A DNA stretch of 40,384 nucleotides from Bacteroidota bacterium. Its GTDB lineage: Bacteria > Bacteroidota > Bacteroidia > B-17B0 > Aurantibacillaceae. The notes under the pieces were generated by a model. That model ran no database searches, had not been told where the DNA came from, and worked only from the letters and a program-made list of their open reading frames with translations. The position numbers were made by a program, and so were the translations under genes. Shown one piece after another: positions 1 through 40,384 of this stretch (position 1 is the stretch's first letter; every line of letters starts with the position of its first letter). The stretch is taken from NCBI GenBank assembly GCA_030681615.1, contig JAUXSA010000142.1:1-40384 (forward strand), written 5' to 3'.

Positions 1-179
1 GCTAAAAGATCGTCAACATTAGAATAAAATTTTTCTTTTATATTCTCAATACCTAATTTTTCTTTTGGAAGTTCATCGCAAACGGCAATTAGTTCGCAGT
101 CGGGATTCCTACGAACCATTTCTGCGTGACGTTTACCAATATGTCCCTGCCCTATTACAGCAAATTTAATTTTACTCAT
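1..179 (-). CDS. Gfo/Idh/MocA-family oxidoreductase, N-terminal fragment
   Basis: This is the first 59 residues of a protein that runs off the left edge. I see a beta strand followed by GQGHIGKRHAEM, a Rossmann NAD(P)-binding glycine motif typical of Gfo/Idh/MocA dehydrogenases, then a second strand ending in AVCDE. The ATG at 179-177 overlaps the stop of the upstream acetyltransferase by one base (TAATG), so the two are probably translationally coupled. In WlbA/WbpB-type pathways the enzyme oxidises UDP-N-acetylglucosaminuronate before amination and N-acetylation, for surface polysaccharide. The pairing with a WbpD-like acetyltransferase supports that role, but the substrate is inferred. Confidence 0.85.
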   Translation of the reverse strand, partial: MSKIKFAVIGQGHIGKRHAEMVRRNPDCELIAVCDELPKEKLGIENIKEKFYSNVDDLL

Positions 180-763
180 TAACTTATTCGTTTAACAACA
201 TTATTCTCTAACTTATATGTTTGCCCGCTTTCCTTGCAAGAAGCAAGACCATCTTTATCAAATTCCAGCCGGTGGCCATACTCACTCATCCAGCCTATCT
301 GGCGTGAAGGGTTTCCAACAACTAAAGCATAATCAGGTATATGCTTGGTAACAACCGCACCAGCACCAATAAAGGCAAATTTGCCAATATCATGCCCGCA
401 AACAATGGTAGCATTTGCCCCAATTGAAGCGCCTTTTCCAACATGCGTCTTTGCGTATTGTGATTTACGATTAACTGCGCTGCGAGGATTGGTTACATTG
501 GTAAACACCATGCTGGGCCCTAAAAACACATCATCGTCACAGGTTACCCCTGTATAGATAGAGATATTATTTTGTGCTTTTACATTGTTGCCAAGCACTA
601 CATCCGGCGATATAACTACATTCTGACCAAGATTACAGTTCTTGCCTAATTTACAATTAGACATTATGTGCGAAAAATGCCAGATCTTGGTGCCTTCACC
701 TATCTCGCAACCTTCATCAATAACCGCCGTTGGGTGGGCATAGTAGTTCTTAGTTTCCATCAT
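179..763 (-). CDS. WbpD/WlbB-like hexapeptide-repeat N-acetyltransferase
   Basis: A 194-residue left-handed beta-helix acyltransferase. Hexapeptide repeats run through most of it (IGEGTKIWHFSHI, LGKNCNLGQNVVI, VLGNNVKAQNNI), followed by the family signature GPSMVFTNVTNPRS and ALVVGNPSRQIGWMS near the C-terminus. These match WbpD/WlbB, which use acetyl-CoA to N-acetylate UDP-2-acetamido-3-amino-2,3-dideoxyglucuronate for O-antigen or other surface glycan. Length is normal for the family. It lies directly upstream of, and overlaps, the oxidoreductase gene, as in wlbA-wlbB type operons. Two adjacent ATGs are possible starts (763 or 760); no clear Shine-Dalgarno, as is usual in Bacteroidota. The exact sugar substrate is inferred. 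Confidence 0.88.
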   Translation of the reverse strand: MMETKNYYAHPTAVIDEGCEIGEGTKIWHFSHIMSNCKLGKNCNLGQNVVISPDVVLGNNVKAQNNISIYTGVTCDDDVFLGPSMVFTNVTNPRSAVNRKSQYAKTHVGKGASIGANATIVCGHDIGKFAFIGAGAVVTKHIPDYALVVGNPSRQIGWMSEYGHRLEFDKDGLASCKESGQTYKLENNVVKRIS

Positions 764-774
764 AAAAAGGACTA

Positions 775-782
775 CAAAAATA
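775..782 (-). promoter_or_regulatory. Possible -7 element for the acetyltransferase operon
   Basis: On the minus strand the bases read TATTTTTG, matching the Bacteroidota -7 consensus TAnnTTTG, 12 bases before the acetyltransferase ATG. I see no matching TTG about 20 nt upstream, and the leader would be very short. Confidence 0.3.
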
Positions 783-862
783 ATAAAATTAGGGTGATAG
801 AAAAATATAATTTACCTTTTAATTTATGCAGCATAAATAAGCCTAAAAGGGCAATATTTTAA

Positions 863-870
863 TATATTTG
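863..870 (+). promoter_or_regulatory. Possible -7 element for the YfhO-like gene
   Basis: TATATTTG matches TAnnTTTG and would give a leader of about 20 nt before the ATG at 899. No -33 TTTG is visible at the expected distance. Confidence 0.35.
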
Positions 871-898
871 TGGTTGCAATAAACATTACTGTTTACAT

Positions 899-3544
899 AT
901 GAAATTCAACTACAAAGACTATCTCCCACATGGCATTGCCATTGTTATTTTTGCATTACTTACCCTACTTTATTTTAAACCATTATTTAGCGGTAAAGAG
1001 TTAAGACAGGATGATATTGCCCGCCACAAAGGCATGAGCAAGGAAATTGCAGATTATAGAAAAACTCATAATGAGGTCGAACCACTTTGGACCAACTCTA
1101 TGTTTGGGGGCATGCCAGCTTACCAGATCTCAACAAAATATCCCGGTAACTGGATAGGTAAACTTGATAACGCATTTAAATTATTTATCGCACTTCCTGC
1201 AGGTTATTTATTCTTGTATTGTTTAGGCTTTTTTATTTTATTGCTATGTCTGGATGTAAACCCCTGGCTGGCCCTTATTGGAGGTGTAGCATACGGTTTA
1301 AGTTCTTACTTTTTAATTATTCTGGAAGCCGGGCATAATTCAAAAGCAAATGCATTGGGTTATTTACCGGCTTTATTGGGCGGTGTTATTTTACTCTTTA
1401 GAGGCAAACCCTGGTTAGGATTGGCAGTTACTGCAATATTTACAGCCATGGAATTAAATGCCAATCACGTTCAGATCTCCTATTACGGTTACATTTTAAT
1501 TGCTTTTGTAATTGCAGGCTATTTTTTCAAGCTTTTAAAAGAAAAACAACTACCGGCGTTTTTTAAAGGCTTTGCTTTATTTTTAATTGCAACTTTAATT
1601 GGCTTGTTACCAAATTATGGCAGCCTAGCAACTACAAATGAATATGGTAAATATAGCACCCGCGGAAAATCGGAATTAACGATAACAAAAGTAAATGTAA
1701 AAAAACCTACTAACGCTGATGGAGCCGAAAACCCAACAGTGAATAAAGAAGATGAGTCTATTGTAAAGAAAGGTAAAAATGAAACAACCGGCCTTGATGA
1801 AAATTACGCCACACAATGGAGTTATGGTATAGGCGAAACATTCACTTTTTTAATTCCAGATTTTAAAGGGGGTGCAAGCGAAGTAATACGAAGTTCTAAC
1901 AACGATGCTCTTAAAAAAGTAAATGCCGATTTTAGAGAGCAGGTGGCCAATAGCAGTGCTTATTTTGGTGATCAGCCCTTTACAAGCGGACCAGTATACA
2001 TTGGAGCCATTATTATTTTTTTAGCAATGCTTGGCATGTTCGTAGTTAAAAATACTATTAAGTGGCCAATATTTTTAGCAACACTTTTAACGGTTGCTTT
2101 AGGTTGGGGTAGTAATTTTATGGGACTTACCGATTTTTTCATGCATAATGTGCCGGGTTATAATAAATTCCGCGCCGTAAGTATGATCATGGTAATTGCA
2201 GAACTCACTTTACCCCTTCTCGCCATTTTAGCTATTAACGAAATTATAAAAGTTAAGAACTGGGACGAAAAAATTAAACTGGGTCTTTTGAAAAAAGAGA
2301 TCTCATTAAAAAAATTGATTATTATTTCTGTTTCTGTAGTTGGTGGTTTTTGCGCTTTATGTTATGTAATGCCCGATGCCTTTAATACTTTCCAGGCGCA
2401 GGGAGAAGAAAACCAGATCTTACAACAAGCCATTCGCAGCGGCAATCCTGAAAGCCAGATGAGGCCTTACATTGCCGAGTTCATGCCGCAGTTGGAAATT
2501 GCACGTAAAGCAATTTTTAAAGCAGACGCGCTGCGTTCTTTAATTTTTATTTTATTGGCTTTTGGTGCTTTGTTCTTATACTTCACTAACAAATTAAAAA
2601 AAGAATTATTTTTTGCAGCTATGGGTGTTTTTATTGCCATAGATCTATGGACTGTTGCCGCGCGGTATTTAAATGATAAATCTTTTGTTACTAAAGAGCA
2701 GAACCAGCAAAGCTTAGTTGCAAAGACTGCAGCAGACGAAGAGATCTTAAAAGATACGGCCTTAGATTATCGCGTTTTAAACTTAACAGTTAGTACTTTT
2801 AATGATGCTGCTACATCTTATTATCACAAATCAATTGGAGGTTACCACGGTGCTAAATTGAAAAAATATGCAGAGCTTATCGAATTTCATATTGATAGGG
2901 AATTAGATATTTTTTATAAAGAAGCAAGTAAAGCTTTAGCTAACGATAGCACCACTAAGGTATTATTTAGCTCTTTAAAGGTTATAAATATGCTTAATAC
3001 CAAATATTTTATTCTTCCTGGGGGAGATGGTCGTGGCGAGATACCTTTAAAAAATACTGAAGCAAATGGTAATGCCTGGTTTATAAAAACTGTATTTACA
3101 GTGCCAAATGCCGATGACGAAATAGTTGGCCTTGGAAAAATAGATACAAAAACACAAACTATAACCCAGGAAAATTTTAAAAAGGAATTGGGTTTAAAAG
3201 ATACCTATGATGGTGAAGGTTCTATTAAACTATTATCTTATCAACCAAACGAACTGGTGTATGAAAGCGACACAAAAGCAGAACAATTTGCTGTGTTTTC
3301 TGAGATCTATTATCCTAAAGGATGGAACGCTTATATTGATGGGCAATTAAAACCACATGCTGGTGTAAACTATGTTTTAAGAGGTATGGTTGTTCCTGCA
3401 GGCAAGCATAAAATTGAATTTAAATTTGAGCCAAAAACCTATACAACCGGTAATACCATTGCTATGGTGGGTTCTATACTATTGTTAATTACAGTTGGTG
3501 TCGGATTTTATTTACATAAAAAGAACAATGTTATTGTTAGTTAA
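899..3544 (+). CDS. YfhO-family polytopic membrane protein
   Basis: An 881-residue integral membrane protein of the YfhO family. A first membrane helix follows the N-terminal DYLPHG segment; then comes a periplasmic loop with LFSGKELRQDDIARHKGMS and the WTNSMFGGMPAYQIS motif characteristic of Bacteroidota members. More hydrophobic helices extend to about residue 600. The last 270 residues are largely soluble, with YYPKGWNAYIDG in the C-terminal beta domain, and a final helix lies near the end. Family members resemble GT-C glycosyltransferases and are thought to act on envelope glycopolymers, but the reaction is unknown. It is a single gene, divergent from the sugar-nucleotide operon; a role in surface glycan is an inference from context. 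Confidence 0.87.
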   Translation: MKFNYKDYLPHGIAIVIFALLTLLYFKPLFSGKELRQDDIARHKGMSKEIADYRKTHNEVEPLWTNSMFGGMPAYQISTKYPGNWIGKLDNAFKLFIALPAGYLFLYCLGFFILLLCLDVNPWLALIGGVAYGLSSYFLIILEAGHNSKANALGYLPALLGGVILLFRGKPWLGLAVTAIFTAMELNANHVQISYYGYILIAFVIAGYFFKLLKEKQLPAFFKGFALFLIATLIGLLPNYGSLATTNEYGKYSTRGKSELTITKVNVKKPTNADGAENPTVNKEDESIVKKGKNETTGLDENYATQWSYGIGETFTFLIPDFKGGASEVIRSSNNDALKKVNADFREQVANSSAYFGDQPFTSGPVYIGAIIIFLAMLGMFVVKNTIKWPIFLATLLTVALGWGSNFMGLTDFFMHNVPGYNKFRAVSMIMVIAELTLPLLAILAINEIIKVKNWDEKIKLGLLKKEISLKKLIIISVSVVGGFCALCYVMPDAFNTFQAQGEENQILQQAIRSGNPESQMRPYIAEFMPQLEIARKAIFKADALRSLIFILLAFGALFLYFTNKLKKELFFAAMGVFIAIDLWTVAARYLNDKSFVTKEQNQQSLVAKTAADEEILKDTALDYRVLNLTVSTFNDAATSYYHKSIGGYHGAKLKKYAELIEFHIDRELDIFYKEASKALANDSTTKVLFSSLKVINMLNTKYFILPGGDGRGEIPLKNTEANGNAWFIKTVFTVPNADDEIVGLGKIDTKTQTITQENFKKELGLKDTYDGEGSIKLLSYQPNELVYESDTKAEQFAVFSEIYYPKGWNAYIDGQLKPHAGVNYVLRGMVVPAGKHKIEFKFEPKTYTTGNTIAMVGSILLLITVGVGFYLHKKNNVIVS

Positions 3545-3547
3545 TTT

Positions 3548-3587
3548 GGAAAAAAGATCAATGATCAATGATAAAAGATCAAAGACA
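3548..3587 (+). repeat. Short phrase repeat with GATCAA units
   Basis: The spacer between the YfhO-like gene and trxA contains three GATCAA words within about 30 bases (GATCAATGATCAATGAT, then AAGATCAAAG). It looks like a degenerate short tandem phrase rather than a regulatory site. Confidence 0.5.
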
Positions 3588-3634
3588 AACATGTAACTTA
3601 GACTTAGAAAATTTAATCATTAAAAAATAAAATT

Positions 3635-3952
3635 ATGGCATTAGAAATTACAGACGCAAACTTTGAAGAACTGGTATTGAAAAGTAGCAAACCGGTATTA
3701 ATAGATTTTTGGGCAGAATGGTGTGGCCCTTGCCGCATGGTTGGTCCTGTTGTTGAAGAATTAGCAAAGGAATACGAAGGCAAAGCCATTGTAGGAAAAG
3801 TAAATGTTGATTTAAACTCAGGCATTAGCTCAAAATACGGTATCAGAAATATACCTACCCTTTTATATTTTAAAAATGGCGAGGTGGTAGACAAACAAGT
3901 TGGTGTTGTACCGAAATCTGCATTAGCTTCTAAGCTAGATGCACAGATGTAA
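3635..3952 (+). CDS. trxA: Thioredoxin
   Basis: A 105-residue single-domain thioredoxin. The redox site WCGPC is at residues 29-33, with the buried Asp24 in the preceding strand (LIDFW) and the cis-proline Pro74 in NIPT. There is no signal peptide, so it is cytosolic and would reduce protein disulfides using electrons from thioredoxin reductase. Length and motifs are standard. It stands alone and ends at a strong bidirectional terminator. The Bacteroidota genomes usually carry several thioredoxins, so it need not be the only one. Confidence 0.95.
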   Translation: MALEITDANFEELVLKSSKPVLIDFWAEWCGPCRMVGPVVEELAKEYEGKAIVGKVNVDLNSGISSKYGIRNIPTLLYFKNGEVVDKQVGVVPKSALASKLDAQM

Positions 3953-3972
3953 GATCAAAAAATAAATTACAA

Positions 3973-4003
3973 AAAAAGCCCTGTTTTCACAGGGCTTTTT
4001 TTT
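3973..4003. terminator. Bidirectional rho-independent terminator
   Basis: GCCCTG (3978-3983) pairs with CAGGGC (3990-3995) around a 6-nt loop. A-tracts on the left and T-tracts on the right extend the stem and serve both strands. It lies between convergent trxA and the small secreted protein gene. Confidence 0.9.
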
Positions 4004-4019
4004 ATTTAATAATTTAAAA

Positions 4020-4298
4020 TTATCCGATTTTAATGCAACCGTCTTTTATAGTGATTTTTGCGCCGTTTTTTACTTTTACCCAACCACAGGCAGTTTTTAT
4101 TTCAACTTCTGATGCACTTGTTTGAATTGAAGTAGCGCCTGATGTAGATGCAGAAAATTCAACTTTTTGAGTTGATCCATTAGATTTAACTTCCATGGTG
4201 TACTTTTGCGAATCTTTATTGTAATAGTCAATTGTAAATGCACTTGCAATTGTTGTAACTAACAAAAGTGCCGCTGATAGTAATGTTTTTAGTTTCAT
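4020..4298 (-). CDS. Small secreted protein of unknown function
   Basis: A 92-residue protein with a clear Sec signal peptide: MKLKTLL, a hydrophobic core, and a likely cleavage after ASA near residue 20. The mature part is about 70 residues, with alternating polar and hydrophobic residues (probably beta-rich), and contains just two cysteines in its last third (TACGW and DGCIK) that could form a disulfide in the periplasm. I do not recognise the family. It is a single gene with its own promoter-like sequence upstream and a shared terminator downstream. Confidence 0.7.
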   Translation of the reverse strand: MKLKTLLSAALLLVTTIASAFTIDYYNKDSQKYTMEVKSNGSTQKVEFSASTSGATSIQTSASEVEIKTACGWVKVKNGAKITIKDGCIKIG

Positions 4299-4326
4299 AG
4301 GTTTATGTTTTTAGTTAATATTTAAA

Positions 4327-4353
4327 CAAATTTAAAAAAAACTCTAACTCAAA
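4327..4353 (-). promoter_or_regulatory. Promoter for the small secreted protein
   Basis: On the minus strand TTTG (4353-4350) is followed after 15 nt by TAAATTTG (4334-4327), an exact TAnnTTTG. The leader would be about 20 nt. The spacing is shorter than the 19-20 nt seen at other promoters in this window. Confidence 0.5.
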
Positions 4354-4537
4354 CACTATTTTTTCATATTTATTCAAATCTTTTCTAGATCATTTGTGTT
4401 AAATCTACCCGAAAGGGTCTACTATTCTCTACATCAGTTGAAACAATATAAGGGTTGTCTCTCGTTAAACGTTTTTTAATGTTTAGACAATTTTATCTTT
4501 CCCAGATATAACATCTAAAATTCACTAGCTTTACGCT

Positions 4538-5581
4538 ATGGATGATGAAAAGCCAAAGCGCCGTATAAGATACAAAGGCACGCACCCAAAATCGTTTAAA
4601 GAAAAATACAAAGAGCTACAACCTGAGCAATATGCCGAAGATATTGAAAAGGTAATGCAACAGGGCCGCACACCTGCAGGCATGCACCGTTCTATTTGTG
4701 TTACCGAAATAATGGAGTTCTTAAAGATAACACCAGGGCAAATTGGCCTGGATGCTACTTTAGGTTATGGTGGTCATAGTTTAGAGATCTTAAAATGCTT
4801 AACGCCCGGCGGACATTTATACGCCACCGACGTAGACCCTTTTGAATTACCGAGAACAAAAGAACGTTTAACCGCTTTAGGTTACGGACCTGAAATTTTA
4901 ACGATCAAAAAAATGAATTTTTCCGGAATAGATCAAATTGCTTTAGAGGCCGGTCCGCTAAATTTTGTATTGGCCGATCTTGGTGTTTCTTCTATGCAGA
5001 TAGATAATCCTGAAAGAGGTTTTTCATTTAAAGTAGAAGGTCCGTTGGACCTAAGACTTAATCCTAAAAGCGGAAAGTCGGCCGCGCAACTTTTAAAAAA
5101 TATTTCGCGCGAAGAACTGGAAGAAATACTGATGGTAAACTCTGACGAAATTTATGCAGAAGAAATTGCGGAAGCCATTGTTTCAGGCATCGAAAAAGGA
5201 AGGATAATTGAGACCACCACACAATTGCAAAAGATAATTGCAGAAGCATTAGACTTCCTGCCACAAAATACAAGTAAAGAATTAATTAAAAAATCCTGTC
5301 AACGTTCTTTTCAGGCATTGCGTATTGAAGTGAACGATGAGTTTGGTGTGTTGGATAAATTTTTAGAAAAACTGCCCGATACCCTTGCTGAAGGAGGACG
5401 TGTGGCGATACTCTCCTTTCATTCAGGTGAGGACCGACGGGTAAAAAAAGCATTTCAAAGTTTATTTCGCGATGGTATTTTTAGTGAAGTTGCTCCCGAC
5501 CCTATTCGTGCTTCGGCAGAAGAATGTATTTCTAATCCGCGGGCAAAGTCAGCCAAGTTGCGTTGGGCAATAAAAGCGTAA
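4538..5581 (+). CDS. RsmH-family SAM-dependent methyltransferase, divergent form
   Basis: A 347-residue protein of the RsmH (MraW) family, which N4-methylates C1402 of 16S rRNA. Visible motifs: SAM-binding DATLGYGGH (residues 72-80), LADLGVSSMQIDNPERGFSF, GPLDLRLN, FQALRIEVNDE, and SFHSGEDR near residue 294, with NPRAKSAKLR close to the end. All family hallmarks are present, so it is probably active. Odd points: a basic N-terminal extension of about 48 residues before the usual start region, GYGGH where most RsmH have GGGGH, and no mraZ, ftsL or mur genes beside it, whereas true rsmH normally sits in the division/cell-wall cluster. It may be a second, RsmH-like paralogue, so I leave the symbol blank. 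Confidence 0.85.
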   Translation: MDDEKPKRRIRYKGTHPKSFKEKYKELQPEQYAEDIEKVMQQGRTPAGMHRSICVTEIMEFLKITPGQIGLDATLGYGGHSLEILKCLTPGGHLYATDVDPFELPRTKERLTALGYGPEILTIKKMNFSGIDQIALEAGPLNFVLADLGVSSMQIDNPERGFSFKVEGPLDLRLNPKSGKSAAQLLKNISREELEEILMVNSDEIYAEEIAEAIVSGIEKGRIIETTTQLQKIIAEALDFLPQNTSKELIKKSCQRSFQALRIEVNDEFGVLDKFLEKLPDTLAEGGRVAILSFHSGEDRRVKKAFQSLFRDGIFSEVAPDPIRASAEECISNPRAKSAKLRWAIKA

Positions 5582-5584
5582 GAG

Positions 5585-6604
5585 TTACTTCTTTAATTCC
5601 CTCACGCGCATAAATTTACCATTCACGTGATCGATCTTGATCTCATATGAAGTAATGGGAATCGGTGTATATAAATAATCAGTGGTATCAAAAATGGAAG
5701 TGCTTTTTGCTATTTGACCTTTTATAAAATGTAATTTATCATCTCCAATAAAATAAAAATCGTTATTATTTTTTACCAGTGGATAATAACCAAATTGCGC
5801 TGAGATAAAAGGTTTGCCATTATTAACAATAGCATAAACATTATCTTTTCTTATCCTTCTAACTTTTCCTTTTCTATTCTTTGCTTTTATTTCGGTGATC
5901 TCGCCATCCTCAAAGGTTATTGAGAACAAGCTGTAATCGGGGATCTGTGCCTTAAAAGCCATAAAGGTCTTGTAAACACCGTCTGTATACTTCTCAACAT
6001 TGTACAATTTTATTTTTATTTTTTCAACGCTATCAATTTTCGTGATCTCATTCCATGTTAAAATTGAACCAATGGTGGATTGTTTTTTTAAAGCATTTGA
6101 TAAAAAATAAACAATAGCATTATTTGCCTCTTCCAATATCAGGTTAGTTATGTCTCCCGATTCTACTACAACAATAAACGTATCGATAGATGAGATCAAC
6201 TGGTAAGCATTGTCTTTGTTGGCATACAAACTAGCTCTAAAAAAACAATAACCATGTTCCTTACTTCCTTCTTCCTCTTCTTTTTCAACAAATTTCAGGC
6301 GACGTAATTGAAACAGCACTTCATTTTGCTGCGCATCCACTCCATTTATTTTTTTTAAAAGATCGTTTAGTTGAACTGAAAAATTGCCATTGGTTGTAAC
6401 AAGTGCTTCTTTATTTAAAGCGCCTATCCTAACAATACCCATGTTAGAAGTATCCTCGCGTGAATCTAAATATTTAATGCTATTGTAAAGTCCATTGTCG
6501 ATCTTTTTGCCGGTATAATCCAGTTCAAAAGGTTTTATTTTGTTCTGTGCCAAAGCAGAGAAAATAAGGGTAAGAAAAAATATACTGTATAAAATTTTAT
6601 TCAT
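5585..6604 (-). CDS. Secreted protein of unknown function
   Basis: A 339-residue protein with a Sec signal peptide (MNKILYS, hydrophobic core, cleavage likely after SALA near residue 19). The mature protein is rich in Lys, Ile and Asp and looks globular and mostly beta, with no recognisable catalytic motif and no internal repeats. It is convergent with the RsmH-like gene, with only three bases between the stop codons, and no terminator fits in the gap. Upstream lies the terminator of the next gene, so it is probably transcribed alone. I do not recognise the family. Confidence 0.7.
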   Translation of the reverse strand: MNKILYSIFFLTLIFSALAQNKIKPFELDYTGKKIDNGLYNSIKYLDSREDTSNMGIVRIGALNKEALVTTNGNFSVQLNDLLKKINGVDAQQNEVLFQLRRLKFVEKEEEEGSKEHGYCFFRASLYANKDNAYQLISSIDTFIVVVESGDITNLILEEANNAIVYFLSNALKKQSTIGSILTWNEITKIDSVEKIKIKLYNVEKYTDGVYKTFMAFKAQIPDYSLFSITFEDGEITEIKAKNRKGKVRRIRKDNVYAIVNNGKPFISAQFGYYPLVKNNNDFYFIGDDKLHFIKGQIAKSTSIFDTTDYLYTPIPITSYEIKIDHVNGKFMRVRELKK

Positions 6605-6675
6605 TTTAAATATTTTTAGGTCGAAAACGATTAAAGATAGTAAAAAAAAGAGTTGTTTTTCAGACGACTTTGTTA

Positions 6676-6708
6676 AAAAAAAAGCCCTGCTAGATCTAGC
6701 AGGGCTTT
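6676..6708 (-). terminator. Perfect-palindrome terminator
   Basis: Bases 6681-6708 form a perfect 28-base palindrome centred on GATC, with GCCCTGCTA on one arm and TAGCAGGGC on the other. The preceding A-run gives a T-run on the minus strand, so it terminates the DUF5011-type lipoprotein gene. Confidence 0.85.
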
Positions 6709-6733
6709 AATATTGTCGTTAAGGGTCAAATAA

Positions 6734-7411
6734 TTATGGTTTTGTATAGATACCCGTACACGTGATCGAAGTACTATTCGCAGTATTAACTTCGGTATAA
6801 GTGATAGTCATTTTTTTGCCATTAGCACTTATACTGCCTGTACCTGTAAAAGCACGTGGCGCTGCAGGAAGACCGCAGGTAACTGTTTGAGAAGGAACTA
6901 CAATAATAGAACCCGTGCTTCCTGAAATATCAAAATTTACAGTGCCATTAATATAATTTGCAAATTGCGTAGTTAATACTTTTGTAGATGACGAAGCTGT
7001 TAAAACGTCAGTATAAAAAGTAGGGGCCATATTCGGACAAGTATCTTTTATAGAATAACTAGCAGCGATAGTGTTAGCTGTATGTCTTACATAAACATTT
7101 CTTGTTGCTATCCCTAAATTTCCTGCAGCATCGTAAACGCTGTAAGTAATTGTATAGATACCGGCATTGTGCACATCAACCGAACCGCTTGCACTAATGC
7201 TTGTTGTAAGGTTGCCATCTTTATTATCGGTTGCTGTAGCACCTTGCTCTGTATAAGCTGCATGAAGATCAACATATTGATCGCCACCTGTAATTGTAAC
7301 TGTTGGAGCTGTTGTGTCTGCTTCTGGCTCAATTTTATCTTTCTTACAAGCACTAAAGAAAATTGCGCCTGTTAACGCTAAGCCCATTAAAATAGTTTTC
7401 GAATTTTTCAT
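6734..7411 (-). CDS. Lipoprotein with DUF5011/HYR-like immunoglobulin domain
   Basis: A 225-residue lipoprotein. The N-terminal signal ends in the lipobox FSAC, with Cys22 as lipidation site and KKDK following. Residues of about 33-110 form an Ig-like bacterial surface domain: PTVTITGGD, AYTEQGATATDNKDGNLT, then YTITYSVYDAAGNLG, which is the DUF5011/HYR pattern. The remaining C-terminal part has two cysteines and reads as a second beta domain. Such proteins sit on the outer membrane facing the periplasm or surface, often as adhesion or binding modules, but no partner is indicated here. It is a single gene with a terminator downstream. Confidence 0.8.
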   Translation of the reverse strand: MKNSKTILMGLALTGAIFFSACKKDKIEPEADTTAPTVTITGGDQYVDLHAAYTEQGATATDNKDGNLTTSISASGSVDVHNAGIYTITYSVYDAAGNLGIATRNVYVRHTANTIAASYSIKDTCPNMAPTFYTDVLTASSSTKVLTTQFANYINGTVNFDISGSTGSIIVVPSQTVTCGLPAAPRAFTGTGSISANGKKMTITYTEVNTANSTSITCTGIYTKP

Positions 7412-7460
7412 TTTGTTTTTTTAGTTTTTATTGAGGTTATATTTATTTGTTTGTTTTATA

Positions 7461-7838
7461 CTATCCGCCTTTACCTGTTCCAGCACTAACGTTCTCAGCT
7501 TTTTTAGCATCTTCTTTTTTCTTTTGCTCTTTTTTTAGTTTGTCCAATTCCTTTTTAGTAGCGTCAGCATTTTTTTCTGCCTGATCGGATTTTTGCTCTA
7601 ACTGATCTTTAACCTGATCAACCTGATTTTGCATGTTTTCGTTTGTCTGTTTTGCAGATTCGGTAATAGAATCTTGCATAGCTTTCATTCTTGAGTCAAG
7701 CTCATCTTTTATTTGATCATTCATAGATTGAATTGAATCTTTCATTTCTTCTTGTCTTTTCGCGAGATCTTCACGACTTGGACCACAAGATGCCATCATA
7801 GCTAAAGCAGCTAAAATTGGTAAAATACTTTTTTTCAT
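7461..7838 (-). CDS. Small coiled-coil lipoprotein
   Basis: A 125-residue lipoprotein if translation starts at the ATG at 7838. An in-frame extension upstream would place 11 extra residues before the signal peptide and is unlikely. The signal MKKSILPILAALAMMASC ends in a lipobox with Cys18. The rest is almost entirely charged and helical: repeated Met-Lys-Asp-Ser and Gln-Asp-Gln heptad-like patterns to about residue 75, then a Lys/Glu/Asp-rich stretch ending in GTGKGG. It resembles Lpp/OmpA-linker type helical lipoproteins only in general character; function unknown. Confidence 0.72.
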   Translation of the reverse strand: MKKSILPILAALAMMASCGPSREDLAKRQEEMKDSIQSMNDQIKDELDSRMKAMQDSITESAKQTNENMQNQVDQVKDQLEQKSDQAEKNADATKKELDKLKKEQKKKEDAKKAENVSAGTGKGG

Positions 7839-8004
7839 AGTTTTTGTTTTTCCTATATATAAGCAAACCAAATGCCTGTTTAAAAAATCCCAAATTGTTC
7901 TAAGAGTACACCTAATTAGGGGAATCGTACTAAAATCAGGGGAAATAAATCCGCATAAAGTCCCAGAAAATATTTTTCGGAAATATTATCGGGAAAAACA
8001 ATAA

Positions 8005-8039
8005 CAAAAAAGCCCCACTAAATCTTAGCAGGGCTTTTT
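8005..8039 (-). terminator. Rho-independent terminator
   Basis: AAAAAGCCC (8006-8014) pairs with GGGCTTTTT (8031-8039), and inner CTAA (8018-8021) with TTAG (8025-8028). It sits just past the stop of the 8055-8534 gene on the minus strand. Confidence 0.85.
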
Positions 8040-8054
8040 AAATAATCTTCAAAA

Positions 8055-8534
8055 TTATTTTTTGGTTGGAGTTTTATAAGTCTTCTTTTTAGTTTTAGTT
8101 TTATACTTCCCCGTTTTATCAAACCATAAAGTTTCAGATTTACGGTTGGTGTAATAAGTTATATTACCCAGTCCATCGTTACTTGACCAAACCTGATAAT
8201 CGGTTTCATTCGGATATTTTTTTGTATAATAATCACTTATACCAGAAGGAAAGCTACCGCTGGATAATTGTTCTTCTGTACCAATACGAACACCATTTTT
8301 ATTGTAAGTAACGGATCTGCCCAAATTAGTTTTACTATCTATATACTCTGCCCTGTAATTAGAACCATCCTGATACCAGATTGCGTTGTTATTTGGGTAA
8401 TCGATACCAAAATGGTTTGAAATTAAGCTTGGAGTTTGTACACCCATAGTGTTATCCGGCGTGGCCGTATTGGTTTGAGCAGTTGCCATTTCTATGCTAA
8501 ATACTGCAATGATCATTAAAATTATTTTTTTCAT
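8055..8534 (-). CDS. Secreted protein, possibly PepSY-like
   Basis: A 159-residue protein with a Sec signal peptide ending near ATAQ (residue 20). The mature region has two alternating aromatic-rich segments (NNAIWYQDGSNYRAEY and DYQVWSSNDGLGNITYY), each followed by a turn that reads like WFDKTGKY. This pattern of short strands ending in a Asp-x-x-Gly turn resembles PepSY-like (DUF2874) periplasmic proteins of Bacteroidota, of which a clearer example lies at 19148-19567, but similarity is weak. The C-terminus is a Lys/Thr-rich tail. No enzymatic motif seen. Confidence 0.65.
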   Translation of the reverse strand: MKKIILMIIAVFSIEMATAQTNTATPDNTMGVQTPSLISNHFGIDYPNNNAIWYQDGSNYRAEYIDSKTNLGRSVTYNKNGVRIGTEEQLSSGSFPSGISDYYTKKYPNETDYQVWSSNDGLGNITYYTNRKSETLWFDKTGKYKTKTKKKTYKTPTKK

Positions 8535-8681
8535 GATTTCTGATTTTTTAAATTTACGGTGTGTACAAGAAATTTTTATGCCAAGTGTTTTTCTATTAGA
8601 ATAAAAAAAAGTTGGTCAACAATCGACACATAAATAATATAAACGTAGAAAACGCACCCCCTTGAATATTTATGGAAAATA

Positions 8682-8712
8682 AAAAAGCCCCACTTACTAA
8701 GTGAGGCTTTTT
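8682..8712 (-). terminator. Rho-independent terminator of the macroglobulin gene
   Basis: GCC (8687-8689) and CACTT (8691-8695) pair with AAGTG (8699-8703) and GGC (8705-8707), with one mismatch and flanking A and T tracts. It lies 15 bases past the stop of the 2073-residue gene. Confidence 0.85.
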
Positions 8713-8727
8713 AAATTAACCAAAATT

Positions 8728-11700
8728 TTACTTAGTTACCTTAACTCTAATTCCTTCACTATGGCTTGTAAACTCTGGCGCATACATACATTGTATAGTT
8801 GTAACCCCATTACTAAAATCACCGTAATGATTTACCACTAAAGGATACTCAAATACATAAGTACCTTTATTTAAGTATGAGAAGAAGAAATTTGTTGCAG
8901 CATCTCTTGTACTTTCGTAATAACCTAAACCATCCTGGTATCTGTAACCACTAAATACGTTGGTAGGTTCAAAACCTGCGGCACGCATATCTTTCATGTG
9001 CACATAGTTCATATCCCTGTCCACCCGCAATTCAATTCTTACTTTTATCTTATCACCCGGTTTTAATTTGGTAGTGCTGCTTATTGGTTCGATCACAATA
9101 CCGCTTGCTGTATTTTTTTGCAGAAATAATTGTTTCTTCAATTTAAGCGGCGTTTCGTGTGGCGTAATTTTATCCAGCTGTTCAAAATACTGCCAGTAAA
9201 CTGCGCCATAACTTACACCAACATCTTTCTTCACTACTTTTACCTTACCCATGCTTGTAGGTTTAATGTCACTTCCACTCCAGGTCTTTTTAAAATAACC
9301 CGTGCCCGGTTCTGCATTCAACGATTTATCATTTTTCGGATCCAGCTTCATGTCACCAACCGTTATCTCTACATTTGGTTCTGTAGCTAACCAATCTGTT
9401 CCTTTTAATAATAAAGCATACACCGCTTCCGTTGTTGCACGTGTGGTTCCCCAGTGTTGTGTTTGTTTGCTTTTTATCAACCAGGTCTTAAGATCATCAA
9501 CCGCTTTTGTATCATTATTCACTTCATCAAAAGCTTCTATCATTAAGGCTTGCATTTCGATCGGCGCTTCGTACCAGTAATAACCATAGTTCTCTTTCCA
9601 GTACATGCCCATCTCTTCGCTATTAATACTGTTCTCCTTTAAAGATTTTAATATATCTTTTGGTGTTTTAACATCGCCAAATCTATTCAAACTTAAAGCG
9701 ATCATACCTTGCATAAATCTGCCATTATCCAGCCAGTATTTTTGTTCCTGCGCTTTATAATATTCAAAATATTCTACGTTGCGTTTATCACGGTCAATAT
9801 CCTTATAAAAACTACGCATGTATAAATATTGAATAGCATTATAACTCAAATGATTTTCGGTCTTGTATTTTGGATTGTACTTCTTCATTGTTTCATACTC
9901 TTCACGCATTCTGTTATCACAATACTTAACAGCCTTATATAACATATTCCATACATCCGAGTTTTCGCGCACTTTAACTACACCTAAATTATTTAAGTGA
10001 CCAAAACCACAGGTAATATGTTGTGTGATATACCAATCATCAGGCATTCCGTCAAACCACATAAATCCACCATTAGATGTTTGTTTCTTCATTAATTTTT
10101 TAAGCGCGCTGTTTGTTTCGTTGCTCATTTTATTAAGGTCGAATAACAAGCCAACACGTTTTTTATTTTCGCTCTCGCTTTTAGATTGTAACACCCATGG
10201 TGTTTCTTCCAACACTACCGCTTTTAATTCCTGGTTCTTTTCAAGATTTGATAAGAATGCATCCGGACTAGAGGTTTTCCATGCTTCAAAAATGGATTTA
10301 ATTTTTGGTTTAGAATTTACCACGTATGTTGCCAAACTATTTGCGTAATAACGCGCAAAAGTTTGTTCAGCACACTCATATGGATATTCCATCAAATACG
10401 GAAGCGCCTGTACAGCATACCATGCCGGGTTTGCTGTGAACTCTACAGTGTAAGCGTGGTTTTTTAAAGTGGTAGAATTATTATTCTGATTAATGAATTT
10501 AGTAAAATTAAATTCTTTGGTTTGGTTACTGCGAATTGGCATTGGCATACTTTCTGTTACCAACATCCTGTTCGTTAACACTGGTACCGCCTGCTCTTCG
10601 CCATCAGAAAAATTACCAGCCTTAGCAACGATCTTATATTTAATGGCCGAATAACCTTCCGGAATATTTAAATTCCATTCGATAGTAGTACTTAAACCTT
10701 TTTTAACGGAGAATGTACGCGAACCAATTGTAGGAAATGGCCCTGATACTGCTTCAATTATTTTGGTAGAGATCTCTTGCTCAGTTAATGCATCAAATAA
10801 TTTCAATTCCGCATTACCTGACAATTCTTTATCTGATAAATTCGCGATCTTGGCAATAAAGGTCATTTTATCTCCCTCTCTGAAAAAGCGCGGTACGTTT
10901 GGCTGGATCATTAATTCTTTTTGCGTGATCACTTCTTTTTGAAACTGACCCGCCTTAAGATCCTTTGTATGCGCTAATCCCATTACTTTCCATTTCGTCA
11001 AACTTTCAGGAACAGTAAATTTAATAATGATCTCTCCTTTTTCGTTCGTTTGAAGTTCAGGATAAAAGAAAGCTGTTTCATTAAAATTAGAACGTGCTTT
11101 TACATTACCCAATTCATCTCCCCCTCTTTTATCTTTTTCTTTCCCTTCACCACTTACCGGCGTTTTTGTTGTTGTAATGGCATCATCCTGACTTACCCCA
11201 CCAACAGCTTTTTGTTCTGCTTCTTCCTTAGGCATGTTACCGTCTTTTTTAGCAGACTTATTTTTCTCAAGAGATTTTCTTGGTGCATTATCTCTTTCAT
11301 CTGCAGCTACTGAAGGCATTGCTGTAGTTTCTGAGACTGCATAATCCTCCTCATAATCGTAACCACCTCTGTAATACCGGTTATAATAAAAAGAAAGGCC
11401 ATAATAATTTAAATGATCGTAATAGCGATACGGTAAACTTTCGTAGGGATGGTATAAATTATTTAATTCTGTGGAGTTGGTTTGTTTGTCGGTATTTGCC
11501 ATCCATTGCAAATGAGAATAATAGCTTTGAAAGACACTGAATGACCAATAGTTTGGCCTAAAAGCATCTAATGAAGCGTCGTACATACTCGCTACCATTT
11601 CTGCAGCAGCTTTCTCTCCTTTTTTGTCTTTTATAATTAATTTCCATTCTTCGGCCTGCCCAGGCAATAGTTTATTCCTGAATGTTTCAAATTGAATGTC

Positions 11701-14700
11701 GAGTTCTTTATTTGTGTAAGGAACATAAACTATTTGGTTGTTAGAATAAAAACGGTTGTTTCTTATATAAGAACAATGCACGGCAAAATTTCCCCTGTCT
11801 TCTTCTTCAACTTGTATGTCATTCGACTTCATGCTTAAAGGCAATACTTTTGATGAAAGCAATTGACCCTGACGCTCTACCTCGTACATAAAATTTGTAT
11901 TTGGATAAGCTGAGTTATAAATAAAAGAAATTGTTTCGCCTGGCTCTGCTGTAGTTTTATTAATGTAATACCACTCCGGTACAAGCTCCGGCATATCTGT
12001 ACCATTCTTATTAAATACAGTCACATAACAAAACGCTTTTATCTCTTCGCCAAATTTATCTTTACAATTGGCCTCAATAATATAGGTTCCGGCTTTTAAA
12101 TTTTTTATTTCTGATGCCAGGTCGTATTCTGTTTTAGTACCTGTATCAAAAGTTTTATCAATTACTTTAGTATCTTTTTCCCATTTATATTTATTTGTTT
12201 CGTCAGCATAAAGATCATATGGGAAAGTTTTATAATACTCTTCTTTGTTTAGAACATGCCTATCCGGTTGCGTCCACAATCTGCTGCGGAAAGGTTTGTT
12301 AGGCTGTTTTAATTTATAAACTGCAAACGAACCTTTTGTTGCTTCGGCTACACCATTTAAATTATTTGTGTTTATTCGAATAGGTTTTATATTGCTTTGT
12401 TCTATAACTTCTTCACTCGACACACTTAATTGCAAGGCCTGGTAGCCAACCGTAACATAAGAACTTGTACTATGCGACTCTCCGTTGATATCTGTAACAT
12501 CAGCGCTGATCTCATAACTATACGTAGCATAACTTTTTTTATTAACCGATTCATCCGGCAAGGCTTTAAACTTAATAATGTATGCGCCTGTATCGTTTGT
12601 AACCGTTTCACCATTTGTGATCTCCACTTCAGAAGATCCTCTGTTACCATATGGGCGGTACCACCAATACCAATATGGATAATTTATTCTTCGCACAACA
12701 CGGTATTTTACCTGCGCGCCATCAATAACATTACCTGCATACGCCTTAGCAAAGCCGCTAACCGTTACCTCGTCGTTTATCCTGTAACTTCCTTTTACCG
12801 GATTAAATTGTGTTTCAAATTTAGGACGTTTGTAATCTTCAACAGAAATATACATACTGCTATGACCATCAGTAATACTCATTTGCCCGTTCAAGCCGCC
12901 TTGCGGCGCAATGAATGAACCATTCATAGTTCCAAACTCGTTGGTAGTTAGATCTACCGAACCAACTTTTTGATAATTTACATCGTAAAATGTAACCGTT
13001 ACAGGGTATTTTGTTTTAAGATGTTGATTTTTTCCGGCAGTACTTTCTATAAGTATCCCTTTAAAATAAACGGTTTGTCCCGGACGATAAATTGCCCTAT
13101 CTGTAAATATAAATGAGCTAATTCGCGTTGCGTTATCTTTATAAGGTTTGTAAGTATAATAACTGTTAGTATTATAATAATTATCTGCTCCATTTATGAA
13201 CTCAACATAAAATTGTCTTTCATTTGCAGAATTGTTACTCACATTTAAAAATCCTTTATCGTCTGTTTTATAAGCAGGACCTTTTTTAATAACGTAATCA
13301 CGCTCTTTATAATCATAATGTTCGTACCAAAGTTGGGCTGTAATATTTTTTAATGGTTCGCCGGTTTGACGATGTAAAGCATAAAAATCGTAAGAACCAT
13401 CATCACGGCGCCTTTCTTTTGAAGCAATATCAGAAACAATGCAGGTAGCATAGGCAGATAAATTATTTTCATAATTAAAATTCTCGTTCAACGAACTTAA
13501 AATAACATAGTAACCGGATTCCAATTCTGGTAATGTTATCTCAGTATTATGCGATTGGAAATCGCCATCGTCGGTAATGTCCTGAGTAAAGGTTTTTACA
13601 GTTGTAAAAGTCAAAAATTTCTCATACAACTCTTTACCATATTTTTTACGGAAAAGAGTTCTCAATTCCTGACTGCTTGTTTTTACGATTTTGTAATATA
13701 CTTTATTTACATTTTGAGATGTTACCAAAGCCCTGAAAGTTTTTTTTGGTTCTGTTACTTCTTCAATAACCAGATTATAAGATTTTGTATTAATAGTGTA
13801 AATAAGATTTTTACACTGTAAAGCGCCATACGATTTTGGGAATTTTGCAATTGCGCCTGTACATATTTCTACTGCTGTTTTTTTATACCATTTAAAATCA
13901 TCATTTTCAAGAGGCCTGTATCCTGCTGCTTTGGTATTGTGCCATACTGCCATCCTATAATCCACCTCTGTAACGCGTGAATTTTTAGAGAATTTATCCT
14001 GAATTGATTTTAAAGAATTAAAATATAAAGTATCGTTCTTTGGGTTTTGCGAATTATTATGTACATAATCCAAACGTAACAATTCTACATCAATTAAAGC
14101 GTTTGGATTTGTATCTTTTTCATGAAATAAAGTAAGATCCTGCATTAATTTTAAGGCGTAATATTTTATCTCTAAAGAATCGGAAGGATTTGTGATCTTA
14201 ACATCTACAAACTCAGAAAATGGTTTTATCATTTCTTCGCTATTGACATTAAATTGAGCAGCTGGCCTTGAAACATCCGGCTCAGTACTCATAAAAAAAG
14301 AAAGCGCGCGGTGCGCTAAAAAATCATATAAGGTTGGTCGCCATTGGCGACACTCTTGTGTACCTTTGTTTAAAACGTCATCATAAATATCAATTTTTGT
14401 CCTTTTTAAACTATCCGTATTTTCTAATGATGCTTTATAGTTAACAATAACGGCATTGGTAATTGTTTTAAGGTCCCATGTTTCAATATCATCGTTCTTA
14501 AAACCAACCGTTGTGGTGCGGTTATAAAATTTCCAACGGTTATTTTGAAAATATTGCCAGAAAGCATCGGCCAAAATACTATGAAGAACAGGTTTAATTG
14601 GATATTTTGCAGCTTTAGCCTCATCCCTTAATTTAAAGATCGATTTTTCTAAAGAAAATTCTTCTTTATAGCTTTCAAACTTCATACGGTGTAAAACAGC

Positions 14701-14949
14701 TTTTACAAACTGGGCCGAATTGTTCTCGGTTTTGGCTTTTTCATAAATAGCCTCTACAATTTTTAAAGCGCTCTCTGTTAAACCTTTATTTTGGCAACTA
14801 TCTACGCTTTTCCATAATTTAGGGTAAGAATCCCCTTTATTAAATAAAATCATGTCTTTTTTTGGTGAAAATTTGTAAAATAAACCTATTCCTAATGCTG
14901 CCGAAGCAAGCATAATTACAGCAAAACTTAGCGATTTTTTAAACAACAT
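8728..14949 (-). CDS. Bacterial alpha-2-macroglobulin with thioester motif
   Basis: A 2073-residue envelope protein. A single N-terminal hydrophobic segment (residues 7-28) has no lipobox, so it is probably anchored in the inner membrane facing the periplasm. From about residue 600 it has the MG2 signature DRAIYRPGQTVYFKG. A Lys/Glu/Ala-rich linker of roughly 80 residues (about 1205-1290) precedes the A2M domain (YPELQTNEKGEIIIKF, then SLTKWKVMGLAHT). The thioester motif CAEQ is present: Cys1526 and Gln1529. Helical toroid repeats and a receptor-binding-like beta domain follow to the C-terminus. Family members trap proteases that attack the envelope. E. coli-type partners such as pbpC are absent here; the gene is alone with its own terminator. 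The first 500 residues are less recognisable, with YWYWWYRPYG at about residue 760 as a local aromatic oddity. Confidence 0.9.
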   Translation of the reverse strand: MLFKKSLSFAVIMLASAALGIGLFYKFSPKKDMILFNKGDSYPKLWKSVDSCQNKGLTESALKIVEAIYEKAKTENNSAQFVKAVLHRMKFESYKEEFSLEKSIFKLRDEAKAAKYPIKPVLHSILADAFWQYFQNNRWKFYNRTTTVGFKNDDIETWDLKTITNAVIVNYKASLENTDSLKRTKIDIYDDVLNKGTQECRQWRPTLYDFLAHRALSFFMSTEPDVSRPAAQFNVNSEEMIKPFSEFVDVKITNPSDSLEIKYYALKLMQDLTLFHEKDTNPNALIDVELLRLDYVHNNSQNPKNDTLYFNSLKSIQDKFSKNSRVTEVDYRMAVWHNTKAAGYRPLENDDFKWYKKTAVEICTGAIAKFPKSYGALQCKNLIYTINTKSYNLVIEEVTEPKKTFRALVTSQNVNKVYYKIVKTSSQELRTLFRKKYGKELYEKFLTFTTVKTFTQDITDDGDFQSHNTEITLPELESGYYVILSSLNENFNYENNLSAYATCIVSDIASKERRRDDGSYDFYALHRQTGEPLKNITAQLWYEHYDYKERDYVIKKGPAYKTDDKGFLNVSNNSANERQFYVEFINGADNYYNTNSYYTYKPYKDNATRISSFIFTDRAIYRPGQTVYFKGILIESTAGKNQHLKTKYPVTVTFYDVNYQKVGSVDLTTNEFGTMNGSFIAPQGGLNGQMSITDGHSSMYISVEDYKRPKFETQFNPVKGSYRINDEVTVSGFAKAYAGNVIDGAQVKYRVVRRINYPYWYWWYRPYGNRGSSEVEITNGETVTNDTGAYIIKFKALPDESVNKKSYATYSYEISADVTDINGESHSTSSYVTVGYQALQLSVSSEEVIEQSNIKPIRINTNNLNGVAEATKGSFAVYKLKQPNKPFRSRLWTQPDRHVLNKEEYYKTFPYDLYADETNKYKWEKDTKVIDKTFDTGTKTEYDLASEIKNLKAGTYIIEANCKDKFGEEIKAFCYVTVFNKNGTDMPELVPEWYYINKTTAEPGETISFIYNSAYPNTNFMYEVERQGQLLSSKVLPLSMKSNDIQVEEEDRGNFAVHCSYIRNNRFYSNNQIVYVPYTNKELDIQFETFRNKLLPGQAEEWKLIIKDKKGEKAAAEMVASMYDASLDAFRPNYWSFSVFQSYYSHLQWMANTDKQTNSTELNNLYHPYESLPYRYYDHLNYYGLSFYYNRYYRGGYDYEEDYAVSETTAMPSVAADERDNAPRKSLEKNKSAKKDGNMPKEEAEQKAVGGVSQDDAITTTKTPVSGEGKEKDKRGGDELGNVKARSNFNETAFFYPELQTNEKGEIIIKFTVPESLTKWKVMGLAHTKDLKAGQFQKEVITQKELMIQPNVPRFFREGDKMTFIAKIANLSDKELSGNAELKLFDALTEQEISTKIIEAVSGPFPTIGSRTFSVKKGLSTTIEWNLNIPEGYSAIKYKIVAKAGNFSDGEEQAVPVLTNRMLVTESMPMPIRSNQTKEFNFTKFINQNNNSTTLKNHAYTVEFTANPAWYAVQALPYLMEYPYECAEQTFARYYANSLATYVVNSKPKIKSIFEAWKTSSPDAFLSNLEKNQELKAVVLEETPWVLQSKSESENKKRVGLLFDLNKMSNETNSALKKLMKKQTSNGGFMWFDGMPDDWYITQHITCGFGHLNNLGVVKVRENSDVWNMLYKAVKYCDNRMREEYETMKKYNPKYKTENHLSYNAIQYLYMRSFYKDIDRDKRNVEYFEYYKAQEQKYWLDNGRFMQGMIALSLNRFGDVKTPKDILKSLKENSINSEEMGMYWKENYGYYWYEAPIEMQALMIEAFDEVNNDTKAVDDLKTWLIKSKQTQHWGTTRATTEAVYALLLKGTDWLATEPNVEITVGDMKLDPKNDKSLNAEPGTGYFKKTWSGSDIKPTSMGKVKVVKKDVGVSYGAVYWQYFEQLDKITPHETPLKLKKQLFLQKNTASGIVIEPISSTTKLKPGDKIKVRIELRVDRDMNYVHMKDMRAAGFEPTNVFSGYRYQDGLGYYESTRDAATNFFFSYLNKGTYVFEYPLVVNHYGDFSNGVTTIQCMYAPEFTSHSEGIRVKVTK

Positions 14950-15086
14950 AGTGTATCTTTTTAAATTTAGATGCTTATAACTCTAAAATTCCATAAGCAG
15001 GTACTAAAATAACCTAAAAAAATCTAATTATTTAAACAGAAAATTAACCAAAAAAACCGATATTAGTAGCAAACAAACACAGATTT

Positions 15087-15611
15087 ATGGAAGGACTTAT
15101 TGAAATTTTAAAGATAATTTTACCTGCCGCCGCGGTATTTGCCGCTGCATTTTTTACGGTTCATCGTTTTTTAGATAACGAACAAAAAAGAAGAGAATCG
15201 GAGCTTAAAAAAAACGCCCAGGCCTCTATTACTCCAATAAAAATACAAGCTTACGAACGCATTGTTATTTTTTTGGAGAGGATCCATCCAAATACATTGG
15301 TAGTTAGGGTAAATAAACATGGTATGACGGTGCAACAATTACATGTAGAATTGGTAAAGACCATCAAAAGCGAATACGAACACAATTTATCACAACAAAT
15401 TTATGTAAGCCATAACGCCTGGGAATTGGTTAAAACGGCTAAAGAAGAAATAATAAAACTCATTAATATTTCTGCTACAAAAGTGGCTCACGATAACAGC
15501 AGCAACGAATTGGCCATGATGGTACTTAATATTACCGCCAACATTGATAAAAAAATGCCTAACGATGTGGCACTTGAATATGTAAAAAAAGAGGTTAGCC
15601 AGATCTTTTAA
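15087..15611 (+). CDS. Conserved membrane-anchored protein (DUF7935-like)
   Basis: A 174-residue protein with one N-terminal membrane helix (residues 6-28) followed by a charged helical stretch and a cytosolic domain. The segment YERIVIFLERIHPNTLVVRV resembles a family seen in Bacteroidota that I believe is called DUF7935, but I cannot confirm that. It stands 10 bases upstream of the methylmalonyl-CoA mutase small subunit, on the same strand, so it is likely the first gene of that operon. Role unknown. Confidence 0.75.
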   Translation: MEGLIEILKIILPAAAVFAAAFFTVHRFLDNEQKRRESELKKNAQASITPIKIQAYERIVIFLERIHPNTLVVRVNKHGMTVQQLHVELVKTIKSEYEHNLSQQIYVSHNAWELVKTAKEEIIKLINISATKVAHDNSSNELAMMVLNITANIDKKMPNDVALEYVKKEVSQIF

Positions 15612-15621
15612 ATAAAACAGT

Positions 15622-16920
15622 ATGCAAAAGTTATTTCCCGAATTCCCTGCAACCAGCGCTGCTGATTGGAAAGATCAGTTAACTAAAGATCTTAAAGGAG
15701 AACCGTATGAAGACCTTATCTGGAAAAATGAGAACGGTGTTAACATACAACCTTTTTATACCAAAGAAGATCTTAAGCAAAATTATGAGCCCGCTTTTAC
15801 ACATGTTAATTGGGAAATTTGTGTACACAAAGAAAATTTAAACTCTAAAGAACTAAACGATCAACTTACGGCAGATCTTAACCGTGGAGCAAGTTCTATT
15901 TCTGTACACTGTAAAGATGTTGATTTTTCTATTGCTTTAAAAGGCATTCAGCTTAATTATATTCAATCAACATTTATTGTAAATGAAGTTACTGCTACAG
16001 AATTAAAAAAATATTTAGAGCAAACCTATAATTTAAATGAACTCAACTGTTCTTTGATCCCTGAAAATTTAAAGAACGAAACAGAGCTTAAGAACTGGCA
16101 AAAAGTAATTTCGCTTTTTGAATCTTATAAAAATATAAAAACAATAAGTGTAGATGCGTTAGCTTTTCATAACCAAAATTGTTTGGCTTATTATGAAGTT
16201 GCAATTATTTTATCTGCTTTAAACGAATATCTTCAATCCGAAATAAGATCTTCTGCCAGTTTTGTAATTAAAACCGGGGTTAATTCCGATTATTTTTTAC
16301 AGATCGCTAAACTACGTGCCATCAGAAGGCTATGGACTGTTTTAAGAACAGAATACAAATTAAAGAATGATCTCCATTTAATTGTTGAAACAAGTTTAAC
16401 CAACAAATCGGTTTCAGATAAATACACCAATTTATTACGCACAACGGTTGAAGCAATGGGCGCTGTTGCCGGTGGCTGTACCGAATTGATAGTTACAGAA
16501 TTTGATACTTTATTTACAGAGAACAAAAAACTTTCATCCCGCATGGCCATCAATCAGCAATTAATTTTAAAGGACGAAAGTTATTTAGATAAAATGGCTG
16601 ATATAGGTTGCGGATCTTATTACATTGAAAGTATTACCGATGCTATTGCTGCTAAAGCTCTAGAGACCTTTAAACGTTTTGAAAAAGAAGGTGGTTATTT
16701 TAAATGTATAGAAAAAAATATTTTTTCTACCGAAATAAAAATACAATCCGACCAACGTAACGAGTTATTTAAAAGCTCCAAACAATTAGCCATTGGTGTA
16801 AATAAATTCAGGAACGAAAAAGAGAAGATCACGTTATCAAAACAAAAACTGGAAAAATTAAAACAACTGCCAATTAACAATGCAGTATTGAATTTTGAAC
16901 TCGAAAACTTTTTTAATTAA
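15622..16920 (+). CDS. mutA: Methylmalonyl-CoA mutase small subunit
   Basis: A 432-residue protein homologous to the TIM-barrel part of methylmalonyl-CoA mutase. It opens with [20 protein letters not shown], typical of the beta chain, and has [16 protein letters not shown] and [12 protein letters not shown] in the barrel. It has no DxHxxG cobalamin motif and stops before a B12 domain, so it is non-catalytic and stabilises the large chain. It is shorter than the about 620-residue beta chain of Propionibacterium, which keeps a degenerate B12 domain. The stop codon overlaps the mutB ATG by one base (TAATG), indicating coupled translation of the heterodimer. Confidence 0.93.
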
Positions 16921-19046
16921 TGCGCAAAGCTCTCGACGATATTACCTATACTTCAAAAGGAGAAACTAATTTTCCTAAAGAAGAAACATTTCTTACTGCC
17001 GAACAAATTGAGATAGAAGGAAATTATACTTCTAACGATCTTAAAAACCTCGAGCATTTAAGTTATGCTGCCGGCTTGCCGCCATATTTACGGGGCCCTT
17101 ACTCCAGCATGTACATTAAAAACCCGTGGACCATTCGTCAGTATGCCGGATTTAGTACAGCCGAAGACAGCAATGCATTTTACAAACGCAATTTAGCAGC
17201 CGGACAAAAAGGTTTATCAGTTGCCTTTGATCTTGCAACACACCGTGGTTACGATAGTGATAACGAACGCGTAGAAGGTGATGTTGGAAAAGCAGGTGTT
17301 GCCATTGACAGTATTTTAGATATGAAAATTTTGTTTGACAGTATTCCGTTAGATGAAATGAGCGTATCGATGACCATGAATGGTGCGGTTTTACCAATTC
17401 TTGCATTTTATATTGTTGCCGCCAAAGAGCAAGGCGTTAGCATGGATAAATTAACCGGTACTATTCAAAATGATATTTTAAAAGAGTTCATGGTGCGTAA
17501 CACTTATATCTATCCACCAGGACCAAGCATGAAAATTATTGCTGATATTTTTGAATTCACTTCTAAGAATATGCCAAAATTCAATTCTATTTCCATTAGC
17601 GGGTACCACATGCAGGAAGCTGGTGCCACCGCGGATATAGAACTGGCCTATACTTTAGCGGATGGATTGGAATATTTGCGTACCGGAATTAATTCAGGAT
17701 TAGATATAGATTCTTTTGCACCACGCTTATCTTTTTTCTGGGCAATAGGCATGAACCATTATATGGAGATCGCTAAAATGCGTGCCGCAAGAATGTTGTG
17801 GGCAAAAATTGTAAAACAGTTCAACCCTAAAAATAAAAAATCTCTTGCTTTAAGAACTCACTGCCAAACAAGCGGCTGGAGTTTAACAGAACAGGACCCA
17901 TACAACAATGTTACACGCACTTGTGTTGAAGCATTGGCAGCAGCAATGGGACATACACAAAGTCTGCACACAAACGCATTAGACGAAGCAATTGCTTTAC
18001 CTACTGATTTTAGCGCGCGTATTGCACGTAATACTCAATTAGTATTACAACACGAGACCAATATTTGTAAAGTAGTAGATCCGTGGGGTGGCAGTTATCA
18101 TGTAGAAAAATTAACGCATGAAATTGCGCATAAGGCCTGGGCTTTAATTGAAGAAGTTGAAAAATTAGGTGGTATGGCAAAAGCTATTGAAACAGGTATC
18201 CCTAAAATGCGCATTGAAGAAGCCGCTGCACGTAAACAAGCGCGTATTGACGGTGGAAAAGATATTATCGTTGGTGTAAATAGATTTAAAGTAAATGATG
18301 ACACGCTCATTGAAGTGTTAGATGTAGATAACACAAAAGTTCGCACCCAACAAATTGAACGTTTAAAAAAATTAAAAGCAGAACGCGATAATTCTAAAGT
18401 TGAAAAGGCATTGAACGCTTTAACTGAAGCCGCACAAACGGGAAAAGGAAATTTATTGGAACTGGCCATTAACGCAGCTGAGTGCAGATGTACTTTAGGA
18501 GAGATCTCTACTGCATTAGAAAAAGTTTTTGGAAGATATAAAGCGCAAATAAAATCAATAGCTGGCGTTTATAGTAAAGAAATAAAAATGGATAAAGATT
18601 TTTCTACCGCAAAAGAATTAGCAGATAAATTTGCTGCTATCGACGGAAGACGTCCACGTATTATGGTTGCAAAAATGGGACAAGATGGACATGACCGTGG
18701 TGCAAAAGTTATTGCTACCAGTTTTGCTGATATGGGTTTTGACGTAGATATTGGTCCTTTATTTCAAACACCTGCTGAAGCTGCAAAACAAGCAGTTGAA
18801 AATGATGTACATATTTTAGGCGTTTCTAGTTTAGCGGCAGGGCACAAAACCTTAGTACCACAGGTTATTGCCGAGCTTAAAAAATACGGACGCCAGGATA
18901 TTATGGTTGTTGCCGGTGGCGTTATTCCACAACAAGATTATGATTTTTTATTTAAAGCAGGCGTATCCTTTATTTTTGGTCCCGGTACTGTTATTAGCAA
19001 AAGTGCTATTGACATCTTAGAGAAGATGATAAAAAACTACAGCTAG
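16920..19046 (+). CDS. mutB: Methylmalonyl-CoA mutase large (catalytic) subunit
   Basis: A 708-residue adenosylcobalamin-dependent mutase that interconverts methylmalonyl-CoA and succinyl-CoA in propionate metabolism. The N-terminal barrel has [17 protein letters not shown] and [12 protein letters not shown], and the catalytic histidine lies in SGYHMQEAG (His230). The C-terminal B12 domain carries GQDGHDRG with Asp589, His591 (lower cobalt ligand) and Gly594, then [12 protein letters not shown] and [11 protein letters not shown]. All expected residues are present and length is standard. It overlaps mutA by one base. No epimerase or meaB-type chaperone gene lies in the window. Confidence 0.97.
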
Positions 19047-19054
19047 TCTGATCA

Positions 19055-19070
19055 ATCCTTTTAAAAGGAT
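19055..19070. other. 16-bp perfect palindrome after mutB
   Basis: ATCCTTTTAAAAGGAT is an exact palindrome nine bases past the mutB stop codon. It has no loop and no T-run, so it is a poor terminator; it could be a binding site or a weak hairpin. Confidence 0.5.
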
Positions 19071-19085
19071 AAAGCATACTCTTGT

Positions 19086-19119
19086 TTTTTGTGTTTCTGC
19101 TTTTCTTTTAATAACTTTA
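19086..19119 (+). promoter_or_regulatory. Promoter of the PepSY-like gene
   Basis: TTTTTTG ends at 19091 and TAACTTTA starts at 19112, a 20-nt spacing that matches the Bacteroidota -33/-7 arrangement. The expected start of transcription is about 20 bases before the ATG at 19148. Confidence 0.6.
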
Positions 19120-19147
19120 AGATACAAAATCAATATACAAAACTAAC

Positions 19148-19567
19148 ATGAAAACAACGATCGTTACAGCTCTACTTTTATTTTTAGTAAGCAATCTTTT
19201 CTCGCAAAAAACGAAAGAATCAGAAGTTCCTAAAACGGTTATTGATGCTTTTAATACGAACTTTAGCGGCGTTAAAGCTAAAAGTTGGGAAAAAGAAAAA
19301 GATGGTACTTATGAAGTTGATTTTGATCTTAATAAAACAGAAGCATCAGCCACCTTTAATGCAGATGGTACGTTAATTGAAACTGAGACCGAAATTGCTA
19401 TTGGTGAATTACCAAAAGCGGTAAGCGATTACTTAGAAAAAAATCATAGTGGTAAAAAAATAAAAGAAGTTGAAAAAATTGTTGATGCGGAAGGCAACGT
19501 AAAATACGAAGTAGAAATAGATAATAAAGACCTTCTCTTTGACCAGCAGGGAAACTTCATTAAATAA
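19148..19567 (+). CDS. PepSY-like secreted protein
   Basis: A 139-residue protein with a Sec signal peptide ending at about LFSQ (residue 20). The mature part has two copies of the PepSY-like (DUF2874/BLIP-type) unit: VPKTVIDAFNTNFSGVKAKSWEKEKDGTYEVDF with ATFNADGTLIE, then LPKAVSDYLEKNHSGKK with EVEIDNKDLLFDQQGNF. Each has a helix starting at Pro-Lys, a strand rich in Val and Glu, and an Asp-x-x-Gly turn. Such periplasmic proteins are common in Bacteroidota; function is not established. It has its own promoter and is the last gene before the tandem paralogues on the other strand. Confidence 0.85.
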   Translation: MKTTIVTALLLFLVSNLFSQKTKESEVPKTVIDAFNTNFSGVKAKSWEKEKDGTYEVDFDLNKTEASATFNADGTLIETETEIAIGELPKAVSDYLEKNHSGKKIKEVEKIVDAEGNVKYEVEIDNKDLLFDQQGNFIK

Positions 19568-19689
19568 AATCTAAAATATTTTTTTCTCACTTTTGACACA
19601 GGAAAAATATGCAAGCATATTTAGGCCAGCTGTTTGAAGCAAGTGCACAAAATGAGTCAGCCTTTTAAAATTTTAAGGGACAAACAAAA

Positions 19690-19710
19690 GGCGCCCTTAT
19701 TATTGGCGCC
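19690..19710. other. Hairpin GGCGCC...GGCGCC
   Basis: GGCGCC occurs at 19690-19695 and 19705-19710 with a 9-nt loop between, in the gap between convergent genes. There is no T-run, so it may be a weak terminator for one or both strands. Confidence 0.4.
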
Positions 19711-19769
19711 ATGTTATTCGAGTTTTCGTGACAGGCTTTTTTTATTGTAATTTTTATCTGCGTTTTTTT

Positions 19770-20294
19770 TTAATTAACGGCAACATCGCCTTTCATATGA
19801 ATTTCTACAGGTTGCGGTTTTTCTTTTTGTTTCTTAGTTTCTTTTGTAGCTTTTTTTGTCTTTAGTGTGTCTTTGATGAGCTTTGGTGGATCGCTACAAA
19901 CAGTATCTACCGAAAGCGACTTGAATGTTGTGTCAATTGCAACAACGCCTGCAGTATGTTCTTCGTATTGTTTTTTCTCTTCTGTAGAACAACTACTGAA
20001 CAAAGTAGTACCCAACACTAAAAAACAAATTACCGCGGCACGTTTTAAAAATTTCCAACTCATAAATTCATTTATGAATTCGTCAAAACTTAATTCGTGC
20101 AATTGTTTTTCCCTGAATCTTCCGCATACACTTTCCGTTACAGGTTTCTGAACAAAAAAAGTTTTAATTTCATCAATGGTCTGTTTACTAAAATCAACCA
20201 CTGTTTTTTGACAGGCTAAACAAAATGCACCTTTATCATTAGGTGTCATCTTATCCCAATCTTCATGGCAGGGTTCGTTGATCGAAATTTTCAT
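19770..20294 (-). CDS. Tandem paralogue 3: Cys-domain membrane protein (lipobox-like)
   Basis: A 174-residue protein, the last of three tandem paralogues. The N-terminal domain (about residues 1-70) has PCHEDWDKM, the pair CLAC (C25, C28), and CGRF, with Cys9 and Cys57 completing a conserved set of four. One membrane helix follows (FLKRAAVICFLVLGTTLF), ending in FSSC, which reads like a lipobox but lies internally, about 98 residues in, so lipidation is doubtful. The C-terminal part is Lys/Thr-rich and unlike its neighbours. It begins six bases after the preceding paralogue's stop. I do not know the function; the domain resembles the N-terminal piece of several Bacteroidota membrane proteins. 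Confidence 0.75.
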   Translation of the reverse strand: MKISINEPCHEDWDKMTPNDKGAFCLACQKTVVDFSKQTIDEIKTFFVQKPVTESVCGRFREKQLHELSFDEFINEFMSWKFLKRAAVICFLVLGTTLFSSCSTEEKKQYEEHTAGVVAIDTTFKSLSVDTVCSDPPKLIKDTLKTKKATKETKKQKEKPQPVEIHMKGDVAVN

Positions 20295-20300
20295 AATAAA

Positions 20301-20816
20301 TTATTTAGTATTCTTATCTTCCATTACAGCCTCGCCCATAAGCATATGTGCTGGCTCTTTTTTCTTTTTTGGTTGTTTTGTTTTTGTGGTTGATGCCCTA
20401 CCTTTAATTGGCGCTTTGCTTAAAGTATCTTTAGTACATTTCTTTGTAGTATCGGCTGGTACATAAGCCACCTTGCCCATTTTTACATGTCTGGTACCAC
20501 TGCCTGTTTGCGCGCTTGTAAATAAATTAAAGCCAAAAACAAAAAAAGCAATTAAAGCAAACTTCTGAAAATATTTCCACGATCTGAATTGCTCAAAAAA
20601 ATGATCAAAACTCATTTCTGTTAATTGATCTTCTTCAAAACGACCACAAACAGATTCTGTATCGGTTTTCTTTCTGAAAAAATCTTTTATTTGTGAAACG
20701 GTCTTGTTGCTAAAGTCGACAACATTTTTTTGACAGGATAAACAAAAAGCACCTTTATCGTTTGGCGACATTTTATCCCAGTTCTCGTGGCAGGGTTCGT
20801 TAATTGAAATTTTCAT
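20301..20816 (-). CDS. Tandem paralogue 2: Cys-domain membrane protein
   Basis: A 171-residue protein starting at the ATG at 20816. A TTG two codons further up would also be in frame, but the ATG matches the starts of the two paralogues (MKISINEPC). It has the same four-cysteine N-terminal domain (Cys9, C25xxC28, and the Cys of VCGRF), a membrane helix KYFQKFALIAFFVFGFNLF, and a Lys-rich periplasmic tail. The second tandem copy reads 75-80 percent like the first by eye in its N-terminal half, while the tails differ in sequence but share ACVPADTTKK-like residues (YVPADTTKK here). Function unknown. Confidence 0.78.
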   Translation of the reverse strand: MKISINEPCHENWDKMSPNDKGAFCLSCQKNVVDFSNKTVSQIKDFFRKKTDTESVCGRFEEDQLTEMSFDHFFEQFRSWKYFQKFALIAFFVFGFNLFTSAQTGSGTRHVKMGKVAYVPADTTKKCTKDTLSKAPIKGRASTTKTKQPKKKKEPAHMLMGEAVMEDKNTK

Positions 20817-20849
20817 ATGCAATTATTTAATAGTATCTAATTTACAAAA

Positions 20850-21362
20850 TTATTTGGCGTTTTTATCTTTTGTTAAAGGCTCATCCATATGCCTTTTAGC
20901 TTTTGGTTTTTTTTGATCGCCTTTAGGTTGAACCTTTATTTTACCTTTTATCATGTGTACTTCTGTTGTATCTTTTTTACATACTTTTTTAGTTGTGTCT
21001 TCAGGTATGTAAGCCACTGCGCCCATTAATTTTGGCCGGTGTTTTGGGCCGGTTTGTGCGCCGGCAAATAAACTAAAACCAAAAACAAAGAATACGATCA
21101 ACGCTGCCTTTTGAAAATATTTCCATTGCATAAATTTTTGAAAGAAATCATCAAAGGTCAATGCCTCTAACTGGCCTTCTTCAAAACGGCCGCAAACAGA
21201 TTCGTTACCGTTTTTTTTCTTAAAAAAGTCTTTAATTTGGGTAAGTGTCTTGCTGCTAAAATCAACTACATTTTTTTGGCAAGACAGGCAAAAAGCACCT
21301 TTATCGTTGGGTGTCATTTTATCCCAGTTCTCGTGGCAGGGTTCGTTAATGGAGAGTTTCAT
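20850..21362 (-). CDS. Tandem paralogue 1: Cys-domain membrane protein
   Basis: A 170-residue protein that opens the three-gene run on the minus strand. The N-terminal domain has Cys9, C25xxC28 and Cys57 in CGRF, with DFSSKTLTQIKDFF between the second and last sites, consistent with a small metal- or redox-binding fold facing the cytosol. A membrane helix (about residues 82-104) follows, ending in GAQTGP, then a Lys/Pro-rich tail with YIPEDTTKK. The next paralogue starts 33 bases after its stop. The three genes are probably co-transcribed. I do not recognise the family by name. Confidence 0.78.
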   Translation of the reverse strand: MKLSINEPCHENWDKMTPNDKGAFCLSCQKNVVDFSSKTLTQIKDFFKKKNGNESVCGRFEEGQLEALTFDDFFQKFMQWKYFQKAALIVFFVFGFSLFAGAQTGPKHRPKLMGAVAYIPEDTTKKVCKKDTTEVHMIKGKIKVQPKGDQKKPKAKRHMDEPLTKDKNAK

Positions 21363-21576
21363 AGTGTTGTTTTATATTTAGATGCAGGCAAAAGAATAAT
21401 TCCATAAAAGAATGGTAATTTTTTAAAAAGCTAATCGACTGGTTATTAAGGAGATTTTGTTAAATTTGTTAAGCGAAAGCGATTATAAACGTTTGTAAAT
21501 ATTTGCAACCGGTTTTATGGCGCTTAGCGAGTAGTTATAACTAATAGGGCGGACAGACCTCGGTAAAAAAAGACAT

Positions 21577-22134
21577 TTGAAATTAACGACTATCATATTT
21601 TCGCTTTTAACGACCTGCATCTTCGGACAAACTCCTCTTGACAAAGGCATCTACTTCGGACAAAAATTTCCATTTCTCGAATGCTATTTAATCATCAAAG
21701 ACAATTCCTCGACAATTGAAGTTTTTAATGTAAAAAGCAGAGCATACTTCGCGTACCTCCCGACTCGACAACTTACCCCGACTAATAATCCAAAAAATAA
21801 GAATCTAATTCTTGCTTATAAAGACGACAGCGTTCAGGTGATCAAAAACAAAAAAGGCATCCTTGTAAAACTGAAAGGTATAACAACTGTAAAAATGCAT
21901 TACACAAATCTCAACGACTCGACAATTTCGAGAAACATTAATAATTATTTGAGTCATCGTTGTTACCAAAGCACAAAGGACTTGGTAAAACTTAGACAAA
22001 ACTTCAACGATAGTATTTACAATGCAACTTTTCATTCTTACGGTTTTAAAGACAAATACAATTTAAACACCCCTGACTTTAAAAAATTGTGTCTTGACTT
22101 CGAGACAGAAGCAAAAAACAAATGGCCCAATTGA
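21577..22134 (+). CDS. Cassette 1: small secreted protein
   Basis: A 185-residue protein that begins at a TTG (21577-21579); no in-frame ATG precedes the signal peptide. The signal (MKLTTIIFSLLTTCIFG) cleaves near residue 18 before QTPLDKG. The mature part is rich in Lys, Asn and Tyr with no motif I know, and ends in KNKWPN. It is the only gene of the first cassette, transcribed toward the following hairpin site. Its 5' leader shares GCGGACAGAC and TCGGTAAAA with the leader of cassette 2. Function unknown; secreted proteins of this kind are common cassette cargo. Confidence 0.65.
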   Translation: MKLTTIIFSLLTTCIFGQTPLDKGIYFGQKFPFLECYLIIKDNSSTIEVFNVKSRAYFAYLPTRQLTPTNNPKNKNLILAYKDDSVQVIKNKKGILVKLKGITTVKMHYTNLNDSTISRNINNYLSHRCYQSTKDLVKLRQNFNDSIYNATFHSYGFKDKYNLNTPDFKKLCLDFETEAKNKWPN

Positions 22135-22169
22135 AAACAGGAGGTATCGAACTGTGTGCCGCCCTACTA

Positions 22170-22353
22170 GTTATAACCAGCAAGCAAAAGTAAGCGGGCG
22201 GACTCGGTCATCGTTCGCGCGCAAGACAAATGCCGCTTCGCGAAAATAGTTTGCGGCTCACTAATAAAGTAAGTATCTTTAAAATACCTTTGGTCGGTTA
22301 AGACTGGTGATGCTTCGTAAGCCCGCCTACTTTTGCTCGCCAAACGTTAGCGG
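22170..22353 (+). other. attC-like site 1
   Basis: Left core GTTATAAC ends at 22177, then CA, then arm 22180-22199. The right arm 22321-22340 pairs with it over 20 bases with two mismatches. CAAAC (22341-22345) is unpaired, then the right core GTTAGCGG (22346-22353). The loop is 121 nt and carries a promoter. Confidence 0.8.
22250..22281 (+). promoter_or_regulatory. Promoter inside attC-like site 1
   Basis: TTTG (22250-22253), 20 nt, TATCTTTA (22274-22281). It lies in the hairpin loop and points at cassette 2. Confidence 0.6.
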
Positions 22354-22390
22354 TAAGTTTGCGGACAGACACTTCGGTAAAACAAATAGA

Positions 22391-23017
22391 ATGGCAATAT
22401 GGAATAATGCATACGGACGAAACGGACTTTTATCCGACAGGCAGCTGACCGACAAGGACTATTTAGACATATTAAATAGCATTCCAATAAACGAATCAAA
22501 AATCTTAGGCGGTGTTCTTGACCTCGAAGAAGGACGCGACTACTCTTTTATTAAAGGCCCCGAGGACTTAAAACGGCTACACGAAAAACAAGACAGACTC
22601 GAAAATGCTCGCGGCCAATTTGAAGCAGGCGTAAAATCGACCTGGGAGAAAATAAGTGATACTTTCTTTGCAAATAAATTATGTTTTTTCGGCGAGTATC
22701 ACGGTGTGCGCATGCACATCTACAACGACATAATTAGTCTTTATGGACCTTTGGTTATTTTCGCTAACAATCATAATTTTCAGAAGTCAATTTCCAAAGA
22801 GTCAAGAGAATATTACCACAACTATTTCAAAGACGTCCTTAAAGCGTTTAAAAGCGACTTTATTTTGTACGCCCCTGAATGGTACGGAATCGGTGACGGT
22901 AACGGCAACAACGATACAACAAACATTGCAGACTTACTTGCCTTAGAAAATTGGAAAGAAAAAAGTAGCGACTCGGTTCAAACAATGGACAACATTTATT
23001 TTGAATACTTTAAATAA
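22391..23017 (+). CDS. Cassette 2: protein of unknown function
   Basis: A 208-residue protein starting at the ATG at 22391. An in-frame extension up to 22307 would run through the recombination site and is not credible as coding. No signal peptide. I see LCFFGEYHGVRMHIYND, then LVIFANNHNFQKS, and a YAPEWYGIGDGNGNN stretch, suggesting a compact globular cytosolic protein with aromatic-rich strands. No catalytic motif or known domain is recognised. The 5' leader (22361-22382) shares its sequence with cassette 1. It is the sole gene of cassette 2. Confidence 0.7.
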   Translation: MAIWNNAYGRNGLLSDRQLTDKDYLDILNSIPINESKILGGVLDLEEGRDYSFIKGPEDLKRLHEKQDRLENARGQFEAGVKSTWEKISDTFFANKLCFFGEYHGVRMHIYNDIISLYGPLVIFANNHNFQKSISKESREYYHNYFKDVLKAFKSDFILYAPEWYGIGDGNGNNDTTNIADLLALENWKEKSSDSVQTMDNIYFEYFK

Positions 23018-23061
23018 CAAGAGGACGCGTAAGCGAGACGTAGTTTTGTGCGTAAACCTCA

Positions 23062-23158
23062 CCGCTAACAGCACCTACTTTCAATTTTTTGCGTGTTAAC
23101 GCTCAAATGCGTAACTTGACATAGCAAAAAACTGCAAGTAGCTGCAAAACGTTACCTG
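23062..23158 (+). other. attC-like site 2
   Basis: Left core CCGCTAAC (23062-23069), A, then arm 23071-23092, which pairs with 23124-23145 at 19 of 22 positions. AAAAC (23146-23150) is unpaired before GTTACC (from 23151). This is the shortest site, with a 31-nt loop. Confidence 0.85.
23085..23119 (+). promoter_or_regulatory. Possible promoter inside attC-like site 2
   Basis: TTTTTTG ends at 23091, then 20 nt, then TAACTTGA (23112-23119). The -7 element is weaker than at the other sites and the -33 lies within the left stem. Confidence 0.35.
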
Positions 23159-23180
23159 CAAGCCTAAGGACAAAAGCATT

Positions 23181-23933
23181 ATGACATTTCTCTGCCTTGA
23201 ATGCGGACATATAAACGAAGACAATCCTGAATTGGTATGTCGACCTTGCCAAGCTCCACTTGACAGAGAGTTTTACGATCTTTTAATGGATTATTCGCAA
23301 AGAGCAGCACAATATGGTTACAAATATCGAACAGAATATGAAAAGCAGGTACGGGACGATGGAAAGGTTCACACAATGTACTCTTTGCTTGATCCTGCAA
23401 ATGAATTGCAGTGGTTAGCAGCAGTAGTTTTAAGTGGAGTTGCTGGAAATTTGGTTTATGATGTTATCAAATACGTAGCAAAACAGATACGGGACCGGTT
23501 GACGGAAAAATCCAAAACCATTGAACTGCAAAATTTTGAGAAAGATACTTTTGAAATTGTTGCTGACGAAAAAACTTTAAATCAGTTCATTTCATATATT
23601 CAAGCCTATTATAAAGGAAATAAAATTGACAATCAAGTTTCAGATGCGATCGCGGAAGAAGAAATTGTACACTCAATGACTTCGGACAAAGCAGCGGAAT
23701 TTATGGCGGCCATCACCGCCTCAGATGATCAAGAAGAAATTAAAAATAATTTTCTAGAAGTTTTTAAGGAAGGCGCTAAAATTGCCGCAAAGAAAAAATG
23801 GAAAGAAAGGCCTAACTATAAACAATTAGAAAACTTGTTCCGCACTTTAAAACAAGACTCCAAAGCTGAACGTAAGGCAAAAAAGAAACTAGCCAAAAAG
23901 ACAATACCTAAATATCATAAAAAGAAAAAATAA
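23181..23933 (+). CDS. Cassette 3a: zinc-ribbon protein with a membrane segment
   Basis: A 250-residue protein. It opens with a zinc ribbon, C5xxC8 and C20xxC23 (CLECGHINE, VCRPC). A hydrophobic segment at about residues 76-100 (LQWLAAVVLSGVAGNLVYDVIKYVA) reads as a membrane helix. The rest is helical and acidic, then turns very basic (last 30 residues are mostly Lys and Arg). This order, ribbon, membrane helix, helical domain, fits a membrane-tethered effector or sensor, but I cannot name the family. It shares its cassette with an HNH-like gene 31 bases downstream, so the two may act together. Confidence 0.7.
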   Translation: MTFLCLECGHINEDNPELVCRPCQAPLDREFYDLLMDYSQRAAQYGYKYRTEYEKQVRDDGKVHTMYSLLDPANELQWLAAVVLSGVAGNLVYDVIKYVAKQIRDRLTEKSKTIELQNFEKDTFEIVADEKTLNQFISYIQAYYKGNKIDNQVSDAIAEEEIVHSMTSDKAAEFMAAITASDDQEEIKNNFLEVFKEGAKIAAKKKWKERPNYKQLENLFRTLKQDSKAERKAKKKLAKKTIPKYHKKKK

Positions 23934-23964
23934 AGACCGGCTGTTCGTGCAGTAATATATCGAT

Positions 23965-24741
23965 ATGAGATCGTCCCAAAAACATTTCGGAACTTGCAGA
24001 ATCTGCGGAGTTGATAAAGAGCTTAGTTACGAGCACGTTCCACCACGCATTGCGTTTAATAAAACTACAAGACATGTTTCTGTTCCTCATGACGAATGGA
24101 CAAAAATCGATAATTTTTTGGAGTACAAACCAAAAGGGAAAATATTACAGGGCGGTATTGGCTACTATTCCTTATGCCGAGACTGTAACAGCTTTTTGGG
24201 ACAAAATTACGTAAAGGCTTACGAGCAGTGGGTTCTGACAGGCATTCAAATTATCAGCAAATACAAAGTTGACTATTTTAATTACGTAGCGCTTCAGCAA
24301 GAGCCGTTGAAAATTCTGAAGCAAATAATTTCAATGTTTATTGCGATGAACGATAAGTGGTATTTAGAAGAGTATCCTGAACTCGCATCATTTGTGAAAG
24401 ATCCAAATTCAAATATTTTACCAGACAAATTTCGCGTATTTGCTTATCTAAATAATCAAGGACAATACAGGTATTTTAAACATGGAGTAATATCACAACC
24501 AGGACTTGGAATTATAAATGCAACCGAATTAGCGTTTCCTCCATTTGGTTATGTATTGACGTTTGATTTCGCACATGACATTAGCCACTTCCAAAATATT
24601 ACCTCTTTTAAATCCTATAAATTAGGAGAGAAAGCTGATGTAGAAATGTTTCTTTATAAATTACCAACCTATCTGCCATTTTCGCCACTAGACTACCGTT
24701 CTAAAGACAAGATCGATGCAGACACAAAGGCCAGCAGGTAA
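23965..24741 (+). CDS. Cassette 3b: HNH-like protein
   Basis: A 258-residue protein with an HNH-type zinc site: C11xxC14 then LSYEHVPPR (Glu23, His24), and LCRDCNSFLG with C71xxC74 and Asn75. The ...EHxPP...CxxCN pattern is that of HNH endonuclease-like proteins, although the second histidine of a classical site is not obvious. The rest of the chain has no other motif I know. It starts 31 bases after cassette 3a's stop and its own stop TAA (24739-24741) lies within the left core of attC-like site 3. It could cut DNA, for defence or conflict, but nuclease activity is an inference. Confidence 0.72.
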   Translation: MRSSQKHFGTCRICGVDKELSYEHVPPRIAFNKTTRHVSVPHDEWTKIDNFLEYKPKGKILQGGIGYYSLCRDCNSFLGQNYVKAYEQWVLTGIQIISKYKVDYFNYVALQQEPLKILKQIISMFIAMNDKWYLEEYPELASFVKDPNSNILPDKFRVFAYLNNQGQYRYFKHGVISQPGLGIINATELAFPPFGYVLTFDFAHDISHFQNITSFKSYKLGEKADVEMFLYKLPTYLPFSPLDYRSKDKIDADTKASR

Positions 24742-24858
24742 CAGCAAGCAATGGCGTCATGCCGGGCATCTTTTTATTTTGGCATCTCGTTGGACATTTG
24801 TACATTTATAAAAACGCGGCAAACCGGCACGAAAGCCAGCTTGCAATACGTTAGTGGC
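24734..24858 (+). other. attC-like site 3
   Basis: Left core GCAGGTAAC (24734-24742), A, then stem segments GCAAGC (24744-24749), TGGC (24752-24755) and TGCCGG (24760-24765). They pair with CCGGCA (24824-24829), GCCA (24835-24838) and GCTTGC (24839-24844). AATAC is unpaired, then GTTAGTGGC from 24850. Confidence 0.8.
24777..24808 (+). promoter_or_regulatory. Promoter inside attC-like site 3
   Basis: TTTTG (24777-24781), 19 nt, TACATTTA (24801-24808), in the hairpin loop and pointing at the CocE-like gene. Confidence 0.55.
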
Positions 24859-24912
24859 AAGCGTAAAAAGTCGATACTGCGAAATTCAACCGACATAAAA
24901 AGACAAAACAGA

Positions 24913-26595
24913 ATGGCAATTTTTTTTAGGATACTTTTCATTTTATTAGCAGGTTTTACAGCAACATTTGCTCAACAAGCAAATCCAGCCGACAGTATTT
25001 ACATCATTCAGGATAGTGTGTTAATCCCGACACGAAGTGGTATTGATATTTCTGCAATCATTGTCCGTAAAAAAACAAACACACAACCCTTGCCTGTTAT
25101 ACTTTTTTACACAACTTATTATCAGGGTGTTGGCGATGCTATTCTTGGAAAAAAATCTGCCGACAAAAATTATGTAGGTGTAGTGGCTTATGCTCGTGGT
25201 ATTAGGACAGACCTAAATAATTATGCACCTTATGAACACGAAGGGAATGACATTTACGATATTATAGACTGGATAAGTAAACAATCTTGGTGTAATAGCA
25301 CAGTTGGTATGTATGGTGGAAGTTACACAGGTTTTTCACAATGGTCAACAGCAAAAAATATTCATCCAGCACTTAAAACAATTGTTCCTCAAGTAGCAGT
25401 AATGCCTGGTTTTGATATGCCAATGGAGAACAATGTACCAGTAGGGAATATTTTAAGCTGGGCGAATGACAATATTTATAAATATAAATTCTTACCACGA
25501 AGTTTGCCTTTTGATTATTTCAATAATGGAACTTCATTTCGTACTTTAGATAGTTTAGCAGGACAGCCAAATAGTATATTCCAAAAATGGCTTAAGCACC
25601 CAGAATATGATAATTATTGGCAATCAATGGTTCCAACTCCTAATGAATATGCCAAAATAAATATTCCAGTTTTATCCACAACAGGATATTATGATGGTGC
25701 CCAAATTAGTGCTATACAATATTTCAAATTGCATAACAAATACAACAAAAATGCAAACCATTATTTCGTAATCGGTCCTTATGACCATTGGGGGGGGCAA
25801 CGAAAAGCATCATCAAATTTGATGGGTTATGATATTGACCCGGTAGCAAATATCAGTATGGAAAATTTGGCTTTTCAATGGCTCGACTATATATTAAAAG
25901 ACGGACAAAAGCCAGAACTTTTAAAAGATAAAGTGAATTATCAAGTTATGGGAACTAATGAATGGAAACACGTTTCATCATTAGAAAAAATGAATAATGA
26001 CACATTAAAATTCTATTTGAACAATTATTTGCTTGACAATAAAAAGCCTAATAAGAAATCTTATTTATCACAAACAATAGATTTTAAAGATAGAGAAACA
26101 CAAAACAATTACTTCACTCCTACAATTATTTTTGATACGCTTGATGTGAGTAATGGTTTGGTATTTTCAACACAAACATTTAAAAAAGATTTTTCTATAA
26201 ACGGTTCTTTTAGAGGTAATTTATTTGCAACTATTAACAAAAAGGATATGGATATTTCTATGGCTTTATACGAATTAATGCCTGATGGTAAATATTTCTT
26301 TCTAACACGTTATATTGGTCGTGCCAGTTACGCAAAAGACAATACTAAAAGACAACTGCTTAAACCAAACATGATAGAAATAATTCCTTTAAATAATACA
26401 CGCTTTGTAAGTAAAAAAATAAGTAGGGGCAGTAAGTTGGTAATTCTTTTAAACATCAACAAACACCCATTTGAAATAATAAATTATGGTTCAGGCAAAG
26501 ATGTAAATGATGAAACAATAAAAGATGCAGACGAGCCTTTGCAAATAAAATGGCACAACGACAGTTATATAAATATTCCTGTTTGGAAAGAGTAA
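24913..26595 (+). CDS. Cassette 4: CocE/NonD-family alpha/beta-hydrolase
   Basis: A 560-residue secreted hydrolase. I start it at the ATG at 24913, which gives a proper signal peptide (MAIFFRILFILLAG... cleaved near FAQQ). An open extension back to 24751 would cover the recombination site. The S15/CocE fold shows the nucleophile in YGGSYTG (Ser137), Asp261 in YYDGAQ and His292 in GPYDHWGG, the expected catalytic order, then a C-terminal jelly-roll-like domain (FSTQTFKKDFSINGSFRGNL). Family members hydrolyse acyl esters or X-Pro dipeptides; the substrate here is unknown. A run of eight G at 25790-25797 falls right after the histidine codon. Confidence 0.87.
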   Translation: MAIFFRILFILLAGFTATFAQQANPADSIYIIQDSVLIPTRSGIDISAIIVRKKTNTQPLPVILFYTTYYQGVGDAILGKKSADKNYVGVVAYARGIRTDLNNYAPYEHEGNDIYDIIDWISKQSWCNSTVGMYGGSYTGFSQWSTAKNIHPALKTIVPQVAVMPGFDMPMENNVPVGNILSWANDNIYKYKFLPRSLPFDYFNNGTSFRTLDSLAGQPNSIFQKWLKHPEYDNYWQSMVPTPNEYAKINIPVLSTTGYYDGAQISAIQYFKLHNKYNKNANHYFVIGPYDHWGGQRKASSNLMGYDIDPVANISMENLAFQWLDYILKDGQKPELLKDKVNYQVMGTNEWKHVSSLEKMNNDTLKFYLNNYLLDNKKPNKKSYLSQTIDFKDRETQNNYFTPTIIFDTLDVSNGLVFSTQTFKKDFSINGSFRGNLFATINKKDMDISMALYELMPDGKYFFLTRYIGRASYAKDNTKRQLLKPNMIEIIPLNNTRFVSKKISRGSKLVILLNINKHPFEIINYGSGKDVNDETIKDADEPLQIKWHNDSYINIPVWKE

Positions 26596-26615
26596 ACAGG
26601 CAAACAATAACGCCA

Positions 26616-26792
26616 GCCACTAACAGCACCTAAAACTTATGCGGGCGACATCAAAGCATTTGCAAATTCAAGGTCGCTGCGCGAAAAGTATTTTCATTTT
26701 GCAAATGCCTAGAAACATAGTATCTTTATTTAAACGTTTCGGTAGACGAGTGTTCTAAAACCGCACAACTTATAGCTGCCAAACGTTAGCTG
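26616..26792 (+). other. attC-like site 4
   Basis: Left core GCCACTAAC (26616-26624), A, arm 26626-26644 pairing with 26761-26779 with four mismatches, unpaired CAAAC (26780-26784), right core GTTAGCTG (26785-26792). The loop is 116 nt. Confidence 0.8.
26697..26728 (+). promoter_or_regulatory. Promoter inside attC-like site 4
   Basis: TTTTG (26697-26701), 19 nt, TATCTTTA (26721-26728). It shares AGTATCTTTA with the promoter of site 1 and points at the zinc-ribbon gene. Confidence 0.6.
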
Positions 26793-26833
26793 AAATTATG
26801 ACAAATGGCAATTTTTAATAAAAAACAGGAACA

Positions 26834-27100
26834 ATGAAAGAATACAAATTTTGCCAAAGCTGCGGTTTTCCATTAAAGAAAGACAAAAAAGGTGGAGGAA
26901 CCGAAAAAGACGGAAAGATCAGTAAGAAGTACTGTTCTATGTGTTACGAAAATGGATTTTTTTTAACTCCACCTGAGATCGATACGGCAGAGAAGATGCA
27001 AAAATTCTGTATCCAGGAAATGAAGAAAGATGGAATGAACGGATTCTTTGCATGGTTAGCAACCCGATCAATTCCTAAGTTAGAAAGATGGAAAAAGTAA
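26834..27100 (+). CDS. Putative zinc-ribbon protein
   Basis: An 88-residue cytosolic protein matching the small family I know as the putative zinc-ribbon domain (PF12674 type). FCQSCGFPL (C7, C10) and KYCSMCYENG give four metal-binding cysteines, then a helical part with MQKFCIQEM and FFAWLATRSIPKLERWKK at the end. The end motif is characteristic of the family. Function is not established. It follows attC-like site 4 with a 41-base gap, so the promoter in that site may drive it. Confidence 0.85.
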   Translation: MKEYKFCQSCGFPLKKDKKGGGTEKDGKISKKYCSMCYENGFFLTPPEIDTAEKMQKFCIQEMKKDGMNGFFAWLATRSIPKLERWKK

Positions 27101-27147
27101 TCCTGACTGCGCAATCAAGTGGAGGAAAATAATACGTCTATTAGTCA

Positions 27148-28071
27148 ATGAACAAACAACAGATCATAGAATGGTTATTGGAAGGAGATGTGTCCATTCA
27201 ATATCAGACATATAGAGATTTATTGGATACCGACAAACCAAGAATAAGAAATAAAATTGAATCAGAAGGTTGGGGCTCGAAATTGCTTTCAAAACGCAAA
27301 CCTAACGGGCATTGGGGACTAAGCTTTTATCAGCCTAAATGGATCTCTACGCATTATACTTTACTTGATCTAAAAAATCTGAGTATTTCACCCAATTGCA
27401 AACCGATAAAGGAAACGATCAATAAAGTATTGCTAGCCGAAAAAGGACCAGATGGCGGCATTCTTCCTACCGGCATACATCAAACGTGTGATGTTTGTGT
27501 GAGTGGAATGGCGTTGAATTATGCCGCTTATTTTAGAATTGATCAGGACGATTTAAAATCCATAATCGATTTTTTGCTAACTGAAAAAATGGAAGATGGA
27601 GGATTTAATTGTCTTTCGAATACAGTGGGTGCAACACATAGTTCTTTACACTCAACACTTTCTGTGCTTGAAGGAATTACAGAATACCAAAACAATGGAT
27701 ATAATTACAGATCAAAAGAACTGGAGAAAGCAAAAATTGAATCACAGGAATTTATACTAATGCATAAATTATTTCGCTCAGATAAAACTGGAGAAATAAT
27801 TAGCCCTCGTTTTTTAAAACTTTGTTATCCCGGTCGCTGGTATTACGATATTTTAAGAGCTTTGGATTACTTTCAACTTGCCAATGTAAAATATGATGAT
27901 AGAATGAGTAATGCCCTTGAAGTACTTATTAAAAAAAGGACGAAAGATGGTTTATGGAAACTGGCTGCAAAACATTCAGGACAAACTCATTTTGAAATGG
28001 AACAAGCAGGTAAACCAAGCCGTTGGAATACTTTACGAGCTTTAAGAGTTTTGAAACATTATAATGTTTAG
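27148..28071 (+). CDS. Alpha/alpha-toroid (prenyltransferase/squalene-cyclase-like) protein
   Basis: A 307-residue soluble protein. Repeated helical units carry Gly-rich turns of the kind seen in the squalene-cyclase/prenyltransferase toroid fold: KPNGHWGLSFYQ, GPDGGILPTGIHQT, MEDGGFNCLSNTVG, TKDGLWKLAAKH. Similar proteins are often annotated as prenyltransferase or squalene-oxidase-repeat proteins, but no lipid substrate is implied and no acidic DxDD catalytic motif is obvious. It begins 47 bases after the zinc-ribbon gene. Its stop codon (28069-28071) falls within a sequence that resembles the right half of the attC-like sites. Confidence 0.8.
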   Translation: MNKQQIIEWLLEGDVSIQYQTYRDLLDTDKPRIRNKIESEGWGSKLLSKRKPNGHWGLSFYQPKWISTHYTLLDLKNLSISPNCKPIKETINKVLLAEKGPDGGILPTGIHQTCDVCVSGMALNYAAYFRIDQDDLKSIIDFLLTEKMEDGGFNCLSNTVGATHSSLHSTLSVLEGITEYQNNGYNYRSKELEKAKIESQEFILMHKLFRSDKTGEIISPRFLKLCYPGRWYYDILRALDYFQLANVKYDDRMSNALEVLIKKRTKDGLWKLAAKHSGQTHFEMEQAGKPSRWNTLRALRVLKHYNV

Positions 28072-28086
28072 GTGCAAACCGTTAGG
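28067..28086 (+). repeat. Candidate orphan right half of an attC-like site
   Basis: TTTAGGTGC, five bases AAACC, then GTTAGG. The order matches the right half of the array sites (arm, 5-nt gap, GTTA), and TTTAGGTGC is complementary to the left arm of site 4. No matching left half is present. Confidence 0.35.
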
Positions 28087-28149
28087 TTTTAATTAGGCAA
28101 ATAACACGAATAAAAAATAATAATTATTTAATGAGCAAAAAGACATCTC

Positions 28150-28545
28150 ATGAACAAAGACATTAAAGCATACAACAACTCTCAATTAAAAGAGGATAAA
28201 GAAATTTGTAATTTATTGGAGAAAGAGATCTCTAAGGCTTTGCCGGATGCAGAAAATAAGATCTGGCACTCGCATCCTGTTTGGTTCTTAGATGGCAACC
28301 CTATTGTTGGCTATGATAAATTAAAAGACGGTGTGCGTTTATTGTTTTGGAGCGGCGTAACTTTTGAAGAAGAACAACTTGTGCCCGGCAAAAGCGGAAA
28401 GTTTAAAGATGCTTCTTTTACTTATACCTCAGCCAAAGAAATAAACACAAAAGATCTTGCCCGCTGGCTAAAAAAATCAAAAACAATTCAGTGGGATTAT
28501 AAGAACATCGTTAAACGTAAAGGCGTTTTAGAACGATTAAAATGA
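28150..28545 (+). CDS. DUF1801 domain protein
   Basis: A 131-residue cytosolic protein of the DUF1801 (YdhG/YjhB-like fold) family. The body has NKIWHSHPVWFLDGNPIVGYD, then GVRLLFWSGVTFEE and the C-terminal IKWD-like segment (TIQWDYKNIVKRKG), all typical. The family is a small mixed alpha-beta fold with unknown activity. The ATG at 28150 is preferred; a nearby ATG at 28131 is in another frame. It converges on the next gene with no gap: the stop codons share TGATCA (28543-28548). Confidence 0.85.
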   Translation: MNKDIKAYNNSQLKEDKEICNLLEKEISKALPDAENKIWHSHPVWFLDGNPIVGYDKLKDGVRLLFWSGVTFEEEQLVPGKSGKFKDASFTYTSAKEINTKDLARWLKKSKTIQWDYKNIVKRKGVLERLK

Positions 28546-29193
28546 TCATTTGAGATCTTTTCTGCTATCAATAATTTTTTCGGTCTCAAGATCAAGGTAA
28601 ACACATCCAAAGATAGGGTTACAGCCATTGTAAAATCCTTTTCCATCAGTTAACATTACCCTATTCTCTTCCATATCGTGAATGCCGTATTTCTCATCCA
28701 GTGTAAAATCCAATGGCTTAATACTGTCTCTGCTTATGGAGAATTTTAAAATAAAACCCTGTTCATCATCACGGTAACTATTGGTAATAGAAACCAGCCA
28801 AATAAAACCATTTGAAGAAATATACATTTTGGGTGTGCTTTGTATATTATGCACAGGTGTATTGAATTTTATTTTATGTAATGGTTTGTTCGCCAAACTA
28901 TCTACTAATTCTAAAAAATAACCATGATGCGCTGTGCCCGATTCATGTTCACCAAAAGAATTCTTACTGTTGTAACCTCTTATTTTTTCAGAAAATTTAA
29001 GAACCCTTTCTTTACCATCAATAGTAATATGCTTTTGAGTGATAGGATATTCTGTTGCTAACCAATCAAGGCCAAACCAAATTGCAGGGGCCATAATAGC
29101 AACGATCAACATAAAGATCAAAGCACCTTTTCTATTGCTCTTTTTTTCGGCTAATTCTTCTTTAGTTAAATTTTTATCGTTTGATTTTGCCAT
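28546..29193 (-). CDS. Membrane-anchored protein of unknown function
   Basis: A 215-residue protein. A short charged N-terminus (Lys/Glu-rich) precedes one membrane helix (about residues 24-46, GALIFMLIVAIMAPAIWFGL), then a large extracytoplasmic part with strands such as GYNSKNSFGEHESG and FIWLVSITNSYRDDEQGFILKF, ending at SRKDLK. No known domain is recognised. It starts with a Lys-rich leader and no cleavable signal, so the protein likely stays in the membrane. The gene is divergent from a small membrane protein gene on the other strand. Confidence 0.72.
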   Translation of the reverse strand: MAKSNDKNLTKEELAEKKSNRKGALIFMLIVAIMAPAIWFGLDWLATEYPITQKHITIDGKERVLKFSEKIRGYNSKNSFGEHESGTAHHGYFLELVDSLANKPLHKIKFNTPVHNIQSTPKMYISSNGFIWLVSITNSYRDDEQGFILKFSISRDSIKPLDFTLDEKYGIHDMEENRVMLTDGKGFYNGCNPIFGCVYLDLETEKIIDSRKDLK

Positions 29194-29201
29194 AGCTCTA
29201 A

Positions 29202-29209
29202 CAAATATA
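29202..29209 (-). promoter_or_regulatory. Possible -7 element for the 28546-29193 gene
   Basis: On the minus strand TATATTTG, an exact TAnnTTTG match, 9 bases before the ATG. No TTG at -33 is clear. Confidence 0.35.
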
Positions 29210-29255
29210 ATAATTCTAAAATTTAGTATATTTAGTTCATATTTAAAGATACAAA

Positions 29256-29426
29256 ATGAAAAAGACAGTATTGATCATCCTGCTTATTTTAAATGCAGTT
29301 GTATTATTAGGACAAATATGGCCTGAAGGTGTACCCCCATTTGCAAGAGTGGTAAATATTATTTTTTTGATCGGGAGTTTTTTGTTTTTTATCCGAACAT
29401 TCATTGGCGATAAAACAAAAAATTAA
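29256..29426 (+). CDS. Small two-helix membrane protein
   Basis: A 56-residue protein too short for the usual ORF threshold. It opens MKKTVLIILLILNAVVLLG, then a short loop (IWPEGVPPFARV), then a second hydrophobic helix (VVNIIFLIGSFLFFI) and a basic C-terminus. Composition and hydrophobicity fit a small integral membrane protein of two helices. An A/T-rich promoter-like stretch precedes it, divergent from the 28546-29193 gene. No function known. Confidence 0.5.
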   Translation: MKKTVLIILLILNAVVLLGQIWPEGVPPFARVVNIIFLIGSFLFFIRTFIGDKTKN

Positions 29427-29460
29427 AGGGATAAGATCACTGCTATTAAATTTTTCTTTT

Positions 29461-29877
29461 GTCACTTTTGGCGCGCAAAAGTAACCAAAACGCATTTGAT
29501 CTTTTGAAGGAGATTTTTGCTTTCGCGACTTAGAACAGCGAAAGCAAAACCGCTACCTCGCTAAGCTCTTTTCTGTAAGCCTAATCAACTAACTGCCTAG
29601 CTTAGCTCACAGCTATCTCTCAAAAGATCAAGATGAAAACTCAAACACCTAACCGCAAAGCTACTTCCTTAAAACCGTACGCGTAAGCACACAATGTGAG
29701 CTGGCCTCATAAGATTTTGCTTAAAAAATCTTATCGTTCAAGAGCGGTGGCATATGCGAAGATGATTTTGGCTGTTCGCGAAGCGCTTAAATCATCGACT
29801 TGAATGATATTGATTTTTAGCAAAATATTATGAAAGCCTTGATTTTTTGGTTACTTTTTGATCAAGCAAAAAGTGAC
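29461..29877. mobile_element. MITE-like element with hairpin-rich interior
   Basis: Terminal inverted repeats: GTCACTTTT...AAAAGTAACCAAAA (29461-29490) matches the reverse complement of 29843-29877. Each end is itself a hairpin. Inside are perfect inverted pairs: 29496-29507 with 29620-29631 (TTGATCTTTTGA), 29515-29526 with 29538-29549 (TTTTGCTTTCGC), 29709-29718 with 29725-29734 (ATAAGATTTT), and 29761-29768 with 29789-29796 (GATGATTT). No transposase or ORF is present. Such elements are non-autonomous; the responsible transposase is unknown. Confidence 0.7.
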
Positions 29878-29933
29878 GCCAAAATTTATTTACGAATTGA
29901 TTTTTGTTATAACACTCAAAAAAATAGAATAAA

Positions 29934-29963
29934 AAAAACCCTCACATCTATGCAAGGGTTTTT
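29934..29963 (-). terminator. Rho-independent terminator of accC
   Basis: AAAAACCCT (29934-29942) pairs with AGGGTTTTT (29955-29963); on the minus strand a T-run follows. It lies 20 bases past the accC stop. Confidence 0.85.
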
Positions 29964-29983
29964 ATTATTATAAATTTTATTTT

Positions 29984-31327
29984 TTAAGCGTTCTTAAAAT
30001 CCCAGGTTTCCATAAACTTAGTAGTATAGTTCCCTGCTTTAAAATCTTCGTTCTGCATTAATTTAATGTGAAACGGAATTGTAGTTTTAACACCTTCAAT
30101 TACATACTCGCTTAAAGCCCGGTGCATTTTAGCAATGGCCTCCTCGCGTGTTTGAGCTACTGTAATTAATTTTCCAACCATACTATCGTAATTTGGCGGA
30201 ATCCTGTAACCACTGTAAACATGAGAGTCTACACGAATACCATGTCCGCCTGGTGTGTGTAAAGTTGTTATAACACCAGGTGAAGGTTTAAAATTATCAA
30301 AAGGATTTTCTGCATTGATACGGCATTCGATAGCGTGTAATTGCGGGTAGTAATTTTTTCCTGAAATAGGAACGCCTGCTGCTACTAAAATTTGTTCGCG
30401 GATAAGATCGTAATTAATAACTTCTTCTGTTATGGGATGCTCAACCTGGATACGGGTATTCATTTCCATAAAATAAAAATTGCGGTGCTTATCAACTAAA
30501 AATTCTACAGTCCCTACTCCTTCGTAACCAATAGATAAAGCAGCTTTAACAGCGGCATCACCCATTGCTTCACGTAACTCAGGTGTCATAAAAGGCGAAG
30601 GTGTTTCTTCAACCAATTTTTGATGACGGCGTTGGATAGAACAATCGCGCTCACTTAAATGACAAGCTTTGCCATGTTGATCGCCAACAATTTGAATTTC
30701 GATATGACGTGGCTCTTCAATATATTTTTCCATATACATGGCACCGTTACCAAACGCAGCCGTAGCTTCGTGTGTAGCACTGTCCCATGCAGTCTGAAAA
30801 TCTTCCTCTTTCCAGATAATACGCATGCCTTTTCCACCACCACCGGCAGTAGCTTTAATAATTACAGGATACTTAATATCTTTTGCTAATTCTTTTCCTT
30901 GTTCTGCACTTTCTAATAAACCTACAGAGCCTGGCACGCAAGGCACACCGGCAGCTATCATAGTTGCTTTTGCATTACTCTTATCGCCCATTTGATTGAT
31001 CATCTCGGGACTGGCTCCAATAAATTTTATTTTATTCTGGCGACAGATCTCAGAAAATTTTGCGTTCTCACTTAAGAAACCATAACCCGGGTGAATAGCG
31101 TCTGCATTTGTAATTTCGGCAGCAGCAATAATGCTTGCCATGTTAAGGTAACTGTCTTTACTTGGAGGAGGTCCAATACAAACCGCTTCATCGGCAAACT
31201 TTACGTGCAACGAATCTTTATCGGCGGTTGAATAAACTGCAACCGTTTTTATGCCCATTTCGCGACATGTACGAATTACCCTTAAGGCAATTTCACCACG
31301 ATTGGCTATTAATATTTTTTTAAACAT
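29984..31327 (-). CDS. accC: Acetyl-CoA carboxylase, biotin carboxylase subunit
   Basis: A 447-residue biotin carboxylase that carboxylates the biotin on AccB using ATP and bicarbonate, the first step of fatty acid synthesis. The ATP-grasp fold shows [15 protein letters not shown] at the start, [12 protein letters not shown] near residues 157-168, [15 protein letters not shown] around residue 240 and [11 protein letters not shown] near residue 288. Length is standard (about 449). It is preceded by accB, with a 78-base spacer, and ends at a terminator. The two genes are likely one operon. Confidence 0.96.
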
Positions 31328-31337
31328 ACCTTTTAAT

Positions 31338-31393
31338 TAGTTAATTAGTTAATTTGATAATTGGGCAATTAAATTGTCTAATTGCCACATCGA
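31338..31393. repeat. AT-rich phrase repeat between accB and accC
   Basis: TTAGTTAA and TTAATTAG words recur, followed by GGCAATTA...TAATTGCC, a hairpin of eight pairs. It resembles the short phrase repeats often seen in Bacteroidota spacers. Confidence 0.45.
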
Positions 31394-31405
31394 CTCATTT
31401 GCTAA

Positions 31406-31894
31406 TTATGAAGGGTCTACAAGAAATAAAGGTTGGTCATATTCAACCGGGGTTGAATCGTTTACAAGAACTTTAATGATCTTACCTTTAATATCACTTT
31501 CAATTTCGTTAAAAAGCTTCATAGCCTCAATAATACACACGGGTTTACCCGGAGCTATCTCATCGCCAATATTTACAAAAGAAGGTTTATCGGGGCCTGC
31601 AGAACGGTAAAAAGTACCGATCATGGGTGATTTAATAGTAACGTATTTTGATTCTTCGTTATTTGTAACAGGAGGTGTGGTTTTATTCTCGTTTACTACC
31701 GGCGTATTTGTAACATTTGCAACCGGGGCACTTATAACAGGCGCTGTAATAACGGGTGCAGCCTGTGTTATGTACTGCGTACCGCTTTTTGGAGTCCTGA
31801 TCACAATTTTAATTTCTTTCGTTTCCAGTTCAACTTCGCTTACCCCGCTTTTTGAAACAAATTTTATTAAATCCTGAATTTCGTTTAATTTCAT
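31406..31894 (-). CDS. accB: Acetyl-CoA carboxylase, biotin carboxyl carrier subunit
   Basis: A 162-residue biotin carrier protein. The N-terminal helical part (IKFVSKSGVSEVELETKEIKIVI) is followed by a Pro/Thr/Ala/Val-rich linker (about residues 45-80) and a C-terminal lipoyl/biotinyl domain with the EAMK motif and biotinylated Lys126. The domain also has MIGTFYRS and GDEIAPGKPVCIIE in the usual order. It moves biotin between AccC and the carboxyltransferase. It is the upstream gene of an accB-accC pair, with the expected linker. Possible -7 element TATTTTTG lies just upstream on the minus strand. Confidence 0.96.
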   Translation of the reverse strand: MKLNEIQDLIKFVSKSGVSEVELETKEIKIVIRTPKSGTQYITQAAPVITAPVISAPVANVTNTPVVNENKTTPPVTNNEESKYVTIKSPMIGTFYRSAGPDKPSFVNIGDEIAPGKPVCIIEAMKLFNEIESDIKGKIIKVLVNDSTPVEYDQPLFLVDPS

Positions 31895-31922
31895 GATAAA
31901 ATGTTTAGTTAGTTAGTGGGGG

Positions 31923-31930
31923 CAAAAATA
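31923..31930 (-). promoter_or_regulatory. Possible -7 element of the accB-accC operon
   Basis: On the minus strand TATTTTTG, an exact TAnnTTTG match, 29 bases before the accB ATG. A TTG about 23 nt upstream (31956-31954) is a possible -33. Confidence 0.45.
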
Positions 31931-32031
31931 ACTGTATTTTTAATTAAAAAAAGCAATTTCGCCCTTGTTTCTTAACAAAATGATGATTTTTTACCCATTT
32001 TCGTCAAAAAACCCCATATTTTCGACTAAAA

Positions 32032-32056
32032 AAAAGCCACCCAAAAGGCGGCTTTT
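32032..32056 (-). terminator. Rho-independent terminator of the outer-membrane protein gene
   Basis: AAAAGCC (32032-32038) pairs with GGCTTTT (32050-32056), and inner CC (32040-32041) with GG (32047-32048). It lies just past the stop of the minus-strand gene. Confidence 0.8.
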
Positions 32057-32082
32057 AATAAAAATGTAAACCAGAGGCTTTC

Positions 32083-32988
32083 TTAAAATAGAATTGCGAT
32101 ATTAAGACGAACAGCTCTCATAAAATAACCCTGATCTAATGGTGTAAATGTTACTGTATTATCTGAACCAATATATGTATCCTTGCCTTTTACCAGGTAT
32201 TTTGATTCACTCCTCATTAAATTAGTGAAAGACTGGAAATAATTGGCCGAAAACAATAAAGAAGTACTTCCGCCTATCCTGTATTCAAACCCAAGTCCTA
32301 AATTCATTCCAATTCTAAAAGGTGCTAAAGAAGCGTCTTTACCAAGATTGATGTCAGATTTGGTTAATTCGTCTGCCGGTGGTGTAGTTGTAGTGGTTCC
32401 GGTAACAACCGTTTTTACACCAGAAATGTAAGTATCGGTTGCTCGTGTTTTAGTTCTGATGCCCAATTCTAAACCGGCATTTGCAAAATATTTCATTCCG
32501 CCATACTCATCGGTCATCATTTTTAGCATTAATGGAATTGTTAGGAATGTGGTCTTAAATCTTCTTTCCTGAAGCACATATTGTGTATTACCATCTTTAA
32601 ACTGGTAATCCTCTTTCATCACACCATTTTTTGCTTCAACGTATTGACCTTCGTCGTTAAGCACTGCGTTAACACTAAAATCGGCATCGTTACGGTAAGT
32701 AATATAACCACCTTCAAAATCGCCACCAATACCTGATGAAAAATGAACGATCTTTGATAATTTACGCTCCATAATTAAGCCAAATCCAAATCCAAAAGCA
32801 GCTCCTGCACCTTTTGAATTATTATTGTCGCTTTTGTACCATGTTGGTTGTGGTGTAGCCCTTATTCCGAAACGAAATTTTTTGTCAAAATTCGGATTAC
32901 CTTCAGGGGTTTCGGGAGTTGTTTGCGCGTTAGAAGAAACGCATAACATACAAATTGAAATAAACGTGAATAGTATTTTTTTCATCAT
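32083..32988 (-). CDS. Outer-membrane beta-barrel protein (OMP_b-brl type)
   Basis: A 301-residue protein with a Sec signal peptide ending near SSNAQ (residue 21). The mature chain is built of alternating polar/hydrophobic strands (FRFGIRATPQPTW, IVHFSSGIGGDFEGGYITYR, KYFANAGLELGIRTK, GSTSLLFSANYFQSFT) ending in the aromatic C-terminal residue of VRLNIAILF, typical of small porin-like barrels of the Bacteroidota. The nearest named class is the PorT/OMP_b-brl family. The ATG at 32988 or the adjacent one is used. It is divergent from the GldB-like gene and has its own terminator. Confidence 0.82.
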   Translation of the reverse strand: MMKKILFTFISICMLCVSSNAQTTPETPEGNPNFDKKFRFGIRATPQPTWYKSDNNNSKGAGAAFGFGFGLIMERKLSKIVHFSSGIGGDFEGGYITYRNDADFSVNAVLNDEGQYVEAKNGVMKEDYQFKDGNTQYVLQERRFKTTFLTIPLMLKMMTDEYGGMKYFANAGLELGIRTKTRATDTYISGVKTVVTGTTTTTPPADELTKSDINLGKDASLAPFRIGMNLGLGFEYRIGGSTSLLFSANYFQSFTNLMRSESKYLVKGKDTYIGSDNTVTFTPLDQGYFMRAVRLNIAILF

Positions 32989-33004
32989 TATTTTATTTTA
33001 TAAT

Positions 33005-33020
33005 TAACTTTACAAATATA
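33005..33020. promoter_or_regulatory. Back-to-back -7 elements between divergent genes
   Basis: TAACTTTA (33005-33012) on the plus strand faces TATATTTG on the minus strand (33020-33013), directly adjacent. They would serve gldB-like and the outer-membrane protein genes, respectively. -33 motifs are not clear. Confidence 0.4.
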
Positions 33021-33032
33021 AAAATTTACTTC

Positions 33033-34049
33033 ATGTATAAAAGAATTCTTTTGTTACCTTTTTTTATTTTGCTTTTAAACTCATGCAAAAACAATGCCCT
33101 GGATGTTGACATCTCTGATGTGAATATAAAGCCCCTTACGTTACTGCGCCTTGAAAACGATGTGTTTACCGTAAACCCTGCAAACTTTGATGAAAAGAAT
33201 AAGGAATTCGCGCAAAAGTATGGTTCCTTTTATGAGCACTATGTTACCAGTTTTATTAATATTGGCGGCACAAAGGACAGCTTATACAAACCTGCTTTGC
33301 TTGGCTTTTGTAACGACAGGGATATGCGTGAAACTTATGATTATGTGAAGAAATTATACCCCAATACAACTATAGAAGAAATAAACAATGAATTAACAAA
33401 TTGTGTAAAACGCTTTAAATATCATTTCCCTAAAAGAAAACTACCTACAAGATTAATTACCTGCACTAATGGATACAATTACGCAGTTGCCTATACCGAT
33501 AGCGCTTTGGTTTTAGGATTGGATATGTATTTAAATGACACTGCAAAATTCTATCAAATGCTTAATACACCAAAATACCAATTAAGGATGATGAACGAAA
33601 ATTATATTTTACCGAACCTTGCAAAGGGGTGGATGTTAACAGAGTTTGATAATGAACAACCGGTGAATACACTTTTATACCACACTATTTTTTATGGAAA
33701 GATATTTTACGCTATGAATGCGTTATTACCAAATACGAATGACAGTTTATTAATTGGTTACACAACACCGCAAATGAAATATGTGAACGAGAATGAAAAA
33801 AATTTGTGGGGCTACTTCGCAGAAAAAAATCGCTTGTATGAAAATAATTTAAAGACCATACAAGAACTTACAACCGATGGGCCGTTTACAGGATCCATCA
33901 GCAAAGACTGTCCTCCGCGTATTGCTATGTGGGTGGGCTGGCAAATTATTCGCAGCTACATGAAAAATAATAAAGATGTAACGCTGGAGCAATTGATGAC
34001 AGACACTGATTCTCAAAAAATATTAAGTAAAAGTAAATACAGGCCATAA
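33033..34049 (+). CDS. gldB: GldB-like gliding motility lipoprotein
   Basis: A 338-residue lipoprotein: the signal ends in LNSC, with Cys18 as lipidation site. The body matches GldB (TIGR03514-type) in its pattern: VDISDVNIKPLTLLRLENDVF, KYGSFYEHYV, YHFPKRKLPTRLITC, then VAYTDSALVLGLDMYLND and FYQMLNTPKYQLRMMNENYILPNLAKGW. GldB is a component of the gliding and type IX secretion machinery in the Bacteroidota, but the other gld genes are not in the window and homologues also occur in non-gliding species. Divergent from the outer-membrane protein gene, and ends at a shared terminator with topA. Confidence 0.82.
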   Translation: MYKRILLLPFFILLLNSCKNNALDVDISDVNIKPLTLLRLENDVFTVNPANFDEKNKEFAQKYGSFYEHYVTSFINIGGTKDSLYKPALLGFCNDRDMRETYDYVKKLYPNTTIEEINNELTNCVKRFKYHFPKRKLPTRLITCTNGYNYAVAYTDSALVLGLDMYLNDTAKFYQMLNTPKYQLRMMNENYILPNLAKGWMLTEFDNEQPVNTLLYHTIFYGKIFYAMNALLPNTNDSLLIGYTTPQMKYVNENEKNLWGYFAEKNRLYENNLKTIQELTTDGPFTGSISKDCPPRIAMWVGWQIIRSYMKNNKDVTLEQLMTDTDSQKILSKSKYRP

Positions 34050-34050
34050 A

Positions 34051-34078
34051 AAAAGCGGAATCATTTGATCCCGCTTTT
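34051..34078. terminator. Bidirectional terminator between gldB-like and topA
   Basis: AAAAGCGG (34051-34058) pairs with CCGCTTTT (34071-34078), with inner TCA and TGA able to pair. T-runs on both strands serve the convergent genes. Confidence 0.9.
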
Positions 34079-34095
34079 AAATTATAAATTTTAAA

Positions 34096-36798
34096 TTATT
34101 TCTTCTTCGCTGCTTTCTTTTTTGCAGCGCCTTTTTTAATTACTTTTTTAATTACCGCTTTATTTGCTGAAGTACTTTTCTTTGCTGCGGCTTTTTTTAC
34201 TGGTGCTGCTTTTTTAGAAGCTGCTTTTTTTACAACCGTTTTCGTAGTTGCTTTGGCAGTAGGTAATGTTTTAACAACAGCTTTTTTTGCAGCGCTTTTC
34301 TTTCCGCCTTTTTTATCAAATGCTTTTGGCACTTGTGCTACTATCATTTCTTTTACTTTTTCTAAAGATAGTTTTGATAATTCATCCGGCGTATATTTTC
34401 CGCCACCGTCTTTAATTAATTTTAATTTCAGTTTTCCGAACTTAACAATTGGTCCCCAACGATCATTTTCTATCGAGATCTTTTCGTCTTCCCAATTTTG
34501 AATATAACGGTTTGCTTCTTTAGCTAATTTTTTTTCTATCAGCTCTTCAATATCTTTTTGCGATAAATTATCAAAATCGTAAGCACGTGGTACATTAATA
34601 AACAAACCTTCGTATTTAATGAACGGACCAAAACGGCCTTTGCCTTTTGTTACACCCTTGCCTTTATATTGTGCAACCGGCGCATCTGCCAGTTCTTTTT
34701 CTTTAATAATAGCGATAGCACCTTCCATTTCAAGCGATAAAGGATCTATCGTTCTTGGAATTGAAATAAATGCATCGTCTAATTTAATGTACGGGCCAAA
34801 ACGTCCAACACCTACAATTACCTCTTTACCTTCATATACTCCTAAATTCATTGGTAATTTAAAAAGATCTAAAGCTTCTTCTAAAGTTATGGTTTCAATA
34901 CTTTGTGTTTTTCTTAAACTTGCAAAGCGTGGTTTTTCTTCAGAGCCTTCAATTGTTTCACCAATTTGTGCTAAAGGACCAAACCTTCCAATACGCACTG
35001 TTACAGGCTTTCCGCTTACCGGATCTTTTCCTAAAGTACGTTCGCCACTGGCGCGTTCGCTATTTTCAGAAGTTGTTTCAACTGTTTTATGAAAAGGTGT
35101 GTAAAATCCTTTCAGCATTTTTTGCCAATCTAAATTTCCATCCGCTATCTCATCAAACTCTTCTTCAACCTTAGCAGTAAAATTAAAATCTAAAATCGTT
35201 GGAAAATATTGTAATAGAAAATCATTTACAACCATTCCAATATCAGTTGGAAATAATTTTGATTTTTCGGCGCCTGTATTTTCTGTTTTTGTTTCCTTCT
35301 TTAAATTTCCTTTTACTAAAGTTAACTGAACATAATTTCTTGGTGTTCCTTCCCTATCCGTTTTCTCAACGTAATTACGTTTTTGAACCGTACTAATAGT
35401 TGGTGCGTAAGTACTCGGACGGCCGATACCTAACTCCTCTAATTTTTTTACCAAACTTGCCTCAGTATATCTTGCAGGATGATGCGAGAAACGTTGAGTA
35501 GCAGAAATTTCCTGGCTTTCTAATTTCTCACCCACTTTCATTGGCGGAAGCATTGATGAATTTTCTTCGTCAGTATCTTCATCATCTGTTCCTTCCATGT
35601 AAACTTTTAAGAAACCATCAAACTTCAATACTTCACCTTGCGCTACAAATAATTCTGTTGTGCCGCTAACTTTTACTTTAGCGGTTGTTTTTTCTAATTC
35701 CGCATCGCTCATTTGCGAAGCAATGGTACGTTTCCAGATCAGATCGTATAAACGTTGTTCGTTACGTTCTCCTTCAATAGCAGTTCTGTCAATATAAGTT
35801 GGGCGAATAGCTTCGTGAGCCTCTTGAGCACCTTTACTTTTATTTTTGTACTTACGAGGATTAAAATATTTTGCGCCGTAGTTAGCATTAATAGCTTTGT
35901 TGGCCTGGTTCATGGCTGTTTCCGATAAATTAACGGAGTCAGTTCTCATGTAAGTAATTTTACCGGCTTCGTATAAACGTTGCGCCACTTGCATGGTTTG
36001 CGCAACAGAAAAACCTAATTTACGTGCAGCCTCCTGCTGTAATGTAGATGTAGTAAAAGGTGCAGCCGGCGAACGTTTCGCAGGTTTGGTCTCTAAACTT
36101 TCAATGGTATAAGAGGCCACTTTACATTTTTCTAAAAATGCCTGCGCCTCTGCTTCTGTATTAAAACGTTTATCTAATTCTGCTTTTAAAATACCAGATC
36201 CTACTTTAAATAATGCTGAAACTTTATATGCAGAAGTGGATACGAATTTTTGAATTTCTCTTTCACGCTCAACAATTAACCTAACGGCTACGGACTGTAC
36301 ACGTCCTGCCGATAAACTCGGCCGGATCTTGCGCCATAAAATTGGTGATAATTCAAAACCCACTAACCTGTCTAACACACGGCGTGCTTGCTGCGCATTC
36401 ACTAAATTAATATCGATCTCGCGCGGATTTTCAATTGCATTTAATATTGCAGGCTTTGTAATTTCATGAAAAACTATACGGCGTGTATTCTTTTTTGTTA
36501 ATCCTAAAGTTTCGTATAAATGCCAGCTGATAGCCTCTCCTTCACGGTCCTCATCGGATGCGAGCCAAACCATATCGGCTCCTTTAGACAATTTCCTTAA
36601 TTCTTCTATTATTTTTGTTTTATCAGGCTGAACTTCGTAAGTAGGTGTAAAATTATTCTCTATATCAACACCAAAGCCTTTCTTCACAAGGTCTCTAATG
36701 TGACCAAAACTTGATTTAACCGTAAAATCTTTTCCTAAAAATCCTTCTATTGTTTTGGCTTTTGCCGGGGACTCAACTATAACTAAATTTTTCGCCAT
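34096..36798 (-). CDS. topA: DNA topoisomerase I
   Basis: A 900-residue type IA topoisomerase that relaxes negative supercoils. TOPRIM: VIVESPAKAKTIEGF (Glu9) and ASDEDREGEAISWHL at about residues 80-95. The active-site tyrosine is Tyr283 in ITYMRTDSVNLS. The C-terminal part has four topoisomerase-I C-terminal repeats (GRFGPLAQIG, VGVGRFGPYIKLD, GKGRFGPFIKYE, DRWGPIVKFG) and no cysteine zinc fingers. The last 70 residues are a Lys/Ala-rich, histone-H1-like tail, known in this phylum, which would bind DNA nonspecifically. Single gene with its own terminator. Confidence 0.97.
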   Translation of the reverse strand: MAKNLVIVESPAKAKTIEGFLGKDFTVKSSFGHIRDLVKKGFGVDIENNFTPTYEVQPDKTKIIEELRKLSKGADMVWLASDEDREGEAISWHLYETLGLTKKNTRRIVFHEITKPAILNAIENPREIDINLVNAQQARRVLDRLVGFELSPILWRKIRPSLSAGRVQSVAVRLIVEREREIQKFVSTSAYKVSALFKVGSGILKAELDKRFNTEAEAQAFLEKCKVASYTIESLETKPAKRSPAAPFTTSTLQQEAARKLGFSVAQTMQVAQRLYEAGKITYMRTDSVNLSETAMNQANKAINANYGAKYFNPRKYKNKSKGAQEAHEAIRPTYIDRTAIEGERNEQRLYDLIWKRTIASQMSDAELEKTTAKVKVSGTTELFVAQGEVLKFDGFLKVYMEGTDDEDTDEENSSMLPPMKVGEKLESQEISATQRFSHHPARYTEASLVKKLEELGIGRPSTYAPTISTVQKRNYVEKTDREGTPRNYVQLTLVKGNLKKETKTENTGAEKSKLFPTDIGMVVNDFLLQYFPTILDFNFTAKVEEEFDEIADGNLDWQKMLKGFYTPFHKTVETTSENSERASGERTLGKDPVSGKPVTVRIGRFGPLAQIGETIEGSEEKPRFASLRKTQSIETITLEEALDLFKLPMNLGVYEGKEVIVGVGRFGPYIKLDDAFISIPRTIDPLSLEMEGAIAIIKEKELADAPVAQYKGKGVTKGKGRFGPFIKYEGLFINVPRAYDFDNLSQKDIEELIEKKLAKEANRYIQNWEDEKISIENDRWGPIVKFGKLKLKLIKDGGGKYTPDELSKLSLEKVKEMIVAQVPKAFDKKGGKKSAAKKAVVKTLPTAKATTKTVVKKAASKKAAPVKKAAAKKSTSANKAVIKKVIKKGAAKKKAAKKK

Positions 36799-36988
36799 GT
36801 ATATATATGTATAAGATCAATTCAATGAACGCCAAAAAAGAGACATTCTTACCTTTTTGATTCGGCAATATACCGCTCCAAAAGTTTGCAAAGGAAAAAA
36901 ATAAATAACACAAATTCCAAAAATTTCGTTTTTTTTGGAAAATGACCCTTAAAAATGTTAAAAATATGTCAAATTGGCATAAAATTAG

Positions 36989-36996
36989 TATTTTTG
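36989..36996 (+). promoter_or_regulatory. Possible -7 element of miaB
   Basis: TATTTTTG, an exact TAnnTTTG match, just before the ATG at 37007. The only TTG upstream is 12 nt away, shorter than usual. Confidence 0.4.
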
Positions 36997-37006
36997 ATGG
37001 TTCAAA

Positions 37007-38446
37007 ATGAATCTAGAAGAAAAAATAATAGACGAAAGCATCCAGGGAAAACCCCTGATGGTAGAATCGAAAGTTTTAAACGGCAAAAAGCTGTTTTTAG
37101 AAAGTTATGGCTGCGCAATGAACTTTAGCGATAGCGAAATTGTGGCTTCTATATTAATAAAAGACGGTTATACGACCACACAAAATTACGAAGAAGCCGA
37201 TATTATTTTTGTGAATACCTGCGCTATCAGGGAGAATGCCGAGCAAAAAGTACGTAACCGCTTAAACGATTTTAAACGTGTAAAACAAAAAAATCCAAAA
37301 GCATTGGTGGGCGTTTTAGGCTGTATGGCCGAGCGTTTAAAATCACAATTCTTAGAACAGGAGAAATTGGTTGATATCGTTGTAGGACCAGACTCTTACC
37401 GAGACCTCCCAAATTTAATTGAAGAAGCCGAAGATGGCCACAAGGCCATAAACGTTATATTAAGTAAAGAAGAAACTTATGCCGACCTAACGCCCGTGAG
37501 GTTGGGTACAAATGGTGTAACTGCATTAATAAGCATTATGCGCGGTTGTGATAACATGTGCAGTTTTTGTGTAGTGCCCTTTACGCGGGGAAGAGAAAGA
37601 AGTCGCGACCCTGAAAGTATTGTTGCAGAAGCAAAAGATCTTTTTGAAAAAGGTTATAGAGAAGTTACTTTATTAGGACAGAATGTAGACAGTTATTTAT
37701 ATAGTGGCGGCGGATTAAAAAAAGAAACGCTTACTGAGGAACAAAAAAAGTCGGCAACTAATTTTGCACAGTTATTAGAAAAAGTTGCATTAGTAGATCC
37801 ATTGTTACGTATTCGTTTTTCAACATCACATCCAAAAGATATGTCGGATGAAGTGTTAGAAACAATGGCGAAGTACGAGAACATTTGTAAATATGTTCAC
37901 TTGCCGGTACAAAGCGGAAACAGCAAAATTTTAGAAGCTATGAACCGTGGTTACACACGCGAATGGTATTTAAATAGAATTGAAGCTATTAATAGAATCC
38001 TTCCAGGTTGTGGTATCAGTACAGATATTATTACAGGTTTTTGTGGTGAGACAGAAGAAGATCATGCAGATACTTTAAGTTTATTAAAACAAGTACAATA
38101 CGATTATGCATTTTTATTTATGTACAGCGAAAGACCAAAAACTTTAGCTGAAAGAAAATATAAAGATGATGTGCCTGAAGAGATAAAAAGCAGGAGACAA
38201 AGTGAGATAGTTGCTGTGCAACGCGAGAACAGTGCTATTAAAACAAAAGCGGGAGTTGGAAAAATTCACAAAGTTTTAATTGAAGGCTTCTCAAAAAAAT
38301 CGGATGAAATGTTTATGGGGAGAAATACGCAGAACACTGTTTGTGTTTTCCCTAAAGAGAATTATAAAAAAGGCGACTATGTCAATGTGCTTGTAACTTC
38401 ATGTACAGCATCAACTTTGATAGGTAAGGTAGTGAATCACGATTAA
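37007..38446 (+). CDS. miaB: tRNA-2-methylthio-N6-dimethylallyladenosine synthase
   Basis: A 479-residue radical-SAM enzyme that adds a methylthio group to i6A37 of tRNA. The N-terminal cluster-binding domain has Cys36 (YGCAMN), a second Cys in VNTCAIREN and a third in LGCMAER. The radical-SAM cluster is C181xxxC185xxC188 in [13 protein letters not shown]. The C-terminal TRAM domain is present ([14 protein letters not shown], then [18 protein letters not shown]). An insertion around residue 230-250 ([17 protein letters not shown]) is of the kind seen in the Bacteroidota. It starts the miaB / sigma-54 activator / lptE group. Confidence 0.95.
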
Positions 38447-38485
38447 AGGGACAGCAAGAGGCAGGACTAAAGGGACGACAAGACT
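38444..38485 (+). repeat. Left flank repeats of the four-helix-bundle gene
   Basis: TAAAGGGAC occurs twice, at 38444 and 38468, each followed by a CAAGA word (CAGCAAGAG, CGACAAGACT). The miaB stop codon is within the first copy. Confidence 0.65.
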
Positions 38486-38492
38486 AAAAACT

Positions 38493-38873
38493 ATGGTAAA
38501 ACATAATTTTAAAAAATTAATTATCTGGCAAGACGCAATGACTCTTTGTGATTTAATATATAATTACACAGAAACATTACCAATTAAAGAAAAGTATAAT
38601 TTAATTAATCAATTAGAAAAATGTGGAGTTTCGATTCCTTCAAATATTGCTGAAGGTTCTGGAAAAAGAACTAGTAATCATTTTTCTGAATTTTTGACAA
38701 CATCATTGAGCTCAACTTATGAAGTGGAAACACAACTTTTAATTTGCCAAAAAAGAAAATATGGTAACGAAAAAGATCTAGAAAATTTGTTACTAAAGGT
38801 AGAAGAATTACAAAAGAAGATATTCAATTTTAGAGAAACAATTATAAACGGAAAACAAACAATGCTGTCTTGA
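38493..38873 (+). CDS. Four-helix-bundle protein (23S intervening-sequence type)
   Basis: A 126-residue helical protein matching the four-helix-bundle family (TIGR02436/S23) first found in 23S rRNA intervening sequences. Visible signatures: LIIWQDAMTLCDLIYNYTETLP, NQLEKCGVSIPSNIAEGSGKRT, and FLTTSLSSTYEVETQLLICQK. No other domain. The function is unknown. It sits between miaB and the sigma-54 activator gene, a spot that is normally uninterrupted in the phylum as I know it, and is bounded on both sides by short repeats, so it looks inserted. The stop TGA (38871-38873) lies within one of the right-hand repeats. Confidence 0.9.
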   Translation: MVKHNFKKLIIWQDAMTLCDLIYNYTETLPIKEKYNLINQLEKCGVSIPSNIAEGSGKRTSNHFSEFLTTSLSSTYEVETQLLICQKRKYGNEKDLENLLLKVEELQKKIFNFRETIINGKQTMLS

Positions 38874-38896
38874 CTCCTGTTGTCTTGACTCTTGAA
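38866..38896 (+). repeat. Right flank repeats of the four-helix-bundle gene
   Basis: TGTCTTGACTC occurs at 38866-38876 and at 38881-38891, spaced 15 bases. It is the reverse complement in style of the CAAGA words on the left flank. Confidence 0.7.
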
Positions 38897-38904
38897 TCTA
38901 ACAG

Positions 38905-40146
38905 ATGAACACACAAGATCTAAAACAAAAATTCGGAATTATAGGAAACAACACCCTGCTTGAAAGAGCTGTGGATATTGCACGCCAGGTTGCACCAACA
39001 GATCTTAACGTTGTTATAAATGGTGAGAGTGGAACTGGTAAAGAAGTTTTTCCTCAGATCATTCACCAAAATAGTGCAAGAAAACATGGTCCATATATTG
39101 CGGTAAACTGTGGCGCTATTCCTGAAGGAACAATCGACAGCGAATTATTTGGTCACGAAAAAGGAGCCTTTACAGGGGCAACAGAAGCACGTAAAGGTTA
39201 TTTTGAAGTTGCCAACGGCGGCACCATTTTTTTAGATGAAGTTGGCGAGTTACCATTAGCAACACAAGCACGATTATTGCGCGTATTAGAAAGCGGCGAA
39301 TATATTAAAGTGGGAAGCAGCAAAGTTTTAAAAACAGATGTACGTGTTGTTGCAGCAACCAACATTAATTTTTACCAGGCTTTAGAAAAAGAAAAATTCA
39401 GGCCCGATCTTTATTACCGTTTAAACACAGTGCCTATCTATCTTCCGCCGTTACGTGAAAGAAAAGATGACATCCATTTATTGTTCAGAAAATTTACAAA
39501 TGATTTTGCGGCTAAATACAGAATGCCAGTTATTAAATTAACTGCCGATGCTGAACAGGTTTTAATAAATTATTTTTGGCCGGGAAATATTCGTCAGCTA
39601 AAAAATATTGCTGAACAAATTTCCATTATTGAAAAGAACAGGGAAATAAACGCAGAATTACTCTTAAAATATTTACCGCAATACAATTCAAACAATGTAC
39701 CAACAGTTTTAAGGAACGATAATTTTGCTTCAGGCTCGGCGTTTGAAAGTGCCGACAAAGAAATTATCTTTAAAGTTCTGCGCGATACACGTGCTGAGTT
39801 GAACGATCTTAAAAAAGTAGTGTACGATCTTGTATCAGCAGCCACCGGAAAAATTAATGCAATTAAATCGGATGATGTGCAGATCATAAACAGAATTTAT
39901 AACGGTGGCGAATTAAGTAACGAAACTAATGCTTTAAGTTTTCATTCACCTAATCTTCAAACCAATGGATCGAACAGCCAGGTAATTGAAGTGGAAGAAA
40001 CTTTATCATTACAGGATAAAGAAATTGACATGATCAAAAAAGCTTTGCGTAAACATAAAGGCAAACGTAAGTACGCTGCAAAAGAGCTGGGCATTAGCGA
40101 AAGAACGCTTTACCGTAAAATTAACGAATACAAAATTGAAGAATAA
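38905..40146 (+). CDS. Sigma-54-dependent transcriptional activator
   Basis: A 413-residue enhancer-binding protein of the bacterial AAA+ class. Walker A GESGTGKE at residues 40-47, GAFTGA loop (sigma-54 contact) at 87-92, GGTIFLDEVGEL (Walker B), then FRPDLYYRLN and WPGNIRQLKN. A Fis-type helix-turn-helix lies at the C-terminus (about 372-409: RKYAAKELGISERTLYRKINEY). There is no receiver or other input domain before the AAA+ core, so it may be controlled by its amount or an unknown partner. It lies in the miaB-lptE group of the Bacteroidota. Confidence 0.92.
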   Translation: MNTQDLKQKFGIIGNNTLLERAVDIARQVAPTDLNVVINGESGTGKEVFPQIIHQNSARKHGPYIAVNCGAIPEGTIDSELFGHEKGAFTGATEARKGYFEVANGGTIFLDEVGELPLATQARLLRVLESGEYIKVGSSKVLKTDVRVVAATNINFYQALEKEKFRPDLYYRLNTVPIYLPPLRERKDDIHLLFRKFTNDFAAKYRMPVIKLTADAEQVLINYFWPGNIRQLKNIAEQISIIEKNREINAELLLKYLPQYNSNNVPTVLRNDNFASGSAFESADKEIIFKVLRDTRAELNDLKKVVYDLVSAATGKINAIKSDDVQIINRIYNGGELSNETNALSFHSPNLQTNGSNSQVIEVEETLSLQDKEIDMIKKALRKHKGKRKYAAKELGISERTLYRKINEYKIEE

Positions 40147-40148
40147 AC

Positions 40149-40384
40149 TTGCGTCATTTAATTACATATTTAATTGTTTTTGTATTGGTTTTTTCATCCT
40201 GCAAAACAAGAGTTTCGTTAAGCGGTGCCACAATACCACCCGAAGCGAAAACCATTAGCGTTGGATTTTTTACGAATAATACTTCCTTAGGTGCGCCAAG
40301 TTTATCGCAACGTTTTACTGAGAAATTGCGCGATGTTGTTTCGCAACAAACCAATCTTGCACTCATTAAACAAAATGGCGACCT
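40149..40384 (+). CDS. lptE: LptE-family lipoprotein, N-terminal fragment
   Basis: The first 78 residues of a protein that runs off the right edge. It starts at TTG (40149-40151), three bases past the activator's stop; no ATG is in a fitting place. The signal peptide ends in a lipobox FSSC, then GATIPPEAKTISVGFFTN and LSQRFTEKLRDVVSQQTNLALI, matching the LptE family, which with LptD inserts lipopolysaccharide into the outer membrane. The order miaB / sigma-54 activator / lptE fits the phylum. Confidence 0.85.
   Translation, partial: MRHLITYLIVFVLVFSSCKTRVSLSGATIPPEAKTISVGFFTNNTSLGAPSLSQRFTEKLRDVVSQQTNLALIKQNGD

Follow-up and report, generated by a model that had tools for sequence, protein, structure and literature searches.

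Composition and setting of the element

The window analysed here is a stretch of 40 384 nucleotides (assembly GCA_030681615.1, contig JAUXSA010000142.1) from a bacterium of the Aurantibacillaceae (Bacteroidota). It carries a composite element of 417 bases (29461–29877), flanked on one side by a 56-aa reading frame (29256–29426) and on the other by a minus-strand biotin carboxylase gene, whose 3′ end lies towards the element and has a terminator-like hairpin at 29934–29963. The window also contains a 2073-codon open reading frame (8728–14949, minus strand). The parts of the element are as follows.

29461–29877: the complete composite element, made of two inverted structured units with their heads outward
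29461–29493, plus strand: left head, hairpin arms 29461–29470 and 29476–29485 (one C-A mismatch)
29486–29493, plus strand: continuation of the left head, CAAAA (29486–29490) and tail CGC (29491–29493), complementary to the loop over three bases only
29496–29631, plus strand: long-range stem of the left unit, arms 29496–29507 and 29620–29631 (12/12); the 26 aligned copies keep the stem
29515–29549, plus strand: variable hairpin of the left unit, TTTTGCTTTCGC/GCGAAAGCAAAA; both sides changed in 8 of 12 scored pairs
29560–29606, plus strand: second stem of the left unit, GCTAAGC/GCTTAGC (29560–29566 and 29600–29606); both sides changed in 4 of 7 pairs
29703–29877, minus strand: right unit, head at 29877
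29838–29877, minus strand: right head, arms 29867–29877 and 29850–29860, loop 29861–29866 (CTTGAT on the minus strand)
29838–29843, minus strand: tail of the right head (ATCAAG on the minus strand), after a spacer; six-base complement to the loop
29707–29833, minus strand: closing stem of the right unit, arms 29707–29726 and 29814–29833 (90%)
29735–29806, minus strand: inner stem of the right unit, 29735–29742 with 29799–29806, the most variable; both sides changed in 4 of 8 scored pairs
29761–29796, minus strand: apical hairpin of the right unit, loop AAGCGCTTCGCGAACAGC (minus strand), conserved in most copies

Both outermost bases of the stretch are the feet of terminal hairpins in inverted orientation, so the initial annotation of this DNA had placed the element correctly to the base. 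The left hairpin (within 29461–29485) has the arms GTCACTTTTG/CAAAAGTAAC with one C-A mismatch, and the right one (within 29850–29877) the arms GTTACTTTTTG/CAAAAAGTGAC. When the two ends are compared in inverted orientation, they agree at 14 of 14 positions (29477–29490/29845–29858) and at 11 of 12 (29461–29472/29866–29877); the inverted hairpin ends that had been proposed are present, the repeats being imperfect rather than perfect. The claimed density of internal inverted repeats was borne out, with perfect arms of 12 bases (29496–29507/29620–29631), again 12 (29515–29526/29538–29549) and 10 (29709–29718/29725–29734), and 20-base arms at 90% identity (29707–29726/29814–29833). As had also been stated, the element has no substantial reading frame, the longest lying wholly within it being 35 aa. 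Read on the minus strand, the right half is built like the left one, with a head hairpin and, beyond it, a long-range stem that encloses inner hairpins.

Folding of the element is stronger than that of dinucleotide shuffles, none of which (0/100) was as good in any of three calculations. The minimum free energy is −126.2 for RNA of the plus strand (shuffles −90.4 ± 5.2, z −6.85), −131.7 for RNA of the minus strand (−102.5 ± 5.8, z −5.07) and −80.4 for DNA (−46.7 ± 4.2, z −8.06).

Copies and modules

The genome to which the window belongs (4.28 Mb, 199 contigs) contains at least 23 matches to the element, with 40 of 52 candidates scored, and matches were found in at least 34 of 60 genomes, this one included, with fewer candidates scored per genome. 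The possibility that the sequence is single-copy, which had been named as an argument against a mobile or structured element, falls away because it is dispersed and multi-copy. One further copy in the same genome is nearly full length (89%, G000:C60); the remaining ones are partial.

The copies are modular. The left 254 bases are frequently joined to a different right part, a different structured module can stand in for the first part, and units also occur singly or in tandem. Other modules, with unrelated palindromes in the same frame (GGCTC-palindrome-GCC), are found at loci L022, L024 and L034 and in the flanks of other copies, and constitute another fast-changing set of hairpins. At L032:2900–3300, a partial unit is flanked on both sides by an apparent copy of the first part of an epimerase-like gene, and may have arrived with a duplication.

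Covariation in the paired regions

Within the genus, 30 right units (A1) and 26 left units (A2) were aligned, and each alignment yields a consensus fold with 43 pairs. Pairing is kept in 96.7% of the cells of A1, where both sides have changed in 13 of the 43 pairs; in A2, the corresponding values are 98.1% and 15 of 43. Double-changed cells number 63 in A1 (15.8 in shuffles, 0/500) and 36 in A2 (7.3, 0/500), the shuffles ignoring the relatedness of the copies. One of five measures, further pair types in A1, is not above shuffles (64/500). When the partners are slid by one to three bases, pairing falls to 36–67% and double-changed pairs to 1–6.

The variable hairpin of the left unit illustrates this pattern: TTTTTGCTTTCGC/GCGAAAGCAAAA is replaced in other copies by TTTTTCTATTCGC/GCGAATAGAAAA, TTTTCAATTCGC/GCGAATTGAAA or TTTTCGTTTCCGC/GCGGAAACGAAA. 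Such paired variants imply either that the stem is kept or that one arm is copied from the other. The second alternative corresponds to palindromic DNA without any recognised fold, in which template switching at hairpins would rewrite the arms and ordinary recombination would spread the copies. The changes in paired positions are mostly from one Watson–Crick pair to another, as templated correction would yield, and we nevertheless regard this explanation as unlikely: unpaired motifs and spacers are alike across families and, weakly, across phyla.

G-U pairs are scarce, with 16 minority G-U cells against 99 double-changed cells, and since A-C cells (26) are no fewer, wobble pairs favour neither strand. 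Three G-U pairs are nearly constant among the copies. These bear on another explanation, that of a structured RNA, in which the units would be transcribed, often as 3′ untranslated regions, would have a regulatory, stabilising or catalytic role and would form an RNA pseudoknot at the head. The constant G-U pairs and the conserved unpaired motifs speak for it, the rarity of G-U among variable pairs against it. Typical RNA families generally have more G-U pairs, and the scarcity mildly favours DNA over RNA. We consider a structured RNA rather improbable overall, and the strongest of the competing explanations.

The head

The head consensus is the hairpin GTYAC-T(n)...A(n)-GTAACCAAAA; after it come stems whose sequence varies, set around short unpaired motifs that are conserved. 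When 295 genomes of the class were searched for the exact pattern GTCACTTTTTG...CAAAAAGTAACCAAAA with an unconstrained loop, it was found in 9 (none in the reversed control), and the wider pattern GTYACTTTT N2-16 AAAAGTAACCAAAA in 30 of 395 genomes and 16 of 196 genera (reversed control one hit). In many rows, the loop is complementary to the bases just 3′ of CCAAAA (CTTGAT/ATCAAG, CTTGAC/GTCAAG, CTTGAA/TTCAAG, CTTGACC/GGTCAAG, and also AAGTC/GACTT, GGTC/GACC and TGTC/GACA). Among the GTYAC heads (41 distinct of 44 rows), the longest loop–tail match has a mean of 3.68 bases, against 2.11 ± 0.24 with re-dealt tails (0/2000). It is of at least four bases in 24 of the 44 rows; 10 rows, including the 67-copy form of genome G334, have no match of three bases.

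Fresh data gave a stem variant, GTTCTTTT...AAAAGAACCAAAA (GTTC stem), in 34 of 395 genomes and 24 of 196 genera (control 0). Its loop–tail match has a mean of 5.06 bases against 4.19 ± 0.16 (0/2000, n = 47), reaches at least four bases in 39 of 49 rows and is below three in 6 of 49; an exact six-base complement is present in 26 of 35 CTTGNN loops. Taken together, the two patterns cover 59 of 395 genomes in the class. Of the two heads in the window, the right one has a six-base loop–tail match and the left one a match of only three bases.

Judged from the sequence, pairing of loop and tail across the hairpin stem is the pattern of an H-type pseudoknot; the same loop, stem and tail bases could alternatively form two alternative hairpins. 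Because the covariation is replicated across the head variants, it is the fold, and not just the sequence, that is kept in this DNA. The fold is real and common to different genera. Covariation across genera of an H-type pattern with an A-rich spacer would suit a structured RNA. The head contains two interlocked inverted repeats, and that both are kept in most rows argues against template switching as the source of the paired changes.

Boundaries and sites

Genome G334 carries 67 exact heads and its congener G037 none; unit boundaries can be read in G334. At nine of ten sites there, the unit is exactly 99 bp long (GTYAC...CAGCCGCAC) and lies in unrelated flanks; the tenth has an internal insert. 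The constancy of this unit in unrelated sites again counts against rewriting by template switching. In G334, a T precedes the head at all ten sites; over 98 distinct flanks of the class, the share of T at this position is 84% and that of G 0%. The 99-bp form also has a loose T-rich pattern upstream (about CTTTGTKKT before the head), either reflecting a preferred target or belonging to the unit as its outer portion.

The check for target-site duplications proposed in the initial annotation gave a negative result: none is present in the nine scored 99-bp copies of G334 or in 12 of 12 composite copies, the longest flank match being 2 bases. A classical MITE of a DDE transposon would account for the inverted outer ends, the length of about 400 bp and the lack of a reading frame. 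It would be expected to leave duplications; moreover, single and tandem units exist, and the 99-bp form in G334 lacks inverted-repeat ends, so that this origin seems to us the least credible of those considered. The annotation had left the choice between a MITE and a structured element; strong structure with covariation is confirmed, and a plain MITE is unsupported.

Several sites are common to different species, with flanks mostly 85–92% identical, and movement at these sites is therefore not recent. Five pairs of copies could be aligned at four shared sites, and in each pair one module differs wholesale, the remainder being alike. In four of them, the module is replaced by another module; in the fifth, a short, unrelated palindromic stretch occupies the position of the missing right unit. 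Differing modules at shared sites would also be expected from template switching with recombination. Two sites differ by presence or absence: 587 bp of G019 are missing from G000 (the genome of the window) and G006, and 553 bp of G000 are missing from G006. Since the missing pieces are larger than the element, these represent whole intergenic stretches gained or lost and not clean insertions. No clean empty site was found for the copy in the window; the nearest relative, G019, has different DNA there.

Partner genes, neighbours and promoters

Y1 (RAYT-type) transposase genes are present in 25 of the 28 genomes searched, with 72 matches. Neither head variant was found within about 1.5 kb of any of these 72 loci on either strand; a reversed-sequence control of the loose head pattern gave 6 chance hits. 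One candidate, at locus L170, is a bare 10-mer (GTCACTTTTT) and not a head. Palindromes of their own, of the ccttcaggtcgtgg and cgctcctacggagc types, lie beside the two Y1 genes of the genome of the window (L037, G000:C27, and L038, G000:C63); they differ from the element studied here. The element might have been taken for a REP mobilised by a Y1 (RAYT) transposase, given its dispersed palindromes, inverted pairs, asymmetric unit ends and fixed preceding base. Its absence from the Y1 loci, the other palindromes adjoining the Y1 genes of its own genome, and genome G006, with 16 element matches and no Y1 match, make this explanation very unlikely. A transposase with matching ends, for which the initial annotation had suggested a search, was not found at the 72 Y1 loci or among the commonest families of neighbouring proteins.

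There is no recurrent neighbour gene: the 131 proteins beside 84 sites match 161 Pfam families, the commonest of which has 4 members, and no transposase is found among the 25 commonest. At sites with both neighbours called, the gene on the 3′ side of the unit points towards it in 41 of 61 cases, and the neighbouring pairs are convergent in 21 and divergent in 8; these are crude calls by a simple ORF finder, and the sites are not all independent. By an equally crude count, 17 of 75 sites overlap a called ORF. The orientation bias is in line with transcription of the units as a structured RNA.

TAnnTTTG is the promoter consensus of Bacteroidota. This box occurs at a fixed upstream distance in at most 1 of 98 flanks, and sigma-70-like sites are no more frequent than in shuffles. 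A search of the window against Rfam gave 0 hits at gathering score; in seven loci, there were five hits at E ≤ 1, none over heads. The lack of a promoter box at a fixed distance, of an excess of sigma-70-like sites, of an Rfam match at the units and of a neighbour gene in common argues against the structured RNA.

Taxonomic range and phages

Plasmid and phage records were searched by BLAST. In Parabacteroides distasonis, genes for an HU-family protein and a smalltalk protein flank a unit that matches at 71% identity across 86% of the query (E 1e-15). Heads or head variants are found in Aureibacter (7e-4) and Haliscomenobacter (9e-3); those in Persicobacter (best 0.03), like the weaker head-like matches in Ilyobacter (Fusobacteriota, E 0.2) and Diaphorobacter (Betaproteobacteria, E 0.1), lie at E ≥ 0.03, where matches are short alignments complemented by reading by eye. 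In the pieces from Parabacteroides, Ilyobacter, Aureibacter and Haliscomenobacter, the apical motif AACTCGC...CTCARACAG can be made out behind the head. On an Aureibacter plasmid, a unit separates the cas5d and cas7d genes of a type I-D CRISPR operon.

The exact right-head pattern gave 17 stretches in named genomes, all with titles of Bacteroidota metagenome-assembled genomes, and none in viral contigs. When viral contigs were scanned exactly for heads, 23 stretches were obtained, with complementary loop and tail in some (e.g. GTCGCC/GGCGAC); four short viral contigs resemble, by eye only, pieces of tailed-phage gene sets. A Microviridae genome (MH572371) has the head alone (E 0.2–0.4). The head motif in this genome and in the 23 stretches suggests carriage by phages. 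Short matches in Staphylococcus and Streptococcus phages were judged to be due to chance.

Comparison with known repeats

The element resembles BIME/REP (GTAG) repeats in consisting of dispersed intergenic palindromes, inverted pairs and mosaic composites. As described in PMC3733652, such repeats lie mostly 3′ of genes and between converging ORFs, a placement that the element shares. The unit of the element differs in its length (99 to about 200 nt), its pseudoknot-type head and its long-range stems. Whereas REPs have a GTAG tag at the foot of a palindrome of 20–40 nt, the heads start with GTYAC or GTTC and the units measure at least 99 nt; the linked transposase gene is absent, as seen at the Y1 loci.

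CGTC-tagged REPs, as presented in PMC3733652, lack a dedicated transposase and have stems of 8–9 bp and loops of 4–5, with a conserved tag (CGTC, TGTC or CCTC), a stem whose first pair is A-T and a CCA tail. CGTC or TGTC ahead of such a stem, together with the CCA tail, resembles the GTCAC...GTAACCA of the element. However, GTC alternates with GTT in the element, the loop is usually about 6 nt long and pairs with the tail, and the tail, unlike the CCA described there, is CCAAAA plus the complement of the loop, with further stems after it.

MITEs share with the element the non-coding nature, the multiple copies and the inverted outer ends; the element differs in that it has no target duplication, its ends are separate units and no parent element was found among the genes beside 84 sites. 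Integron attC sites are alike in combining a variable stem sequence with a conserved fold. The attC boxes have the consensus RYYYAAC/GTTRRRY, and, read against this consensus, the GTYAC heads have no R′/R″ boxes. Searches of open-licence papers, by topic and with strings of the head and the apical motif, gave no report of the element.

Interpretation

The element consists of two inverted members of a dispersed, non-coding family of structured repeats that has no match in Rfam 15. By analogy, it would work like a non-autonomous palindromic repeat of the REP/BIME type, yet it lacks those of their defining features that were tested. Our preferred reading, held tentatively and at a little under an even chance, is that of a non-autonomous mosaic repeat that is acted on while single-stranded and folded, its copies being reshaped by exchanges with one another. 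The unit would be recognised in this form, more likely as single-stranded DNA because paired Watson–Crick changes far outnumber G-U. An enzyme supplied in trans would then place the unit after a T, and the copies might subsequently exchange modules by gene conversion. Against this reading, no mobilising gene was found at the 72 Y1 loci, target duplications are absent and the presence/absence sites are not clean; moreover, head pairing fails in 10 of 44 and 6 of 49 rows, and in the left head of the window it amounts to only 3 bp.

It is possible, though we find it somewhat more doubtful than the preferred reading itself, that these repeats form a class of structured mobile nucleic acid that has not been described before and spans several phyla, is defined by a covarying pseudoknot head, moves or acts folded and single-stranded through an enzyme, and is also carried by phages. 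The head occurs in 24 genera of one class with one stem variant and in 16 with the other, and its fold is kept in sequence that annotators regard as empty. Should the head be recognised by an enzyme, this would represent a new route of non-autonomous mobility; if the units act as RNA, they would constitute a common RNA family that is not yet listed.
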